A stretch of DNA of 64,000 nt from Ilumatobacteraceae bacterium. Its GTDB lineage: Bacteria > Actinomycetota > Acidimicrobiia > Acidimicrobiales > Ilumatobacteraceae. Below the pieces are notes generated by a model. It saw only the letters and a list, made by a program, of their open reading frames with translations. It was not told the origin of the DNA and searched no databases. Positions 1-64,000 of the stretch are shown piece after piece. The translations under genes and the position numbers were made by a program. The stretch's first letter is position 1, and every line of letters begins with the position of its first letter. The DNA lies in contig JAJTEL010000002.1 in assembly GCA_021299715.1 (NCBI GenBank), positions 186,001 to 250,000 of the forward strand. Direction: 5' to 3'.

Positions 1-209
1 GCCACCCAAGTGGCAGCCAGGTGTACCCGCCTGGGGCGGCACGGCGGATATATCCGGCACGCACGAGAAGTCGGTGGGATGGAACCTCGGCATCGGAGGG
101 GTCATCACGAAGGGTGCGAACGAAGAGATGGGAGAGACGAAGCATCGGAGCGAAACCTTAGTTCTGACGGCTATCATTGGAGCCGTCCTTTGAAGTTCGG
201 TGAACCGGA
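1..209. other. Upstream region of rimP operon, no gene recognised
   Basis: I see no convincing protein in these bases on either strand; the open frames give arginine- and histidine-rich translations typical of non-coding or out-of-frame reading. The stretch is rich in short complementary segments and ends in a hairpin at 210-230. It could be the 3' part of an upstream transcription unit or a structured leader, but I cannot assign it to a known RNA family. Confidence 0.3.
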
Positions 210-234
210 GGCACGGGTGTCCCCCGTGCCTTTT
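210..234 (+). terminator. Rho-independent terminator upstream of rimP
   Basis: An 8-bp GC-rich perfect stem, GGCACGGG (210-217) with CCCGTGCC (223-230), a 5-nt loop and then TTTTG. It lies 37 bases before the rimP start and would end transcription arriving from the left, or act as an attenuator of the rimP-nusA-infB operon. Confidence 0.65.
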
Positions 235-271
235 GTTCTGTTAGAGCCAGTTTTGGCGGGAGGTGAGCCAT

Positions 272-832
272 ATGTCCAGCAATGTCGTCGACATGGTCAC
301 ATCCATGGTGGCTCCCATCCTCTCCGATCTTTCCCTTGAGTTGTATGACCTCGAGTTCGCTGGCGGCATTCTTCGTGTCACTATCGACACTCCTGCGGGC
401 GGTCCTGCCGGTGTCGACATTGACCAAATCTCGTTGGTGACGCGCCTTCTTGGCCGCGAACTCGACCACAACGAAAATGCGGTGCCTGGTCGATTCACCC
501 TTGAAGTCACCAGCCCTGGTCTCGAGCGCACGCTTCGCACTCCGCACCACTTTGCTCGTGAAGTGGGCAAAGAGGTCACCATTCGATTGTCGTCAGAACT
601 AGATGGACGCCGCCGTGTTGCCGGACTCTTGGTCGGCGCAACAGATAGCACTGCATCAGTTCGTCTCTCCGATTCAGGAGAAACCATTGAAGTTCCATTG
701 TCGCTCGTCGACAAGGCAAAGACCGTTTTCGTTTGGGAAACCCAACCGAAGCCGAATTCAAAAGAAGCCCGCGACAAGCGTGCATCTCAGAAAAAAACGT
801 CCACACATCAACAGGAGGCCAACGCACAATGA
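272..832 (+). CDS. rimP: Ribosome maturation factor RimP
   Basis: RimP assists late assembly of the 30S subunit in the cytoplasm. The 186-residue product has the family's alpha/beta N-terminal domain, with the GGILRVTID strand and the DIDQISLVTRLLGRELD helix, and the diagnostic LEVTSPGLERTL segment, followed by an SH3-like C-terminal domain and a charged Lys/Thr-rich tail. I chose ATG 272 because a strong Shine-Dalgarno (GGGAGGTG, 258-265) precedes it by a normal spacing; a GTG at 263 in the same frame would overlap that site. The gene overlaps nusA by 4 bases (ATGA) and is first in the conserved rimP-nusA-infB operon. Identification is firm from both sequence and context. Confidence 0.95.
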   Translation: MSSNVVDMVTSMVAPILSDLSLELYDLEFAGGILRVTIDTPAGGPAGVDIDQISLVTRLLGRELDHNENAVPGRFTLEVTSPGLERTLRTPHHFAREVGKEVTIRLSSELDGRRRVAGLLVGATDSTASVRLSDSGETIEVPLSLVDKAKTVFVWETQPKPNSKEARDKRASQKKTSTHQQEANAQ

Positions 833-1983
833 GCAACCTCGATATGTCCGAAGCAGTGCGCATGCTTGCCGATCACCACGGCATCAGCGTTGATTCATTG
901 TTGCAAGTCCTTGTAGAGGCACTTGCAACCGCATACAAGAAGCGCCCAGGCGCAGCAGACGAAGTCATCGTCGAAGTCAACCCAGAGAACCTCGATATGA
1001 AGTTCACTGCGTACGACGTAGACGACGATGGCAACTGGGTAAACGAGCGTGACGACACACCAAGCAAGAACGAACTCGGCCGAATTGCTGCCGCAACGTT
1101 CAAGCAGGTCATGAGCCAACGCATCCGCGAGGTAGAGCGTGACCGCAAGTTCGAGGAATACGCAAACCGCGAAGGCGACTTGGTCACCGGAATTATCCAG
1201 CAGTCAGATGGCCGCTATGCATTGCTCGATCTTGGAAAAGTAGAAGCGCTGTTGCCACAAGCGGAACAGGTTCCCTACGAGCGCCCCGTTACAGGTGATC
1301 GTGTTAAGGCATACATCGTGGAAGTGCGCAAGACAGCAAAAGGTCCACAAATTGTGGTCAGTCGTACGCACCCTGGTCTTATTAAGCGTTTGTTTGAACT
1401 TGAAGTTCCCGAAATTGCTGACGGCATCGTTGAAATCAAGTCATGTGCTCGCGAACCAGGTCACCGCACCAAGATTGCTGTTGCATCAAATGACGTCAAC
1501 GTCGATCCCGTTGGAGCATGTGTTGGTGCACGTGGCGGTCGTGTTCGCATGGTTGTGAACGAACTTCGCGGAGAAAAAATCGACATTGTGTCCTACTCCG
1601 AAGACATGCACGACTTCGTGTCAAAAGCACTGTCACCTGCAAAAGTCACCGAAGTTCGTCTCAGCGAAGACGGCACACAGGCAGACGTCATCGTTCCCGA
1701 CTTCCAGTTGTCGTTGGCAATTGGCAAAGAAGGCCAGAACGCACGTCTTGCTGCACGCCTCACTGGTGTTCGCATCGACATCAAGTCGGAAACGCAGGCA
1801 GCTAACGAAGCACAAGGAATTTTTGAACCGCGTGCCCCACGTGGAGCCGAATACGCCGAAGGTGAATGGCGTAAAAATGACGAGACCGGCGAGTTGCAGT
1901 TTCATGCAGCAGATGGTTCTGTTGTTACCCAGCAGGAATGGGCTGACGCGCCATCCAACGAGTCCGATACCACGGAGGCCTAA
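829..1983 (+). CDS. nusA: Transcription termination/antitermination factor NusA
   Basis: NusA binds RNA polymerase and nascent RNA, modulating pausing, termination and antitermination. The 384-residue product shows the N-terminal polymerase-binding domain (about 1-130), an S1 domain (about 135-200; [10 protein letters not shown]...[14 protein letters not shown]) and two KH domains ([18 protein letters not shown] and [16 protein letters not shown]). It ends in a short acidic tail with no extra C-terminal repeats. ATG 829 is chosen because AGGAGG at 810-815 precedes it and it overlaps the rimP stop as ATGA. Translation is probably coupled to rimP and infB. No ylxR gene follows, which is unusual for this operon. 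Confidence 0.96.
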
Positions 1984-1986
1984 CCC

Positions 1987-4917
1987 TTGGCAGCAAAGAA
2001 AATTCGCGTTTCCGAACTCGCAAAAGAGTTGGGCCTCACAAATAAAGAGGCTCTCGATTTGTCTGTCTCGATGGGTGTTCCCGTCAAGGCAATCTCATCG
2101 ACAATGGAAGATGCTCAAGCCGACCGTGTTCGCCGTAAGGCAGAACGCGACGGCTTAAAGCGTGACGTCCAGCCAGAAGAAGAAAAGCCTGCGAAGAAAG
2201 CAGCGGCTAAGAAGGCACCAGCAAAGAAAGCTGCTGCTAAGCCTGCCGACGCACCAAGCGCAGAGGGCGACGACACTCCAGCAAAGAAAGCACCTGCGAA
2301 GAAAGCTGCTGCAAAGAAGGCCGCTGCAAAGAAAGACGACGCAGTTGTTGTTGAACCAACTCCTGAAGTAGTGGTGCAAACACCTGCTGCACCAGCGGTC
2401 GAAGTTGTCGACACACCACCAGCACCCGTTGAGGCGCCAGCGCCCACTGAAACTCCGGTAGCACCCGAAGCGCCACGTCCGGCTGCATCGGGCGAAGGAC
2501 GCGTCATTTCAAGTGGTCGACCAAGCCCCACAACGGGCACACCTCGACCTCCCATCAATCAGCAGCCATCTGCGCGTCCGGCTCCGCCACAAGGTCGCCC
2601 TGGCGGTACACCTCCCGGAATGCCGCCTGGTGCACGCCCAGGTGGTCGCCCGCCCATTCCGCCACCGCCTGGGCCAATGTCTCCATCTGGTCGCCCAATT
2701 CCTCCACCTCCAGGCCAACGCGTAGCCCCTGGTGCACGTCCTAGCGGCCCATCTGGTTTCCGTCCAGGTCCTGGTTCTCGTCCTGGTCCTGGCACACGTC
2801 CTGGCCCCGGATCTCGTCCTGGCCCTGGCGGACCACGCCCTGGTGGCGGTCCTGGCGGCCCACGTCCCGGTGGTGGTCCTGGTGGTCCACGTCCTGGCGG
2901 ACCTGGTGGCGCTCGTCCTGGTTTTGGTCCACGTCCTGGTGGCGGTCCCGGTGCAGGAGCACCTGGCGCGGGCGGACCTGGTGGTCCACGTCCTGGTGGC
3001 GGACCTGGTGGTCCCGGTGGTCCACGTAATGGTCAGCGTCGTGCACCGCGCAAGAAGTCACGCGCGCGTCGTCGTCGCGAGTTCGATGAATTGCAGCCGC
3101 AGTTCACTCAATACTCGAACAGCAATGCTCCTGTTCCCGAGGGAACAATCATTATTGAGCGCGGTTGGTCAGCACAAGAGTTTGCTCCAAAACTGAACCG
3201 TACGGCAGCAGACGTTGTTCGCTACATGCTCGAGCATGGCGAAATGATCACTGCAACCATGAGTCTCAGTGACGATCAAATGGAATTGTTCGCTCTTGAA
3301 GTTGGCGCAGAAGTTCTGTTGGTCGACCCAGGTCAACAGCAAGAAACAGAACTGCAGGCACTCTTCGACGACTCAGACGACGACGACGAGGCGTTGCAAC
3401 AACCACGCCCCGCTGTCATCACAGTGATGGGTCACGTTGACCACGGTAAAACAACTTTGCTCGACCGTATTCGTTCAGCAAACGTTGTTGCGGGTGAAGC
3501 TGGTGGCATCACTCAGCACATCGGTGCGTACCAAGTGGACAAAGACGGCAAGAAAATCACCTTCATCGACACGCCAGGTCACGCTGCGTTCTCCAAGATG
3601 CGTATGCGCGGAGCACAAGTCACCGACATTGTTGTTCTTGTTGTGGCAGCCGACGACGGTGTCATGCCGCAAACAATCGAAGCGTTGAACCATGCGAAAG
3701 CGGCAGATGTGCCCATCATCGTTGCGGTCAACAAAATCGACAAGGAAAACGCCGACCCACAACGAGTTCTCACCCAGCTTGCGGAATACGAACTTGTTCC
3801 CGAAGCATGGGGTGGCGACACCATCGTTGTTGAAATGTCTGCACAGCAGAACTTAGGTATCGACGACCTTCTCGATCAGTTGAACGTTGTTGCTGAACTT
3901 GAAGAACTCACGGCGAACCCGCAAGGTCGCGCAAAGGGTGTTGTTCTCGAAGCAAATCTCGACATTGGTCGTGGTCCAGTTGCAACTGTGCTTGTCGACA
4001 AGGGAACCCTCAAGGTGGGCGACCCCATTGTTGCTGGTGCTGCGTGGGGCAAGGTGCGTGCGCTCATTAATGAGCGTGGCGAACAGGTGAAAGAAGCCGG
4101 TCCGTCCACTCCAGTACAGGTGCTTGGCTTGTCCAGCGTTCCTCAAGCTGGCGATGAATTCCGCGCCGCGCCAGACGAAAAGACGGCACGTCTTGTTGGC
4201 GACTCGCGTGGTCAGACTCGCCGCGTCTTGAACCAGCGTGGAGACGCACGCGTTCAAAGCGGCGTGAAGTTGGAAGACATCTTCACTCAAATTCAGGCTG
4301 GTGAAGTGGCAACGTTGAACTTGGTCATCAAGGCAGACGTTCAAGGCTCGCTTGAAGCAGTAACAGAGAGCTTGCGCAAACTTGAGCGTGACGAAGTGAA
4401 AGTTGCATTCGTGCACCGTGGCGTTGGTGGCATCACCGAGAACGACATCACGTTGGCTGCTGCAACAAACGCAACACTCATTGGTTTCAATGTTCGACCC
4501 GATCGTAAATCTCGCGACTTGGCCGAAGCCGAAAAGGTAGAAATTCGTACATACGAAATCATCTACAAACTGCTTGAAGATATGGAACGAGCAATGCTTG
4601 GCTTGCTTGCACCAGAGTTCGAAGAAGTGGTCACTGGCGAGGCAGAAGTGCGCGAAATTTTCCGTGTTCCAAAGATTGGAGCAATTGCAGGTTGTTTCAT
4701 TCGCACAGGTGTCATTACACGTGGAACAAAGGTGCGCTTCCTTCGTGATGGAACCATCATTTGGAAGGGCTCTATCCAGTCGCTTCGTCGCTTCAAAGAC
4801 GATGTGCGTGAAGTACGTGAAGGTTTCGAGTGCGGTATCGGCTTGTCCGACTTCCAAGACTTGAAGCCTGGTGACCTCATCGAAACATACGAAGAGCGCG
4901 AAGTCGCCCGTACATGA
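1987..4917 (+). CDS. infB: Translation initiation factor IF-2
   Basis: IF-2 is the GTPase that places initiator tRNA on the 30S subunit and promotes subunit joining. The 976-residue protein has an N-terminal IF2N module ([19 protein letters not shown]), a Lys/Ala-rich region, a long Pro/Gly/Arg low-complexity tract (about residues 170-355), a second IF2N-type module, and the G domain from about residue 478 with GHVDHGKTT (P-loop), the [12 protein letters not shown] segment and NKID. Domains II to IV follow. The start is TTG 1987, with GGAGG at 1975-1979 inside the end of nusA, so initiation is probably coupled to nusA. The stop overlaps the next gene. rbfA and truB, common downstream partners, are absent. 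Confidence 0.96.
2761..3025 (+). repeat. Pro-Gly-Arg low-complexity repeat inside infB
   Basis: Degenerate tandem units encode variations of [12 protein letters not shown] and GGPRPGG, built at DNA level from CGTCCTGGT and GGTGGTCC blocks. The tract encodes roughly 90 residues of disordered, positively charged linker in the N-terminal part of IF-2. Such linkers are known in actinobacterial IF-2 proteins and are prone to length variation. Confidence 0.8.
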
Positions 4918-5561
4918 TCATGTCCGACCTCGACTTTTTCTTCGATCCGGTGTGTCCGTGGGCGTGGATTACGTCTCGGTGGGTGTGCGAAGTTCAGCAA
5001 CTTCGTTCCTATGACGTGCAATGGAAGTTCATCTCGTTGAAATTCTTGAACGAAGACAAGATGGACTATTCAAAAATGCCCGACGGGTATAAAGAAGTTC
5101 ATGCTGCTGGCACAAGCGGACTTCGTGTTGCGGCTCGTGCGCGCGCCGAACAAGGTAACGATGCCGTGGGCACGGTGTACACCGCATTGGGAACAAGCCT
5201 GCACAACCGTGAAGAGCGTGCGTTGTTTGTTGCCGACACCGTGGGTCACATTGGTGCGCTCTTAGAAGCAAGCGGACTTCCTCGCGAATGGGCCGAGTCG
5301 GCTAACGATGATTCCTTCGATGGTCTCATTCGCACCGAGACTGAATTGGCATTAGAGCGCACTGGTAAAGACGTGGGCACACCAATCCTCACGTTCCATC
5401 CTGGCGCTGCGAAAGAAGCTTCGTTCTTTGGTCCAGTTATTGCAGAGATTCCTCGCGGTGACGCTGCGCTGAAGTTGTGGGACGCTGTGGAAACAGTGGC
5501 CACTACAAGCGGCATGGCAGAACTGAAGCGTTCGCTACGCGCTCGCCCCAACTTCAACTAA
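4914..5561 (+). CDS. DsbA-like thioredoxin-fold protein, Rv2466c (mycothiol-linked) family
   Basis: The 215-residue protein matches the Rv2466c family of mycobacterial thioredoxin-fold oxidoreductases, described as mycothiol-dependent nitroreductases: the N-terminal FFFDPVCPWAWITSRW region, and C-terminal DVGTPILTF, FFGPVIAEIPRG and KLWDAV segments align by eye. The usual CPWC active site reads CPWA here (Cys14, Ala17), so the resolving cysteine is missing and a disulfide-type mechanism is not possible; a single-Cys glutaredoxin-like mechanism with mycothiol would still be. ATG 4914 overlaps the infB stop; ATG 4920 is an alternative. It takes the operon slot where rbfA would be expected. Confidence 0.85.
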   Translation: MIMSDLDFFFDPVCPWAWITSRWVCEVQQLRSYDVQWKFISLKFLNEDKMDYSKMPDGYKEVHAAGTSGLRVAARARAEQGNDAVGTVYTALGTSLHNREERALFVADTVGHIGALLEASGLPREWAESANDDSFDGLIRTETELALERTGKDVGTPILTFHPGAAKEASFFGPVIAEIPRGDAALKLWDAVETVATTSGMAELKRSLRARPNFN

Positions 5562-5565
5562 GTCG

Positions 5566-6585
5566 TTACGCCTTTTTCAGTGCGTCAATGACGGGCATCC
5601 AGGTTTCTGGGTCTGCCTTGTACGGAGCGTAGAAACTGATGCGACTAATGACATCGCTATAGCGACGGCTTAACTCTGGTGCAACCGTGTTTGGTTCACC
5701 AACAACAGCGAAGGTGTTCAGGATTTCGTCGGTGATGAGATTGCCCATCTCTTGCCACTTGCCACCCTTCGACAATGTGTTTAGTTCGTCTTGCAAACCA
5801 CCCCAACCGTGGGCTTCCAGCACTCCGCGATATGCCGGAGTTGAACCATAAAACGCAATTTGCTGACGTGTACCTGTTGCTGCGGCATTCATTTGTTCTT
5901 CCGTTGTACCGGTGACAACAAAAGATGGCCCAACAATTTCGAAACCGTCCATTGTTTTGCCGGCCTTCGCGCGACCGCGTGCCAGGGCGGGAATAGTGAC
6001 CTCGCGTAAGTACTTCTCGGTGGTGAATCCGTGACACAAGAAACCGTCACACACTTCTCCAGCAACTTCAGTCATTAACTCGCCAACGCCAGCCAAGTAG
6101 ATCTTTGGCGGACCGAAGGGGGAGAGCTCTTTTGCATCGGGTGTGAAGAATGGTGTCATCAACGTGTGGGTGTAGAAGTCGCCACGGAAATTCAGCTGTG
6201 TTCCGTTTTGCCAGCAATCCCAAATTGCACGCATGGCAAGAATCATTTCGCGCATACGTGCTGCGGGGTGGCTCCACTCCATAGAAAAGCGCTTCGTGAT
6301 GTGCGGCTTAATTTGGCTTCCCAAACCCAACATGAAACGACCCTGTGAGTACGCCTGTAGGTCCCAGCCAATGTTTGCCAAGGTCATTGGGTTGCGCGCA
6401 AACGCAACTGCAATGGAAGTTCCAAGTTCAAGTGTTTCCGTATGTTCGGCGCCCAACAGAAGCGGGAAGAACGGGTCGTGCGCAGTTTCTGCGGTCCATG
6501 CACCGGCATAGCCAGCACTTTCAAGTTCCTTCGCTGCCTGCGGAACTTTTGTGAGATCGGAACCAAGTCCTCCGTCTACTTTCAT
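5566..6585 (-). CDS. LLM-class F420-dependent oxidoreductase (MSMEG_2256-like)
   Basis: This 339-residue protein is a luciferase-like monooxygenase (TIM barrel) of the class that uses coenzyme F420. Supporting segments are the N-terminal GAWTAETAHDPFFPLLL, the ELGTSIAVAFARNPMTLANIGWDL region and QGRFMLGLGSQIKPHI, all characteristic of the F420-dependent LLM proteins grouped with MSMEG_2256. The substrate is unknown. It is convergent with the DsbA-like gene (4-base gap) and 1 base downstream of the PAC2 gene on the same strand, with GGAGG inside the end of that gene, so it belongs to a three-gene minus-strand operon with PAC2 and a phosphotransferase. Confidence 0.88.
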   Translation of the reverse strand: MKVDGGLGSDLTKVPQAAKELESAGYAGAWTAETAHDPFFPLLLGAEHTETLELGTSIAVAFARNPMTLANIGWDLQAYSQGRFMLGLGSQIKPHITKRFSMEWSHPAARMREMILAMRAIWDCWQNGTQLNFRGDFYTHTLMTPFFTPDAKELSPFGPPKIYLAGVGELMTEVAGEVCDGFLCHGFTTEKYLREVTIPALARGRAKAGKTMDGFEIVGPSFVVTGTTEEQMNAAATGTRQQIAFYGSTPAYRGVLEAHGWGGLQDELNTLSKGGKWQEMGNLITDEILNTFAVVGEPNTVAPELSRRYSDVISRISFYAPYKADPETWMPVIDALKKA

Positions 6586-6586
6586 G

Positions 6587-7480
6587 TCATCCTCCGGATT
6601 GCTGGTCGCGCAAGAACTGCTCGACTTCGGCTGCTAATTCATCCACTGTAGGGATGTCGGCTTCGTCATCTTCAATTGGGGAGCCATGCACATCGTCGTA
6701 GGCGGCTTCCAATTGACTCAACATGCTGGCGTGTTCGGAGTTGTTGGCAACCAACTGGTCGAGGCGTTCGCGTTGCACAGCAGATTCGCGACGGAATCGA
6801 GATGAATCAAATGAAAGGCCTGTATCGGCACAAATAGCCTGCAAAAGCGCTGCACTAGCCAATGGATATGCCATAGATGCCACATAGTGAGGAACTTGCG
6901 CCCACAAACTGACGGCTTCAATATTTCTCTGGAACAGAGTGTGTTCTAAAAGTGATTGCACACCTGCAGGTGCATCGAGTGTGCTCTTGGAAAGGTCTAG
7001 TCGCGTGATGACTGCAGGGTCAGCAGAGGTAGCGGTAATGCCCACTGGGCGAGTGTGTGGTGCGCCAAATGGGTACGCACCGAGACCCACCATTTTGGTC
7101 ACGTTCATTTGTTGCGCAAGTTCGCCAACTGTTTTTGCAAAGAAATTCCACGCCATGTCAGGTTCTGGTCCGGTCAGCAATAACACATCACGATCATGTG
7201 CATCTACACCTACACGAAGTTCAGGAAGCGCGAATTCAATGTTTGTGTTGACGCCTTCACGAAGTTCCATGACAGGTCGTCTCGCTCGGTAATCGATAAA
7301 TGTGTCTGCATCGAACGTGATGAGCCGAGTGGACTGCGTTTCAGAAACAAGTAGTTCCATTGCTGCTGCGGCGGCACCGCTGGCGTCTATCCAGCCGCTG
7401 AACTGAACAATGAGGACCGGTGACGTGAGTTCGGGGAGTTGACCCTCGACTGAGAAGGGAAGGCCGCCCGGTGTGCTCAT
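6587..7480 (-). CDS. PAC2 family protein
   Basis: A 297-residue protein of the PAC2 superfamily (proteasome assembly chaperone 2 fold), similar in layout to mycobacterial Rv2125. Visible features are the N-terminal LIVQFSGWIDASGAA, the FIDYRARRP segment, LLLTGPEPDMAW and VGLGAYPFGAPHTRPV, followed by an acidic C-terminal helix with a DVHGSPIEDDEADIPTVDEL-type tail. Actinobacterial members are widespread, but their role is not established. The gene overlaps the upstream phosphotransferase by 4 bases (ATGA) and runs into the LLM gene, so all three are probably cotranscribed. Confidence 0.85.
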   Translation of the reverse strand: MSTPGGLPFSVEGQLPELTSPVLIVQFSGWIDASGAAAAAMELLVSETQSTRLITFDADTFIDYRARRPVMELREGVNTNIEFALPELRVGVDAHDRDVLLLTGPEPDMAWNFFAKTVGELAQQMNVTKMVGLGAYPFGAPHTRPVGITATSADPAVITRLDLSKSTLDAPAGVQSLLEHTLFQRNIEAVSLWAQVPHYVASMAYPLASAALLQAICADTGLSFDSSRFRRESAVQRERLDQLVANNSEHASMLSQLEAAYDDVHGSPIEDDEADIPTVDELAAEVEQFLRDQQSGG

Positions 7481-8508
7481 GACAACTTCTCGAGAATGCT
7501 TGCTGCGCGTTGGGATGCGCCTTCAACTTGAAGTCTGAAAGGTTCTAGTTCTGCAGGGTCTTTTTGACCGAGTGCACCACCCAAGTAGCGCGCGTAGACG
7601 CCTTCGATAATGCAGGCCAATTTCCAGAACGCAAATGCTTCGTAGAAACTCAGTTGAGAAATGTCTCTGCCCGACACGCGCGCGTAGCGTTCTGCAAGTT
7701 CAGCTCTGTTCATGAAACCAGCAGCAGTGTTGACGGGATTCGACCATGCACTTGCTTCATCGGTCGGGCCGGTCCAGTACACCATGAGTAGTCCAAGGTC
7801 TGCCATGGGGTCACCCAGTGTGCAAATTTCCCAGTCGAGTACTGCGATGACGTTGCCGTGTGCGTCCACCATGCAATTGTCGAGGCGATAGTCGCCATGA
7901 ACCAACGTTGCAGCGCCCTGTTCGGGAATGCGCTTCATCAGTTCTTCATACACACTGTCGACAAGCGGAAGATCACGAGTGCGTTGCTCCAAGATGTTTC
8001 CGTGCCAACGCTTCAGTTGGCGTGCAATGTATCCCTCGTGTTTGCCAAGGTCGTTCAGTCCCGCGGCAACAAGATCTACTCCGTGAATTGCGGCCATGGT
8101 GTCCACGATTGATTCACTCGCGCGTCGACAACCACTTTCTCCGAGTAGTGATTCCGCCACAGATTTTTCGCGAATGACATGACCACCTACAAAAGACATG
8201 ACATAAAACGGCAACTCGTTCACATTTTCGTCTGTGCACAACCCAAGTGCGGGTGCAACAGGAACTGCAGAATGTGCAAGACCGGCAATGATGCGATGTT
8301 CACGACCCATGTCGTGTGCACTTGCCAGACGATGACCCAATGGAGGTCGACGGAGAACATACGAATGTCCGGCGGCATCATCCACTTTGAACGTGAGGTT
8401 GGAGTGGCCGCCCGCAATTTGTGTGTAGTGAAATGGCGCAACGGCTCCGTCAATGTTGGCCACCAGCCAACTCTCTACGTTTTCGCTGATGCCATTTGGA
8501 AGAGTCAC
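7477..8508 (-). CDS. Phosphotransferase family protein (APH/ACAD10-like)
   Basis: A 343-residue kinase-like protein of the aminoglycoside-phosphotransferase superfamily. The nucleotide-binding strand pair (GGHSNLTFKVDDAAGHSYVLRRPP) and the catalytic HGDYRLDNCMVD and DWEICTLGDPMADL motifs are intact. Family members of this type are often found with acyl-CoA dehydrogenases and are thought to phosphorylate hydroxyacyl or small-molecule substrates; they are not resistance enzymes by default. The start is GTG 8508. It is divergent from the thioredoxin gene with only 29 bases between starts, so the two promoters share that gap. The substrate cannot be told from sequence. Confidence 0.85.
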   Translation of the reverse strand: MTLPNGISENVESWLVANIDGAVAPFHYTQIAGGHSNLTFKVDDAAGHSYVLRRPPLGHRLASAHDMGREHRIIAGLAHSAVPVAPALGLCTDENVNELPFYVMSFVGGHVIREKSVAESLLGESGCRRASESIVDTMAAIHGVDLVAAGLNDLGKHEGYIARQLKRWHGNILEQRTRDLPLVDSVYEELMKRIPEQGAATLVHGDYRLDNCMVDAHGNVIAVLDWEICTLGDPMADLGLLMVYWTGPTDEASAWSNPVNTAAGFMNRAELAERYARVSGRDISQLSFYEAFAFWKLACIIEGVYARYLGGALGQKDPAELEPFRLQVEGASQRAASILEKLS

Positions 8509-8525
8509 GACACAAAAACTACCTG

Positions 8526-8531
8526 TATCGT
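8526..8531 (+). promoter_or_regulatory. Leaderless -10 element of thioredoxin gene
   Basis: TATCGT sits exactly 6 bases before ATG 8538 and no Shine-Dalgarno is visible. This matches the TANNNT-N6-start layout of leaderless actinobacterial promoters seen at several other genes in this window. Confidence 0.45.
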
Positions 8532-8537
8532 GCCCAT

Positions 8538-9242
8538 ATGGCCCTGAACGTCACCGATGCTTCTTTCCAGGTTGACGTCATCGAGCGTTCGCTGACCACT
8601 CCTGTCATTGTGGATTTCTGGGCCGAATGGTGTGGTCCGTGCAAAACTCTCACGCCCATTCTGGAAAAAGCCACAGATGCAACTCAAGGCCAAGTCGTTC
8701 TGGCAAAAGTTGATGCCGACGCCAACCCTGGCCTCATGCAGGCATTCGGTATTAAATCCATCCCAACGGTCATCATCTATAAAGACGGTCAACCAGTTGA
8801 TGCTTTTGTGGGTGGCCAGCCAGAACACGCCATTGAAAAAATGGTGGCGTCGCTGTTGCCCGATCCCACTCAACTGCGTGTTCGAGATTTGTTGCAACAG
8901 GGAACCGAAGAGTCGCTTCGGGATGCAGTTGCGTTGGCTCCTGGCAACGAAGATGCTGTGTGTTCGCTTGCAGAACATTTGGTGCGCGTCGGAAATGCCG
9001 ACGAAGCCTTGACGTTGCTGGCGCGACTTCCCGAAACCGAACGTGTTCGCAAAATTGCCGCAAGCGCTCGACTGTCCATGAATCCCGTTGATAATTTCGA
9101 CAATCAACTCGTCGAATTACTGAATCGAGTAAAGACCGACGAAACGGCGCGTCAAGAGTTCTTAGACATTCTTGAATCCATGGGCCCAGACGACCCACGT
9201 ACGGCGAAATACCGCAAGCAACTCACCGCACGTCTCTTTTAA
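8538..9242 (+). CDS. Thioredoxin-TPR protein, CnoX/YbbN-like
   Basis: The 234-residue protein joins an N-terminal thioredoxin domain (about 1-110) with a C-terminal tetratricopeptide-like domain, the arrangement of the CnoX (YbbN) holdase co-chaperones that protect proteins under oxidative stress. The active site WCGPC (residues 31-35) is complete, and the cis-proline region reads IKSIPTVIIYKDG. The C-terminus (VRKIAASARL and ESMGPDDPRTAKYRKQL) is typical of the family. I chose ATG 8538 over upstream in-frame codons because homology starts at ALNVTDASF and a leaderless promoter precedes it. A gap of 40 bases separates it from comEA. Confidence 0.88.
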   Translation: MALNVTDASFQVDVIERSLTTPVIVDFWAEWCGPCKTLTPILEKATDATQGQVVLAKVDADANPGLMQAFGIKSIPTVIIYKDGQPVDAFVGGQPEHAIEKMVASLLPDPTQLRVRDLLQQGTEESLRDAVALAPGNEDAVCSLAEHLVRVGNADEALTLLARLPETERVRKIAASARLSMNPVDNFDNQLVELLNRVKTDETARQEFLDILESMGPDDPRTAKYRKQLTARLF

Positions 9243-9282
9243 AAACGTTCCCCCAGATGTGGGTTGATGTGCACATGGCAGT

Positions 9283-9960
9283 GTGGCCACAGACAATCTT
9301 GAAAAACTTCGCGAAATAGTTCTGCAGTGGATTGCCTTTGTGGGTATTCGGCGATTGGTTGCTGCAGTGGGAACAGCGCTGTGTGTTGTTGGCGTGGCGT
9401 GGTTTGTGTTGTCGCCGTCGCCAGTTCCTGTTGAATCGGTTCTGCCGGTCGCTACGACTAGTGGTGCATCTCAGCCACAATCGTCTTCCACTGTGCGTGT
9501 GCATGTGGCAGGCGCCGTGAAACGTCCCGGTGTGTATGAACTTCCGGGAACATCGCGCGTCATCGATGCGTTACAGGCCGCGGGTGGGTCGTTAACGTCA
9601 GCCGACCTTGAAGGAATCAACTTGGCACAAACAATCGTTGATGCAGAACAAGTCTTTATTCCGCGTCGCTCTGTTTCCCGACCGCGCGTCACAGTCGCGC
9701 CACGCCATCGACCATCTCCGCAGACCACATCATCCACCGTTCCTAGTAGTTCCTCATCTGAGTCTCGTATTGTCAACATCAACACGGCAACTAGTTCTCA
9801 ATTAGAGACACTCACCGGAGTTGGTCCGGCTACTGCTCGCGCCATCATTGCGTATCGCAACAGCAAAGGCCCGTTCACCAAAGTGGAAGACCTTCTGAAT
9901 GTTCCAGGAATTGGTCCTGCAAAGTTGGCAGGAATGCGTAGCGAAATCAGTGTGTCTTAA
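9283..9960 (+). CDS. comEA: ComEA-family DNA-binding protein
   Basis: ComEA is the membrane-anchored DNA receptor of natural transformation. The 225-residue product has a single N-terminal membrane segment (about residues 18-38), a SLBB domain (VHVAGAVKRPGVYELPGTSR to EQVFIPR), a Ser/Thr/Pro linker and a C-terminal helix-hairpin-helix domain (INTATSSQLETLTGVGPATA and LLNVPGIGPAKLAGM). The start is GTG 9283; no strong ribosome site decides it. comEC and holA lie downstream on the same strand, with one opposite-strand gene in between, in the usual actinobacterial order comEA-comEC-holA. It converges with the membrane-protein gene, overlapping by 4 bases. Confidence 0.92.
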   Translation: MATDNLEKLREIVLQWIAFVGIRRLVAAVGTALCVVGVAWFVLSPSPVPVESVLPVATTSGASQPQSSSTVRVHVAGAVKRPGVYELPGTSRVIDALQAAGGSLTSADLEGINLAQTIVDAEQVFIPRRSVSRPRVTVAPRHRPSPQTTSSTVPSSSSSESRIVNINTATSSQLETLTGVGPATARAIIAYRNSKGPFTKVEDLLNVPGIGPAKLAGMRSEISVS

Positions 9961-10403
9961 AGCGCACCAAGCGCGAGAGCACCAAGAGCAATTCCGCCTA
10001 GTGCGCCCAGCCATATTCCAATTGCTATCGATACGAATGCGCCGAACCACTCACGGCGTCCTACGACGGGGCGTTGTGCAACTCGTGCAGCAGACACCTG
10101 ACCAACGAACCACCACACGACAGCGCTTACAAGAACGGCTAGCAGAATGCGTGTAGACCCACCCGATGAAGGCACGCCAAACAGTGGTAACGCAGGCACG
10201 GCAAGTACAAGACCAACAAACGATGCTGCGCCGCCAATGGGGCCAGACACCAGCCACGAGACAATCATTCCGCCCAACCACAACATGACGGCTACGCCAA
10301 GGGCCATCACTCCACCTGTTCGGCGAACAAAACGGCGAGTGGCAACGACTCCGCCCGGAATGACAAAGCGCGATGACGACGAAGACGGCGCGCGAGAACT
10401 CAC
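9957..10403 (-). CDS. Hypothetical membrane protein between comEA and comEC
   Basis: I do not recognise a family. The 148-residue reading from GTG 10403 has a short Ser/Arg-rich N-terminus and about four hydrophobic segments (VMALGVAVMLWLGGMIVSWLV, FVGLVLAVPALPLF, ILLAVLVSAVVWWFVG and a Gly/Ala/Leu-rich C-terminal segment), consistent with an inner-membrane protein. The frame remains open upstream to 10616, but those extra residues are Arg/Thr-rich and overlap comEC, so I prefer 10403; the start is uncertain. It lies antiparallel inside the com cluster and is divergent from comEC by about 43 bases. Confidence 0.6.
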   Translation of the reverse strand: MSSRAPSSSSSRFVIPGGVVATRRFVRRTGGVMALGVAVMLWLGGMIVSWLVSGPIGGAASFVGLVLAVPALPLFGVPSSGGSTRILLAVLVSAVVWWFVGQVSAARVAQRPVVGRREWFGAFVSIAIGIWLGALGGIALGALALGAL

Positions 10404-10446
10404 GTCTTCATCGTACGTTGCCAGTAGTGGCCGAAAGAGACACTTC

Positions 10447-11817
10447 GTGCTTTCGTCGTCACGTACAGCTGTCCTTGCCTGCTGCGTGTGGATCTGCACG
10501 TTGGTAGGGGAGTCATATCCCTCGCTTGCACGGTTGCGCTGGGTGGTGGTTCTTCTGTTGGTGTGGATGTTTCTCAGGCGAGTACGACTACTGGCACTAG
10601 TGGGCATTAGCTGCATGGCCGGAATTGTTGGCGGTGCATCTGCGTGGAATGTTCCGGTGACACTTTCGACAACTGAATGTTCTGGTGTTGCCGTCTTGCG
10701 CTCCGACCCTCAACCGCAATTTTCCGGAACTCGTGTAGTTCTCGAATTAGACGGTCAGAGATACATCGCACAGTCATATGGCGGGCCAAGCCGTCGCTTG
10801 GCACAACGTTCAGCAGGTGAGTCCGTCGTCATTCGTGGAACGTGCTCACCGCTGCAGGGAAACTTTGTGCGAGCAGATCAAGTGAGGCACATTGTGGGCC
10901 GATTGTCTGTGGAGTATGTCTCAGAAAGTTTTGGAGAAGGCAATGCAGTATTGCGTGCAGCAAATCGCATGCGTACGTCAATGAACGATGGCGTGGCGCC
11001 AATGAGTCATGACACGCGGTCTCTCTTTATGGGATTGGTGGTAGGTGACGACAGACTTCAGCCGCGCGACATGGTGCAACGGTTTCGCAACAGTGGGCTG
11101 TCGCACTTATGCGCAGCCTCTGGCCAAAACGTTGCGTATCTACTTGCGCTCGCCTCGCCAGTACTAAAAAGACGATCGCCACGAATGCGCTGGCTCATCA
11201 CACTGTGCATTATTGGTTGGTTTGTGGTGTTAACTCGCGGAGAGCCATCGGTCTTGCGTGCTGGTTGGATGGCTGCGGCAGTGGCAACGAACGCATTGCG
11301 CCGCACGCCCATGAATGCGCGAACTGTGTTGTCGCTATCTGTCGTGTGTTTGTTACTGATTGACCCGATGCTCGCGTGGAGTATTGGCTTTGCATTGTCG
11401 GTGGGTGCAACCGCAGGTCTCGCGTGGTTGTCGGCACCATTCGGGCGCATTGTGGGCGGTCGTGGGGTCTTGGCATCGACGCTGGCGGCACAAGTTGGCA
11501 CAGTGCCGGTGTCGCTCGCTGTCTTTGGTTCAGTTCCCGTTGTGTCGTTGGTGACAAATCCACTTGCCTTGCCTGTGGCAGGAGCAGTGATGACCGTTGG
11601 GTTGCCGCTGTCTTTATTGGCATCCACTCTTTCGCCGTTGCAAGGAGTTGTGTCGGCAGGTCTCTCGGTGCCCGTTGTGTGGGTAGACACAGTGGCGCGC
11701 CTCGGTTCAGCACTGTCGCCTCACGGAGCACTCAACACTGCGTTGTGGGCTGTTGTCGTCATGTGGGTGGCTCTGCGGTGGAATCGGGTCCATCGGCTCA
11801 CCTCTGTGGCAGGGTAG
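10447..11817 (+). CDS. comEC: ComEC/Rec2-family DNA translocation channel
   Basis: ComEC forms the inner-membrane channel for incoming single-stranded DNA. The roughly 456-residue product has N-terminal membrane segments, an OB-like soluble region and the competence domain with LFMGLVVGDDRL, FRNSGLSHLCAASGQNVAYL and many following transmembrane helices. It ends soon after the membrane domain and lacks the C-terminal metallo-beta-lactamase domain found in the long form. The frame is open back to 10147, but that extension is Pro/Thr/Arg-rich and lies over the opposite-strand gene. GTG 10447, preceded by AAAGAGA, is the most sensible start. holA starts 5 bases after the stop. Confidence 0.9.
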   Translation: MLSSSRTAVLACCVWICTLVGESYPSLARLRWVVVLLLVWMFLRRVRLLALVGISCMAGIVGGASAWNVPVTLSTTECSGVAVLRSDPQPQFSGTRVVLELDGQRYIAQSYGGPSRRLAQRSAGESVVIRGTCSPLQGNFVRADQVRHIVGRLSVEYVSESFGEGNAVLRAANRMRTSMNDGVAPMSHDTRSLFMGLVVGDDRLQPRDMVQRFRNSGLSHLCAASGQNVAYLLALASPVLKRRSPRMRWLITLCIIGWFVVLTRGEPSVLRAGWMAAAVATNALRRTPMNARTVLSLSVVCLLLIDPMLAWSIGFALSVGATAGLAWLSAPFGRIVGGRGVLASTLAAQVGTVPVSLAVFGSVPVVSLVTNPLALPVAGAVMTVGLPLSLLASTLSPLQGVVSAGLSVPVVWVDTVARLGSALSPHGALNTALWAVVVMWVALRWNRVHRLTSVAG

Positions 11818-11821
11818 AGGC

Positions 11822-12811
11822 GTGGCAACGTACCTCATCTCTGGCGACGAGACCCTCATCAGTCTTGAACTCACGTCGCTCGTCGATCGTCTCGTTGGCG
11901 ACAACGACCGCTCAATGATGGTGGACGACTTCGACTGTTCCGAATCCACATTCACGCTCGCGCCAGTAATTGATGCTCTCACCACAATGTCGTTGTTCTT
12001 AGAACGCAAAGTGGTTGTGGTGCGTCACCTACACGACCTTCCCGCTGAACATGTCGACAACTTTGTGGCAGCCATCGACGCTTGTATCGACGAGGCCGAC
12101 CTTGTCATTACATCTACGGGCAAAGTGCTGAAGTCAATTAACGATGCGCTAAAGCGAGTGAAGGCAGAAACAATTGGTGCGGTCGTTATTAGCAATCAAG
12201 GCGAACGCATTAAGTGGGTCGAATCAAAACTGGTAGAAGCCGGCTTTACCTATTCAGCCGATGCAGCGCGACTCATCTCTGGTTGGTTTGGTGGAGACCA
12301 AGCGCGCGTTGCAGGCCTCATTGCCACACTCACCTCCACGTACGGAGAAGGGGCAAAACTTTCTCGTTCCGACATTGAAATTTTCTTGGGCGAAGCGGGA
12401 AGCATTGCGCCGTGGGATCTCACCGACGCCATCGACAAAGGCGACGCAAACACTGCGTTGGTCATGCTTCATCGCATGTTGGCCGACTCTCATCCCATGC
12501 AAATTCTTGCGCTGTTGGCAAATCGTTATGCACAAATGATGAAGATCGACGGACGAGGAGTGCGCACCGCAGCCGACGCAGTTCAAATATTGGGCGGCAA
12601 AGAATTCACCGCCAAAAAAGTTCTCGAGCAATATCAGCGGTTAGGTAGTGCGGGAATCTCTCGTGCCATTTCACTTATTGCCACCGCAGATCTCGATTTA
12701 CGTGGCGGAAAAGATTGGGAACCAGAACTCGTCATGGAAGTTCTTGTGGCCCGTCTTGCGCGTTTGGGTGGTGCGACACCTGCTCCACGGGCGCGCGCAG
12801 GCAAGCGTTAG
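11822..12811 (+). CDS. holA: DNA polymerase III delta subunit
   Basis: The delta subunit of the clamp loader opens the sliding beta clamp. The 329-residue protein has the family N-terminus (ATYLISGDETLISLELTSLVDRLVG), the AAA-like region with KVVVVRHLHDLPAE, and the C-terminal collar domain (ANRYAQMMKIDGRG, FTAKKVLEQYQRLG, LVMEVLVARLARLG). GTG 11822 follows the comEC stop by 4 bases and matches the usual start of the family; longer readings would begin inside comEC. The comEC-holA-rpsT order is the normal actinobacterial arrangement and supports the call, since delta subunits are poorly conserved. Confidence 0.9.
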   Translation: MATYLISGDETLISLELTSLVDRLVGDNDRSMMVDDFDCSESTFTLAPVIDALTTMSLFLERKVVVVRHLHDLPAEHVDNFVAAIDACIDEADLVITSTGKVLKSINDALKRVKAETIGAVVISNQGERIKWVESKLVEAGFTYSADAARLISGWFGGDQARVAGLIATLTSTYGEGAKLSRSDIEIFLGEAGSIAPWDLTDAIDKGDANTALVMLHRMLADSHPMQILALLANRYAQMMKIDGRGVRTAADAVQILGGKEFTAKKVLEQYQRLGSAGISRAISLIATADLDLRGGKDWEPELVMEVLVARLARLGGATPAPRARAGKR

Positions 12812-12837
12812 AAAAAGAATTGGCGTCGGTACGACGC
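12812..12837 (-). terminator. Terminator of rpsT
   Basis: A perfect 6-bp GC-rich stem, GCGTCG (12823-12828) with CGACGC (12832-12837), and a 3-base loop. Read on the minus strand it is followed a few bases later by a T-rich run (complement of AAAAAG, 12813-12818). It lies just after the rpsT stop and between two converging genes, so it may also stop holA transcripts. Confidence 0.5.
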
Positions 12838-12850
12838 TAAAAGCCAGAAA

Positions 12851-13105
12851 TTATTTGGCGGCGTTGAGGCGCTTCATCAAGCGGCTCTTGCGGCGGGCTG
12901 CTGCATTCGGATGAATGATGCCCTTTGATGCGGCCTTGTCGATGCGCTTCACAGCGGCACGTGCACTTTCGTCTGCTTCGGGGGTTCCGACAGCTGCGAC
13001 AGCGGTACGTACACGGGTCTTCAGTTCGCTCTTGACAGCCTTGTTGCGATCGGCTGCTTTTGCGTTGGTAAGAATGCGCTTCTTTTGGCTCTTGATGTTT
13101 GCCAC
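12851..13105 (-). CDS. rpsT: 30S ribosomal protein S20
   Basis: S20 binds 16S rRNA early in 30S assembly. The 84-residue, highly basic protein starts [25 protein letters not shown] and ends in [16 protein letters not shown], matching the family. I chose GTG 13105 since S20 proteins begin M-A-N-I-K; a TTG at 13114 would add three residues. It is on the minus strand between holA and lepA, which is the conserved actinobacterial neighbourhood, and is divergent from lepA with a 64-base promoter gap. A terminator hairpin follows its stop. Confidence 0.95.
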
Positions 13106-13169
13106 GAGTTTCAAGGCTATCGGCGTATACCCCCGTCACCAACCGCCACAGGTAGGCTCCAAACTGCCC

Positions 13170-14954
13170 ATGGACATCTCAAAAATCCGCAATTTCTCCA
13201 TCATTGCCCACATTGACCATGGCAAGTCGACCCTCTCTGACCGCATCCTGGAAATGACGGGGGCTGTTGAAGCCCGCGACATGAAGGCCCAGTATCTCGA
13301 CTCAATGGATCTTGAGCGTGAGCGCGGCATCACCATTAAGGCGCAAAACGTTCGCGTCGAATGGAAGGGTCACACGTTTCACCTCATCGATACGCCCGGT
13401 CACGTCGACTTTGGATACGAAGTCAGTCGCTCACTTGCTGCATGTGAAGGTGTGGTGCTGGTGGTGGACGCGGCACAGGGCATCGAAGCGCAAACCTTGG
13501 CGAACTGTTACTTGGCCTTAGAGAACGATCTCGAAATTGTTGCTGTGCTGAACAAGATTGACCTGCCGGCAGCAGATCCCGACCGATACGCGCAAGAAAT
13601 TGAAAACATCTTGGGCATCCCAGCCGAAGACATTCTTCGCATCTCTGCAAAAACTGGTGAGGGCGTCCCCGATCTGTTGGATGCGGTCATTGAACGCATT
13701 CCTGCGCCAACAGGTGATGCCAATGCACCCTTGCAGGCTCTCATCTTCGACTCGCAGTTCGACCAATATCGCGGCGTCGTCTCCAGTGTTCGCGTTATGC
13801 AAGGCCGGCTGAACACCGGCAGCAAGTTGCAGTTCATGCAGGCTCGTGCAACCCACGAAGCAATTGAAATTGGTGCACGTCGTCCGGTGACCACTCCCAT
13901 GCCAGACCTCGGACCTGGCGAAGTGGGTTACCTCATTGCCGGAATCAAAGATGTTGCAGAAGCGCGCAGTGGTGAAACTGTTACAACGGTGACCGGCGGT
14001 GCAACCGAACCGCTTCCCGGATATCGCGACCCAAAGGCGATGGTGTTCTGTGGTTTGTATCCCATCGACGGGGACGACTTCGAGAACTTGCGTGAGAGTT
14101 TGGAAAAACTCAAGCTAAACGATGCATCAATCACCTACGAACCAGAGTCATCAGGAGCCTTGGGTTTCGGATTCCGTTGCGGATTTCTTGGTCTTCTTCA
14201 CATGGAAATTGTGAAAGAACGCCTTGAGCGAGAATTCAACTTGGCACTTATCGCCACAGCACCGTCTGTTGCGTATCGGGTGACAAAGACCGACGGCGAA
14301 GTCTTGGTGGTGGAAAACCCTGCCGATCTTCCACCAACTCAGAACATCAACTACATCGAAGAACCGTTCTTCAAAGTCAGCATTATCACTCCGAAGGATT
14401 ACACCGGCACCCTCATGGACCTGTGTCAAACACGTCGCGGAGAGATGGTGAAGTTGGAATACTTGTCGCCAGAGCGTGTTGAGTTGCACTATCTCATTCC
14501 GTTAGCGGAAGTTGTTGTGGACTTCTTCGATCAAATGAAGAGCCGTACGCAGGGGTATGCAAGTTTGGACTACGAACTTGAGGGGTATCGCCCCAGCAAT
14601 CTCGTTTTGGTCGACATTCTTCTTAATGGTTTGGCTGCAGACGCCTTCAGCACCATCGTGCACCGCGACAAAGCGTTCGATTACGGACGCCGCATGTGTG
14701 AGAAATTGCGCGAACTTATTCCGCGCCAAATGTTCGATGTGCCAATTCAGGCCGCAATTGGTGGCAAGGTCATCGCCCGCGAGACAGTGAAGGCCAAGCG
14801 CAAAGACGTGTTAGCGAAGTGCTACGGCGGTGACATCACGCGTAAGCGCAAACTGCTGGAGAAGCAGAAGGAAGGCAAGAAGAAAATGAAAGCAATTGGT
14901 CGGGTAGAAGTACCAGGCGATGTTTTCATTAGTGCCTTGAAGTTGGACGATTAA
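13170..14954 (+). CDS. lepA: Elongation factor 4 (LepA)
   Basis: LepA is a ribosome-associated translational GTPase that can back-translocate ribosomes and affects initiation and assembly. The 594-residue protein has the G domain with [14 protein letters not shown], the [11 protein letters not shown] switch, [14 protein letters not shown] and [10 protein letters not shown], then domains II to V and the LepA-specific C-terminal domain ([27 protein letters not shown]). The start ATG 13170 gives the conserved [20 protein letters not shown] terminus; the frame is open further upstream over rpsT but that is not conserved. It overlaps the following MFS gene by one base. Confidence 0.97.
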
Positions 14955-16156
14955 TGTCCACCAGCGAGACGGCCAGCAAGGCGAGCCCGTTTCGCTCGCT
15001 TCAACACCGCAATGTGCGTGTGTATTTCATAGGGCTGTTGCTTTCGAATGTGGGAACGTGGCTGCAGTTCACCGCAACATCAATTCTCATCTATCGCATT
15101 AACGAGCGCGCCACCGATGCTGGCTTGAACACGTTGTTCCAGTTTTTGCCCATGCTGTTGTTGGGTGCGTGGGCAGGCGGGTTTGCAGACAGGCACGATC
15201 GCCGCACGGTCACCATTTGGACGCAGTCTGCTCTCTTGTTGCAGGCCGTCATGTTGGCCATTGCAGACTTCGGTGGCTTTGTATCGCTTCCTGTTATCTA
15301 TGCGCTGTCGCTCGTGCTGGGAGTTGCCAACGCAATTGACAATCCATCGCGGCGAGGGTTGGTCACCGAACTTGTAGAACCGGCAGAGATATCGAATGCC
15401 ATGTCACTGAACACAACAGTGATGACAGGTTCTCGAATTTTTGGCCCCGCACTTGCTGCCGTACTTATTGGCCCGCTTGGCACTGCATGGTTGTTCGCCA
15501 TGAATGCTCTGTCGTATGTGGCTGTGCTGTGGTCGTTGCTGGCACTACGACGTTCGGAAATGATTCCTTCGCCGCCTGCGCCTCGTACGGGTAAACCCGT
15601 GCGCGAAGCAATGGCATTTGTATGGGGCGATCCGTTTCTTCGTTATTCGTTTGTTGTGTTTGCCATTGTCAGCACATTCGCTTTTAACTACAGCGTGGTA
15701 CTTCCGAAGTTGAGTGACGTGCAGTGGGGTCAAGAGAATGGGTATCCCATCCTTCTCACCATCGTGAGTATCGGAAGCATTGGTGGCGCGCTCAGCACTG
15801 CGCGTTTTCGTGTGGTGGGTATTCGTTGGTACGGCATCTTGGTGACCATTAATGCGTTGTCATGTATTGCGCTTGGCTTTGCGCCGAACTTTTGGGTGGC
15901 CTGCTTGGTTGCGTTGCCACTTGGTTTTGGCGGAACAGGTCTCGTTGCATCCATGACAGGCATTAGTCAGCAAAAGACATCGCCAGAAATGCGAAGTCGA
16001 TTGCTCGCACTTCAGTCAGTCGCATTTTTGGGTTCAACACCAATCGGCGGACCTATCACTGGCTGGATCGGCGACCACATCAGTATTCAATGGTCGCTTG
16101 CGTACGGCGGTTTTCTTAGCCTGGCAGTATTGCCATTACTTCGGAGGGCAAAATGA
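14954..16156 (+). CDS. MFS transporter (transmembrane secretion effector/MFS_3 type)
   Basis: A 400-residue protein with about 12 predicted membrane segments, of the major facilitator subgroup that includes enterobactin exporter EntS and multidrug efflux proteins. The loop 2-3 signature GGFADRHDRRTV and the NAIDNPSRRGLVTELV segment are typical. The substrate is unknown. Its start overlaps the lepA stop by one base and its stop overlaps the photolyase start (ATGA), so lepA, this gene and phr look cotranscribed. It is a distant paralogue of the transporter at 47504-48766. Confidence 0.85.
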   Translation: MSTSETASKASPFRSLQHRNVRVYFIGLLLSNVGTWLQFTATSILIYRINERATDAGLNTLFQFLPMLLLGAWAGGFADRHDRRTVTIWTQSALLLQAVMLAIADFGGFVSLPVIYALSLVLGVANAIDNPSRRGLVTELVEPAEISNAMSLNTTVMTGSRIFGPALAAVLIGPLGTAWLFAMNALSYVAVLWSLLALRRSEMIPSPPAPRTGKPVREAMAFVWGDPFLRYSFVVFAIVSTFAFNYSVVLPKLSDVQWGQENGYPILLTIVSIGSIGGALSTARFRVVGIRWYGILVTINALSCIALGFAPNFWVACLVALPLGFGGTGLVASMTGISQQKTSPEMRSRLLALQSVAFLGSTPIGGPITGWIGDHISIQWSLAYGGFLSLAVLPLLRRAK

Positions 16157-17499
16157 GCATTGCTATTTGGTGGATCCGACGCGATATGCGTCTAGCCGAC
16201 AACGCGGCGCTTACTTCGGCAGCGGCTCGCGGTTCGGTGGTTCCACTGTTTGTAGTTGATCCGGCATTCCAAAAAGCTGGTGTTGCGCGTACGCAGTTCA
16301 TGTTTGCAACATTGCGCTCATTAGACCTTTCGGCTGAGCGCGCGATTATCTTGCGCCATGCCGACCCTGTCACTGAAGTGGTGTCGTTCGCCAAAGAGGT
16401 GGGTGCAAACAGCGTTCATGTTGCCGCCGATTTTTCGCCATATGGTCGTGCCCGTGATGCGAAAGTTCGAACGGCGCTTCAGCAGGCCGGAATTGAGTTT
16501 GTCGAGGCTGATTCTCCTTATGCAGTGAATCCCGGAACTGTTCTAAAAGACGACGGAACACCGTTGAAAGTCTTTACACCGTTTTACAAGCGGTGGATGA
16601 ATCACGTTCATCTCGAAAATAGAACTGCTTCCAAGATTCAGTGGCATGATGCGCGTTCGCTGTGTCACGGGTATCCCAGCACCGATGCACCAGACGGTTC
16701 CATTTTTCCCGTTGGCGAAGAGGCAACATGGCTACGGTGGACTGAGTGGTCATCGCAATCACTCGATGGGTACAAAGCCAACAGAGATAATCCGGGAATA
16801 GACGGAACCTCGCGGCTGTCCGCCGCTCTTCGCTTTGGTGTGATCCACCCGCGCCAATTACTTCGAGTGCTCCCGCCGTCTGCCGGCGGTGACCACTTTC
16901 GTAGTGAGTTGGCGTGGCGAGAGTTTTACGCCGATGTTCTCTTTCACCTGCCTCAGACGCAGTGGCAGAACTTGCAAACAAAAATGAATGTTCTTCCCGT
17001 CGATTCGGGTCCAACAGCAGATGAACGCTTTGCGAGATTCTGTGCCGCACAAACTGGTTATCCCGTTGTTGATGCCGGAATTCGACAAATGATTGCAACT
17101 GGTTGGATGCACAATCGCGTGCGCATGATCGTTGCCAGTTTCTTGGTGAAAGACCTGCACTTGCCATGGCAGTGGGGTGCACGATTCTTCATGACACATC
17201 TCATCGATGGCGATACAGCATCGAATAATCACGGATGGCAGTGGACCGCCGGAACAGGTACCGATGCGGCGCCGTATTTCCGTGTTTTCAATCCAACATC
17301 CCAAAGTGAGAAATTCGACCCGACTGGTTCGTATATTCGTGAATGGATTCCCGAACTCGCAGATGTGGACAATGCTCATATTCACGCACCGTGGACTCTC
17401 GGACTTCTTGCTCCCAGCGCATATCCAGAGCCCATGGTGGACCATGCGGTGGAGCGTGAAGAGGCATTAGCCCGATACAAAGCCGTCAGCGGAAAGTAA
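16153..17499 (+). CDS. phr: Deoxyribodipyrimidine photolyase
   Basis: Photolyase uses FAD and blue light to split cyclobutane pyrimidine dimers. The 448-residue protein has the N-terminal Rossmann antenna-binding domain (IAIWWIRRDMRLADNAAL) and the C-terminal FAD-binding domain (WREFYADVLFHLP, GYPVVDAGIRQMIATGWMHNR, DTASNNHGWQWTAGTGTDAAPYFRVFNP, with the conserved Trp-rich electron-transfer region). It is most like class I CPD photolyases, although cryptochrome-like functions cannot be excluded from sequence alone. The gene overlaps the MFS stop as ATGA. Photolyase is consistent with an organism exposed to sunlight. Confidence 0.92.
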   Translation: MSIAIWWIRRDMRLADNAALTSAAARGSVVPLFVVDPAFQKAGVARTQFMFATLRSLDLSAERAIILRHADPVTEVVSFAKEVGANSVHVAADFSPYGRARDAKVRTALQQAGIEFVEADSPYAVNPGTVLKDDGTPLKVFTPFYKRWMNHVHLENRTASKIQWHDARSLCHGYPSTDAPDGSIFPVGEEATWLRWTEWSSQSLDGYKANRDNPGIDGTSRLSAALRFGVIHPRQLLRVLPPSAGGDHFRSELAWREFYADVLFHLPQTQWQNLQTKMNVLPVDSGPTADERFARFCAAQTGYPVVDAGIRQMIATGWMHNRVRMIVASFLVKDLHLPWQWGARFFMTHLIDGDTASNNHGWQWTAGTGTDAAPYFRVFNPTSQSEKFDPTGSYIREWIPELADVDNAHIHAPWTLGLLAPSAYPEPMVDHAVEREEALARYKAVSGK

Positions 17500-17511
17500 A
17501 ATCACCACATC

Positions 17512-18513
17512 ATGTTGGACGAACGCAAGACCGCAATTCTTCGGGCAGTAGTCCAGGAATATGTCGCGTCGGGCCAACCGGTGGGTTCCACTCACATCGC
17601 CAACTTGCCGTCGGTAAAGGTGTCGTCGGCCACGGTACGCAACGAGATGGCCGCACTGGAACAAGATGGCTACCTTGCTCAGCCGCATACCTCCGCTGGT
17701 CGAATCCCCACAGACAAGGGGTACCGCCACTTTGTTGACTCCATTACGCCCGAGTCGTTGGTGGCCGATGCGCAAGCCACTCAGGTGGGCGAATTCTTCA
17801 GCGCAGCGCATGGCCGTTTGGAAGATTTGTTGCGTCACACCACCACATTGTTGGCCAACATCACACACCACACAGCGGTTGTGGTGGGTCCAGAAGTAGA
17901 AACAGCCACAGTGCGTGCGGTGCATATCAGCAGGGTGACCCCAAGAACCGCAACTGTGGTCATGGTTATGTCAAACCACGGAGTAGAAAACGAAACAATT
18001 CAAATTTCCGACGACATAAGTGACATTCACATCTCGTCTGCAGTGGCTCATCTCGGAAGATTCCTCGTCGATCATTCTTTGGGTGACATTGATTCCATAC
18101 CATCAGCGAACGATGCCCATGTTGATGCGGTGTGTTACGCCACGCTCAACGCGCTGGCGCGTCATCGTAAAGACAAGCCCGTGTTTGTTGGAGGTGCATC
18201 GTCATTGGCCAATGCTTTCGACGCGGTTGACGTTGTGCGCGATGTGCTCACCACTATCGAGCAGCAATTTGTCGTTGTCTCTTTGCTTCAAGATCTTCTC
18301 GATCGTGGCTTGTCTGTTGCTATTGGTGCAGAACATGGCATTGAGCAATTGTCTGCGTGTTCTGTCATTGTCGCGCCAGTTATTGCAGATGGTGAAGCAA
18401 TCGGATCTGTGGGTGTTCTGGGTCCCACTCGCATGAATTACCCGCAAGCGTTGAACACGGTGGAAGTTGTCAGCGAACAATTGGGTCGCCGAATTGCCGA
18501 GGGTGCATCGTGA
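17512..18513 (+). CDS. hrcA: Heat-inducible transcription repressor HrcA
   Basis: HrcA represses chaperone genes by binding CIRCE operators. The 333-residue protein begins LDERKTAILRAVVQEYVASGQPVGS and has the winged-helix segment VSSATVRNEMAALEQDGYLAQPHTSAGRIPTDKGYR, with the C-terminal GAF-like domain ending TRMNYPQALNTVEVVSEQLGRR. No CIRCE inverted repeat is visible upstream, so if it is autoregulated the operator differs. A TAAAAT hexamer (17497-17502) 9 bases before ATG 17512 is a probable -10 with a very short leader. Its stop overlaps dnaJ (GTGA), giving the classical hrcA-dnaJ pair. Confidence 0.95.
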   Translation: MLDERKTAILRAVVQEYVASGQPVGSTHIANLPSVKVSSATVRNEMAALEQDGYLAQPHTSAGRIPTDKGYRHFVDSITPESLVADAQATQVGEFFSAAHGRLEDLLRHTTTLLANITHHTAVVVGPEVETATVRAVHISRVTPRTATVVMVMSNHGVENETIQISDDISDIHISSAVAHLGRFLVDHSLGDIDSIPSANDAHVDAVCYATLNALARHRKDKPVFVGGASSLANAFDAVDVVRDVLTTIEQQFVVVSLLQDLLDRGLSVAIGAEHGIEQLSACSVIVAPVIADGEAIGSVGVLGPTRMNYPQALNTVEVVSEQLGRRIAEGAS

Positions 18514-19622
18514 GTGATTTCTACGCATTGCTCGGCGTGTCGTCTAACGCAAGCGCCGATGAATTGAAGAAGGCCTATCGACAAAAAGCGCGCGAACTTC
18601 ACCCCGACGCAAACCCAAACAATCCTGAAGCAGAAGAAAGGTTCAAAGAAGTCAGTCGTGCTTACGAAGTGTTGTCCGACCCTGAGACACGTGCTCGGTA
18701 TGACCGATTCGGAGAAAGTGGAATCTCTGGCGGCGGTGGCGGGGGAGACCCGTTCGGCGGTGGTGGTCTTGGCGACATTTTCGAAGCATTCTTCGGAGGT
18801 GGCGGTTTTGGTGGATCGCGCCAGCAGGCAGGACCTCCGCGCGGACAAGACCTCGAAGTCACTGCACGCATCGATTTGAACGGAGTCATGTTTGGCAAAC
18901 AAGTCACCGTCGACGTGAACACTGCGGTGCGTTGTAGTGAATGCGACGGCTCTGGTGCTGGCGCTGGTACTCAACCAGTTGAGTGCACCGACTGTGGCGG
19001 AAGCGGACAAGTTCGGCGCGTTCGCCAAAGCATGTTGGGTCAAATGGTGACAACCGGTCCGTGTGGTCGTTGCGGTGGTATGGGGCAGGTCGTTGTCACG
19101 CCATGTTCAAAGTGTTCGGGAGAAGGACGCACCTCATCTCGCGAGTCGTACACCGTCGATGTTCCTGCTGGTATTCGTTCTGGTCAAACATTGCGTCTGT
19201 CGGGCCGTGGTGCTGCAGGACCGCGTGGTGGTGATCCGGGCGACCTGTATGTCCATGTTGCGGTGGCACAGCACCCCGACTTCATTCGAGACGAAGACGA
19301 TCTTGTCTTTCACTTGCCACTGTCGGTATCGCAGGCGGCGCTTGGTGTTCACACCGTGCTCGACGCTTTAGATGGAGAACTCGACCTTGTGGTTCCTGCG
19401 GGCACGCAACATGGTCGGGAATTTGTGGCTCGTGGTCGAGGCGTTCCACATCTGAATGGTCGCGGTCGCGGAAATCTTCGCGTTCGAGTCTCTGTCACTA
19501 TTCCCACGTCGTTGTCAGACGAACAAGAACAACTGTTGCGTCGTTTGGCAGAAATTTCAGGTGACGAAGTGGCATCGGCCGATAAGAGTTTGTTCTCACG
19601 AATCAAGTCGGCCTTTTCGTGA
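18510..19622 (+). CDS. dnaJ: Chaperone protein DnaJ
   Basis: DnaJ stimulates the ATPase of DnaK and delivers unfolded proteins to it. The 370-residue product has an N-terminal J domain with HPD at residues 31-33, a Gly/Phe-rich linker, a zinc-binding domain with four CxxCxGxG-type repeats (CSECDGSG, CTDCGGSG, CGRCGGMG, CSKCSGEG) and the C-terminal substrate-binding domains. The start is GTG 18510, overlapping hrcA; the stop overlaps rsmE (GTGA). It is the second dnaJ type associated with hrcA (DnaJ2 in mycobacteria); dnaK and grpE are not in the window. Confidence 0.96.
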   Translation: MSDFYALLGVSSNASADELKKAYRQKARELHPDANPNNPEAEERFKEVSRAYEVLSDPETRARYDRFGESGISGGGGGGDPFGGGGLGDIFEAFFGGGGFGGSRQQAGPPRGQDLEVTARIDLNGVMFGKQVTVDVNTAVRCSECDGSGAGAGTQPVECTDCGGSGQVRRVRQSMLGQMVTTGPCGRCGGMGQVVVTPCSKCSGEGRTSSRESYTVDVPAGIRSGQTLRLSGRGAAGPRGGDPGDLYVHVAVAQHPDFIRDEDDLVFHLPLSVSQAALGVHTVLDALDGELDLVVPAGTQHGREFVARGRGVPHLNGRGRGNLRVRVSVTIPTSLSDEQEQLLRRLAEISGDEVASADKSLFSRIKSAFS

Positions 19623-20296
19623 ATCATGCGCTGCGTACATCTGCGGCGCATGTGTTTGTACAGCACTTGTCGGCACCGCAATTGGCTGCCGACGACCATC
19701 GACACCTCGGCAAAGTGTTACGACTGCGTGATGGTGAAACTGTTACGTGCTCCGACGGCGCAGGTTCTTGGCGTGTATGCGCGTGGAACGCGGGCGCATT
19801 AGATGTTGTTGGAGACATTCAGACTGAACTCGCACCAACTCCACTTCTCACCGTTGCCGTGTCGCCAGTCAAAGGTGATCGCACAGACTTCGTGGTGGAA
19901 AAGTTGGTGGAAGTGGGTGTTGATCACATCGTTCTGTTGGCTCCGGTAGAACGAAGCGTCGTGAGATGGGCAGCCAACAAGGTGGACCATGTCATGGAGC
20001 GCTATTCACGAATAGCGAGAGCTGCCGCAATGCAGTCACGCAGAGTGTTTTTGCCCACAGTGTCTGGCCCTACACCTTTGGCGTCATTGGCACATGCCGG
20101 TGCTGCGGTTGCCGAGCCAGGTGGAACAGCCGACTGGGGCGATGTCACCACGATGATTATTGGTCCAGAAGGCGGTTTTACAGCGTCCGAGATTGCGGGT
20201 ATCCCGTCGGCAGTTCACCTTGGGCCAACAATTTTGCGGGCCGAAACCGCTGCAATTGTGGGGGCGGCGCGCATGGTCGCACACTGGCGGCGTTGA
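19619..20296 (+). CDS. rsmE: 16S rRNA (uracil-1498-N3)-methyltransferase RsmE
   Basis: RsmE methylates U1498 of 16S rRNA using S-adenosylmethionine and has the SPOUT knotted fold. The 225-residue protein shows the N-terminal PUA-like region (HLGKVLRLRDGETVTCSDGAG), VSPVKGDRTDFVVEKLVEVGVDHIVLL, ERYSRIARAAAMQSRRVFLP and the diagnostic IIGPEGGFTASEI and LGPTILRAETAAI motifs. It starts at GTG 19619 overlapping the dnaJ stop, a conserved dnaJ-rsmE arrangement in actinobacteria. The bldD gene follows after 22 bases. Confidence 0.94.
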   Translation: MNHALRTSAAHVFVQHLSAPQLAADDHRHLGKVLRLRDGETVTCSDGAGSWRVCAWNAGALDVVGDIQTELAPTPLLTVAVSPVKGDRTDFVVEKLVEVGVDHIVLLAPVERSVVRWAANKVDHVMERYSRIARAAAMQSRRVFLPTVSGPTPLASLAHAGAAVAEPGGTADWGDVTTMIIGPEGGFTASEIAGIPSAVHLGPTILRAETAAIVGAARMVAHWRR

Positions 20297-20318
20297 ATGC
20301 ACCACACTGTGTGGTGAC

Positions 20319-20846
20319 ATGCCTGCATTATCTGACGACGAACTCCTCCAAGATTCTCCCTTCACCCGTTTAGTTGGTGAACGACTTCGACGCATTCGCC
20401 AGCAAAAGCAATGGTCGCTTTCCGACGTTGAAGCTCAAAGCGATAGTGAATTCAAAGCATCTGTTTTGGGTGCGTACGAACGCGGAGAGCGAGCAATCTC
20501 TGTGCCGCGTTTAGAGAGACTGGCTCGCTTTTACGGGGTCAGCATTGATCAACTTCTCCCGCGAGATTCTCAGCGCGATGACGACGGCGGCACAGTTGCC
20601 GATGGCGCACCACGCAAACTGCGAATTGACGTCGCCAAGCTGTCCACCATGGCTGGACAACATTTTGAGATGTTGGAACGATTCTTGCGAATGATTCAAG
20701 TGCAACGTCAAGACTTCAATGGCAAAGTCATCACGGTGCGTGCTCATGACACTCGCGCAATCGCTGTCATGCTCGACGTTCCGGTGGACAGCGTGGGCGA
20801 CAAGTTAGGCGAACTCGGCTTGTTGTTCGTTCCGCCAGCTGCGTAG
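20319..20846 (+). CDS. bldD: BldD-type c-di-GMP-responsive transcriptional regulator
   Basis: The 175-residue protein has an N-terminal XRE helix-turn-helix (about 18-82; LRRIRQQKQWSLSDVEAQS and GAYERGERAISVPRLERLARFYGV) and a C-terminal domain like Streptomyces BldD. The BldD c-di-GMP signature RxD-x8-RxxD is complete: R130-Q131-D132, then eight residues including FNGKV, then R141-A142-H143-D144. In Streptomyces, tetrameric c-di-GMP dimerises BldD to repress developmental genes; here the regulon is unknown. ATG 20319 is chosen because homology begins there; longer readings run into rsmE. It lies between rsmE and hemW, 6 bases before hemW, apparently in one operon. Confidence 0.85.
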   Translation: MPALSDDELLQDSPFTRLVGERLRRIRQQKQWSLSDVEAQSDSEFKASVLGAYERGERAISVPRLERLARFYGVSIDQLLPRDSQRDDDGGTVADGAPRKLRIDVAKLSTMAGQHFEMLERFLRMIQVQRQDFNGKVITVRAHDTRAIAVMLDVPVDSVGDKLGELGLLFVPPAA

Positions 20847-20852
20847 GGCTGT

Positions 20853-21923
20853 ATGACGTCCACTGAGTTCGGAGTGTATGTACACATTCCGTTCTGTCGC
20901 CATCGTTGTGACTACTGCGCCTTCGCTACGTGGACAGACCGTGATCACCTTATGGAAACGTACGTTGACGCGGTGGTGGAAGATATTGCTCGTGCAGTGG
21001 CGAACGGTATGCCACCTGCCGACACCGTGTTCTTTGGCGGCGGCACCCCTACGCGTCTGGCGCCGGAATTGCTTGCCCGCATTGTGACTGCACTCCCAGT
21101 TTCCGCTAACGCGGAAGTAACAGTTGAGTGCAATCCCGACGACGTCACCAACCATCTCATGCGTGTGTACGCAGACGTGGGAGTGAATCGGGTAAGCATC
21201 GGAGTACAGGCAATGGTGGATCATGTTCTGGTGGCTCTCGGCCGCACGCACGACCCGTCAAATGTTGAGCGTGCAATTTCTGCAGCACGGTCTGCGGGCA
21301 TTTCATCTATCAATCTCGATGTCATGTATGGAGCGCACGGAGAATCGTTGGACGACTGGCGTACAACAATGAATGCAATCGTTGCTCTGCGTCCAACGCA
21401 TGTCTCTGCGTATGGGCTGACCGTTGAAGCGGGAACACCTCTGGCAGATGATCCGTCGCGTCATCCAGATGACGATGATCAAGCTGACAAGTACATCATT
21501 GCGGACGAGGTTTTGGTTGCTGGCGGATTTGTGAATTATGAAATCTCAAACTGGGCGCAACCAGGTCACGAATGTCGTCACAACATGGTGTACTGGATGC
21601 AAGGCAATTACCAAGGTTTCGGTTGTGCTGCGCATTCTCATCACAACGGGCGACGGTGGTGGAACGTGCGGACGCCCGATCGTTACATCGCGTGCGTGGC
21701 AGCGGGCGAATCAGTTGAAGCGGCCGACGAAGTGCTAGACAGCGCAACACGTTCACGTGAAGCATTGGAGTTGTCACTGCGTACATCCCGCGGCGTACCA
21801 GTGGGCACATTGGACCCTGCAGATCTTGGTGATTTGGTGAAAGTTGAAGGGGAACGCATTGTTCTCACCCGAAACGGTCGTCTTCTTGCAAACGACGTGA
21901 GTCTCCGTCTGAAGCCCCGATAG
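20853..21923 (+). CDS. hemW: Radical SAM heme chaperone HemW (coproporphyrinogen III oxidase-like)
   Basis: HemW is a radical SAM protein that binds heme and delivers it to acceptor proteins; it is often misannotated as coproporphyrinogen oxidase. The 356-residue product starts VYVHIPFCRHRCDYCAFATW, with the CxxxCxxC cluster motif, followed by FFGGGTPTRL, VNRVSIGVQAMVD and INLDVMYGAHGES. The C-terminal region has the family HNMVYW motif, and HemW-type proteins lack the extra cysteine of true HemN near the cluster. The gene sits 6 bases after bldD; the hrcA-dnaJ-hemW neighbourhood is common in bacteria. Confidence 0.9.
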   Translation: MTSTEFGVYVHIPFCRHRCDYCAFATWTDRDHLMETYVDAVVEDIARAVANGMPPADTVFFGGGTPTRLAPELLARIVTALPVSANAEVTVECNPDDVTNHLMRVYADVGVNRVSIGVQAMVDHVLVALGRTHDPSNVERAISAARSAGISSINLDVMYGAHGESLDDWRTTMNAIVALRPTHVSAYGLTVEAGTPLADDPSRHPDDDDQADKYIIADEVLVAGGFVNYEISNWAQPGHECRHNMVYWMQGNYQGFGCAAHSHHNGRRWWNVRTPDRYIACVAAGESVEAADEVLDSATRSREALELSLRTSRGVPVGTLDPADLGDLVKVEGERIVLTRNGRLLANDVSLRLKPR

Positions 21924-21943
21924 ACTGGTACCCGTCCAGAAAT

Positions 21944-22020
21944 GGGCGCGTAGCTCAGTTGGTTAGAGCGCTACCATGACACGGTAGAGGTCCCGGGTTC
22001 GAGTCCCGTCGTGCCCACCA
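21944..22020 (+). tRNA. tRNA-Val (anticodon GAC)
   Basis: A 77-base cloverleaf with encoded CCA. The acceptor stem pairs GGGCGCG with CGTGCCC (one G-T pair), the D arm is GCTC..GAGC, the anticodon stem CTACC/GGTAG encloses the loop ATGACAC (anticodon GAC), and the T arm contains TTCGAGT closed by CCGGG/CCCGT-type pairing. It reads GUC and GUU valine codons. It lies 20 bases after hemW. Confidence 0.95.
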
Positions 22021-22081
22021 CGTGTTGAATTGGTCGTGCATCAATTCCACTTACCGAAGTTTGTAAAAGGACCTGCTCTCC

Positions 22082-22918
22082 GTGGACATCATTCTTGCGT
22101 TGTGTGCAGCCACTGTGTACGGAGTTGCCGACTACTGCGGCGGACGCGCATCTCGGTCGGTCTCTGCAATTACCGTCACGTTTGTTGGCCAATCATTCGG
22201 CTTTGCCGTGTTGTTGATTTTGGTTCTCGCATCTGGTGTACCCACACCGCCTGCATCCGACTGGTTCTGGGCCGGACTTGGCGGTATCGCTGGGTCCACC
22301 GGACTTCTTGCGTTCTACCGCGCCATGGGAAGCGGATTCATGACTGTGGTGGCGCCCATATCTGCTGTCACGGCAACCGCGGTTCCCGTTGTGGTGGGAC
22401 TTCTCACAGGAGAACGTCCTGGTGTGCTGGCGTTACTTGGCATACCACTGGCGTTAATAGCAATTGCGTTGGTGAGTGATGTGCTTGGGCCTCACCATCG
22501 TCGCGCGCCAATGAAAGTTCTCTTGATGGCGTTTGGTGCTGGCGCAGTGTTCGGGTCGTTATTTGTCATACTTCGTTACACAAGCGACGACAGTGGTCTA
22601 TGGCCGGTCGTTGCAATGCGTGTCACGTCTGTTCCGTACATGTTCATCGTGATGCGGCTAACAAAGCGCAAAATTTCAGAGGCACGCGCGAACCTGCGCG
22701 TTGTTGCAGCATCGGGAATTTTTGACAGTGCTGCAAACGCGTTGTATCTGCTGGCGGTGCGCGAGGGCCTCATGAGCATTGTGGCAACAATTAATTCGTT
22801 CTATCCCGCCAGCACGTTATTGCTGGCCACAAAAGTAGACAAAGAACGCATTCACCGTGCGCAAGCAGTTGGTTTAGGTTTTGCTGTTTTGGCGCTTGTG
22901 CTTATTTCGCTGTCGTAG
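22082..22918 (+). CDS. EamA/DMT-family transporter
   Basis: A 278-residue integral membrane protein with ten hydrophobic segments arranged as two repeats of the EamA domain of the drug/metabolite transporter superfamily (ALCAATVYGVADYCGGRAS, FYRAMGSGFMTVVAPISAVTATAVPVV, ALYLLAVREGLMSIVATINSFYPASTLL). The substrate is unknown; members export amino acids, metabolites or sugars. The start is GTG 22082 with AAAGGAC 10 bases upstream. It converges with the sulfatase-like gene, 6 bases between stops. Confidence 0.85.
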   Translation: MDIILALCAATVYGVADYCGGRASRSVSAITVTFVGQSFGFAVLLILVLASGVPTPPASDWFWAGLGGIAGSTGLLAFYRAMGSGFMTVVAPISAVTATAVPVVVGLLTGERPGVLALLGIPLALIAIALVSDVLGPHHRRAPMKVLLMAFGAGAVFGSLFVILRYTSDDSGLWPVVAMRVTSVPYMFIVMRLTKRKISEARANLRVVAASGIFDSAANALYLLAVREGLMSIVATINSFYPASTLLLATKVDKERIHRAQAVGLGFAVLALVLISLS

Positions 22919-22924
22919 TAACGC

Positions 22925-24250
22925 TTATTCGCCCAGTGCGGCCTTGATAATTTCCTCGGATTCACGAGCGGCACCCTTGAAAATTCCCTTCGCCATCAGA
23001 GATGACTCGCTCTTGCGTCGTGCTTCATATATTTCTGCACGACCTTTGTGTACGTCGGGATCATCTGGTGCTGCCCATCCTGCAAAGTCGGCAAGGTGGC
23101 ACGCCAAACGCAGATCTCCCGACGCGGCGAGATCTTTCGCACGTGCGATGAGAACTTCTGCGCCACCTGCGAGTCGTGCTACTTCAGACCCAACAGATTC
23201 ATCGGTAGATGGCTTCAAACGTGAGGGAGCGCCGTCCCACCAGCCGCCGAATTGACGCCAAATGTTGCGAACCACAAACTCTGGTTCGTCGTACAACGGA
23301 CGCAAGTACGGCTTACCAAGAGTTGCGTCGGGAATCTTCACACTGTGAATGATGGTGTTGAGGTTTTCTCCCGCATTCATCATCTCAACGGTGGATGACA
23401 CCAAGTACTCCAACGCTGTTGCAATCTCGTCGAGCACTCGTGCAATTCGTTCTTTACCAGCGATGGGTAGACCGTGCGCGGGCAAGAGAAGTTCGGGACC
23501 CTTTGCGATAATGGCGCGCAATGCTTCGGCCCATTCAATTGGCCACCGTTGAACCTTCTGAGGGTTTCCGGCATTAGGGAAGTTCCAAATAACAAAGTCG
23601 CCTGTAGCGACCCATTTCTTGTCAGGGAACCACGACCACAAGTGGTCGTCAGTTTCGCCGCGACCATGGTGGAATTCCACCATGGTGTCACCGAAGGTGA
23701 TGGTGGCAAATCTGTCGACAACGTCTGTTGCGTCCAGAGTGTCTGGAGGAATAAAGGTTGCTTGTCGTTTCGCGCCTGGTGCAGGGCGAAGGTCGTTCAT
23801 TACGCCGTTCAGGTCGCCACGAATTCCGCCGAACTGCCGCGCATTAATCATGCGATTCCAGTCGTCGGTGTAGCGATAGCGGTCGAAGCGGCGCTGAACA
23901 TTCTTGTGCGCTACAACACGCGGTGCTTTGTGTCCACGCGCAACCGCATCGGCAGCAAAGTCAACGCTTCCACCAACGTGATCGGCATGCCCGTGTGTGT
24001 ACACCAATGCTGCAAACGGAGCATCGGTCCATCCGCGAATGGATTCCACCACTTGTTCACCGGTGTTTTTATGGCTGGTGTCGAAACACACCAAGCCGTC
24101 ACCTGAGTTCCATGTGACCACGTGGCTGAATGACTCCACCATGGCGAGGCCATCGGCAATTTCGGACAATTCACCTGTTGTTCTGTTCACAGGTTCGTTC
24201 GCAATGCCAGAATCGACAATGCGCGTGCTGAGACCGATGAGATCTGCCAT
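22925..24250 (-). CDS. MBL-fold hydrolase with alkyl-sulfatase dimerisation domain
   Basis: A 441-residue protein with an N-terminal metallo-beta-lactamase domain carrying the metal motif THGHADH and later His/Glu ligands (DTMVEFHHGRGETDDHLW, and PAHGLP), then an alpha-helical dimerisation domain (LIARAKDLAASGDLRLACHLADFAGWAAPDD and the EIYEARRKSES-type end). This two-domain layout is that of type III (SdsA1-like) secondary alkyl or alkyl sulfatases; the usual C-terminal SCP2 lipid-binding domain is missing. No signal peptide is seen, so it is cytoplasmic. The exact substrate is uncertain. An acyl-CoA dehydrogenase lies upstream on the same strand, so the pair may break down sulfated or fatty substrates. 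Confidence 0.8.
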   Translation of the reverse strand: MADLIGLSTRIVDSGIANEPVNRTTGELSEIADGLAMVESFSHVVTWNSGDGLVCFDTSHKNTGEQVVESIRGWTDAPFAALVYTHGHADHVGGSVDFAADAVARGHKAPRVVAHKNVQRRFDRYRYTDDWNRMINARQFGGIRGDLNGVMNDLRPAPGAKRQATFIPPDTLDATDVVDRFATITFGDTMVEFHHGRGETDDHLWSWFPDKKWVATGDFVIWNFPNAGNPQKVQRWPIEWAEALRAIIAKGPELLLPAHGLPIAGKERIARVLDEIATALEYLVSSTVEMMNAGENLNTIIHSVKIPDATLGKPYLRPLYDEPEFVVRNIWRQFGGWWDGAPSRLKPSTDESVGSEVARLAGGAEVLIARAKDLAASGDLRLACHLADFAGWAAPDDPDVHKGRAEIYEARRKSESSLMAKGIFKGAARESEEIIKAALGE

Positions 24251-24277
24251 GTTGTGCCCCCAAGTTGTTGAGAAGTG

Positions 24278-25378
24278 TTAGCCCTTTGCTAGGCCGAGAA
24301 CTCGTTCGCCGAGAATATTACGCATCACGTTCGATGTGCCGCCCATGATGGTGTAGCCAGGGCCATAGGCGAGTCCTTTGGTCCAGTCGTCCCACAGCAT
24401 TCCTTCTGCGCCTAATTGGCGGTAGACGAACTCGTCGACTTTTTGTTGGTGTTCGGTGCAGAAACACTTTGTTGCGGCAGAGAAACCGGCGGGAGCTTGT
24501 CGGAGCACTTCACGAATCACCAAAATGCGTCCGATGCGGTAGCCCATTTCCAACGACGCAATTTCTTGACGAACATGTGCGCTCTTTGTGTCGGCTTTCG
24601 ACACAGCCAGTTGGAATTGTGCGTAGTTCGACACCAAACGGTCGATACCGCCGCGTTCGTGTTCTAGTTGTCGCATTGTTTGTCCGAACGCACCACCTGG
24701 TTGCCCTACAAGGTTGTCCTTTGGTACTCGCGCATCGGTGAAGAACACTTCGCAGAAGTGACGGTTGGTCGTCATGTCGGTAATTTGGCGAACTTCGATA
24801 CCAGGAGTGTTCATTGGCACGATGATTTCGCTGATTCCAGCGTGTGGCGGACCTTCGTTATTGGTTCTGCAAATGAGATAGCAGTAATCGGCATGCGCAC
24901 CGAAGCTGGTCCAAATCTTTTGACCATTCAAAACCCATTCGTCTCCATCGAGCACGGCAGATGTCTTTAGTGATGCAAGGTCGCTTCCAGAGTTCGGTTC
25001 GCTCATGCCAATGCACCATGTGGTTTCGCCCGCGAGAATGCCTGGCAAGAACTTTTCTTGTTGCTCTTTGGTGCCGTATTGAATTAGTGCCGGTCCCATT
25101 TGTCTGTCGCCGAACCAACTGGCTGCAATGGGCGCACCTGCTTTAATCATTTCTTCGCCAACAATGAGACGGTCAATGGGGGGTCGACCGCCACCGCCGA
25201 ATTCTTTGGGCCACACCATGCCAATCCAGCCACGCTGGGCGAGTTCTTGAGAAAATTCCTTGGAGTAGCCATTCATCCACGTGACGTTGTGTCGGCCGTA
25301 TCGGCGCACCGCGTCTGCAGCCACTTCGGCAGCTTCGCGACGCAACTCAAGCTGTTCGGGGGTCCATGCAAAATCCAT
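24278..25378 (-). CDS. Acyl-CoA dehydrogenase
   Basis: A flavoenzyme that introduces a trans double bond into acyl-CoA (or a related CoA thioester). The 366-residue protein starts [18 protein letters not shown], has the FAD/substrate motif [19 protein letters not shown], the [22 protein letters not shown] segment and the C-terminal helical domain with QLEHERGG and the final [25 protein letters not shown] 25378 is chosen as the family start; ATG 25402 in frame is possible. It is divergent from icd, and the shared gap holds a TACAAGT direct repeat that may control both. It precedes the MBL-fold hydrolase by 27 bases. Confidence 0.9.
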
Positions 25379-25424
25379 ACCAACAGTGATGGTAGGGGGC
25401 ATACCCGCAGCCTGCGCTATTGTG

Positions 25425-25442
25425 TACAAGTCAAATACAAGT
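25425..25442 (+). promoter_or_regulatory. Candidate GntR operator upstream of icd
   Basis: Two copies of TACAAGT (25425-25431 and 25436-25442) repeat directly with an 11-bp period, one helical turn. The same layout (TACAACT-N4-TACAAGT) lies between acn and gntR at 35427-35444. The site is 45 bases before the icd start and 46 bases from the acyl-CoA dehydrogenase start on the other side. Confidence 0.55.
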
Positions 25443-25487
25443 GACATCGGTCGTGCCCCGGTACACCGACTTCTGAAAGGGACTCCT

Positions 25488-26705
25488 ATGGCGAAGATCA
25501 AGGTTGAGAATCCAGTCGTTGAACTCGACGGCGACGAGATGACTCGAATCATCTGGCAGTTCATCAAGGACCGCCTCATCCTTCCGTACCTCGACGTCAA
25601 CCTTGAGTACTACGACCTTGGCATGGAGCATCGCGATGCCACAGATGACCAAGTCACCATCGATTCAGCGAACGCAATCTTGAAGCACGGCGTCGGCGTG
25701 AAGTGCGCCACCATCACCCCAGACGAAGCTCGTGTTGAAGAGTTCGGATTAAAGAAGATGTGGAAGTCGCCAAACGGAACAATCCGCAACATTCTTGGTG
25801 GTGTTGTTTTCCGTGAACCAATTATCTGCAGCAACATTCCAAAGCTTGTTCCTGGCTGGACCAAGCCCATTGTCATTGGTCGTCACGCACACGGTGACCA
25901 GTACAAGGCCACCGACTTCAAAGTGCCAGGCGAAGGTGTTGTCACCATGACCTACACACCAGCGGACGGTAGTGAACCCATGCAGTTCGAAGTTGCCAAG
26001 TTCGGCAAAGACGGTGGTGTCACCATGGGTATGTACAACTTCAACGACAGCATCCGAGACTTTGCACGCGCATCGTTCCGTTACGGCCTTGCACGTAACT
26101 ATCCGGTGTACATGAGCACCAAGAACACCATCTTGAAGGCCTACGACGGTCAGTTCAAAGATCTCTTCGAAGAAGTGTTCAACAACGAGTTCAAGGCCGA
26201 TTTCGACAAGGCCGGTCTTACCTATGAGCACCGCCTCATCGACGACATGGTTGCATGCGCCATGAAGTGGGAAGGCGGCTACGTGTGGGCATGTAAGAAC
26301 TACGACGGTGACGTTCAGTCAGACACCGTTGCTCAGGGTTACGGCTCACTTGGTCTTATGACATCAGTTCTCATGACACCAGACGGACGCACAGTGGAAG
26401 CAGAAGCTGCGCACGGAACAGTGACGCGCCACTATCGCGAGCACCAAAAGGGCAACAAGACATCTACAAACCCCATCGCGTCGGTGTACGCATGGACTGG
26501 TGGCTTGAAGCATCGTGGCAAGTTGGACAACAACCCAGCACTGATTGGTTTTGCAGAAAACCTCGAGCGCGTCTGTGTAGAAAGTGTGGAAGGCGGCGAA
26601 ATGACAAAGGACCTCGCCATTCTCATTTCGAAAGATCAGCCATGGCTCACCACCGAGGATTACCTCGCAGCACTTGATCGCCGTCTTCAACAGAAGATGG
26701 CATAA
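25488..26705 (+). CDS. icd: Isocitrate dehydrogenase (NADP+), homodimeric eukaryote-like type
   Basis: Converts isocitrate to 2-oxoglutarate with NADP+ in the TCA cycle. The 405-residue protein begins [21 protein letters not shown] and has the active-site and substrate segments [19 protein letters not shown], the metal-binding DDMVA and the coenzyme region [17 protein letters not shown]. This is the dimeric type II (mitochondrial/eukaryote-like) class, not the 740-residue monomeric form seen in many corynebacteria. ATG 25488 follows GAAAGG; the frame is open earlier, but that extension is not conserved. The direct repeat 45 bases upstream suggests control shared with acn. Confidence 0.96.
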
Positions 26706-26710
26706 GCATC

Positions 26711-27694
26711 ATGAAGGCCGTCGTTCTCCGCGAGCACGGTGGGCCCGAAGTTCTTCGATTCGAGGATGTTCCTTCGCCTGTCTATGGCGCAGAGGACATC
26801 CTCGTTTCCGTTGCGGCAACGGCTTTGAACCGAGCAGATCTTTTGCAGCGCATGGGGTTCTATCCCAATCCGTTTCCTCAGGGTCCAGAGATTCCGGGTT
26901 TGGAATTTTCGGGAACAGTGAAAGCAGTGGGCGAGCGGGTTACTGCATGGCGCGTGGGTGACCATGTCATGGGAATAGTGAGTGGTGGTGCATACGCCGA
27001 AGAGCTGGTGTTGCACGAGCGTCAGGCCATGGCTGTTCCTGCAGGTATGGCACTTCATGAGGCTGCAGCTATTCCTGAAGTGTTCATCACGGCGTGGGAT
27101 GCCCTTGTTGTACAAGGCGGACTTACATCTGGCCGTTGGGCCATGGTGCACGCTGGTGCATCGGGTGTCGGTACTGCAGCAATTCAAATTTGTAAGGCAA
27201 TCGGCGCACGCGTCATCGTGACCTGTTCTTCTGGAAAAGTGCAGTCCTGCAAAGACCTTGGTGCAGATGTAGTTGTCGATTACGCATCGCAAGATTTTGT
27301 TGAAGAAGTGAAACGAGCAACGAACGGTGCTGGCGTAGACACAATCCTCGATGTCATCGGTGGAGACTACGTAGAAAAGAACATTGCATCGCTTGCTGTG
27401 AAGGGCCACATCATTCAAGTGGGCGTTATGGCAGGCAAGCCAGTGCCGTTCAATGTCGGTTTGTTGCTAGCAAAACGTGCATCAATTACCGGCACAGTTC
27501 TTCGTGCACGGCCATTAGACGAAAAGATTGCAATTACTCAACGCTTTGTTGCAGAAATTTTGCCTTTGTTCGCAACAGGTGCGTTGAAGCCAGTAATTGA
27601 CTCCACATATAACTTTGCCGACATCGCACGGGGCCACGAATACATGGCATCCAACGGCAATGTCGGCAAAATAGTTGTCCGTATTGCGGACTAG
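26711..27694 (+). CDS. NAD(P)H:quinone oxidoreductase, PIG3/zeta-crystallin type
   Basis: A 327-residue medium-chain dehydrogenase/reductase without zinc ligands, close to the PIG3-type quinone oxidoreductases. It shows the N-terminal MKAVVLREHGGPEVLRFEDV, PGLEFSGTVKAVGERV, the nucleotide-binding HAGASGVGTAAIQICKAIGA and a C-terminal NVGKIVVRI. It reduces quinones or similar electrophiles with NADPH. It starts 5 bases after icd, the enzyme that makes NADPH, and is likely cotranscribed. It converges with gltA with 5 bases between the ends. Confidence 0.88.
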   Translation: MKAVVLREHGGPEVLRFEDVPSPVYGAEDILVSVAATALNRADLLQRMGFYPNPFPQGPEIPGLEFSGTVKAVGERVTAWRVGDHVMGIVSGGAYAEELVLHERQAMAVPAGMALHEAAAIPEVFITAWDALVVQGGLTSGRWAMVHAGASGVGTAAIQICKAIGARVIVTCSSGKVQSCKDLGADVVVDYASQDFVEEVKRATNGAGVDTILDVIGGDYVEKNIASLAVKGHIIQVGVMAGKPVPFNVGLLLAKRASITGTVLRARPLDEKIAITQRFVAEILPLFATGALKPVIDSTYNFADIARGHEYMASNGNVGKIVVRIAD

Positions 27695-27699
27695 TTCAC

Positions 27700-28968
27700 T
27701 TATCGCTTAGCAATAGGGATGTAGTTGCGCTCGTCGGCGCCGATGTACCACTGACGTGGACGGCTGATCTTTTGTTCGCTGTCGCCCAGAAGTTCTTGCA
27801 TGTGTGCAAGCCAACCGACGGTGCGGGGAATTGCGAACAACACCGTGAACATGTCAACAGGGAATCCGAGGGCCTGATAGATGAGGCCGGAGTAGAAGTC
27901 CACGTTTGGATACAGCTTGCGCTTGATGAAGTACTCATCGTTCAATGCGGCTTTTTCAAGTTCAAGTGCAACGTCGAGAAGTGGGTTCATGCCGGTGACA
28001 GCAAAAACGTCATACGCCGTCTTCTTAATGATGGTGGCGCGTGGATCGAAGTTTTTGTAGACGCGGTGACCGAATCCCATGAGGCGACCTTCGCCAGCCT
28101 TCACACTTTCAATGAATGCGGGGACGTTCTTTACATCTCCAATTTCAGTCAGCATTCGGACAACCGCTTCGTTGGCACCACCGTGCAGTGGGCCATATAG
28201 TGCTGCGGCTGCGGCTGCGGTTGCTGTGTACGGGTCTGAATTGGCGGAACTGACGACACGCATTGCTGTGGTGCCGCAATTTTGCTCGTGGTCGGCATGA
28301 AGAATGAACAAGATGTCCATGGCGCGTGCGAGCGTTGGGTGCACCTTGTAGTCGTCACCGATGCGGAACATCATGTTCAAGAAGTTTTCGCCGTACGAGA
28401 GCGAGTTGTTCGGCATGACGAATGGCAAACCTTGGCTAAAGCGGTAACACATCGCTGCAATGGTGGGAACCTTTGCAACCAGGCGAAGAACTTGCTTGTC
28501 GAAAGTGTCTTTGTCGAAGATGTCTTTTGCCTCTTCGTAGAAAGTTCCAAGAGCCGCTGTTGCGGAGATGAACATTCCCATTGGGTGAGCGTCGTAGTGG
28601 AATCCGTCAACGAAGCGCTTACGCATGTTCTCGTGAATCATGGTGTGGCGTGTGACGTTGTATTCCCACTGGGCCTTCTGGTCTGATGTAGGCAATTCGC
28701 CGTTCAGAAGAAGGTACGCAACTTCCAAGAACGATGAACTCTCGGCGAGCTGTTCAATGGGGTAGCCGCGGTAGCGCAAGACGCCGTTATCACCATCGAG
28801 ATAGGTGATGGCAGACGCACATGATGCGGTGGACAAGTACGCAGGGTCGTACATAAAGAGACTGGGGTCCAGCTCTCGAAGAGCAGCGGAAGAAAAAACT
28901 CCGCCCTCGATAGGCACCGTGACCTTCTTTCCTGTTCGGTCGTCGATGATTGTGATGGTGTCAGCCAT
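27700..28968 (-). CDS. gltA: Citrate synthase
   Basis: Condenses acetyl-CoA and oxaloacetate to citrate. The 422-residue protein is the bacterial citrate synthase class, with a small N-terminal domain (ITIIDDRTGKKVTVPIEGGVFSS), ITYLDGDNGVLRYRGYPIEQLA, LHADHEQNCGTTAMR, the active-site GPLHGGANEAVVRML and GFGHRVYKNFDPRA. ATG 28968 follows AGGAGA at the right spacing; the frame is open upstream, but that part is Arg/Ser-rich and not conserved. The TACAAGT operator found at icd and acn is not visible upstream of this gene, so it may be regulated separately. Confidence 0.96.
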   Translation of the reverse strand: MADTITIIDDRTGKKVTVPIEGGVFSSAALRELDPSLFMYDPAYLSTASCASAITYLDGDNGVLRYRGYPIEQLAESSSFLEVAYLLLNGELPTSDQKAQWEYNVTRHTMIHENMRKRFVDGFHYDAHPMGMFISATAALGTFYEEAKDIFDKDTFDKQVLRLVAKVPTIAAMCYRFSQGLPFVMPNNSLSYGENFLNMMFRIGDDYKVHPTLARAMDILFILHADHEQNCGTTAMRVVSSANSDPYTATAAAAAALYGPLHGGANEAVVRMLTEIGDVKNVPAFIESVKAGEGRLMGFGHRVYKNFDPRATIIKKTAYDVFAVTGMNPLLDVALELEKAALNDEYFIKRKLYPNVDFYSGLIYQALGFPVDMFTVLFAIPRTVGWLAHMQELLGDSEQKISRPRQWYIGADERNYIPIAKR

Positions 28969-29078
28969 GTGGGATCTCCTTGACTGCTGACGGGATACGT
29001 CGCGAGGGCTTTTTTCCCCCACAGTCAGGTTAGACGAACACGGTAGACGGCTCCCACTTTGGTGGGTTGTGAACCCCG

Positions 29079-30452
29079 CTACAAAGGAGTGTTGTCGTGT
29101 TTACGGGACACCAACTTTTCGCGCTTATCACGCAACATGTGAAGCGCTGCACAAATCTCTCGGCGAGTATCTGACGGGTCAATAACGGCGTCTACGTACC
29201 CACGCTCGGCGGCAATGTAGGGGTTCAGCAAACGCTGGGTGTAGTCGGCTTCGAATGCCGCTCGCTCTTCAGGCGTGGCACGACGTTGAAGAATTGCAGC
29301 GGCTTGACCTGCGCCCATGACCGCAAGTTCAGCCCACGGCCAGGCAAGACAGAGGTCGTTCCCCATCTCTTTGGAGTCCATCACGATGTAGGCACCGCCG
29401 TATGACTTGCGCAAGATGATGCAGATGCGGGGAACCGTGGCGCGCGCATAGGCAAAGACAAGTTGTGCACCGTGGCGAATCATTCCGCGCCATTCAAGAT
29501 CTTTGCCGGGGTAGAAGCCCGGCGTGTCAACAAGCGTGATGACAGGAATGTTGAACGCATCGCAGAAAGCCACAAATCGCGCCGCTTTCTGTGATGCAGG
29601 AATGTCGAGTGTGCCAGCCAAGTTGATGGGTTGATTCGCAACAATGCCAATGGGGTATCCGGCCATGTGCGCGAACGCAGTGATGACATTGCCCGCCCAC
29701 CTCGCACGCACTTCCATATATGCGCCATCATCAACAATTGATTCAATAACTTTGCGAACGTCGTAACTTCCGGTTGACGATTCTGGAATAAGTGCACCGG
29801 CTTCTGGTGTGAGCCTGTCGTCAGCGTCGTCGGTGTCAAGAAGCGGTGGTAATTCGTTTACATTGTTCGGCAGATATTCAAGAAGTTCTTCAACCCATGC
29901 AGTTGCCGCAGAGAGATCGGCCACAACAACAGATGCAGCACCACTGTTGCGTGCGTGTGTTGTTGCACCACCAAGTTCGTCGGTGCTTACGGTGATTCCT
30001 GTGAATTCAGCAACCATGGTGGGACCACTAACAAATGCGTAAGAATCTTCGGTCATTACAACAAAGTCGGAAAGCCCAATGAGTAGCGCAGGTCCAGAGA
30101 CAGCAGGGCCAGTCACAATGCTGATGCTGGGAATATGCCCAGAACAATGTGCCAATGCTTTTGCAGCAGTGCCCCAGCCGTGAAGTGCAGGGATTCCTTC
30201 AAGGATGTCTGCTCCGGACGATTCAATTTGCAACACCAGCGGAAGCCCTTTTGTTCGTGCTGTGTCTGCTGCGGTTGCAATGACATGCGACGCAGCAGCA
30301 GAGAGTGCGCCTTTGTGGTGTCCACCATCGACTTCTAGCCAGACAACGAGTCGCCCGGTAGACAATCGCACTACTGCAGCTGTTGCCGCGCCAGGAACAT
30401 TGTGTTGAAGCTCCAGCACCACATCGCGGGGTAGGGAAGGGGCGTCGCTCAC
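29079..30452 (-). CDS. Acyl-CoA carboxylase carboxyltransferase subunit-like protein
   Basis: The 457-residue protein has the two crotonase-fold halves of a biotin-dependent carboxyltransferase (acetyl/propionyl-CoA carboxylase beta type). The C-terminal half is clear: PINLAGTLDIPASQKAARFV, ITLVDTPGFYPGKDLEWRGMIRHGAQLV, RKSYGGAYIVMDSKEMGNDL. The N-terminal half is shorter and more divergent than in the usual 510-540-residue AccD proteins (GPAVSGPALLIGLSDFVVM remains). No biotin carboxylase or biotin carrier gene is adjacent, so the acyl substrate and partner cannot be told. It lies 9 bases downstream of a LysR regulator in the same direction, so they probably form one unit. Confidence 0.82.
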   Translation of the reverse strand: MSDAPSLPRDVVLELQHNVPGAATAAVVRLSTGRLVVWLEVDGGHHKGALSAAASHVIATAADTARTKGLPLVLQIESSGADILEGIPALHGWGTAAKALAHCSGHIPSISIVTGPAVSGPALLIGLSDFVVMTEDSYAFVSGPTMVAEFTGITVSTDELGGATTHARNSGAASVVVADLSAATAWVEELLEYLPNNVNELPPLLDTDDADDRLTPEAGALIPESSTGSYDVRKVIESIVDDGAYMEVRARWAGNVITAFAHMAGYPIGIVANQPINLAGTLDIPASQKAARFVAFCDAFNIPVITLVDTPGFYPGKDLEWRGMIRHGAQLVFAYARATVPRICIILRKSYGGAYIVMDSKEMGNDLCLAWPWAELAVMGAGQAAAILQRRATPEERAAFEADYTQRLLNPYIAAERGYVDAVIDPSDTRREICAALHMLRDKREKLVSRKHDNTPL

Positions 30453-30461
30453 TTCAACAGA

Positions 30462-31415
30462 TTAGACGGAGGGGTGGTGGCGCAGTCCTTTTGACTGATG
30501 TGGCGCGATTTGTACCGATATTCCTGGCTGACGAGGGGCATGGCGGCCCACAACATCAATCGCTCGGTCTCGTACCGCCAATGTGGCTCGGTTTGGTCGA
30601 GGTCGTTCGCGCTGAACCCATCCGACAACTCGCCGTGGCAAGTCGGGAACACTGATGCGCACAAAATTGCCCTTCAGCCAACCAGGTGCGGCGCTGGCGG
30701 GAACAATGGCGGGGCCGAATCCTTCAAACACCAACGACGCCATCAGACGCACACCATCAATTTCCGCTTGCGAGCGCAAGGCCACTCCACGTGTCGCAGC
30801 CGCTCTATCGATAATGCGTCGTTGTGCCGTGCCTCGCGGTGCCAGCAGAAGTGGATACTCGGAAAGTTCTTCAAGCGAGATGGACTTTCGTTCAGCAAGT
30901 ACATGTTTTGTTGGTGCAAGGAGCAATAGTTCTTCGGCAAACAACTCAGTGACATCTAGCGACGGATCTTGAATAGGAAAGTGAACAATTGCCGCATCTA
31001 TTTCGCCGCTTGCAAGACGAAGCAACAACGCGCTGGTGGCACCTTCAATGATTGTTGTGCGCACGCCAGGGTGATGGCGGGTGAGCGAGTTCAGTAGGGG
31101 TGGCATCAGCCACCGCGCGGTGGTACCCAATGTTCCAATTCGACAATCACCGATGGCTTTTTCGCCCAACGAGTGAATGTCGGCGTCTATGTCTTCCATC
31201 TCGTGCAGAATGCGTCGAGCTCTGGTGAGAACCATCTCGCCCTCATCTGTGAGGGTGCCACTTGCCCGGTCAACAAGCACGGTGCCCAACTCTTTTTCGA
31301 GGCGGGCGATGTGGGCCGAGATATTGGACTGCACAGTGTCGAGAGACTTGGCCGCCCCGGAGAACGTGCCGTGCTCAGAGATGGCCACCAGGCTCTGTAA
31401 TTGCTTGATTTCCAT
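30462..31415 (-). CDS. LysR-family transcriptional regulator
   Basis: A 317-residue protein with an N-terminal winged helix-turn-helix (MEIKQLQSLVAISEHGTFSGAAKSLDTVQSNISAHIARLEKELG) and a periplasmic-binding-protein-like effector domain (IGTLGTTARWLMPPLLNSL, GEIDAAIVHFP, EELLLLAPTKHVL). ATG 31415 has GGAGA upstream and is the canonical LysR start. Upstream at 31450-31464 lies a perfect 6-bp palindrome, CGATAG-CAA-CTATCG, a good candidate operator. It probably controls itself and the carboxyltransferase just downstream; the effector is unknown. Confidence 0.9.
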   Translation of the reverse strand: MEIKQLQSLVAISEHGTFSGAAKSLDTVQSNISAHIARLEKELGTVLVDRASGTLTDEGEMVLTRARRILHEMEDIDADIHSLGEKAIGDCRIGTLGTTARWLMPPLLNSLTRHHPGVRTTIIEGATSALLLRLASGEIDAAIVHFPIQDPSLDVTELFAEELLLLAPTKHVLAERKSISLEELSEYPLLLAPRGTAQRRIIDRAAATRGVALRSQAEIDGVRLMASLVFEGFGPAIVPASAAPGWLKGNFVRISVPDLPRRVVGWVQRERPRPNRATLAVRDRAIDVVGRHAPRQPGISVQIAPHQSKGLRHHPSV

Positions 31416-31449
31416 GGATTTCTCCGTCCGTGACACCTATCATAAAAAA

Positions 31450-31464
31450 CGATAGCAACTATCG
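31450..31464. promoter_or_regulatory. Candidate LysR operator (CGATAG-N3-CTATCG)
   Basis: A perfect 6-bp inverted repeat with a 3-base spacer, 34 bases before the LysR start. A further CTATC at 31437-31441 pairs with GATAG at 31451-31455 across nine bases, so three half-sites lie in 28 bases, as often seen at LysR autoregulatory sites. Confidence 0.5.
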
Positions 31465-31521
31465 CCCCGTTCGGCTTGAGTGTTCACTCATTCACGTGCA
31501 TACTTTCACTTACATAAATCG

Positions 31522-31626
31522 CGCCGGCAATGCCCCCCATTGGCCGGCCGAAAGAACCCAACAGATGGTCCCCCCACCATCGGGTTTCGGTTGAGAGGCC
31601 CCGCACCCCCTGCGGGGTCTTTCCCT
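31522..31626 (+). ncRNA. 6C-type small RNA (C-rich hairpin loops, intrinsic terminator)
   Basis: Three hairpins follow each other. Hairpin 1 pairs GCCGGCAATG (31523-31532) with CATTGGCCGGC (31538-31548, one bulged G) around a run of six C (31533-31538). Hairpin 2 pairs ATGGT (31565-31569) with ACCAT (31576-31580) around CCCCCC (31570-31575), inside an outer stem of GAAA (31550-31553) and CCC (31557-31559) with GGG-TTTC (31582-31588). Hairpin 3 pairs CCCCGCA (31599-31605) with TGCGGGG (31611-31617), loop CCCCC, then a T-rich tail, and is a terminator. Two hexa-C loops plus a terminator is the hallmark of the actinobacterial 6C RNA (B11 in mycobacteria), which represses mRNAs through G-rich ribosome sites. 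As in mycobacteria, a HAD-family gene is next to it. Confidence 0.8.
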
Positions 31627-31669
31627 TTTCTGGCAGAACTTGCCTATTTCGCTTGCTCTCAGATGGGCG

Positions 31670-31675
31670 TAGTGT
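31670..31675 (+). promoter_or_regulatory. Leaderless -10 element of the HAD/acyltransferase gene
   Basis: TAGTGT ends 6 bases before GTG 31682, with no ribosome site between. It matches the TANNNT-N6-start pattern at other genes here and lies downstream of the 6C RNA terminator, so the gene can be transcribed independently. Confidence 0.5.
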
Positions 31676-31681
31676 GCGCGC

Positions 31682-33106
31682 GTGAACCACGCTGCGTTTT
31701 TCGACCTTGACCGCACCTTGCTGTCCGGTGCATCTGCACACGTTGTTAGTCGGGTGTTACGTGAAACAGGTGTTGTCACGCGCAACATTCCTGGCGAGTC
31801 ATTGCTGTATCAAGTGTTTGAAACCTTCGGAGAGAATCTCCCATCAATGGTGTTGGGTCGACAGGCCGTTGTTGCAATGCGTGGGCATTTGCAGTCACAT
31901 GTGCGCAACGCTGCAGAGTTGGCTGCTCCAGATTTAGTGAACATGGTGCAGCCGTATGCGCGCAAGGTCATGGATGAACATCGTGCGCAAGGTCGACGTG
32001 TTGTTTTGGCAACAACAACACCGCGGGATCTCATCGAACCTTTTGCCAACCTGATGGGCTTTGATGCTGTCATTGCCACGACGTATGGCGTTGATGACAA
32101 TGGTGCCTACACGGGTGAACTGGTTGGGCCATATGTGTGGTCGCGTGGAAAGAAAGATGCTGTAAAGGCGTGGAGCCGAGAAAATGGCATCGATCTTGAT
32201 GGCTCGTATGCCTATAGCGACAGCGTGTTTGATGAACCACTTCTTGCTGCTGTCGGAAACCCGTATTGCGTTAATCCCGATTGGCGTTTGCGTTTAATGG
32301 CAGCAGCTCGTCGTTGGCCTGTCATGCATTTAGATGTTCCTGCTGGTGTTGCAAAGATTCCTGTTGTTGGTTTAGAAGCACAACAAGCATTAATGAAATT
32401 TGCCCGCCCCGAAGTGTTTCCGTATGCGCGTTTCACAATCACGGGCACGGAGAATATTCCGCGTAACAGCGCCGCAATTTTGTGCGGCAATCACCGCAGT
32501 TACTTCGACATCGCAGCGGTATCTCTTGCGGTTGCAAAGACTGGGCGTGCCGTTCGCTTTCTTGGGAAGAAAGAAGTGTTCGACGCACCTGCCATTGGAC
32601 CAATGGCTACTGCGCTCGGTGGCATTCGTGTAGAGCGCGGAACAGGAAGCGACGAACCGTTGCGTGCAGCAACAGAATCTTTGGAAGCAGGCGACTTGGT
32701 GGCCATCATGCCGCAGGGAACAATTCCACGTGGTCGTGCTTTCTTCGAGCCCGTTTTAAAGGGCCGGTGGGGTGCTGCGCGACTCGCTGCGCAAACGCAA
32801 GCACCAGTGATTCCCATTGGTATTTGGGGCACCGAGAAGGTGTGGCCACGTAACGCAAAATTGCCGAACATCACCAATGTGACATCGCCGCCCGAAATCA
32901 TTATCACCGTCGGCGCACCTGTGACATTGAGATACACCGACCCCGATGCTGACACACGCGCAATCATGGATGCCATTAGTGCGTTACTGCCACCTGAAGC
33001 ACGCGAGTATCGCGAGCCCACCGAAGACGAACTTCGTCGGAGTTATCCGTCGAACTACACAGGTGACCCGAACTCCGAAGACGAACGGCGCCCAGGCACC
33101 GATTAG
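31682..33106 (+). CDS. HAD-IB phosphatase fused to 1-acylglycerol-3-phosphate acyltransferase
   Basis: The 474-residue protein joins two domains. Residues 1-about 215 are a HAD subfamily IB hydrolase (FFDLDRTLLSG at 6-16, catalytic Asp pair; LATTTPRDLIEPFA; DGSYAYSDSVFDEPLL). From about 235 to 440 is a PlsC-like acyltransferase with NHRSYFD (HX4D, from residue 270), FLGKKEVFDAPAIGPMA, GGIRVERG and MPQGT in place of the usual FPEGT. Such fusions are known in actinobacteria and are presumed to act in phospholipid synthesis, removing phosphate and acylating at the membrane. The start is GTG 31682. It converges with acn with no spacer. The phosphatase substrate is unknown. Confidence 0.87.
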   Translation: MNHAAFFDLDRTLLSGASAHVVSRVLRETGVVTRNIPGESLLYQVFETFGENLPSMVLGRQAVVAMRGHLQSHVRNAAELAAPDLVNMVQPYARKVMDEHRAQGRRVVLATTTPRDLIEPFANLMGFDAVIATTYGVDDNGAYTGELVGPYVWSRGKKDAVKAWSRENGIDLDGSYAYSDSVFDEPLLAAVGNPYCVNPDWRLRLMAAARRWPVMHLDVPAGVAKIPVVGLEAQQALMKFARPEVFPYARFTITGTENIPRNSAAILCGNHRSYFDIAAVSLAVAKTGRAVRFLGKKEVFDAPAIGPMATALGGIRVERGTGSDEPLRAATESLEAGDLVAIMPQGTIPRGRAFFEPVLKGRWGAARLAAQTQAPVIPIGIWGTEKVWPRNAKLPNITNVTSPPEIIITVGAPVTLRYTDPDADTRAIMDAISALLPPEAREYREPTEDELRRSYPSNYTGDPNSEDERRPGTD

Positions 33107-35374
33107 TTATTTGGCGTTTGCCACCTTTTGGCGAACGATGTTCAATGCGCTTCCAGCCTTGAACCATTCCACTTGCTCTGGACTAAACGTGTGCTTTGCC
33201 TCGAAGTCAATGGTGCTTCCATCGGCTTTTGTGATGCGGCACTTCATTGGCTGGTCGGGTACTGGTGGAAGATTCAGCACGCTGATCTTGTCGGTTTCCT
33301 CGATGAGGTCGTAGGTGCTTGGATCGGCAAATGTCAAAGGAACAAGCCCCTGCTTCTTCAAGTTTGTTTCGTGAATACGCGCAAACGAACGAGCGAAAAT
33401 AACAACGCCACCACGGAATCGTGGCTCCATTGCGGCGTGCTCACGTGATGAACCTTCGCCGTAGTTCTGGTCACCAATTGCACACCAGCGAATGCCTGCT
33501 TCGCTGTACCGCTTTGCAATGTCTGGATAACTGCGACGACCACCATCAGTGATGTCGAGACCTTCGCCGACGGCGCCACCAAATGCGTTGACAGCACCGA
33601 TGAACAAGTTGCCAGAGATGTTCTCGAGGTGGCCGCGATAGGTGAGCCACTTGCCTGCAGCAGAAATGTGGTCGGTGGTGCACTTGCCTTGAGCTTTCAT
33701 GAGGATAGGAAGTTCCAAGTAGTCGTTTCCGTCCCATGCGTTGAACGGCTGCAACAGTTGCAAACGATCTGACGTTGGGCTGACTTCAACAACCACGCCA
33801 CTTCCGTCTGCAGGTGGCGCAGTGAATGTGTCTACGCCCGGGTCGTATCCGTTGTCGGGAAGAATGTCGCCCTGTGGTGCATCGAGTTTCACTTGCGAAC
33901 CGTCGGGAGCGGTAATGGTGTCGACCATTGGGTCGAAATCGAGACGGCCAGATAATGCAATAGCCATCACGGTGTCGGGGCTAGTGACAAACGACAGTGT
34001 GTTTGCTGAACCGTCGGCACGCTTTGGGAAGTTGCGGTTGAACGAGTTCACAATGCTGTTGGGCTTTGCTGTTTTGTCTGCAGCACGTTCCCACTGACCA
34101 ATGCAGGGTCCGCATGCATTGGCAAGAACAGTTGCGCCGATTGCTTCAAGGTCTGCAAGAAGGCCATCGCGTTCGATGGTGGCACGAATTTGCTCACTTC
34201 CTGGTGAGATGAGAAGTTCAGTCTTAGCCTTCAGTCCCTTTGCTGCTGCCTGACGAGCAATTGACGCTGCACGTGTGATGTCTTCGTACGAGGAGTTGGT
34301 GCACGAACCAATGAGAGCAGCGGACACTTCAAGTGGCCAGTCGTTCTCACGAGCCGCAGCACCCACGCCGTTTGCACCAATTTTGTGTGCGCGGTCCGGC
34401 GAGTGTGGTCCATTGATGAGGGGAGTGAGTTTCGACAAATCAATTTCAATGACTTGGTCGTACTGTGCTCCGTCGTCGGGGCGAAGTTCTGCCGCAACTT
34501 TGTCGGCTGCTGCAGCAATTGCTTGGCGGCCTGTTGCGCTGAGGTATTCGCTCATGTTCTTGTCGTAACCAAACACCGAACACGTTGCGCCAATTTCGGC
34601 ACCCATGTTGCAAATGGTTGCTTTGCCTGTTGCAGAAATTGTGTCGGCACCTGGTCCGAAGTATTCGGCAATTGCACCGGTGCCACCTTCAACGGTGAGT
34701 TGACGTGCAACTTCAAGAATGACGTCTTTTGGACTTGCCCAACCACTGAGTGTTCCGGTGAGTTTGATGCCGATGACTTTTGGCCACCGAACGTTGAACG
34801 GGAATCCGGTCATGACGTCTACTGCGTCCGCACCACCAACACCAATGGCCACCATTCCGAGTCCACCTGCGTTTGGTGTGTGGCTGTCGGTACCAATCAT
34901 CATTCCGCCAGGGAATGCATAGTTTTCAAGAACTACTTGGTGAATGATTCCGCTACCCGGTCCCCAGAAACCAACGCCGTATTTGGCACTTACTGAACGC
35001 AAGAAGTCATACACCTCACGGTTGGTGTCGTTCGCGTCGCGCAAGTCCAACTTGGCGCCTACCTTCGCAAGGATGAGGTGGTCACAGTGAACAGTGGAGG
35101 GAACTGCCGTTGTGGGCAGACCTGCCGTCATGAATTGCAGCAACGCCATCTGGGCCGTTGCGTCTTGCATGGCCACACGGTCGGGGTTGAAGTCTGCATA
35201 ACTGCGACCGCGTTCCATTTCCTGGGTCTTTGGATCGACCAAGTGATTGATGAGAATCTTCTCGGCCAGTGTGAGGGGGCGACCAAGGCGCTCGCGACCA
35301 AGGTGTGCATTCGCTACGAGGCGTGAATACACGCCTTCAACAAGTTCGATGGGGGTTCCGGCAGTCACGGCCAT
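33107..35374 (-). CDS. acn: Aconitate hydratase, mitochondrial-like type
   Basis: Interconverts citrate and isocitrate in the TCA cycle through a [4Fe-4S] cluster. The 755-residue protein carries the cluster cysteines ([12 protein letters not shown] and [11 protein letters not shown]), [25 protein letters not shown], and the C-terminal swivel domain with [18 protein letters not shown]. Length and sequence fit the mitochondrial/eukaryote-like aconitases rather than the roughly 900-residue AcnA common in actinobacteria. ATG 35374 follows GGAAAGG; upstream in-frame codons reach the GntR operator and are unlikely. It is divergent from gntR with the operator between them. Confidence 0.95.
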
Positions 35375-35426
35375 GGGGGCAACCTTTCCTTCAGCAAGCA
35401 ATGGACTTGCTTTTTCTCTCTGTGTA

Positions 35427-35444
35427 TACAACTCTAATACAAGT
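35427..35444 (+). promoter_or_regulatory. Candidate GntR operator between acn and gntR
   Basis: TACAACT (35427-35433) and TACAAGT (35438-35444) form a direct repeat with the same 11-bp period as the pair upstream of icd, and the flanking TGTGTA is also shared. The second half-site overlaps the gntR start codon, which suggests autorepression. Confidence 0.55.
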
Positions 35445-36174
35445 GCGCACCATCCGCTATCACCAAATCGCTGAAGAACTTCGCGGTCGCATCTTGTCGG
35501 GGGCCTATGCCTCAGGGCGCATCATGCCGAGTGAGTCAGAGCTTTCCAGTGAGTTTGATGTCAGTCGCGTCACCATTCGTAAGGCCTTAGAGATGCTGCG
35601 AGACGACGGACTCGTGGACTCGCGACAAGGTTTTGGCTGGTTTGTTGCGGGGGAGACTGTGCGTCAGCCACTGGCTCGACTATCCACCATTGAAGAACAA
35701 ATGCGCGACTCCGGTGCAGCTCCCGAACGACGTGTACTGGAATTTGCATTTGAAAAGGCGCCAAAAGATGTGGCATCTGCGCTTGGAACACCGAATGTTC
35801 TGCGAGTGCGGCGCGTGAATCTTGCAGACGGTGAACCATTCGCCATTGTGACGGTGTGGTGTCCGTCTGACTTGGGGCAACACTTATCGCGCGCCGATGT
35901 TGAACGTTCGCCGTTCTATGAATTGTTAGATGTGCCGTTGGCCGGTGCTACGCAAACAATTGGCGCAGACGCAGCCACCTCGGAAGAGTCGCAATTGCTC
36001 AATGTTCCCGTTGGCTCACCTGTGTTGAGGTGTTTGCGAACCACAACGAGCGTCGATGGAAAAACAGTGTTGTTTTCTCGACACGTGTTTCCCGCGCATC
36101 GCACAGAGTTTGTTGTGGACTTGCCGTTCGTCGATCAGTCCATCGCTCCAAGCGGTTTGCGATTAGTGGACTAA
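35443..36174 (+). CDS. GntR-family regulator (HutC subfamily), likely TCA-cycle regulator
   Basis: The 243-residue protein has an N-terminal winged helix ([60 protein letters not shown]) and a C-terminal UTRA ligand domain ([55 protein letters not shown]), so it belongs to the HutC/FarR group. Start GTG 35443 is chosen because the DNA-binding domain begins right after it. It is divergent from acn, and a direct repeat in the gap also occurs upstream of icd, pointing to control of these TCA steps. The ligand is unknown. Confidence 0.88.
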
Positions 36175-36875
36175 GCCAAGAACTGTTTTTGCCAGCCGTC
36201 AAGATCTTTCGCGAGACCGGCTGTCATCGCACTGAGCATTTCTGCACGCAGTCGCTTTTTGCTGTGCGCGTGTGCGGTCAGGTTGAGGGCGTTGTAGGAC
36301 TCCGCCGTTGCAAGAGCGGTGCTCATCAACTCTGACTCGTCTACTACTGCATCAAGCACGCCGTTTTCTACAGCGTTCTCTGGTGTGAATGCTTCGGCGA
36401 GAACGACAGCGCGAGTTAAGGCGGCTGGTGTCACGCGGTGACGAAGAATTTCAATGGTGGAAAACGGCATTGTCATTCCGATTGCCACTTCATTTGCCGC
36501 GTACTTGTAGTTGCCCGTCACGCCGATGCGGTAGTCGCCACTGAGCATGAGGAAGATTCCCATTGCAATGGCGTGACCGGGGCACGCAACAACAACCGGT
36601 GTAGGAAAACTCAGCAAACGCATGGACAACTGAAGTCCGCCGTTCAACATGTCGACAGCAGGTTGACCGCTTGCCGCCAGTGTCTTTAGGTCGAAACCGG
36701 CAGAAAGAATTCCTGTGCGGCCAGTGAGCACAACGGGAACACCGTCCGCTTCTGCTGCATCAAGTGCCGAATTAACACCCGATTGGAGCGCAAGCGACAC
36801 AGCATTTGCTTTTCCGTCATCCATGGTGATGACGCCAACACCGCCATGGCGTGCGTACGTCACGATGTCGGACAT
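36171..36875 (-). CDS. Crotonase/enoyl-CoA hydratase family protein
   Basis: A 234-residue crotonase-fold protein: VGVITMDDGKANAVSLALQSGV, the oxyanion-hole segments LSAGFDLK and CPGHAIAMGIFLMLSGDYRIG, and a C-terminal helical region. The usual catalytic glutamates of enoyl-CoA hydratase are not clearly placed, so the reaction (hydration, isomerisation or hydrolysis of an acyl-CoA) is open. ATG 36875 is chosen since the sequence SDIVTYARHGGVGVITM fits family starts. The gene overlaps the gntR stop (convergent, 4 bases) and follows the nitroreductase gene by 4 bases on the same strand. Confidence 0.83.
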   Translation of the reverse strand: MSDIVTYARHGGVGVITMDDGKANAVSLALQSGVNSALDAAEADGVPVVLTGRTGILSAGFDLKTLAASGQPAVDMLNGGLQLSMRLLSFPTPVVVACPGHAIAMGIFLMLSGDYRIGVTGNYKYAANEVAIGMTMPFSTIEILRHRVTPAALTRAVVLAEAFTPENAVENGVLDAVVDESELMSTALATAESYNALNLTAHAHSKKRLRAEMLSAMTAGLAKDLDGWQKQFLA

Positions 36876-36879
36876 GTGA

Positions 36880-37527
36880 TTACCACTTATCCCAGTGAAG
36901 AACCTTGCTGAGTGGCTCGCGCTTTGCGGGCTTGAAGTCTGTGCCGATTGTGTACGCAATAGGGAACAGGCCACCTTGCGTCACTTTTTCGTACGGAATT
37001 CCCAGAAGTGCAGCTGCTTCTTTTTCTCCGTCGTTCATGAGGTGAATGGTGGTCCATGCAGAACCCATGGCGCGTTCGCGCAATGCGAGCATGAAGCTCC
37101 ACACGGCAGGCAACAAGGATCCCCATGCGCCAGCAGTAGCGAACGATGGCAGATTGTCGAGGCGGCCTTCAATGCACGGAATCATAAGAAGCGGAGCCTT
37201 CTCAAAGTTCTCGGCCAAGTAGCCGGCGGAGTCGCGAACAAGTCCCATGCGCTCGCCACGTGAGTCGCCTTCTTTGTATTCGCGTCCAGGCATGTTGGCG
37301 TACAGGTCCCAGTTCTTGCGGTAGATGTCGGCGAGCGCCTTCTTCTTCGCTGCGTCTTCAATGATGATCCAGTGCCAGCCCTGGCTGTTTGAGCCGGTGG
37401 GGGCTTGCAAAGCAATCTCTAAACACTCTTCAACAATTGCCCGTTCGACTGGCTTGTCAAAGTCGAGGCGCTTGCGCACCGAGCGGGTGGTCTTGAGTAC
37501 TTCGTCTGCGGAAAGGTTCAAATGCAT
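36880..37527 (-). CDS. Nitroreductase family protein
   Basis: A 215-residue FMN-dependent nitroreductase-fold protein: an N-terminal RSVRKRLDFDKPVERAIVEECLEIALQAPTGSNSQGWHWIII, with the conserved flavin-binding Arg-Ser and Pro-Ser/Thr-Asn region, and a C-terminal GIPYEKVTQGGLFPIAYTIGTDF segment. The physiological substrate is unknown. ATG 37527 is chosen over upstream codons because the preceding stretch is Arg-rich and not conserved. It is divergent from the second crotonase gene with 62 bases between starts and lies upstream of another crotonase gene. Confidence 0.86.
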   Translation of the reverse strand: MHLNLSADEVLKTTRSVRKRLDFDKPVERAIVEECLEIALQAPTGSNSQGWHWIIIEDAAKKKALADIYRKNWDLYANMPGREYKEGDSRGERMGLVRDSAGYLAENFEKAPLLMIPCIEGRLDNLPSFATAGAWGSLLPAVWSFMLALRERAMGSAWTTIHLMNDGEKEAAALLGIPYEKVTQGGLFPIAYTIGTDFKPAKREPLSKVLHWDKW

Positions 37528-37589
37528 AACGGGCAGTCTGCCACGCCTTCGGTGGTCTCGTCGCCTTCGAGCCGTGTCAAGATAAAGCA

Positions 37590-38402
37590 ATGAGCGACAG
37601 AGTCACTATTTCCATCTCCGACGGCATCGCAGACGTTCGGTTCAACCGCCCCGACAAGCGCAACGCACTCGACGGTGAACAGTTCCAAGCAATCGTTGAC
37701 GCGGGCGAATCATTGAAGACCAACAAAAAGATTCGTGTTGTCGTTGTTTCGGGTGAGGGCGCCTCGTTCTGTGCGGGTCTCGACCTTGCGTCTATGGGTG
37801 GCATGGCTTCTGGCGAGCGCCAGAAGAGCGATGCGCCAACAGCCGGCGATATGCAAGAAGGTCGCATTACTCACCTTGGACAGCAGTCTGCGTGGGTATG
37901 GCAGGAAGTTCCCGTGCCAGTTATTGCCGCAGTGCATGGTCACGCATTGGGTGGCGGCTGCCAAATTGCGTTGGGCGCAGACATTCGTATTGCACACCCA
38001 GACACCAAGTTCAGCGTTCGCGAAACATATTGGGGTCTTGTGCCCGACATGGCAGGCACCGTTCTTATGCAGGGTCTTGTTCGTCCCGACATCATGAAAG
38101 ACATTGTGTTGTCTGCTCGTATTTTCGATGGACGTGAGGCCAAGGAAATTGGCATCGTCACCCGGCTTTCCGATAATCCACGAGACGATGCATTCGCCTA
38201 CGCACAAGAAATTGTGAAGCGCAGCCCTGATGCTGTTCGTGGCGCAAAGGAACTGTTGAACCGTCTGACTCTCGACTTTGCCGCAGCGCAGTTTGCTGCC
38301 GAGCGTCGCATCATTGGCAGCCTCATCGGCGGCCATAACCAGCGTGAAGCCGTCATGAGCGACTTCGAGAAGCGGGCACCTGCCTACATCGACCCTGCAT
38401 AG
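37590..38402 (+). CDS. Crotonase/enoyl-CoA hydratase family protein
   Basis: A 270-residue crotonase-fold protein, with VRFNRPDKRNALDGEQFQAIVDA, the CoA/oxyanion segments GEGASFCAGLDLASMGG and AAVHGHALGGGCQIALGADIRIA, and WGLVPDMAGTVLM. The pattern resembles enoyl-CoA hydratase/isomerases of beta-oxidation side pathways. A promoter region and 131 bases separate it from gltB. Not paralogous in detail to the crotonase at 36171-36875, which lacks the long central loop. Substrate unknown. Confidence 0.87.
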   Translation: MSDRVTISISDGIADVRFNRPDKRNALDGEQFQAIVDAGESLKTNKKIRVVVVSGEGASFCAGLDLASMGGMASGERQKSDAPTAGDMQEGRITHLGQQSAWVWQEVPVPVIAAVHGHALGGGCQIALGADIRIAHPDTKFSVRETYWGLVPDMAGTVLMQGLVRPDIMKDIVLSARIFDGREAKEIGIVTRLSDNPRDDAFAYAQEIVKRSPDAVRGAKELLNRLTLDFAAAQFAAERRIIGSLIGGHNQREAVMSDFEKRAPAYIDPA

Positions 38403-38438
38403 GTCACATAAATGGCTTTGTGACGCGGGTGGGGGCTG

Positions 38439-38533
38439 GGTAGCCTTTAGTTCTGCTCGGGTCAGCGTCGCCCCGGGAGAACAATCTCATTCTCCGCCGT
38501 GCTCTGCACGGTTCCTGAAGGACTAGACGCTTT
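38439..38533 (+). promoter_or_regulatory. gltB promoter and structured leader
   Basis: A TAGCCT hexamer near 38439-38444 can serve as a -10 element. The leader that follows holds two stable hairpins, GGAGAA/TTCTCC (38476-38481 with 38490-38495) and CCGTGC-TCT-GCACGG (38497-38511), then GAAGGA before ATG 38534. Neither hairpin has a T tract, so they are not terminators. They may affect mRNA stability or translation; I could not match them to a known glutamine-responsive RNA. Confidence 0.4.
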
Positions 38534-41500
38534 ATGAACCCCGATCTCCCCAAGGCTCACGGTCTCTACGACCCACGTTTCGAGCACGACGCATGTGGCG
38601 TCTCGTTTGTGGCCAACATCAAAGGTGTTCGTAGCCGCGAGATTGTCACGTTGGGTCTTACTGCGCTGACGAACATGGAACACCGCGGCGCTACAGGTGC
38701 TGAACCAGACACTGGTGACGGCGCAGGAATTCTCATTCAAGTGCCCGATGCATTTGTGCGCGCTGTATCTGGCATTCAATTGCCTGCCGCCGGTGCGTAC
38801 GCAACGGGAATCGCATTCCTTCCCCAGTCAGCTGCCGATGCAGATCGTGCCGCAGCAACTGTTGACGCAATCACAAAAGAAGAAGGACTGCGTTCTCTCG
38901 GTTGGCGCGACGTACCCGTTAACCCTGACTGCCTCGGTGCATCTGCTCGCGCCGTCATGCCAACATTCCGCCAGTTCTTCTGCGACGACCCTGCAGGTGC
39001 AACCGGTATTGACCTTGATCGCAAGTTGTTCATTGTTCGCAAGCGAATTGAGCACGAACTTGAAGGAACAATGCGCGTCGTGGCCTCTTGCTCACCCGTA
39101 CCGCTACATCGCACACAACGGTGAAATCAACACGGTGCAGGGCAACCGCAACTGGATGCGCACACGTGAAGCATTGCTTGCCACAGATCTCATTCCTGGA
39201 CTTGACCGCGCATTTCCTATTTGCACGCCCAGCATGAGTGACTCGGCAAGTTTTGACGAAGTGTTAGAGCTGTTGCACCTTGCCGGACGTTCACTTCCTC
39301 ACGCACTGTTGATGATGATTCCCGAAGCGTGGGAAAACAACGATCGCATGGACCCACGCAAGCGCGCGTTCTACAAGTTCCACTCATCTCTTATGGAACC
39401 ATGGGATGGTCCTGCCGACGTCGCGTTTACCGACGGAACACTGATTGGTGCGGTTCTTGACCGTAACGGTTTGCGCCCTGGTCGTTATTGGGTCACTAGT
39501 GATGATTTCGTCGTTCTCGCAAGTGAGGCTGGGGTTCTCGATATTGACCAGTCGCGCGTTGTGCGTAAGGGCCGTTTGCAGCCTGGTCGCATGTTCCTCA
39601 TTGACACCGCGCAGGGTCGTCTTATTGATGACGACGAAATCAAGCTCCAACTTGCTTCTGAGCATCCGTATGAAGAGTGGTTGGAAGCGGGCCTGACCAA
39701 CTTGGACGACCTCCCAGCACGTGAACACGTTGTGTATAGCCGTGACAGCGTGGCTCGTCGTCAGCAAATGTTCGGATACACCGAAGAAGAACTGAAGGTC
39801 ATCATTGCGCCAACTGCGCGTACCGCAACTGAGCCCATCGGTTCAATGGGTACCGATACGCCAATTGCTGTGTTGTCCACTCGTTCCCGATTGTTGTTCG
39901 ACTACTTCCAGCAGTTGTTTGCACAGGTCACAAACCCACCACTCGACGCAATCCGCGAAGAAGTGGTGACTGCAGTGGGAACAAGTGTTGGGCCAGAAGC
40001 CAACTTGCTCTCGCCGGGCCCCGACAGTTGCCGTCAACTTGTCTTGCCGTTCCCCATCATTGATAACGATGATCTGGCAAAGATCATTCACATCAACGAC
40101 GATGCAACGCATCCACATCTTGCATCGGTTGTGGTGAGCGGTTTGTATCGCGTGGCCGATGGCGGAGCAGGTCTTCGAACAGCGCTTGACAAGATTCGTG
40201 CAGAAGTCAGTCAGGAAATTGAGAACGGTGCACGAATCATCGTGCTGTCCGATCGCAACTCAGACGATGTGTATGCCCCCATTCCATCGCTGTTGCTCAC
40301 AAGCGCTGTGCATCATCACCTCATTCGTGAGAAGCGTCGCACCCAAGTAGGTCTTGTTGTGGAATGTGGTGATGCTCGCGAAGTGCATCACATGGCATTG
40401 CTTGTCGGTTTTGGTGCAGGCGCAATTAACCCATACCTAGCTTTTGAATCTATTGAAGACATGATTGCAGCCGACCACGAAACCGGCATGTACGGCCTTG
40501 GTGGAATGGACCCGCACAAAGCAGTGAAGAACTACATCAAAGCATCCGGCAAAGGTGTTTTGAAGGTGATGTCCAAGATGGGTGTCTCCACTGTTGCGTC
40601 CTACACCGGTGCTCAAATTTTCGAAGCCATTGGTCTGGCAACAGATCTTGTTGATGAATTCTTTACGGGAACAGTGTCACGTCTTGGCGGTATCGGTCTC
40701 GATGAAATTGCTGCTGAAGTAGCACAACGTCACGCAACCGCTCACCCGAAGCGTCCAGAGCTTCGTGCACACCGCCGTTTAGAGCTTGGTGGCGAATACC
40801 AGTGGCGCCGTGAAGGGGAGTATCACCTCTTTAACCCTGAAACTGTGTATCGCTTGCAACACTCCACACGTGTTGGTCGGTACGACTTGTTCAAGCAGTA
40901 CACCCGCGACGTTGACGATCAATCGCAACGCCTCGCAACACTGCGCGGACTTTTCGAACTACGCACGGGCGCACGCCCTGCAGTTCCACTGGAAGAAGTA
41001 GAACCCGTTTCTGAAATTGTGAAGCGTTTCTCCACTGGAGCCATGAGTTACGGATCTATCTCTGCTGAAGCGCATGAAACTTTGGCCGTTGCAATGAACC
41101 GCATTGGCGGCAAGAGCAACACCGGCGAAGGCGGCGAAGACCCAGAGCGTTTTGTACCCATGGAAAATGGCGACTCGAAGCGATCAGCCATCAAGCAGGT
41201 TGCTTCTGGTCGTTTCGGTGTAACCAGCGAATACTTGGTGAACGCCGACGACATTCAAATCAAAATGGCGCAAGGTGCAAAGCCTGGTGAAGGTGGCCAG
41301 TTGCCCGGACACAAGGTGTACCCATGGGTGGCAAAGACACGTCACTCCACACCTGGCGTTGGTCTCATTAGTCCACCACCGCACCACGACATCTATTCCA
41401 TTGAAGACTTAAAGCAGTTAATTCACGACTTGAAGAATGCAAACCCCGCGGCGCGTGTTCACGTGAAGTTGGTTGCTGAAGTAGGCGTAGGAACAGTTGC

Positions 41501-42953
41501 AGCAGGTGTCTCAAAGGCGAAAGCCGACGTTGTGCTCATCTCGGGTCACGACGGTGGCACTGGTGCCTCACCGCTGACTTCCTTGAAGCACGCAGGTGCG
41601 CCATGGGAACTTGGTCTGGCCGAAGCACAGCAAACGCTGATGTTGAATGGTTTGCGTGATCGAATTGTGGTGCAAGCCGACGGTCAAATGAAGACCGGTC
41701 GTGACGTTGTTATCGCAGCGCTGCTTGGTGCTGAAGAATTTGGTTTCGCAACAGCACCACTCGTCGTGAGTGGTTGCATCATGATGCGCGTCTGCCATTT
41801 GGATACCTGTCCTGTTGGAGTTGCCACACAGAACCCCACACTTCGTGCTCGTTTCTCTGGCAAGCCAGAGTTTGTTGTGAACTTCTTTGAATACATCGCT
41901 GAAGAAGTGCGTGAGTACTTGGCTGAACTTGGTTTCCGTACCTTGCAAGAGGCCATTGGTCACGTGGAGATGATTGACTCACGTAAGGCCGTGGACCATT
42001 GGAAGGCACAAGGGCTGGATATTTCGCCAATTCTTGAGACGCCACAAAACCCCTACGGGCAAACACCGTTCAACTCGGTGAGCCAAGATCACGGTTTGCA
42101 CGAAGCGTTGGACAATGAGCTCATTGCGTTGTCGAAGGATGCAATTGCCGATGCGCGTCGCGTGAAGATTGAACTGCCTGTGAAAAACGTGAACCGTACG
42201 GTGGGCACGTTGCTTGGTCACGAAGTAACAAAAGCATGGGGTGGCGCAGGTCTTCCCGATGGCACTATCGACATTCATCTCACTGGTTCTGCTGGTCAGA
42301 GCTTTGGTGCGTTTGTCCCTGCAGGCATTCAGTTACGTCTTGAAGGAGACGGAAATGACTTCGTGGGCAAGGGCCTATCGGGTGGGCGAATCATTTTGCA
42401 TCCACACCGCGACGCACCGTTCATTGCGGAAGAAAATGTGATTGCCGGAAACGTCATCGGATACGGCGCAACGGGTGGAGAGATCTTTATTCGTGGTGTA
42501 GTTGGTGAGCGATTCTGTGTTCGCAACTCCGGAGCAACTGCAGTTGTTGAAGGTGTAGGCGACCACGGTTGTGAATACATGACCGGTGGCCGCGCGGTCA
42601 TTCTCGGTGCAACTGGTCGCAACTTTGCGGCAGGTATGTCTGGCGGTATCGCATACGTGTACGACCCCGATGGAGTCTTCCCGTCGTTGGTGAATTACGA
42701 AATGGTCGATTTAGAGCATGTTGCAGGTGACGACGAAGAGTGGTTGCGCAACACCATTGCGCGTCACTTTGAATTCACAGGCTCTGCGGTTGCGGAACAA
42801 ATCTTGGGCGCTTGGACAGTGGAACTAGCACGATTCCGCAAGGTAATGCCGCGCGACTACAAGAAGGTTCTCGCTGTGATGGCTGCTGCACAAGCAGAAG
42901 GACTAAACGAGGCAGAAACTGCAAACAAGGTGATGGAGGCTTCTCGTGGGTGA
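38534..42953 (+). pseudogene. gltB: Glutamate synthase large subunit, broken by internal deletion and frameshift
   Basis: The enzyme transfers the glutamine amide to 2-oxoglutarate, giving two glutamates. The first frame (38534-39121) begins with the propeptide and nucleophile [10 protein letters not shown] and covers the first part of the glutaminase domain to [10 protein letters not shown]. Reading then breaks: from about 39075 a different frame (one base on) resumes at [18 protein letters not shown] and continues to 42953 with the central domain, FMN domain ([28 protein letters not shown]) and GXGXG repeats. About 55-60 residues usual in the family between these points (the FPSLS...VYKGM and HSRFSTNTF region) are missing, so this is a deletion, not a programmed shift. 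It may be a true mutation or an assembly error. Confidence 0.85.
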
Positions 42954-44397
42954 GACAACCGGATTTCTTCAGTGGGGCCGCACAGGTCCAACGCGTCGAC
43001 CAGTTCAGATTCGTCTGAAGGACTGGAAAGAGGTGTACCAACCATTCGATTCGTCACTTCTCAACCAGCAAGCTGGGCGATGCATGGACTGCGGTATTCC
43101 GTTCTGCAATAACGGATGTCCGCTTGGAAACCTCATTCCCGACTGGAACGATCTTGTCTATCGCGGTCACTGGGAAGAAGCCATTGAGCGCCTGCATGCA
43201 ACCAATAACTTCCCCGAGTTCACAGGTCGCTTGTGCCCAGCACCGTGTGAGTCGGCGTGTGTGCTTGGCATCAACCAAGACCCCGTGTCTATCAAGCAAG
43301 TGGAAGTAGAAATCATCGATCGTGCATGGAGCGAAGGATGGGTGGTTCCGCAGATTCCGTCAACAAAGACCGGTAAGCGCATTGCTGTTATCGGTAGCGG
43401 ACCTGCTGGTCTCGCTGTTGCTCAGCAACTCACTCGTGCAGGTCACGATGTTGTTGTGTTGGAGCGAGCAGATCGCGTGGGCGGATTGCTTCGTTACGGA
43501 ATTCCAGAATTCAAAATGGAAAAGAAGCATCTCGATCGCCGTCTTGAGCAGATGAGAGAAGAAGGCACCGAGTTCCGCGTGAACGCCGATGTGGGTGGCG
43601 CCGTCGATGTTGAAGTTCTTCGTGCTTCTCACGACGCCATTGTTTTGGCATGCGGCGCTACTTCGTGGCGAGATTTAAATGTTCCTGGTCGCGAATTGAA
43701 GGGCATCCATCAGGCCATGGAGTACTTGCCCATCGCCAACAAAGTGCAAGAAGGTGACTTCTCCGATTTCGCTATCGATGCGAAAGACAAGAACGTTGTC
43801 ATTATTGGTGGCGGCGATACTGGTGCCGACTGTTTGGGTACCGCACTACGACAAGGTGCGCGCCAGGTGTTGCAGTTAGAAATCATGCCGCGCCCATCCG
43901 ATGATCGAACTTCAGGTAACCCATGGCCGCAATACGCCATGGTGTACAAAGTGTCATCTGCACACGAAGAGGGCGGCGAACGCATCTACAGCGTCAACAC
44001 CGAACGATTCGTTGACGATGGAAATGGAAACGTGCGCGCCCTTCTCATTCATGAAGTGGAATTCGTGAATGGAACGTTTGTGAAGAAGGAAGGAACGGAC
44101 CAGGAAATTCCTGCCGACCTTGTGTTCCTTGCAATGGGCTTTGTCGGTCCAGAGAAAGGTTCGTGGCTCGATCAATTGGGCGTTGCTTTCGACGAACGCG
44201 GAAATGTGGCACGAGATGCCTCGTATCAGTCCAATGTTCCGGGTGTGTTCGTGGCTGGCGACATGGGTCGTGGTCAAAGCCTCATTGTGTGGGCAATTGC
44301 AGAAGGTCGTGCCTGCGCGGCGGGTGTTGACACATATCTCATGGGTGAGACATCTCTTCCCGCTCCAATTCCGCCAACGGCGCGTCCACTGGTGTAA
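42946..44397 (+). CDS. gltD: Glutamate synthase small subunit (NADPH)
   Basis: The beta subunit feeds electrons from NADPH through FAD and two [4Fe-4S] clusters to GltB. The 483-residue product has N-terminal cluster cysteines ([35 protein letters not shown]), the FAD-binding [17 protein letters not shown] and the NADPH-binding [16 protein letters not shown], ending with [20 protein letters not shown] 42946 overlaps the gltB end by 8 bases, so it is translationally coupled to gltB. Its own frame is intact, which argues that the lesion in gltB is recent or artefactual. Confidence 0.95.
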
Positions 44398-44448
44398 CGG
44401 CACGAAGCGCCACCATTCGCGGCGCTTCAGGCTCTACTGTGTTGCTCC

Positions 44449-45072
44449 GTGTTAAGAATTCGTTCGAAAGTGAGTGCTGGTCGAGGTGTGGCCATCTCTG
44501 CATGCTTTCTTGGCGCAGCAGTCTTCGGTGCTGCCTGTGGTGGAGACACGTTGGGCGTTGCCACCACGGTCGTGAACGTCACGCCGACAAACTTCGCAAC
44601 AATTCCCCCGGTCGCTAGTACCGCCCCTGGTACAACCACCACATTGCCCAGCGGCGCTGTCGGGCAAGAAACCTTGTACACGATTGTGGCGGGAGACTCG
44701 CCAATTGCTGTGGCAAACAAATTCAATATTTCTGTCACCACGCTGCTCGCATACAACGCATGGGTGACGCCCGCTCAATTTCCGTACCCCGGAACTCAAA
44801 TCAAAATTCCACCACAAGCTGTCGTAAACCCGGTTACGTCGGTTCCTGCTGGCGGAACTGCAGCCCCAGGTGCATCGGTGAAGCCAGGTTGCGAAAGCCA
44901 TTCTGCCGGCACGTACACAATTCAGTCGGGTGATTCTCTGTGGCTTATTCAGAACAAGTTCAAGTCGTGTTTCACCATTGGTGCGCTGCTGGGCGCGAAT
45001 AACTGGCCCGATATTCAGTCGGTTGTTCTACTGCAGGGACAAAAAATCAATATTCCTGCTGCCAGCAGTTAG
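44449..45072 (+). CDS. Secreted or lipid-anchored protein with two LysM domains
   Basis: A 207-residue protein with an N-terminal signal sequence (hydrophobic ISACFLGAAVFGAAC, possible lipid-anchoring Cys30 in a non-canonical lipobox), a Thr/Pro-rich linker, and two LysM domains: LYTIVAGDSPIAVANKFNISVTTLLAYNAW with IKIPP, and YTIQSGDSLWLIQNKFKSCFTIGALLGANNW with INIPA. LysM domains bind peptidoglycan N-acetylglucosamine. No catalytic domain is present. It is convergent with ddl (5-base gap) and near other cell-wall genes. The start is GTG 44449. Confidence 0.83.
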   Translation: MLRIRSKVSAGRGVAISACFLGAAVFGAACGGDTLGVATTVVNVTPTNFATIPPVASTAPGTTTTLPSGAVGQETLYTIVAGDSPIAVANKFNISVTTLLAYNAWVTPAQFPYPGTQIKIPPQAVVNPVTSVPAGGTAAPGASVKPGCESHSAGTYTIQSGDSLWLIQNKFKSCFTIGALLGANNWPDIQSVVLLQGQKINIPAASS

Positions 45073-45077
45073 TCGCC

Positions 45078-46157
45078 CTAGTGCGATGTGTTTGTTTTGC
45101 GACGTGAATGCCGCTCTTGTGCATGCGCAACAAGTTCATTAATGAGTTCCGAATAACTCACACCACTCGCTTCCCACATTTTCGGGTACATAGAGATTGG
45201 GGTGAATCCGGGAATGGTGTTTATCTCGTTACACAAGAACCCACGTCCGTTTTCCTCAAAAAAGAAGTCGACCCGCGCCATTCCTTCACAGCGCAGAGCT
45301 TCGTACGCGCGTAACGCTAAGTTGCGAACTTCGTCACTTTGGGCAGGTGTAAGAGATGCAGGAATCATCAATGTGGCGGAATCGGTGACGTACTTGTCTT
45401 CGTAGTCGTAGAAATCGTTACCGGGCACAATCTCGCCCACAACGGACGCTCGTGGATGACGGTTGCCTAAGACGGCAACTTCTAATTCGCGTGCTGTAAC
45501 AGCTTCTTCAAACACGATCCATTGGTCGTACGTTGCTGCAAGTGATGCCGCACGTTGAAGCTCTGCGGCGTCGCGAACCTTTGACACTCCAACGGACGAA
45601 CCCATGTTGGCAGGCTTGACGAAAAGTGGAAATCCAAGCTGGTCGGACACTGACTGCAATGACGTTGGCGTGATGTGGTCATCGCGCAGACAGGCGTGAC
45701 GCACTTGCGGAATTCCTTCATGCGCAAATACTTTTTTGGCCATGGCTTTATCCATAGCGAGCGCGCTAGACAACACACCGCTACCCACATAAGCCACGCC
45801 CATTATTTCTAGGAGACCTTGCAGTGTTCCATCTTCACCAAGCGGACCGTGAACAAGGGGCATGACCACAGTGGGGGCACTGTGTTCGGAAAAAAGTACG
45901 ACGCTTTGGTTAGTAGGAGCACCGTGTGCTTCAAGGCGGGCAGGAAGACTGCTGGGGTTGACGCCGCCGTTTGGAAATTCGGCTAATTCAGGCGAGAACC
46001 ACTCGCCCGTGCGGGAGATGGCGACAGGAATTGTTCGGTATTTCGATGGGTCTGCTGCTTGAAGAACATGTGATGCGGTCACACAACTGACGTCATGTTC
46101 GGCGGATTGTCCGCCAAAAATCACCACAAGATTGATGCGTGAATCGGTGGTGTCCAT
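45078..46157 (-). CDS. ddl: D-alanine--D-alanine ligase
   Basis: Makes D-Ala-D-Ala for peptidoglycan using ATP. The 359-residue ATP-grasp enzyme has the N-terminal VVIFGGQSAEHDVSCVTA, PLVHGPLGEDGTLQGLLE, FPLFVKPANMGSSVGVSKV, and the metal and substrate motifs VDFFFEE and FLCNEINTIPGFTPISMYP. ATG 46157 is chosen because the family begins with the strand following it; the longer frame adds non-conserved residues. It is divergent from murF, whose enzyme attaches this dipeptide, with only 33 bases between the two starts. The regulation of both is thus likely linked. Confidence 0.95.
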   Translation of the reverse strand: MDTTDSRINLVVIFGGQSAEHDVSCVTASHVLQAADPSKYRTIPVAISRTGEWFSPELAEFPNGGVNPSSLPARLEAHGAPTNQSVVLFSEHSAPTVVMPLVHGPLGEDGTLQGLLEIMGVAYVGSGVLSSALAMDKAMAKKVFAHEGIPQVRHACLRDDHITPTSLQSVSDQLGFPLFVKPANMGSSVGVSKVRDAAELQRAASLAATYDQWIVFEEAVTARELEVAVLGNRHPRASVVGEIVPGNDFYDYEDKYVTDSATLMIPASLTPAQSDEVRNLALRAYEALRCEGMARVDFFFEENGRGFLCNEINTIPGFTPISMYPKMWEASGVSYSELINELVAHAQERHSRRKTNTSH

Positions 46158-46178
46158 CAGCACGACGGTACTCGCCAC

Positions 46179-46184
46179 TAGGGT
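46179..46184 (+). promoter_or_regulatory. Leaderless -10 element of murF
   Basis: TAGGGT ends exactly 6 bases before ATG 46191 and no ribosome-binding site lies between. It sits in the 33-base gap shared with ddl. Confidence 0.55.
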
Positions 46185-46190
46185 CGGGTT

Positions 46191-47507
46191 ATGCGCATCA
46201 CCGCGTCAGATGTGGCGCACATCACCGGCGGACGCCTTGTTGGCGCCGATTCTGTGGCCACTTCGGTGTCGTTTGATTCTCGAACATTGCAAGCCGGACA
46301 AGCATTCGTGGCAATAGTGGCCGAGCGAGACGGAAATGACTTTTTGCCCGCTGTTCGTGATGCTGGTGCCGCCTTTGCCATCGTGTCCAATGGCCGCTCT
46401 GTATCTGGGCTGACGTGCGTGGAAGTGCACGACACAACGAGTGCACTCGCGTTGTTGGGTCGTCACTACAAAACACAATTAGTTGAAACGCATGGTTCTG
46501 AGATCATCGGTATCACTGGGTCAACGGGCAAGACCAGTACGAAGAACTTGGTGCGTGCGGTGTTGCGGGAAAAGTATGAACACGTCCACGCGGCAGAACA
46601 TTCGCTAAACAATGACATCGGAGTCCCCATCACAATTTTGAGTGCTCCAGAGAACACCGAAGCTCTCGTTTTGGAGATGGGTATGCGCGGCTTTCACGAA
46701 ATTGAACGGTTGTGCACCATTGCCGAACCCACCATTGGAGTTATCACCAACATTGGAGACGCGCACGGTGAACGCGTCGGCGGCGCAGCGGGCATCGCTC
46801 GTGCAAAAGGTGAACTGTTCCAGTCGCTGCCCGAAAATGGCATTGCCATAGTGAATGCCGACAGCGAATGGTGTGCGTATTTGTCGTCACTTGCGCGCTG
46901 TCGAATTCTGACGTTCGGTCAATCGGACGCCGATGTTGAATGGAGTGTTGAAGGCACGGACGAATTTGGTGTGTGCACCGCGCGTTTCTCCTATGGCGGT
47001 GAATCCGCACTTGCAACGCCTGCTCACCCCGGCATTCATATGGTTGCAAACGCAGCAGCTGCCATTGCCGTTGGTATTGCATGCGGCATGAATCTTGAAG
47101 CGGCATGCCGTGGTGTGGGTCGTGAAGCCACAGAATGGGGACGCATGGTGTGGCTAGTTAACGACTCTGGCCAGCGCATCTTGGACGACACATACAACGC
47201 AAACGAAGCATCAATGTGTGCGGCCCTGCAGGTGTTGGCCTCGGCTGGTGGCGAACACAAGGTGGCCGTTCTTGGTCAGATGTCTGAAGTCACCAATGAA
47301 AAAGGTGCGCATCTAAATGTTGCTGCGTTAGCAAAAGAGTTACGCATTCAACTTTTGCCGTTAGAGACAGATTTGTATGGAGAATCGGGATTGTCGCTTG
47401 ACCAAGTGATGGTTCACTTGAAGCAACAGGCATGGGACTCGCTTTTGGTGAAGGGCTCGCGTGCGGCAGAAACCGAACGAGTCATTCTTCAACTGTTGAA
47501 GGCCTAA
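46191..47507 (+). CDS. murF: UDP-N-acetylmuramoyl-tripeptide--D-alanyl-D-alanine ligase
   Basis: MurF adds D-Ala-D-Ala to the UDP-MurNAc tripeptide, the last cytoplasmic step of the precursor pathway. The 438-residue protein has the Mur N-terminal domain (VAHITGGRLVGADSVATSVSFDSR), the ATP loop GITGSTGKTSTKNLVRAVL, EMGMRGFHEIERLCTIAEPTIGVITNIGDAH and the C-terminal domain with ILDDTYNANEASMCAAL. It lies apart from the usual dcw cluster but is paired with ddl. It overlaps the stop of the convergent MFS gene by 4 bases. Confidence 0.95.
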   Translation: MRITASDVAHITGGRLVGADSVATSVSFDSRTLQAGQAFVAIVAERDGNDFLPAVRDAGAAFAIVSNGRSVSGLTCVEVHDTTSALALLGRHYKTQLVETHGSEIIGITGSTGKTSTKNLVRAVLREKYEHVHAAEHSLNNDIGVPITILSAPENTEALVLEMGMRGFHEIERLCTIAEPTIGVITNIGDAHGERVGGAAGIARAKGELFQSLPENGIAIVNADSEWCAYLSSLARCRILTFGQSDADVEWSVEGTDEFGVCTARFSYGGESALATPAHPGIHMVANAAAAIAVGIACGMNLEAACRGVGREATEWGRMVWLVNDSGQRILDDTYNANEASMCAALQVLASAGGEHKVAVLGQMSEVTNEKGAHLNVAALAKELRIQLLPLETDLYGESGLSLDQVMVHLKQQAWDSLLVKGSRAAETERVILQLLKA

Positions 47508-48766
47508 ACGCTGCGCGCAGTTTCGTTATCTATCTTTTCAATGTTGCACCACCACGACAAGAACAGAGCCCACGCCGCGCCAATGTAGAGAACTGGTCGT
47601 GATCCAATTGCATCCATGATGGGTCCGAAGATGACATTTCCAATGGGAATGGTTCCGCCAAAGGCCATAAACCACAACGCCATCACTCTTCCTCGCACTT
47701 CGGACTCAAGCCTGCTCTGCACCACGGTGGTGAGCGCAGTGGTTGTTCCAAAGTAGGCAATGCCCAAGAAGAAGGCGGTAATGAATGCAAGAACTGTTCC
47801 GCGAACTGATGCAAACGCGCACATAGTGACTGCGAACGCAATGAATCCCATGCGTGCGGTTTTCCGCTTGTCCATGCCCGCCAAAACGGTTCCTATTGCA
47901 AGCGCTCCAAACATTGCACCAAGTCCCCATGTGGCGTATAGCCATTTGTACAGCGCTGATTTCGGTTCGATGTCAAACGTGAGGTCGGCAACAGCGGGGA
48001 AGAGTCCCACATACGCAAGGCTTAAGAGCGAGAAAGAACTCATCGTGAGCAGCACTCGACCAATGGCCCGTCGTTCACGTGCAATACGGAATCCAGATGT
48101 CAGCGCCTTCAGGCCTTTCTCGGAGGACTTCGCTACAGATGGAATGGAGATACGAAGAACAGCCCACGTGACAAACAGATATGTTGCGGCGTTAAAGAGG
48201 AACACTTGCCCTGTGGTGACGCCCCAACTCATCATGACCGCAACCACAACGGGGCCAGTAACACGGGAACCGTTGACTGACGCAGAGGACAAACTGATGG
48301 AGCCACCTAGGTCTTCTGGTTTCACCAGGCTCGGAAGGACAGCCGAGAATGCGGGGGCATTAAATGCGTTACCTATTCCCACAATCATTTGTGCGAAGAA
48401 CAATGACCAAATGGGTGAGTGGGAAATGGTGAAGACACCGAGGAGTATTGACCCCGCCATCTGGATGATCTGAGCAAAGACCAACCACTTGCGGCGGTCA
48501 AACTTGTCTGCAAGAACTCCTGCGGGGATTGACAGCAGAAGAAGTGGGCCAAGTTGGGCAAAGATAAAAACGCCTACAACAGATGCGCTTCCCGTTCGTT
48601 GGTACACGTAGGCGGGGAGCACCACGTTTTGCATCCAGGTACCAATGCTGGACAAGAAGTTGGCTGTCCACATCATTCGAAAGTCGGGATACGAAAATGC
48701 TGCCCGCGCCGTCCCTGGTCGCGGTGCAGATTTCTGCCTCTTATCGCGGTGGGAAGGGTTCGTCAT
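47504..48766 (-). CDS. MFS transporter (transmembrane secretion effector/MFS_3 type)
   Basis: A 420-residue protein with a basic N-terminus and about 12 membrane segments of the major facilitator superfamily. The signature LADKFDRRKWLVF and IGNAFNAPAFSAVLPSLVKPEDLGG are typical of the group that includes EntS-like exporters. The substrate is unknown. It is a distant paralogue of the transporter at 14954-16156, sharing the WMQN/WLQF entry helix and the loop 2-3 pattern. It converges with murF. Confidence 0.84.
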   Translation of the reverse strand: MTNPSHRDKRQKSAPRPGTARAAFSYPDFRMMWTANFLSSIGTWMQNVVLPAYVYQRTGSASVVGVFIFAQLGPLLLLSIPAGVLADKFDRRKWLVFAQIIQMAGSILLGVFTISHSPIWSLFFAQMIVGIGNAFNAPAFSAVLPSLVKPEDLGGSISLSSASVNGSRVTGPVVVAVMMSWGVTTGQVFLFNAATYLFVTWAVLRISIPSVAKSSEKGLKALTSGFRIARERRAIGRVLLTMSSFSLLSLAYVGLFPAVADLTFDIEPKSALYKWLYATWGLGAMFGALAIGTVLAGMDKRKTARMGFIAFAVTMCAFASVRGTVLAFITAFFLGIAYFGTTTALTTVVQSRLESEVRGRVMALWFMAFGGTIPIGNVIFGPIMDAIGSRPVLYIGAAWALFLSWWCNIEKIDNETARSV

Positions 48767-48853
48767 AGGGCAGAGAGAAACCTAGTGGGCTTCGAGACTG
48801 TGGTGGTGGTTGGAGTCCACTGTTGACGCATTGGTGTTTGGCAGAATCAAGAT

Positions 48854-49027
48854 ATGGAGTTGGAAGAACAGCGCACGTCTATGCCCGCACCGCGTCAGAA
48901 AGATGAGTCCTGTCGCACAAAGTTCGGCGTCTTTCCTGAATGTCCATTGTGCGGAGGTTCGCTCACTCCGGAACATGCGCACTTCAAATGTTTTTCGTGC
49001 GGTTGGCGCGACAGCTGCTGCGATTAA
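48854..49027 (+). CDS. Small zinc-ribbon protein (57 residues)
   Basis: A short frame starting ATG 48854 encodes 57 residues: a charged N-terminal half (MELEEQRTSMPAPRQKDES) and then a clear zinc ribbon, CPLCGG (first CxxC knuckle), 13 residues further CFSCGW (second knuckle), ending RDSCCD. The paired CxxC knuckles about 15 residues apart and the terminal cysteine pair recur in small conserved actinobacterial proteins of unknown role. The stop overlaps the P450 stop on the other strand. It is between the MFS gene and the P450. The base composition fits neighbouring genes. Confidence 0.75.
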   Translation: MELEEQRTSMPAPRQKDESCRTKFGVFPECPLCGGSLTPEHAHFKCFSCGWRDSCCD

Positions 49028-50247
49028 AGCCCTTTTGTAAACGTCACGGGAAGTGACGCCGGCCCGAAAATGCCAACGCCAGTGGGTTTGTATTCCACTG
49101 TTCCGTTCAGCGCAAGATTTGGCATGCGTTGCGACAACGTAATAAATGCTTCCTGCAATTCTGCTCGCGCTAAAGACGCACCAAGGCAGTAATGAATTCC
49201 GGCACCGAATGACAGTTGTGGTTGACCAACTGGTTCACGCGTGATGTCGAAAAGATCTGGTTGTGGGAAGACTGATTCATCGAAGTTTCCGGTTCCCATC
49301 GACGTACTCATGAAAGTGCCTTTAGGAAACAGCACGCCGTTGTATTCAATGTCTTCTGATGCAAAACGAATGGTTCCACCCACCGCACCGTGATAACGCA
49401 TGACCTCTTCAACAGCGCGCGGTGCAAGTTCTGGGCGTTCTCGCAAGATGCTCCACTGCTCTGGGTTGTTGGCGAACAGAACTAGTGCAAGTCCCAATTG
49501 ATTGCGCGTGGTGTCGGTGCCACCGATGATGACTGCTTCCACCATCATCTCGAGTTCTTCGCTAGTGAGACGATCGCCTTCTTCTTCGGCAGCGATGAGG
49601 TCTGTCAGCAAGTCTTCGCGTGGCTCTGAGCGGCGTTGCTCAATAAGGTTGCGCGTGTATGCGTTGATTTCATCTTGTGCCTTCATGATGACATCAAGTT
49701 CATTGGCAAGGTTTTCACTGAAGATGCGCAATACGTCGGTAGCCCATTTGCTGAACGATTGCCAATCTTCTTTTGGTGCACCTAGTAGTTCACAGATAAT
49801 GGGAATGGGGTAGGGCTCGCACAATTCTTGAACAATCTCACCCGAACCTTTTGCAGATAACGGGTCAACAAGTTCGTTCACCACATCACGCATGAATGGA
49901 CGAAGACGGTCTGCACTACGCGGAGAGAACGCAGGCGCCACCAAACGCCGAAGACGCACGTGTACATCGCCTTCAGCATTCAGAATTGACACCCTGCGAC
50001 GACGATTTAGGTACTCAGGGTTTGTAATGCCTTGAAGTTGTGCGCCAAGACCAGTGGCGGAGTGCCATCTCTTGTCGCGAAGAACACCCATGATGGTCTC
50101 GTACGTGAGGACGGTGTACCCAATGTCGGTTTGCGCCAACCAGGATTGTTTCGCGGTAGTGCGCAGCACCTTGCGGCGATCTTCTCTGTTTGTTCCTAAG
50201 AAGAAATCGAGTTTTGGAAGTGAGAGTTCGTCAACAGGAGTTGCCAT
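49024..50247 (-). CDS. Cytochrome P450
   Basis: A 407-residue soluble bacterial P450 monooxygenase. The heme-binding motif FGAGIHYCLG is at residues 347-356 with the thiolate ligand Cys354, the I-helix oxygen motif reads IIGGTDTTRNQ, and the K-helix has EEVMR. No redox partner (ferredoxin or reductase) is adjacent, so electron supply comes from elsewhere. The substrate cannot be predicted. A TAGGGT element lies 6 bases before the ATG, so the message is probably leaderless. It is 9 bases downstream of ald on the same strand. Confidence 0.92.
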   Translation of the reverse strand: MATPVDELSLPKLDFFLGTNREDRRKVLRTTAKQSWLAQTDIGYTVLTYETIMGVLRDKRWHSATGLGAQLQGITNPEYLNRRRRVSILNAEGDVHVRLRRLVAPAFSPRSADRLRPFMRDVVNELVDPLSAKGSGEIVQELCEPYPIPIICELLGAPKEDWQSFSKWATDVLRIFSENLANELDVIMKAQDEINAYTRNLIEQRRSEPREDLLTDLIAAEEEGDRLTSEELEMMVEAVIIGGTDTTRNQLGLALVLFANNPEQWSILRERPELAPRAVEEVMRYHGAVGGTIRFASEDIEYNGVLFPKGTFMSTSMGTGNFDESVFPQPDLFDITREPVGQPQLSFGAGIHYCLGASLARAELQEAFITLSQRMPNLALNGTVEYKPTGVGIFGPASLPVTFTKGL

Positions 50248-50253
50248 GCCCTC

Positions 50254-50259
50254 ACCCTA
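50254..50259 (-). promoter_or_regulatory. Leaderless -10 element of the P450 gene
   Basis: Read on the minus strand, TAGGGT ends exactly 6 bases before ATG 50247, the same hexamer and spacing as at murF. It lies across the end of ald, so the P450 gene may have its own promoter. Confidence 0.5.
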
Positions 50260-51384
50260 GGACGCGAGTGCGTCCGCCGCAGGAGCGAAGGAAACACCAA
50301 TGGCGTCGGCCACTGCTTTGTAGGTGACGTGACCATTAAAGGTGTTTAAACCGTGCAGCAACGCTGGGTTTTTCTGAACAGACATTCGAGCGCCGTGAGT
50401 GGCTACATCTATTTGATACGGCAAGGTCGCATTGGTGAGTGCGTATGTGCTGGTGTGAGGAACAGCCCCTGGCATGTTGCCTACTGCGTAGTGCACAACG
50501 TTGTGCATGACATAAGTGGGTTCAGTGTGTGTTGTCTCTCTGGTTGTCTCAATGCAACCGCCTTGGTCGACGGCAACGTCCACAATGACGGCACCAGGTT
50601 TCATTGACTTCACCATCTCTTCGGACATGACGACAGGTGCTTTTCCACCTGCAACAAGAACCGCTCCAATCACAAGATCGGCATCTGCAACGCTGCGTTC
50701 AATTGCTCCGCGATTCGATGCCACTGTCATGATGCGGCCGCGATGAATTTGGTCTACATATCGAAGACGGTCGAGGTTCTTGTCGATGAGGACCACCTCT
50801 GCTTCCATTCCGGCAGCAATCCACGCAGAGTTCCAGCCAACATTGCCAGCGCCAAGAACCACCACTCGAGCAGGGCGTACGCCTGGCGCACCACCCATCA
50901 ACACCCCGCGTCCGCCATGCGTGTGCTCAAGAAAATGTGCACCCATCTGTGGCGCTAGACGTCCAGCAATTTCACTCATTGGTGCAAGTAACGGAAGGGC
51001 GCCGTTCTCGGCTTGCACTGTCTCGTATGCGAACGCAGTGGTGCCAGCTGCGAGAAGTGCGTGTGCAACCTCCGGGTATGCCGCCAAGTGCAGGTACGTA
51101 AACAGCGTGAGGTCATTGCGTAAAAACCCGAACTCTTCCGCTTTTGGTTCTTTTACTTTCACCACCATCTGTTGAGCCCACGCATCGGCTGCGGTGGGAA
51201 CGATGTCGGCGCCAGCCGCCACATAGTCGCTATCGGGAATAGACGCGCCTTCACCGGCACCAGTTTCCACGTACACGTTGATGCCTAAACGTTCGCATTC
51301 GCGGACCCCGTCAGGAGTCATGGCAACTCTGCCTTCTGCGGTCTTGACTTCTTTGGGGACGCCGATGGTGGTGATTGCTGTCAT
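50257..51384 (-). CDS. ald: Alanine dehydrogenase
   Basis: Interconverts L-alanine and pyruvate plus ammonia with NAD. The 375-residue protein begins TTIGVPKEVKTAEGRVAMTPDGV, has the substrate residues around VKVKEPKAEEF, HLEHTHGGRGVLMGG-type region, the NAD loop VVVLGAGNVGWNSAWIAAGM and the active-site IVDVAVDQGGCIETT and HYAVGNMPGAVPHTSTYALTNATLPY. ATG 51384 is chosen on family alignment; the longer frame is not conserved. It is divergent from the aldehyde dehydrogenase gene (70-base gap) and could supply ammonia or alanine in nitrogen metabolism. Confidence 0.94.
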   Translation of the reverse strand: MTAITTIGVPKEVKTAEGRVAMTPDGVRECERLGINVYVETGAGEGASIPDSDYVAAGADIVPTAADAWAQQMVVKVKEPKAEEFGFLRNDLTLFTYLHLAAYPEVAHALLAAGTTAFAYETVQAENGALPLLAPMSEIAGRLAPQMGAHFLEHTHGGRGVLMGGAPGVRPARVVVLGAGNVGWNSAWIAAGMEAEVVLIDKNLDRLRYVDQIHRGRIMTVASNRGAIERSVADADLVIGAVLVAGGKAPVVMSEEMVKSMKPGAVIVDVAVDQGGCIETTRETTHTEPTYVMHNVVHYAVGNMPGAVPHTSTYALTNATLPYQIDVATHGARMSVQKNPALLHGLNTFNGHVTYKAVADAIGVSFAPAADALAS

Positions 51385-51454
51385 GGTTCCATTCTGCTTG
51401 AAAAATATGCAGTGACAGTTTCGCACCCCACTGAAATGTGGAATCCTTGTACCT

Positions 51455-52882
51455 ATGGCAACTTTTAAGAACTTCGTCAACGGAAACTATGTCGAGTCAG
51501 CAGATGGACGCACCACAGACGTCATTGACCCTTCTACGGGACAAAAGTATGCAGACGCCGCGCTGTCGGGGTCTGCAGATGTAGACGTAGCCATGAATGT
51601 CGCCGCACGGGCATTTGAATCGTGGGGTCAAACAACACCTTCGCAGCGTTCGTTGGCACTGCATCGAATTGCGGACGCTATTGAAGCCCGCGCAGAAGAG
51701 ATAGTTGCGTGTGAAGTGCAGAACACTGGTAAGCCAGTTGCTCTCACCATGAGCGAAGAAATTCCGCCCATGGTCGATCAAATTCGCTTCTTCGCTGGCG
51801 CTGCTCGAATGCTTGAAGGTAAAGCAACAGCCGAATACATGCCCAACATGACATCAATGATTCGTCGGGAACCGGTTGGCGTCTGTGCACAGGTTGCTCC
51901 GTGGAACTACCCAATGATGATGGCCGTGTGGAAATTTGCGCCCGCCATTGCTGCTGGTAACACCGTTGTCCTGAAGCCATCAGACACAACACCAGCATCA
52001 ACGCTGCTGCTTGCAGAAATTGCCGCAGAGTTTTTGCCACCAGGTGTTCTCAATGTCATCTGTGGTGACCGCGAAACTGGTCGTGCCATGGTGTCTCACA
52101 ACACTCCATCAATGATTTCCATCACGGGTTCTGTGCGCGCCGGAATGGAAGTTGCAGAAGCTGCGGCGAAGAACTTAAAGCGAGTGCACCTAGAACTTGG
52201 TGGCAAAGCTCCCGTCATTGTGTTTGATGATGCAGATATTGAAGCCGCCGCAGCCGGAATCTCGGCTGCTGGTTTCTTTAACGCCGGTCAAGACTGCACA
52301 GCTGCAACTCGAGTGGTGTGTGGGCCGAAGGTGTATTCCGAATTTGTTGCAGCACTTGCTGAACATGCAAGCGCAACAGTGACTGCCGGGCCATCGAATG
52401 CAGACGCCTCCTACGGGCCTTTGAACAACGCCAATCAACTCGCTCGTGTTGCTGGTTTCGTTCAGCGAACTCCTTCACACGCGCGCGTTGTTACTGGTGG
52501 GTCTCAACAATCGGGCAACGGTTACTTTTATGAACCAACCGTTGTTGCAGATCTTCGCCAGGACGACGAGATGATTCAGAATGAAATCTTCGGACCTGTC
52601 ATCACTGTGCAGCGTTTTAGTGATGAAGACGAGGCTCTTCGGTGGGCCAATGGGGTTGACTACGGACTTGCGTCATCGGTGTGGACGCGTGACTTCGGAA
52701 AAGCCATGCGAATGGCAAAACATCTCGATTTTGGTTGCGTCTGGATTAACACCCATATTCCTTTGGTTGCCGAAATGCCACACGGGGGTTACAAGAAGTC
52801 GGGTTACGGCAAAGATCTGTCTGCGTATGCCCTCGATGACTACACGCGCATAAAGCACGTCATGGCAAACATTGACAGCTGA
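51455..52882 (+). CDS. Aldehyde dehydrogenase, gamma-aminobutyraldehyde dehydrogenase-like
   Basis: A 475-residue NAD(P)-dependent aldehyde dehydrogenase with [41 protein letters not shown], the general base in [17 protein letters not shown] and the catalytic cysteine in [11 protein letters not shown]. The sequence resembles aminobutyraldehyde/betaine aldehyde dehydrogenases. A polyamine ABC transporter follows in the same direction after 62 bases, so a role in putrescine or related amine breakdown to GABA is a reasonable inference. The aminotransferase or oxidase that would make the aldehyde is not in the window. Confidence 0.85.
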
Positions 52883-52944
52883 ACCTGAGGCACGATTTTT
52901 CGAGCCTGAGTGTTACGCTCAAATGTCAAACCAAGGGAGGTGGG

Positions 52945-54087
52945 ATGGACACCGGTGATTCCGTTGTACAGCTAGACAAAGTTCGCAAGCAGTACGGGTC
53001 ATTTGTTGCTGTCCATGAAGCCGACTTCTCCATCGGCCGTGGCGAATTCTTCGCCATGTTGGGTCCTTCCGGTTGCGGAAAGACCACCACTCTCAAAATG
53101 ATTGCTGGGTTTGAAGAGCCCACATCTGGACGAATCCTTCTCGAAGGAGAAGACGTCTCCGATGTTCCTCCACATAAACGCAATGTCAATACGGTGTTCC
53201 AACAGTACGCCCTCTTTCCGCACATGTCGGTCTTCGACAATGTTGCCTTCGGACCGCGCAGTAAGAAACTGAATGACACTGAAGTGAACCGTCGCGTTCG
53301 GGAGATGCTCGACGTTGTGCGTCTCGGAGATTTTGCTTCTCGCCGACCCGCGCAACTATCAGGCGGTCAGCAGCAGCGTGTGGCGCTCGCACGTGCGTTG
53401 GTGAATTACCCGTCGGCTCTTCTCTTGGACGAGCCACTTGCAGCCCTCGACCTCAAATTGCGTGAAGCGATGCAAATTGAATTGAAGCGCATTCAACGAG
53501 AAGTGGGCATCACGTTTGTATTTGTCACTCACGACCAGGGCGAGGCGCTCACAATGAGCGATCGCATTGCAGTCATGAGCGAAGGGCGCGTAGAACAAGT
53601 AGGGGCTCCGTTCGACATTTACTCACGTCCCGAATCGCTGTTTGTGGCTGGGTTTATTGGATCAGCCAACTTGTTGCCCGGAACGATCGCTTCAACCGAC
53701 GGAGGAAGCACTCGAGTCGATTTGGCGGGTGGGGCACAGGTCGTTGTGCCGGCGGGCAACAGTGCCGACAATGTGTCGCTCAGTTCCGGAACTCGCGTCA
53801 CAGTCATGATTCGTCCTGAACAGTTGTCACTGGGCGGCGCAACTGGTCTATCCATCGACGTTACGGACACCGTTTTTCAGGGTGCAACCCTTCGTCTCGT
53901 TGGCCGAATGTCAAACGGCACAGAAGTCTCGGCAGTGTTGCCAGTTGATCCCCAGCGGGTCACCCCCGTGCCAGGCAATGCGGTCACTTTGTCGTGGCAT
54001 CAGTCGGCGCCCTATCTGTTAGATGGCTGGCCAGACAATGCGGGTTCAACCACTACCAATGTCGACAATGTCGAGGCGGCGCTGTAG
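52945..54087 (+). CDS. potA: Spermidine/putrescine ABC transporter ATP-binding protein
   Basis: The ATPase of a polyamine-type importer. The 380-residue product shows Walker A GPSGCGKTTTLKMIAG, the Q-loop, signature LSGGQQQRVALARAL, Walker B LLLDEPLAALDLKLRE, the H-loop VTHDQGEA, and a C-terminal TOBE domain. ATG 52945 has a strong GGGAGG site just upstream. It heads the potA-D-B-C cluster, separated from the next gene by 60 bases. The specificity call rests on the whole set; other small amines or opines are possible substrates. Confidence 0.92.
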   Translation: MDTGDSVVQLDKVRKQYGSFVAVHEADFSIGRGEFFAMLGPSGCGKTTTLKMIAGFEEPTSGRILLEGEDVSDVPPHKRNVNTVFQQYALFPHMSVFDNVAFGPRSKKLNDTEVNRRVREMLDVVRLGDFASRRPAQLSGGQQQRVALARALVNYPSALLLDEPLAALDLKLREAMQIELKRIQREVGITFVFVTHDQGEALTMSDRIAVMSEGRVEQVGAPFDIYSRPESLFVAGFIGSANLLPGTIASTDGGSTRVDLAGGAQVVVPAGNSADNVSLSSGTRVTVMIRPEQLSLGGATGLSIDVTDTVFQGATLRLVGRMSNGTEVSAVLPVDPQRVTPVPGNAVTLSWHQSAPYLLDGWPDNAGSTTTNVDNVEAAL

Positions 54088-54147
54088 TCCGTGTGGACTC
54101 GGCTGGCGAACTAGGTTTACACAAGGATCTCATCAGGAGGACACAAC

Positions 54148-55311
54148 ATGGCAACACAAAAGAAGAACAGCACTGGTCGCGGAACTCCGTTGTCGCGGCG
54201 TGACTTTATTGTTCGATCTGGTCTTGTGGGCGCGGGCGCTTTGTCCTTGCCAGCACTTCTTGCTGCATGCGGTGGGGGAGACGGCGGCGGAGACGGCGAA
54301 GCACTGTCTCTTATGTTTGAGAACTGGCCGTTGTATATCGATGAAGAGACCGTTGCGTTGTTCAAGACTGCATCGGGTATCGACTTTAAGTACACAGAGG
54401 CGTACAACGACAACAATGAATACTTCGCAAAAGTGCAGCCATCGTTGTCGGCTGGCAAGAAGATTGATCCAGACATCGTTGCACCCACCTTCTGGATGGC
54501 CGCACGTTGGATTCAGTTGGGCTGGGCCCAAAAAATCAACATGGCAAACATTCCCAACAGCAAGAACTTGCGTGACGACCTTGCAAACCCATCGTGGGAT
54601 GCCAACAACGAATACCAAATGCCATGGCAGACCGGTATTGCAGGAATTGCGTACAACGCAAAGACCACTGGTCGTGAGTTGAAGAGTGTTGCAGACCTGT
54701 TCGACCCAGCATTTAAAGGCAAGATTGGCATGCTCACTGAAATGCGAGACACCTTGGGTCTCGTATTGATGAGCGAAGGCAAGAAGTTGGACAGCATCAA
54801 GACATTTGATGACGCTGCTAGTGCGTTCGACAAGATTGAGAAGGCGAAGGCAGACGGACAAATCCGTGCTTTCACCGGTAACGACTACACCGATGACTTG
54901 TCGTCAGGCAACTTCGCTGCGTGTGTTGCGTGGTCGGGCGACGTACTTCAGTTGTCAAAAGACAACCCCGATGTGAAGTTCTACGTTCCAGAAGAAGGTG
55001 GCACCAGCTGGTACGACACCATGTTGTGGGTGGCCGGATCAGAGAACGGTTCCGCTGTTGAAAAGTGGATGGACTACGTCTATGACCCCGTGAATGCTGC
55101 TCGCATTACCGCGTCGGTCCAGTACATCTCGCCAGTCAAGGGCGTTCAAGACGCATTGTCAGACATGGGTGGAGACGCAGCCGCGCTAGCAGAAGACACA
55201 TTGTTGTTCCCCGATGCCGCAACCATTGCGCGTTTGCAGAGTTGGGGAGCATTGGCTGAAGAAGAAGAAGCCAAGCTCGACGAGCGCTTCGCAGCCATCA
55301 CAGGCGCCTAG
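54148..55311 (+). CDS. potD: Polyamine ABC transporter substrate-binding lipoprotein
   Basis: A 387-residue extracytoplasmic binding protein. It has a twin-arginine signal (SRRDFIV, Arg17-Arg18) and a lipobox LLAAC with the lipidated Cys41, so it is exported folded and anchored to the membrane. The mature part resembles spermidine/putrescine-binding proteins: LMFENWPLYIDEETVALFKTASG, PWQTGIAGIAYNAKTTG, FKGKIGMLTEMRDTLGL, SPVKGVQDAL. GGAGG lies 8 bases before ATG 54148. It is placed between potA and potB rather than at the end of the cluster. Confidence 0.9.
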   Translation: MATQKKNSTGRGTPLSRRDFIVRSGLVGAGALSLPALLAACGGGDGGGDGEALSLMFENWPLYIDEETVALFKTASGIDFKYTEAYNDNNEYFAKVQPSLSAGKKIDPDIVAPTFWMAARWIQLGWAQKINMANIPNSKNLRDDLANPSWDANNEYQMPWQTGIAGIAYNAKTTGRELKSVADLFDPAFKGKIGMLTEMRDTLGLVLMSEGKKLDSIKTFDDAASAFDKIEKAKADGQIRAFTGNDYTDDLSSGNFAACVAWSGDVLQLSKDNPDVKFYVPEEGGTSWYDTMLWVAGSENGSAVEKWMDYVYDPVNAARITASVQYISPVKGVQDALSDMGGDAAALAEDTLLFPDAATIARLQSWGALAEEEEAKLDERFAAITGA

Positions 55312-55334
55312 GGCGCCTGGGTGATATCACTCAC

Positions 55335-56396
55335 GTGACCGAGCAGCAACACCGATTCACTTCTCGCCCCGAATGGGTGGGGTTGGGCGTCATGTTGGTA
55401 CTCGCAATTGGAGTTGTGTCCATTGGTGCCGGGTGGGTGTCTGGAGCGACGCGACTTGTTGCGTTGTCGGTCATGTTGGTCAGTGTGGTGGCACTGGTGT
55501 GGACTGCATTTGTTGGCGGACTTGAAACCCGACGTGCTTTAGCACCGTACGGACTGTTGAAGCCTGGCATTTTGTGGCTCAGCCTGTTTTTTCTGGCGCC
55601 ACTGTGGTCCATGTTTCAGATGTCGTTGTCTAGCAAACAAAGTCGATTCGACTTCTTTCCAGACTTCACGTGGGAGTGGAGCAACTACAGCACAGCACTC
55701 ACAGACTTTGCCCCACAATTCACCCGTAGTTTTTCCTATGCAGCAATAGCAACAGTTCTGACATTGCTCATTGGGTATCCGTTGGCGTATGTCATTGCAT
55801 TTCGGGGCGGCAAGTACAGAACAATCCTGTTGGGTCTTGTTGCGGTTCCGTTCTTCACCTCGTATCTCATTCGAACACTGGCCTGGCAGAACCTGTTGGC
55901 TGACAGTGGCCCGGTTGTGTCGTTGCTCAACACACTTCGTTTAGACACGCCTCTTGAATGGCTCAACATTATGGACAATGGGCGTCTGATGAATACGCCC
56001 GCAGCAGTTATTGGTGGACTGACGTACAACTTCCTGCCGTTCATGATTCTCCCGTTGTATGTCAGTCTTGAGAAGATCGATGTTCGACTCGTTGACGCTG
56101 CAATGGACTTGTATACCACCGCGACCGGAGCATTTCGTCGAGTGGTCTTGCCGCTATCGCTGCCCGGAGTTTTCGCTGGAAGCCTGCTGGTGTTCATTCC
56201 TGCGGCGGGCGACTTTGTGAATGCACAGTTCTTGGGAAGTCCTAGTACCACCATGGTGGGTAACTCCATTCAGAACCAGTTCTTACGCGAGTTGAATTAT
56301 CCACTTGCTTCGGCCATGTCGTTTGTTTTGATGGCCGTCATTACCTGTTCGGTGTTGGTGTACGCAAAGTTCATGGGAACGGACGATTTGGTATGA
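55335..56396 (+). CDS. potB: Polyamine ABC transporter permease (PotB type)
   Basis: A 353-residue membrane protein with an unusual N-terminal extension holding two extra hydrophobic segments (VMLVLAIGVVSIGAGWV and VALSVMLVSVVALVWTAFVG) before the standard six-helix binding-protein-dependent permease domain (FLAPLWSMFQMSLSSKQ, YPLAYVIAFRGGKYRTILLG, and the EAA-type loop AAMDLYTTATGAFRRVVLPLSLPG that contacts the ATPase). It starts at GTG 55335 and overlaps potC by 4 bases (ATGA). Confidence 0.9.
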   Translation: MTEQQHRFTSRPEWVGLGVMLVLAIGVVSIGAGWVSGATRLVALSVMLVSVVALVWTAFVGGLETRRALAPYGLLKPGILWLSLFFLAPLWSMFQMSLSSKQSRFDFFPDFTWEWSNYSTALTDFAPQFTRSFSYAAIATVLTLLIGYPLAYVIAFRGGKYRTILLGLVAVPFFTSYLIRTLAWQNLLADSGPVVSLLNTLRLDTPLEWLNIMDNGRLMNTPAAVIGGLTYNFLPFMILPLYVSLEKIDVRLVDAAMDLYTTATGAFRRVVLPLSLPGVFAGSLLVFIPAAGDFVNAQFLGSPSTTMVGNSIQNQFLRELNYPLASAMSFVLMAVITCSVLVYAKFMGTDDLV

Positions 56397-57220
56397 CATC
56401 TGCTCAAAGTTCTCGTCAAAAACTTGGCCGCAAACTCATTAACGCGTCTGCGGTTTTGGGCCTGTTGTACTTGTTTGCGCCCATCGTTGTCATCGTGCTG
56501 TTTTCCTTTAACGAGCCAAAAGGCAAGTACAACATTGTGTGGCAGGGATTCACCCTCGATAACTGGGCCAACCCGTTCTCGAAACCCGAATTTACCGATG
56601 CGCTCATCGTGAGTTTGCAGGTGGCTGCAGTGTCCACTGTGTGTGCAACATTGCTTGGAACCCTTATTGCCATTGCGCTCAGTAGATATCGCTTCAAGGG
56701 CAGTGGTGCGGTGAATTTGTTCCTGGTGCTTCCCATGACCTCTCCAGAAATTGTTCTTGGTTCGTCGTTAGCCACATTGTTCCTTGCACGTGGAGTGGAA
56801 CGCGGCTTTACCACTGTGGTGATTGCCCACATCATGTTTCAGGTGTCGTTCGTTGCTGTCACACTTCGCGCGCGCATACGTGGATTTGATTGGGCATTAG
56901 AACAGGCCGCTATGGATCTTGGTGCCTCACCGCGTCGTGCATTCTGGAAAGTGACGTTCCCGCTTATTCTTCCCGGCATCGTCGCGGCATCATTGCTGTC
57001 GTTTGCCTTGTCAATCGACGACTTCATCATCACGTTCTTCAATGCCGGATCTCTCGTGACCTTCCCGCTACAGGTTTTCGGGGCATCACGAGTGGCCATT
57101 CCGCCACAGCTCAATGTGTTGGCCAGCATGCTCTTGTTTGGAAGCATTGCCATCATGGTGGGTGGGCTCATTATTGAATCTCGCCGTCAACGTGCTGCCA
57201 GTGGCTCTGCACGTCACTAA
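56393..57220 (+). CDS. potC: Polyamine ABC transporter permease (PotC type)
   Basis: A 275-residue membrane protein, second permease of the heterodimer. Six hydrophobic segments are visible (VLGLLYLFAPIVVIVLFSF, LIVSLQVAAVSTVCATLLGT, and others) with the EAA loop LEQAAMDLGASPRRAFWKVTFPLILPG and the PotC-typical SIDDFIITFFNAG segment. It overlaps potB as ATGA and is followed after 3 bases by a 2-hydroxyacid dehydrogenase gene, which seems part of the same transcript. Confidence 0.92.
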   Translation: MTSAQSSRQKLGRKLINASAVLGLLYLFAPIVVIVLFSFNEPKGKYNIVWQGFTLDNWANPFSKPEFTDALIVSLQVAAVSTVCATLLGTLIAIALSRYRFKGSGAVNLFLVLPMTSPEIVLGSSLATLFLARGVERGFTTVVIAHIMFQVSFVAVTLRARIRGFDWALEQAAMDLGASPRRAFWKVTFPLILPGIVAASLLSFALSIDDFIITFFNAGSLVTFPLQVFGASRVAIPPQLNVLASMLLFGSIAIMVGGLIIESRRQRAASGSARH

Positions 57221-57223
57221 GTC

Positions 57224-58141
57224 ATGACCAATCGTTCACATATTTCTGTTGAACCTGCAACTTCACCACAGTGGGTGATTGATGCTGTCGTTGCTGGTGG
57301 TGGAACAGTTGTTGATTCATCGAATGCAAGTGCTGCGGTGTGGACGGCCGCAAAAGATGCAGACGGTTTGCAGTCGCTCATCAATCAGAATGACCATCTC
57401 GATTGGGTGCAGGTTCCATTTGCGGGTATCGAAAATTTTCTGCCCGTTATCGACAACGACAGAGTCTGGACGTGTGGCAAAGGTGTGTATGCCGAACCAG
57501 TCGCAGAACATGCGCTTGCGTTGGCACTTGCCGGCCTTCGCAATGTGGCGAACTATGGCCGCCAGACAGAGTGGACAGGGCCAGTGGGGCGCAACTTGTT
57601 GCACGCTGCGGTCACAATTGTTGGCGGTGGTGGAATCACCGAATCTCTCATTCGTTTGCTCGCGCCTTTCCAGTGCAATATCACGGTGGTGCGCCGAAGT
57701 GTTGAACACATTGAGGGTGCGGACACTGTTGTGGGAACTGATGATTTGGTGAACGCGTTGGTGGGGGCCGATGTTGTGTTTCTTGCTCTTTCCCTCACTC
57801 CGGAGACGCGCGGACTTATTGGGCGACCAGAGTTTGAGGTAATGGAAAATCACGCGTGGATTGTGAATGTTGCCCGTGGCGGGCACATAGTGACCGATGA
57901 CTTGGTGTGGGCCCTGCAGAACAATGAAATTGGTGGGGCCGCACTAGATGTCACCGATCCTGAGCCACTTCCCGCTGGGCACCCTCTATGGAGTCTTTCG
58001 AATTGCATTATCACCCCCCATATCGGCAACACTCCTGAGATGGCTATTCCTTTGTTGTCCGAACGAATCACGGAGAACGTAAAGCGATACATCGCAGGCG
58101 AGCCTCTTATCGGCCTTGTTGATGTTCGTCATGGCTACTAA
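57224..58141 (+). CDS. D-isomer-specific 2-hydroxyacid dehydrogenase family protein
   Basis: A 305-residue NAD-dependent dehydrogenase. The nucleotide loop reads IVGGGGITESLIRLL, and the catalytic Arg (NVARGGHIV), Glu (LDVTDPEPLPAGHPLW) and His (IITPHIGNTPEM) are all present. The substrate (a 2-hydroxy or 2-keto acid) is unknown. It starts 3 bases after potC, so its expression is probably tied to amine uptake, though a chemical link is not evident. The stop overlaps the start region of the J-domain gene by 11 bases. Confidence 0.87.
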   Translation: MTNRSHISVEPATSPQWVIDAVVAGGGTVVDSSNASAAVWTAAKDADGLQSLINQNDHLDWVQVPFAGIENFLPVIDNDRVWTCGKGVYAEPVAEHALALALAGLRNVANYGRQTEWTGPVGRNLLHAAVTIVGGGGITESLIRLLAPFQCNITVVRRSVEHIEGADTVVGTDDLVNALVGADVVFLALSLTPETRGLIGRPEFEVMENHAWIVNVARGGHIVTDDLVWALQNNEIGGAALDVTDPEPLPAGHPLWSLSNCIITPHIGNTPEMAIPLLSERITENVKRYIAGEPLIGLVDVRHGY

Positions 58142-58760
58142 CAGAAATCTGTATTCCGTTCTTGGTGTAACACCAAAGGCCACTCCGGAACAGTTGCGCG
58201 AGGCGTATCGACATCTTGCGAAAATCTTGCATCCTGATGTTGCTGGTTCTACAAAAGAAGATGCCATTCGAATGGCAGAAGTCAACCATGCGTGGTCGGT
58301 GCTCTCTGATCCGGTGGCACGACGCGAATACGACGTCACTCAACGTACGGGCTCTGCAACGTATGGGTCTGCTGCTCCACCAAGCAAAGACGGAGTGCGA
58401 GGAGTATCGAGGCCGGCACAACTTCCGCCGCCTCGGTTTCCGTGGAAGGCATTGGTGGCAGTAGCGGTGGCTGCGTCAATTTTGGTACTCATTGCAAATG
58501 CGTTTACTCAACCTGCAGAGCCGGGTGTTCCCGACCAGTTGTTACAGGTTGGTTCATGTGTCGACATCGACAGAGAAAACTATGCAGTTGAAGTGGCATG
58601 CGGTGGTCCGCATTTCGGCGTAGTCGATGCGTTCGTTGCGTTCGATCAAACGTGTCCTGCTGTGACCTTTGCTCATCTCGACAGGCAAGGGATGGGGAAA
58701 GCATGTGTTGTTCCTGCCACAGATGGTGCTGGCGTGGGGGATGCTGACTCGTCTCGGTAA
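58131..58760 (+). CDS. Membrane-anchored J-domain protein
   Basis: A 209-residue protein with an N-terminal J domain (NLYSVLGVTPKATPEQLREAYRHLAKILHPDVAG; HPD present; EVNHAWSVLSDPVARREYD), a basic linker, one membrane segment (LVAVAVAASILVLIANAF) and a C-terminal extracytoplasmic part with four cysteines (GSCVD, VACGG, TCPAV, KACVV), resembling the septum-formation or DUF4190-associated extracellular modules of actinobacterial proteins. It would recruit an Hsp70 to the inner membrane face. ATG 58131 starts the conserved domain; it lies inside the end of the previous gene. Confidence 0.78.
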   Translation: MATNRNLYSVLGVTPKATPEQLREAYRHLAKILHPDVAGSTKEDAIRMAEVNHAWSVLSDPVARREYDVTQRTGSATYGSAAPPSKDGVRGVSRPAQLPPPRFPWKALVAVAVAASILVLIANAFTQPAEPGVPDQLLQVGSCVDIDRENYAVEVACGGPHFGVVDAFVAFDQTCPAVTFAHLDRQGMGKACVVPATDGAGVGDADSSR

Positions 58761-58779
58761 TCTGAAATCCCCTTGTTTA

Positions 58780-58856
58780 GGGCGCGTAGCTCAGTCGGTT
58801 AGAGCACCACGTTCACATCGTGGGGGTCATGGGTTCGAGTCCCGTCGCGCCCACCA
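58780..58856 (+). tRNA. tRNA-Val (anticodon CAC)
   Basis: A 77-base cloverleaf with encoded CCA. The acceptor stem GGGCGCG/CGCGCCC is perfect, the D arm is GCTC..GAGC, the anticodon stem CCACG/CGTGG encloses TTCACAT (anticodon CAC), and the T arm has TTCGAGT. It reads GUG valine codons and shares the acceptor, D and T arms closely with the tRNA-Val(GAC) at 21944. It lies 19 bases after the J-domain gene. Confidence 0.95.
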
Positions 58857-58877
58857 CCTCAACCCGTCGCGCCCACC
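58841..58877 (+). repeat. 15-bp direct repeat of the tRNA-Val 3' end
   Basis: CCCGTCGCGCCCACC occurs in the tRNA T arm and acceptor end (58841-58855) and again perfectly at 58863-58877, 22 bases on. Duplicated tRNA 3' ends are typical integration scars, but with only seven bases between the copies nothing is inserted, so a local duplication is as likely. Confidence 0.7.
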
Positions 58878-58940
58878 GCTTCCTTCTCCACTTTTCAATG
58901 GTCAAACCGTTGGCCTGCCAACACAAGTAGTTTCTGTGGT

Positions 58941-59492
58941 GTGCGAAGACTGTGCGAAAGACCTGGGTGCGGGGCACCAGCAGAGGTTTCGTACGGCATC
59001 GACAACGCCACGCTCACCGTCTGGGTAGATAATCGGGCCTTGTTAGAGCGGGAGCAGGCAGGTCGTTTGTGTCGCCGTCACGCCGATGCTCTCACTGTTC
59101 CCCACGGATGGACTCTCGATGACCGACGCCAACCAATTCCTCAGCTGTTCCGCGTGGTCGAGAATGAGCCAGCAGCAAAGCGTCCCGCGAAAAAGACTCC
59201 CACTCCGAAGAAAGAGAAACGGGATGGCGGACCATCGTTGTTCGAATCACTCGAAGCAGAGTTGGCCGAACGGGAAAAGAATCGCACAAATGGCGTTGAC
59301 GTTGTTACCGACGACAAAGTGATTGATGACGCCGCTGAATCAACATCTGATCAGATTGATCCAGATGAAACGAAAGCAATTCCTTGGTCACCACATATTG
59401 TGAAATCAGACGCCGACAATGACGATGACGACGAGCAACCGGTCTTTGGTCGTTTACTTGGTCGCGCGTTCGGCAAGAAGAATCAAGAATGA
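58941..59492 (+). CDS. DUF3499-family protein
   Basis: A 183-residue protein whose N-terminal 60 residues match the actinobacterial DUF3499 family: CERPGCGAPAEVSYGIDNATLTVWV and the CRRHADALTVPHGWTL segment, with Cys and His residues suggesting metal binding. The rest is a Lys-rich then strongly acidic, low-complexity tail (DNDDDDEQPVFGRLLGRAFG). The function of the family is unknown. GTG 58941 is preceded by TAGTTT with a 7-base gap, a leaderless arrangement. It overlaps the SRPBCC gene by 4 bases. Confidence 0.8.
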   Translation: MRRLCERPGCGAPAEVSYGIDNATLTVWVDNRALLEREQAGRLCRRHADALTVPHGWTLDDRRQPIPQLFRVVENEPAAKRPAKKTPTPKKEKRDGGPSLFESLEAELAEREKNRTNGVDVVTDDKVIDDAAESTSDQIDPDETKAIPWSPHIVKSDADNDDDDEQPVFGRLLGRAFGKKNQE

Positions 59493-59914
59493 AATATTCA
59501 TCGTCTGTTGACTTGGCTGTGCCACCAGAGTCCGTGCACCCGTATGTCAGTGATCTTGCTCGTTATCCGCAGTGGATGGCTTTAGTTCATTCAGCCGAGT
59601 CATGCGGCGACCATGTGTGGAATGTAGAACTACGGGCCAAGGTGGGTGTTTTTGCCCGATCGAAGAGATTGCGAATGCGTCGCACAATGGACGACGGCAC
59701 TGTTGTTGTGTTCGAGCGAGACGAGAACGACGGCCGCAATCATGCTCCGTGGGTTATGCGAGTAACACTGGTACCTACTGCTGCCGGATGTTCTGTACAG
59801 ATCGATCTGTCGTATGGCGGAAACCTGTGGACGGCAGGAGTTCTCGACCGCGTTCTTGCATCTCATGTAGATGCGGGGAAATCTGGGCTAGCGCAACTCG
59901 TTCACGGTGCGTAG
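59489..59914 (+). CDS. SRPBCC (polyketide cyclase/START-like) family protein
   Basis: A 141-residue single-domain protein with the SRPBCC ligand-binding fold: VDLAVPPESVHPYVSDLARYPQWMALVHSAE at the N-terminus and the C-terminal helix SHVDAGKSGLAQLV. Family members bind hydrophobic ligands or act as small cyclases, but the role here is unknown. It overlaps DUF3499 as ATGA, so the two are probably translated together, a common pairing in actinobacteria. It converges with the ABC ATPase gene, overlapping by 13 bases. Confidence 0.83.
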   Translation: MKYSSSVDLAVPPESVHPYVSDLARYPQWMALVHSAESCGDHVWNVELRAKVGVFARSKRLRMRRTMDDGTVVVFERDENDGRNHAPWVMRVTLVPTAAGCSVQIDLSYGGNLWTAGVLDRVLASHVDAGKSGLAQLVHGA

Positions 59915-60705
59915 GCGGTCCATCGACCACTCGGTCGCTGCTCCAAGGCCAATGGTGTTCCGAAACATTCGGACAAGTTTTGGCTGGTCAATGTTGATCT
60001 AATGGGTCCAGCGTTCACTATGGACCCATCACGCATGAGCGCACAGTGTGTGGTTGAGGTGGGTATCTCGTCAACGTGATGTGTGACGGTGACGGAAGGT
60101 AACTGTGGGTTTGTTTGTGCGAACTCGTCCAAAATACGCACCACTTGTTCGCGACCTCCTAGATCTAGCCGAGCGGTGGGCTCATCAAGCAGAATCGCAA
60201 TGGGGTCACACATCAACGCGCGCGCCAACAGCACTCGTTGAAGTTCTCCAGACGAGATGAGAGAAATAGGCGACTCTGCAAGATGGCTAACGCCTAGTTG
60301 TGCAAGGCATTCGTGTGCCCGCGCATGGTCATCTGGTGAATAGTCGTTCCACCACACTTCTAATGCGCCGTACCGTGCCGACATCACCACCTCATGAGAG
60401 GTCAAAGCAGGACGAAGTTCGGTGGCTAACGATGCAGATACATAGGCCAATCGCGGCCGAACTGGGCGAATGTCAAAGTTGCCTAGTGTCTGTCCATTCA
60501 CGGCGATATCACCCGACGATGGGTGAAGGTAGAGCGACAAGATTTTTAGCAACGTTGTTTTGCCGCATCCGTTCGGGCCAAGAACAACCCATCGGTCACT
60601 CGTATTCACACTGAGCGATACCGCGTTCACTGTGGTTCGTGTGTCCCGAATGACGGACACGTTCGTCGCTTGAATGACGGGTATTCCGTGATTGTCCTTG
60701 GGCAT
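59902..60705 (-). CDS. Lone ABC transporter ATP-binding protein
   Basis: A 267-residue ABC ATPase resembling the iron/metal-uptake class (YlmA/ModF-like): Walker A GPNGCGKTTLLKI, signature in a variant form LISSGELQRVLLARAL, Walker B ILLDEPTARLDL and H-loop VTHHVDEI. No permease or binding protein is adjacent, so it is an orphan whose partner or regulatory function is unknown. ATG 60705 is chosen over 60741 because it has a TACCGT element 7 bases before and avoids overlapping the divergent phosphotransferase start. Confidence 0.86.
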   Translation of the reverse strand: MPKDNHGIPVIQATNVSVIRDTRTTVNAVSLSVNTSDRWVVLGPNGCGKTTLLKILSLYLHPSSGDIAVNGQTLGNFDIRPVRPRLAYVSASLATELRPALTSHEVVMSARYGALEVWWNDYSPDDHARAHECLAQLGVSHLAESPISLISSGELQRVLLARALMCDPIAILLDEPTARLDLGGREQVVRILDEFAQTNPQLPSVTVTHHVDEIPTSTTHCALMRDGSIVNAGPIRSTLTSQNLSECFGTPLALEQRPSGRWTAYAP

Positions 60706-60739
60706 CGTTGCCACGGTAGTGGGCGTGGCAAAGTAGGGC

Positions 60740-61693
60740 ATGGCTTCTCCGCAACACGCAGAACTCGAGGCGGGCCTTGGTCGCGTTCTGGGGGCATCGC
60801 GAGTGGAATCGTTGCGTCGCCTGACAGGCGGTGCTTCTCGGGAGACCTGGCGTTTTCAGGCGGACGGAAACGATTTTGTTCTTCAGCGAGTTCGTCCGGG
60901 CAGACCGGACGGATTGGGATGCGAACCAGCTGTGTTGTCGGCCGCATTCGCCGCAGGTGTACCTGTGCCTGAAGTGGTTGTGGACGGTTCGAAGTCAACA
61001 GACCTAGAACTGCCATTCATGATTGTTCGCGCCGTGGAAGGCGAGACCATTGCACGAAAGATTTTGCGAGACGATGAGTTTGCTCACGCTCGAACAGTTC
61101 TTGCCAGCCAATTAGGAACCGCTGCGGCAAAACTTCATTCAATTGACCATTCACAGATCTCTGGTCTTGCAACAAGCGATCAACTCACCATGTATCGCAA
61201 AGTGTTGGACGATCTGGGCGAGCCGCACCCAGTTTTCGAGATTGCATTTCGCTGGTTAGAGAAAAATCGTCCGCTTTCTGAAGTTGCGTGTCTTGTCCAT
61301 GGCGATTATCGGTTAGGAAATGTGATGGTAAATGCGGAAGGCCTCACTGCGATTCTTGACTGGGAATTGGCCCACGTGGGTGACCCTATGGAAGACCTTG
61401 CGTGGCTGTGTGTGCGGGCCTGGCGATTTGGAGGTGCATTTCCTGTTGCCGGAGTCGGCTCTTACCAACAACTCTTCGTGGCGTATGAGCAGGCAAGTGG
61501 AATATCGCCTCATCCCGATGTTGTTCGTTGGTGGGAAATTCTGGGCACTTTGAAATGGGGCATTATGTGCATCGCGCAGGCGAACACACATCTCAGTGGC
61601 GTGGCACGTAGCCATGAGCTTGCTGCAATTGGTCGACGAGTATGTGAGAACGAGTACGACATTCTCACAATGTTGAGAGAGGTTCTTGTATGA
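60740..61693 (+). CDS. Phosphotransferase family protein (APH/ACAD10-like)
   Basis: A 317-residue APH-fold kinase-like protein: GGASRETWRFQADGNDFVLQRV, catalytic HGDYRLGNVMVNAEG and DWELAHVGDPMEDLAW. It resembles the gene at 7477-8508 and the family commonly associated with acyl-CoA dehydrogenases. Start ATG 60740. It overlaps the DUF6285 gene by 4 bases (ATGA), a pairing seen repeatedly in actinobacteria and suggesting that the two act together. The substrate is unknown. Confidence 0.86.
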   Translation: MASPQHAELEAGLGRVLGASRVESLRRLTGGASRETWRFQADGNDFVLQRVRPGRPDGLGCEPAVLSAAFAAGVPVPEVVVDGSKSTDLELPFMIVRAVEGETIARKILRDDEFAHARTVLASQLGTAAAKLHSIDHSQISGLATSDQLTMYRKVLDDLGEPHPVFEIAFRWLEKNRPLSEVACLVHGDYRLGNVMVNAEGLTAILDWELAHVGDPMEDLAWLCVRAWRFGGAFPVAGVGSYQQLFVAYEQASGISPHPDVVRWWEILGTLKWGIMCIAQANTHLSGVARSHELAAIGRRVCENEYDILTMLREVLV

Positions 61694-62037
61694 CCGCACC
61701 ACACGATCGCCCAACGGCGGCCGAACTCATTGAGTCTGTTCGGGAATGGTTGGAACGCGACGTTGCACCTGCTGTAGATGGCCGTTTGTCGTTCCATACT
61801 CGTGTTGCAATGAATTCTCTCGACATTGTTTTGCGTGAACTGGCCGCGGGGAATGAGATGCTTCAGCGCCATGATGCGATGTTGCGGTCGCTTGACGTGA
61901 CAAGCGATGCAGATCTCTCCGCAAAGATTCGATCGGGCGAGTTCGACACGTCTCTTGCCGATGTTCTGACTTCACTGGCACCAGTAATTGAAGACAAAGT
62001 TCGAGTGTCAAACCCGAAGTACTTGTTAGAAAATTAG
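61690..62037 (+). CDS. DUF6285-family protein
   Basis: A 115-residue, all-helical protein of the DUF6285 type: RPTAAELIESVREWLERDVAPAVDGRLSFHTRVAMNSLDIVLREL, then a C-terminal helix and a short tail. It is translationally coupled (ATGA) to the phosphotransferase gene before it and is probably its partner subunit or small regulatory protein, as in other genomes where the two occur together. Converges with rlmN, overlapping stop codons. No function is established. Confidence 0.78.
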   Translation: MTAPHDRPTAAELIESVREWLERDVAPAVDGRLSFHTRVAMNSLDIVLRELAAGNEMLQRHDAMLRSLDVTSDADLSAKIRSGEFDTSLADVLTSLAPVIEDKVRVSNPKYLLEN

Positions 62038-63086
62038 CGACGGGGTGGCTTCGGTGTCACCGTGACAGGTTGCCCTGCTGCAAGCTGTCCGCAGGCAGCA
62101 GCAATTTCTGTTCCCCGGTTCTGGCGCGTTGTTGCATTCACTCCCAGATTCCGCAAGATGCGTTGAAATGCGGCAACACGAGCAGGCGAGCTGCCCACGG
62201 TGGGCCAGCCTGGAGTTGGGTTGAGTGGAATCAAATTCACATGGGCTGCCGGTGTGAGTTGGAAGCACAGTTCGGCGAGTTCTTGCGCGTCTTGGTCGGT
62301 GTCGTTGACGGAATCGATGAGTGCCCATTCAAAGGTGACACGTCGCCTTTTTTCGTGAAGGTAATCCCGACACGCCTGCATCAGCATCTCAAGTGGGTAA
62401 CGCGTGTTGATGGGTACCAACTCATTCCGCAGATCGTTGCGCGCTGCGTGAAGTGAAACGGCCAAATTCACGGGAAGTGGGCGAGTGGCAAGGGTTCGAA
62501 TGCCGGGAACAATCCCTACGGTGGAAATGGTGAGGTGTCGAGCAGAAATACCAATGTCGTCGTGAATGCGTTCAACCGCACCCCATACGGCGGGTTCGTT
62601 TGCGAGCGGTTCACCCATTCCCATAAACACAATGTTGTCAATGCGCCGTGAGTGCGTGGCTGCTTCGCGTGCGGCGCGCACAACTTGTTCGACAATTTCG
62701 CCAGTAGACAAGTGTCTATTGAATCCGGCTTGGCCAGTTGCGCAGAAGCCACACGCCATTGCACACCCAGCTTGTGTGCTGACACACACGGTGGCGCGCG
62801 TGTCGTAATACATGAGAACAGTTTCAATTGGGTGTTGGCCCTCTAACAGGTGCCACAAGAACTTCACCGTGTCACCTGTATTGCTGGTTTCGCGTTTTAC
62901 TTCTACAAGCGACTCTGGTAATTCGACAGCGAGTCGACTCCGCATAGCAGCGGGCAAGGTGGTGATGTCGGCGGGTCGCTGAAAGTGTGTATACAGCCCG
63001 GTCCACAACTGATCGAGTCTGTAGCGAGGCTCGCCATGAAGGAGTGTGGCTAGTTCGTCGCGTGTGGGGTGATACAACGAAGTCAC
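62034..63086 (-). CDS. rlmN: 23S rRNA (adenine-2503-C2)-methyltransferase RlmN
   Basis: RlmN is a radical SAM enzyme that methylates A2503 of 23S rRNA and A37 of some tRNAs. The 350-residue product has the cluster motif CAMACGFCATGQAGF, the N-terminal RNA-binding helical domain, NIVFMGMGEPLAN, LTISTVGIVPGI, SLHAARNDLRNELVPIN and NLIPLNPTPGW. The second conserved cysteine near the C-terminus is present (AACGQL), as needed for the enzyme's covalent intermediate. It overlaps the mshD stop by 4 bases and shares its stop region with the DUF6285 gene. Confidence 0.94.
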   Translation of the reverse strand: MTSLYHPTRDELATLLHGEPRYRLDQLWTGLYTHFQRPADITTLPAAMRSRLAVELPESLVEVKRETSNTGDTVKFLWHLLEGQHPIETVLMYYDTRATVCVSTQAGCAMACGFCATGQAGFNRHLSTGEIVEQVVRAAREAATHSRRIDNIVFMGMGEPLANEPAVWGAVERIHDDIGISARHLTISTVGIVPGIRTLATRPLPVNLAVSLHAARNDLRNELVPINTRYPLEMLMQACRDYLHEKRRRVTFEWALIDSVNDTDQDAQELAELCFQLTPAAHVNLIPLNPTPGWPTVGSSPARVAAFQRILRNLGVNATTRQNRGTEIAAACGQLAAGQPVTVTPKPPRR

Positions 63087-63988
63087 GAGTTGCTCACAGC
63101 CGCAATGTCGCCTACAAAAGCATGTTCTTCATGGTGCGATGTGAACCCAAGAGATGCATAAAGAGATAGTGCTGCTGCATTGTCGGAATCGACGTACAGC
63201 ATTGCAATGGGCGCACTCTCTGCGGGAATGCTGGCAAGGCCCGCGATGGCCATTTTTCTTCCAAGACCGTGCCCCGAATGATTTGGGTGAACCGCAATTA
63301 CGTAAATTTCACCCATGACAGGTTCTGTGTCGGAATGAATCTTTGTCCAGCAGAACGCGGTCATTGTGCCGTTGTCGCGGTGAATACGAAATCCGTTGGC
63401 GTTGAACCATGGCTCTTGTTCGCGTGACTCGATGACGTGGTGATTCCATCCACCTTGTTCGGGGTGTTGATGGAATGCCGCGTTATTCAGTGCGAGCCAT
63501 TCGGTTTCGTCCACTCCAACAACAAAAGATTCTGTTGAGAATTGCGCAACTTCGTCAAGCAGGTTTTGTTCCAGTGGCAATGTGCGTCGAAGTTGAATAA
63601 GTCGACGTCCTTGATTAAGACCCACCTGAGATGCAAGTTGACGGTGAGTGTTGTTTGGCTCAAACACCCACCAATGCACGTGGCCGCCACCTTCGTCGGC
63701 AACAACGTTCAGGGCGGCTTGTAATAGGCCTGGCGCTAGTTCATTTGTGTCGTATCGATGGTGAGGGTGTATGACAAGGTCGAGTGACCACGAGTCATTT
63801 CCGCGAGATACTTGGCAATAGGCGAGGGCGTGAGAGTGCGTTTCATCTCGTGCGATGATGCCGGCAAAGCCCTCGCGGCCACCCTCGCGTAGATCGAGCC
63901 ACAGATGGTCGTTCAGGGGACGAGCACCATCGGCACGCCATACATCGGCAAGAAGTGTGCTGACTTCGTCCATGCTGACGGCATCCAT
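63083..63988 (-). CDS. mshD: Mycothiol synthase MshD
   Basis: MshD acetylates Cys-GlcN-Ins in the final step of mycothiol synthesis, the main low-molecular thiol of actinobacteria. The 301-residue protein has two GNAT domains; the N-terminal is divergent, the C-terminal carries the acetyl-CoA loop VHPNHSGHGLGRKMAIAGL and LYVDSDNAAALSLYASLGF. NAAFHQHPEQGGWN and FCWTKIHSD are typical of MshD. Start ATG 63988 is near the window edge and the frame stays open beyond it, so a longer N-terminus cannot be excluded. It is translated with rlmN. Mycothiol supports the DsbA-like gene at 4914. Confidence 0.9.
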   Translation of the reverse strand: MDAVSMDEVSTLLADVWRADGARPLNDHLWLDLREGGREGFAGIIARDETHSHALAYCQVSRGNDSWSLDLVIHPHHRYDTNELAPGLLQAALNVVADEGGGHVHWWVFEPNNTHRQLASQVGLNQGRRLIQLRRTLPLEQNLLDEVAQFSTESFVVGVDETEWLALNNAAFHQHPEQGGWNHHVIESREQEPWFNANGFRIHRDNGTMTAFCWTKIHSDTEPVMGEIYVIAVHPNHSGHGLGRKMAIAGLASIPAESAPIAMLYVDSDNAAALSLYASLGFTSHHEEHAFVGDIAAVSNS

Positions 63989-64000
63989 ATGTCGTTTGAT

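Follow-up and report, generated by a model that had tools for sequence, protein, structure and literature searches.

A conserved C-loop RNA gene divergent from a LysR-type regulator gene in Ilumatobacteraceae

Genes and hairpins of the locus

The stretch of DNA analysed here (64,000 nucleotides, hereafter the window) belongs to a 1.9-Mb Ilumatobacteraceae genome in 16 contigs. Between a lysR gene and a gene for a HAD-PlsC fusion, neighbours that an earlier sequence-only reading had named correctly, the plus strand carries three hairpins in series (H1, H2 and H3; Table 1), with runs of six C in H1 and H2 and of five C in H3. In the minimum-energy fold of H1 the sixth C pairs with G31532, leaving five C unpaired, while H3 combines 13 stacked pairs with a T-rich tail and is terminator-like in a terminator scan. 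The folding energies of 31500-31640 (z = -4.67) and of 31511-31630 (z = -6.24) were each more favourable than those of all 200 shuffles, and the three hairpin loops with at least five C compare with a mean of 0.28 in dinucleotide shuffles, none of 500 giving three. Coordinates, folding scores and shuffles thus agree with the previous description of three consecutive hairpins with C-rich loops ending in a terminator, and the proposal of a small RNA with C-rich loops and a terminator of its own is supported.

The conserved -10 box suggests that the 5' end of the RNA lies nearer 31511 than 31522. A consensus promoter scan of 31200-31900 reported no promoter, the proposed one included. For lysR, the ATG at 31415 appears to be the more likely start. 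The inverted repeat between the two genes is unique in the window as an exact copy, and when one mismatch is allowed the pattern is not enriched there (10 vs 6.1 expected). Elsewhere in the window, two more hairpins have loops containing five or six C, at 221 on the plus strand and near 25183 on the minus strand, with 10 and 9 pairs, respectively, when G-T is counted.

The closest LysR proteins in named records come from metagenome-assembled genomes, several of them from lakes, and the host is accordingly taken to be a freshwater bacterium; three records (L144, L146 and L151; LysR identity 76-78%) are titled Bifidobacterium breve, and these titles look wrong. Encoded in a run with carboxyltransferase and citrate synthase genes and not far from aconitase (27700-35431), the LysR protein of the window may sense a central-carbon metabolite.

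Table 1. Positions of the RNA, its elements, the surrounding genes and one predicted target site in the window
Feature	Positions	Strand	Remark
GGGGG at the ribosome site of the MBL-fold gene (22925-24250), a predicted target	24257..24261	-	kept in 9/16 genus homologues
Citrate synthase	27700..29022	-	beyond carboxyltransferase
Carboxyltransferase (Carboxyl_trans), behind lysR	29079..30452	-	in 18/18 family loci
lysR, divergent from the RNA (Pfam HTH_1 and LysR_substrate)	30462..31436	-	beside the RNA in 18/18 family loci
Inverted repeat GATAGCAACTATC, proposed LysR-binding site	31451..31463	.	sole exact GATAN5TATC in the window
-35-like TTGAGT	31476..31481	+	TTG here in 18/18 family loci
-10-like CATACT	31499..31504	+	CATACT, CATAAT or CACACT in 18/18 family loci
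Small RNA, ~118 nt	31511..31628	+	5' boundary predicted by the -10 box, 3' boundary by the terminator
Hairpin H1, C run 31533-31538	31519..31551	+	fold; arm-swap test
Hairpin H2, C run 31570-31575	31554..31587	+	fold; arm-swap test
Hairpin H3, intrinsic terminator, core 31593-31623, C run 31606-31610	31589..31625	+	terminator scan
HAD-PlsC fusion (HAD-acyltransferase; Pfam and TIGR01490)	31682..33106	+	frequent but dispensable neighbour
Aconitase	33107..35431	-	after HAD-PlsC

Conservation of the RNA and of its neighbours

A DNA similarity search recovered the element in 21 of 25 genomes of the genus (E < 1e-9) and in none of 16 other genomes of the order. R1, a covariance model made from 26 sequences and run over 247 genomes of the class, matched 18 of the 19 listed family genomes (E <= 5.3e-4), G487 being the sole miss; two of the 19 (G000 and G032) had been part of its training set, and 16 of the other 17 matched. 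The window RNA, itself a training sequence, scored 118.7 bits, and the RNA of G021, overlooked by the DNA search, was recovered. Outside the family R1 gave weak matches only (best E 8.8e-4), and among those listed the folds show a strong terminator hairpin without C5 loops.

The second hairpin was misaligned in the alignment fitted to R1 (A2), which was therefore not used for pair counts, and a model from A3 was dropped for the same reason. Instead we used an arm-swap test, in which the binding energy of the 15 nt on either side of a C run is compared between native arms and arms swapped between species. The family set held 25 loci (26 chosen, with near-duplicates and L106 omitted, less L105, where only one C run precedes the terminator). 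Native arms bound at -16.3 kcal/mol in H1 and -12.4 kcal/mol in H2, against -7.7 and -7.1 kcal/mol when swapped, and no permutation among 5000 matched the native value for either hairpin; these loci hold 23 distinct 5' arms for H1 and 22 for H2. Much the same was seen in other families, where 32 runs of at least five C from 12 loci (L127 and L133 omitted) gave -18.5 native and -9.6 swapped, with 0 of 5000 as good. As the permutations ignore relatedness, the size of these effects weighs more than the permutation counts. Across 42 loci, C runs of at least five occur in H1 in 40 (four C in L023 and L096), in H2 in 40 (L105 and L106 lack one altogether) and in H3 in 24, a near-constancy in the first two hairpins and variability in the last that designates H1 and H2 as the constant seeds and the terminator loop as optional. 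In H3, the sequence GGTTGAGA...TCCC is almost invariant.

Since the stems vary between species yet remain complementary, the RNA is real and structured: the computation shows that 31511-31628 is a conserved structured RNA whose loops are retained while its stems change. A plain terminator or palindromic element with C loops arising by chance would account for H3, a strong terminator-like hairpin, but is very improbable given that two further hairpins keep their C loops while the stems change complementarily and that the promoter and the spacing of the repeat are conserved.

In all 18 family loci a divergent lysR gene is present with the carboxyltransferase gene beyond it. GAT[AG]-N5-TATC lies upstream in 17 of them (the copy in L093 has one base changed), and from its centre to the -10 box there are 42-43 nt in all 18, the imperfect copy included. 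A set of 29 loci upstream of HAD-PlsC comprises the genus plus L025, L026, L028 and L030, and omits L015 and L023 because of contig ends, L027, in which HAD does not adjoin the RNA, and L050, a duplicate. Some genomes carry two locus names across our sets (L028/L030 are L138/L139, and L026/L001 are L101/L091). Repeat and lysR are both present in 27 of the 29 and both absent from L021 and L022, where lysR is gone and the carboxyltransferase gene adjoins the region; these two loci (in G006 and G030) represent a sub-lineage that retains the RNA.

For the order, the region upstream of HAD-PlsC was read, and its folds inspected, in 19 genomes of 19 other families, the 19 being those of 24 sampled genomes in which HAD-PlsC was matched over its full length (in L122 a contig end truncates the locus). 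A divergent lysR was found in 14 of the 19, and in 13 of these one to three hairpins with C5-C8 loops lie between lysR and the next gene; among the five loci without lysR, one of them cut by a contig end, such hairpins occur in L133 only. An exact repeat was seen in 11 of 14 order loci, L125 and L128 having lysR without an exact copy and L133 having neither, and L130 has lysR with neither RNA nor a copy of the repeat. The sRNA gene divergent from a LysR gene is therefore conserved as a unit (18 of 18 loci in the family, and 13 of the 14 in the order where lysR is divergent), and the exceptions are L021, L022, L133 and L130. The first three of these have the RNA without lysR, which means that lysR is not strictly needed. 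From linkage and repeat spacing, the predicted partner of the RNA is the divergent lysR gene. On the co-occurrence of lysR with the repeat and on the habits of LysR proteins, we infer that the repeat is a LysR site and LysR an activator.

The other neighbour, HAD-PlsC, starts on the same strand about 54 nt after the end of the RNA in the window and follows the RNA in 11 of 18 family loci, as would be expected if the RNA were a cis leader or attenuator of this gene. Such a role is nevertheless quite improbable, as no HAD-PlsC match adjoins the RNA in the remaining seven loci (which extend 1.5 kb past it, with aconitase as the next tested gene in six) and no full-length HAD-PlsC is present in the available genome sequence of G036, G021 and G031. 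In L140, moreover, about 2 kb separates lysR from HAD-PlsC, and it is lysR that the C-loop hairpins adjoin, and in the window a TAnnnT motif stands just before the HAD-PlsC start codon, as in leaderless genes. HAD-PlsC was rejected as the partner gene of the RNA owing to the seven family loci without it, to L140, and to the HAD genes beside 6C RNAs, which resemble another paralogue (see below).

Candidate targets and proposed mode of action

Duplex energies with the RNA loops were ranked over 52 ORFs of the window, where the two local targets suggested by the sequence-only reading, potA and the MBL-fold gene, came third and fourth. We discarded potA, the site of which is GGAGG in close relatives and not a G run, and kept the MBL-fold gene, which is alkyl-sulfatase-like and has some support. 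From 27 MBL loci (18 readable, one cut by a contig end, eight with a start that could not be projected), GGGGG is retained in nine of the 16 readable genus homologues with diverged flanks; among the other seven, which have no G run, one has GGAAG and six look leaderless. Both readable loci outside the genus (L201 and L203) are without G5. Of 47 window genes with syntenic orthologues, no other than the MBL gene has G5 in at least two of five genomes; the MBL gene has it in four.

Among the places examined, which omit window position 58019 on the minus strand, the pattern G6-N3-9-ATG starting an ORF of at least 60 aa was found nine times in the host genome and 12 times in G002. Two such sites are common to both genomes, one before a cytochrome P450 gene (PDB match, E 1.7e-31) and one before a dipeptide-type permease gene. 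Counting the query and homologues at 60% identity or more, a run of at least five G is kept in 10 of 12 for the permease and in seven of nine for the P450, both with diverged flanks, and in six of nine for a dipeptide-binding protein, the other three having G4 and the flanks differing. Below 60% identity the counts are 0/21 for the P450, 1/8 for the permease and 6/14 for the binding protein (L401 unreadable). The segment G000:C10:347437-361955 holds dipeptide-binding-protein paralogues and a permease, and GGGGGG precedes the starts of the permease and of the binding protein at 350937.

Genome-wide, GGGGGG before RTG showed no excess over the reversed pattern (66 vs 73). Counts of G6-N3-9-ATG in five genomes (23, 19, 23, 72 and 12) exceed those of the reversed pattern (7, 8, 4, 10 and 8), a control unmatched for ATG frequency; as it ends in GTA and not ATG, this excess is not used as evidence. 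The target genes were not picked blind (two are those common to two genomes, one was chosen after the gene class had been seen, and one had been named before), and the list is thus suggestive, not proven. Within these bounds, the kept ribosome sites with at least five G are suggestive of the dipeptide permease, the binding protein, the P450 and the MBL gene as targets of the RNA, and the conservation of G runs may simply reflect Shine-Dalgarno function.

We consider it probable that 31511-31628 encodes a trans-acting, 6C-like sRNA, the C loops of which would pair with G-run ribosome sites and block translation, and that the divergent LysR controls this RNA, most likely by activating its transcription. 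LysR would act when bound at the repeat, centred about 54 nt before the predicted start, and the C-run loops would form duplexes with the G runs of ribosome-binding sites, blocking translation. The multiple loops would serve as redundant seeds, and the third hairpin would also terminate transcription. We take as candidate targets the binding protein and the permease of a dipeptide ABC transporter, the cytochrome P450 and the MBL-fold gene at 24250; genes, perhaps including those for peptide uptake, would most likely be switched off by the RNA. Expression, LysR binding, the direction of control, pairing and repression are all things we infer from the sequence and its relatives. The role in pairing with G-rich ribosome sites that had been suggested earlier is probable, judging by the G-run sites retained in orthologues.

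Protein-sequestering RNAs are built from repeated identical loop motifs, and the C loops could likewise belong to a decoy that binds a protein rather than mRNA. We regard such a decoy as improbable, since the G-run ribosome sites retained in orthologues favour pairing, as does the precedent of B11 in the available text of two reports (PMC12395582, PMC10470900).

Relation to 6C and to other anti-ribosome-site RNAs

When the whole window was compared with Rfam, two tRNAs alone reached the cut-offs. The 6C model (RF01066), to which the RNA had been assigned in the sequence-only reading, gave 30.6 bits against a gathering cut-off of 47, with model positions 1-75 (two C-run-loop hairpins, then CCCUU) aligned to H2 and H3, and the assignment is not supported at that threshold. 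The alpha-r14 model (RF02344) extended over all three hairpins at 25.5 bits against a cut-off of 58.8; these two were the strongest local hits below threshold. The search of 61 genus, family and order genomes gave no RF01066 match at E <= 0.001, and that of the loci of 20 relatives none at E <= 5. Of 246 in a phylum sample, 41 match at E <= 1 (the window RNA among them), 10 of which pass the cut-off. The cut-off alone is not decisive, as Corynebacterium glutamicum, a carrier of an accepted 6C RNA according to the available text of PMC4046766, also stayed below it as a control.

The placement beside a HAD gene had been suggested as possibly conserved between this locus and 6C loci, which is not supported. 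Among the other 29 RF01066 loci fetched, 14 have a HAD match, every one head to head with the 6C RNA, whereas HAD-PlsC lies downstream on the same strand; a LysR match was found in none of the 29. All 14 HAD proteins are closer to another HAD paralogue of the host genome (134-148 bits) than to HAD-PlsC (102-130 bits), no run of five C occurs in the 260 nt before the paralogous HAD gene of the host genome, and seven of the 18 family loci, as described above, are without an adjoining HAD-PlsC. Nor is the view of the C-rich terminator loop as an unusual elaboration supported: the second hairpin of the 6C model has a C-rich loop too, and the C-rich terminator loop is the seed in Mycobacterium marinum B11 in the available part of PMC12395582. 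Relative to the 6C model it is the 5' hairpin H1 that is extra, and of the three loops that of the terminator is here the least constant. Among the RF01066 loci, L069 (G145:C1:2161221-2161295; 46.2 bits, just below the cut-off) has three consecutive C-loop hairpins in its fold, which places a three-loop form in a different family of the phylum.

The main rival to our reading is an ordinary 6C RNA that has diverged below the Rfam cut-off, which we hold to be unlikely but well worth weighing. The window RNA is the sole RF01066 match of its host genome at E <= 1, the model aligns over H2 and H3 with the same CCCUU end, the accepted 6C carrier C. glutamicum is likewise under the cut-off, the three-C-loop RNA of L069 comes close to it, and R1 rates L068 and L069 (23.3 and 21.0 bits) about equal to the best of the order-level RNAs (23.2, 21.0 and 19.6 bits for L129, L138 and L121; none for most others). 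Against this stand the score of 30.6 bits vs 47, the lack of an RF01066 match in the 20 relatives' loci, the ceiling of 23.3 bits for R1 on 14 RF01066 loci, and neighbours of another kind, with LysR at 0 of 29 loci and the 14 HAD genes head to head and of another paralogue. Given the cut-off, the relatives and the gene neighbourhood, we did not file the RNA as 6C.

As R1 rates order-level RNAs and RF01066 loci alike, the grouping of the RNAs across the order rests on lysR, the repeat and the layout and not on the model. On that footing we tentatively, and with some doubt, put forward an order-wide actinobacterial module of LysR and C-loop sRNA, separate in origin from the 6C, Rhizobiales and enterobacterial systems and of the same design, in which a LysR whose gene neighbours those for citrate synthase, carboxylase and aconitase would drive a multi-loop RNA (one to three C loops, depending on the family) that silences peptide uptake and peripheral catabolism via G-run ribosome sites.

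The sRNA would be ordinary in kind, and what appears new is its control and distribution. Among the matches listed from the open PubMed Central literature, none concerned a LysR-linked C-loop RNA or 6C-like RNAs of Acidimicrobiia, and none reporting regulatory small RNAs of Acidimicrobiales was seen there (subscription papers being mostly outside it). The Acidimicrobiales, which include many lake bacteria known from metagenomes, thereby gain a candidate global sRNA that escapes the Rfam 6C model at its cut-off and is tied to a regulator and a DNA site. With targets listed that have kept their pairing sites, both halves of the circuit become testable. If the proposal is true, it would suggest more than one evolutionary origin for LysR-controlled sRNAs with repeated anti-ribosome-site loops.

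Three known systems resemble parts of this arrangement. With 6C/B11 of Actinomycetota (RF01066) the window RNA shares C-run loops (including the terminator loop), a similar size, CCCUU after the last stem and the presumed targeting of G-rich ribosome sites; it differs in having, compared with the model, one more C-loop hairpin at the 5' end, in its score below the cut-off, in its other stems, and in its position divergent from lysR, where 6C is head to head with HAD in 14 of 29 other loci (a tendency, not a rule) and beside LysR in none. In mycobacteria, the C loops of B11 repress mRNAs by pairing with G tracts near ribosome sites (available text of PMC10470900 and PMC12395582), and in M. abscessus either loop suffices (PMC10470900, likewise in part). 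With the alpha-r14/NfeR1 'cuckoo' RNAs of Rhizobiales (RF02344) it has in common three hairpins, each with an anti-ribosome-site loop. NfeR1 of Sinorhizobium meliloti, a three-hairpin anti-SD sRNA, is activated by the LysR-type protein LsrB in the available text of PMC10746234, and for the window RNA the divergent lysR, with the repeat at its constant distance, would be the putative counterpart. The Rhizobiales RNAs belong to another phylum, carry the loop motif CCUCCUCCC instead of C runs, and their model gives 25.5 bits vs 58.8. GcvB/GcvA of Enterobacteria shares the pairing of a LysR-type regulator with an sRNA, gcvB being divergent from gcvA. GcvB uses Hfq, and it differs from the window RNA in this use as well as in fold and seed; no sequence relation is claimed. 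In the part of PMC3658693 available, GcvB represses dppA and oppA, i.e., dipeptide and oligopeptide binding proteins, and the predicted sites of at least five G for the window RNA lie at a permease and a binding protein. Judged by analogy, the window RNA would thus unite 6C-like loops, an NfeR1-like three-hairpin layout and a LysR pairing like that of GcvA and GcvB.
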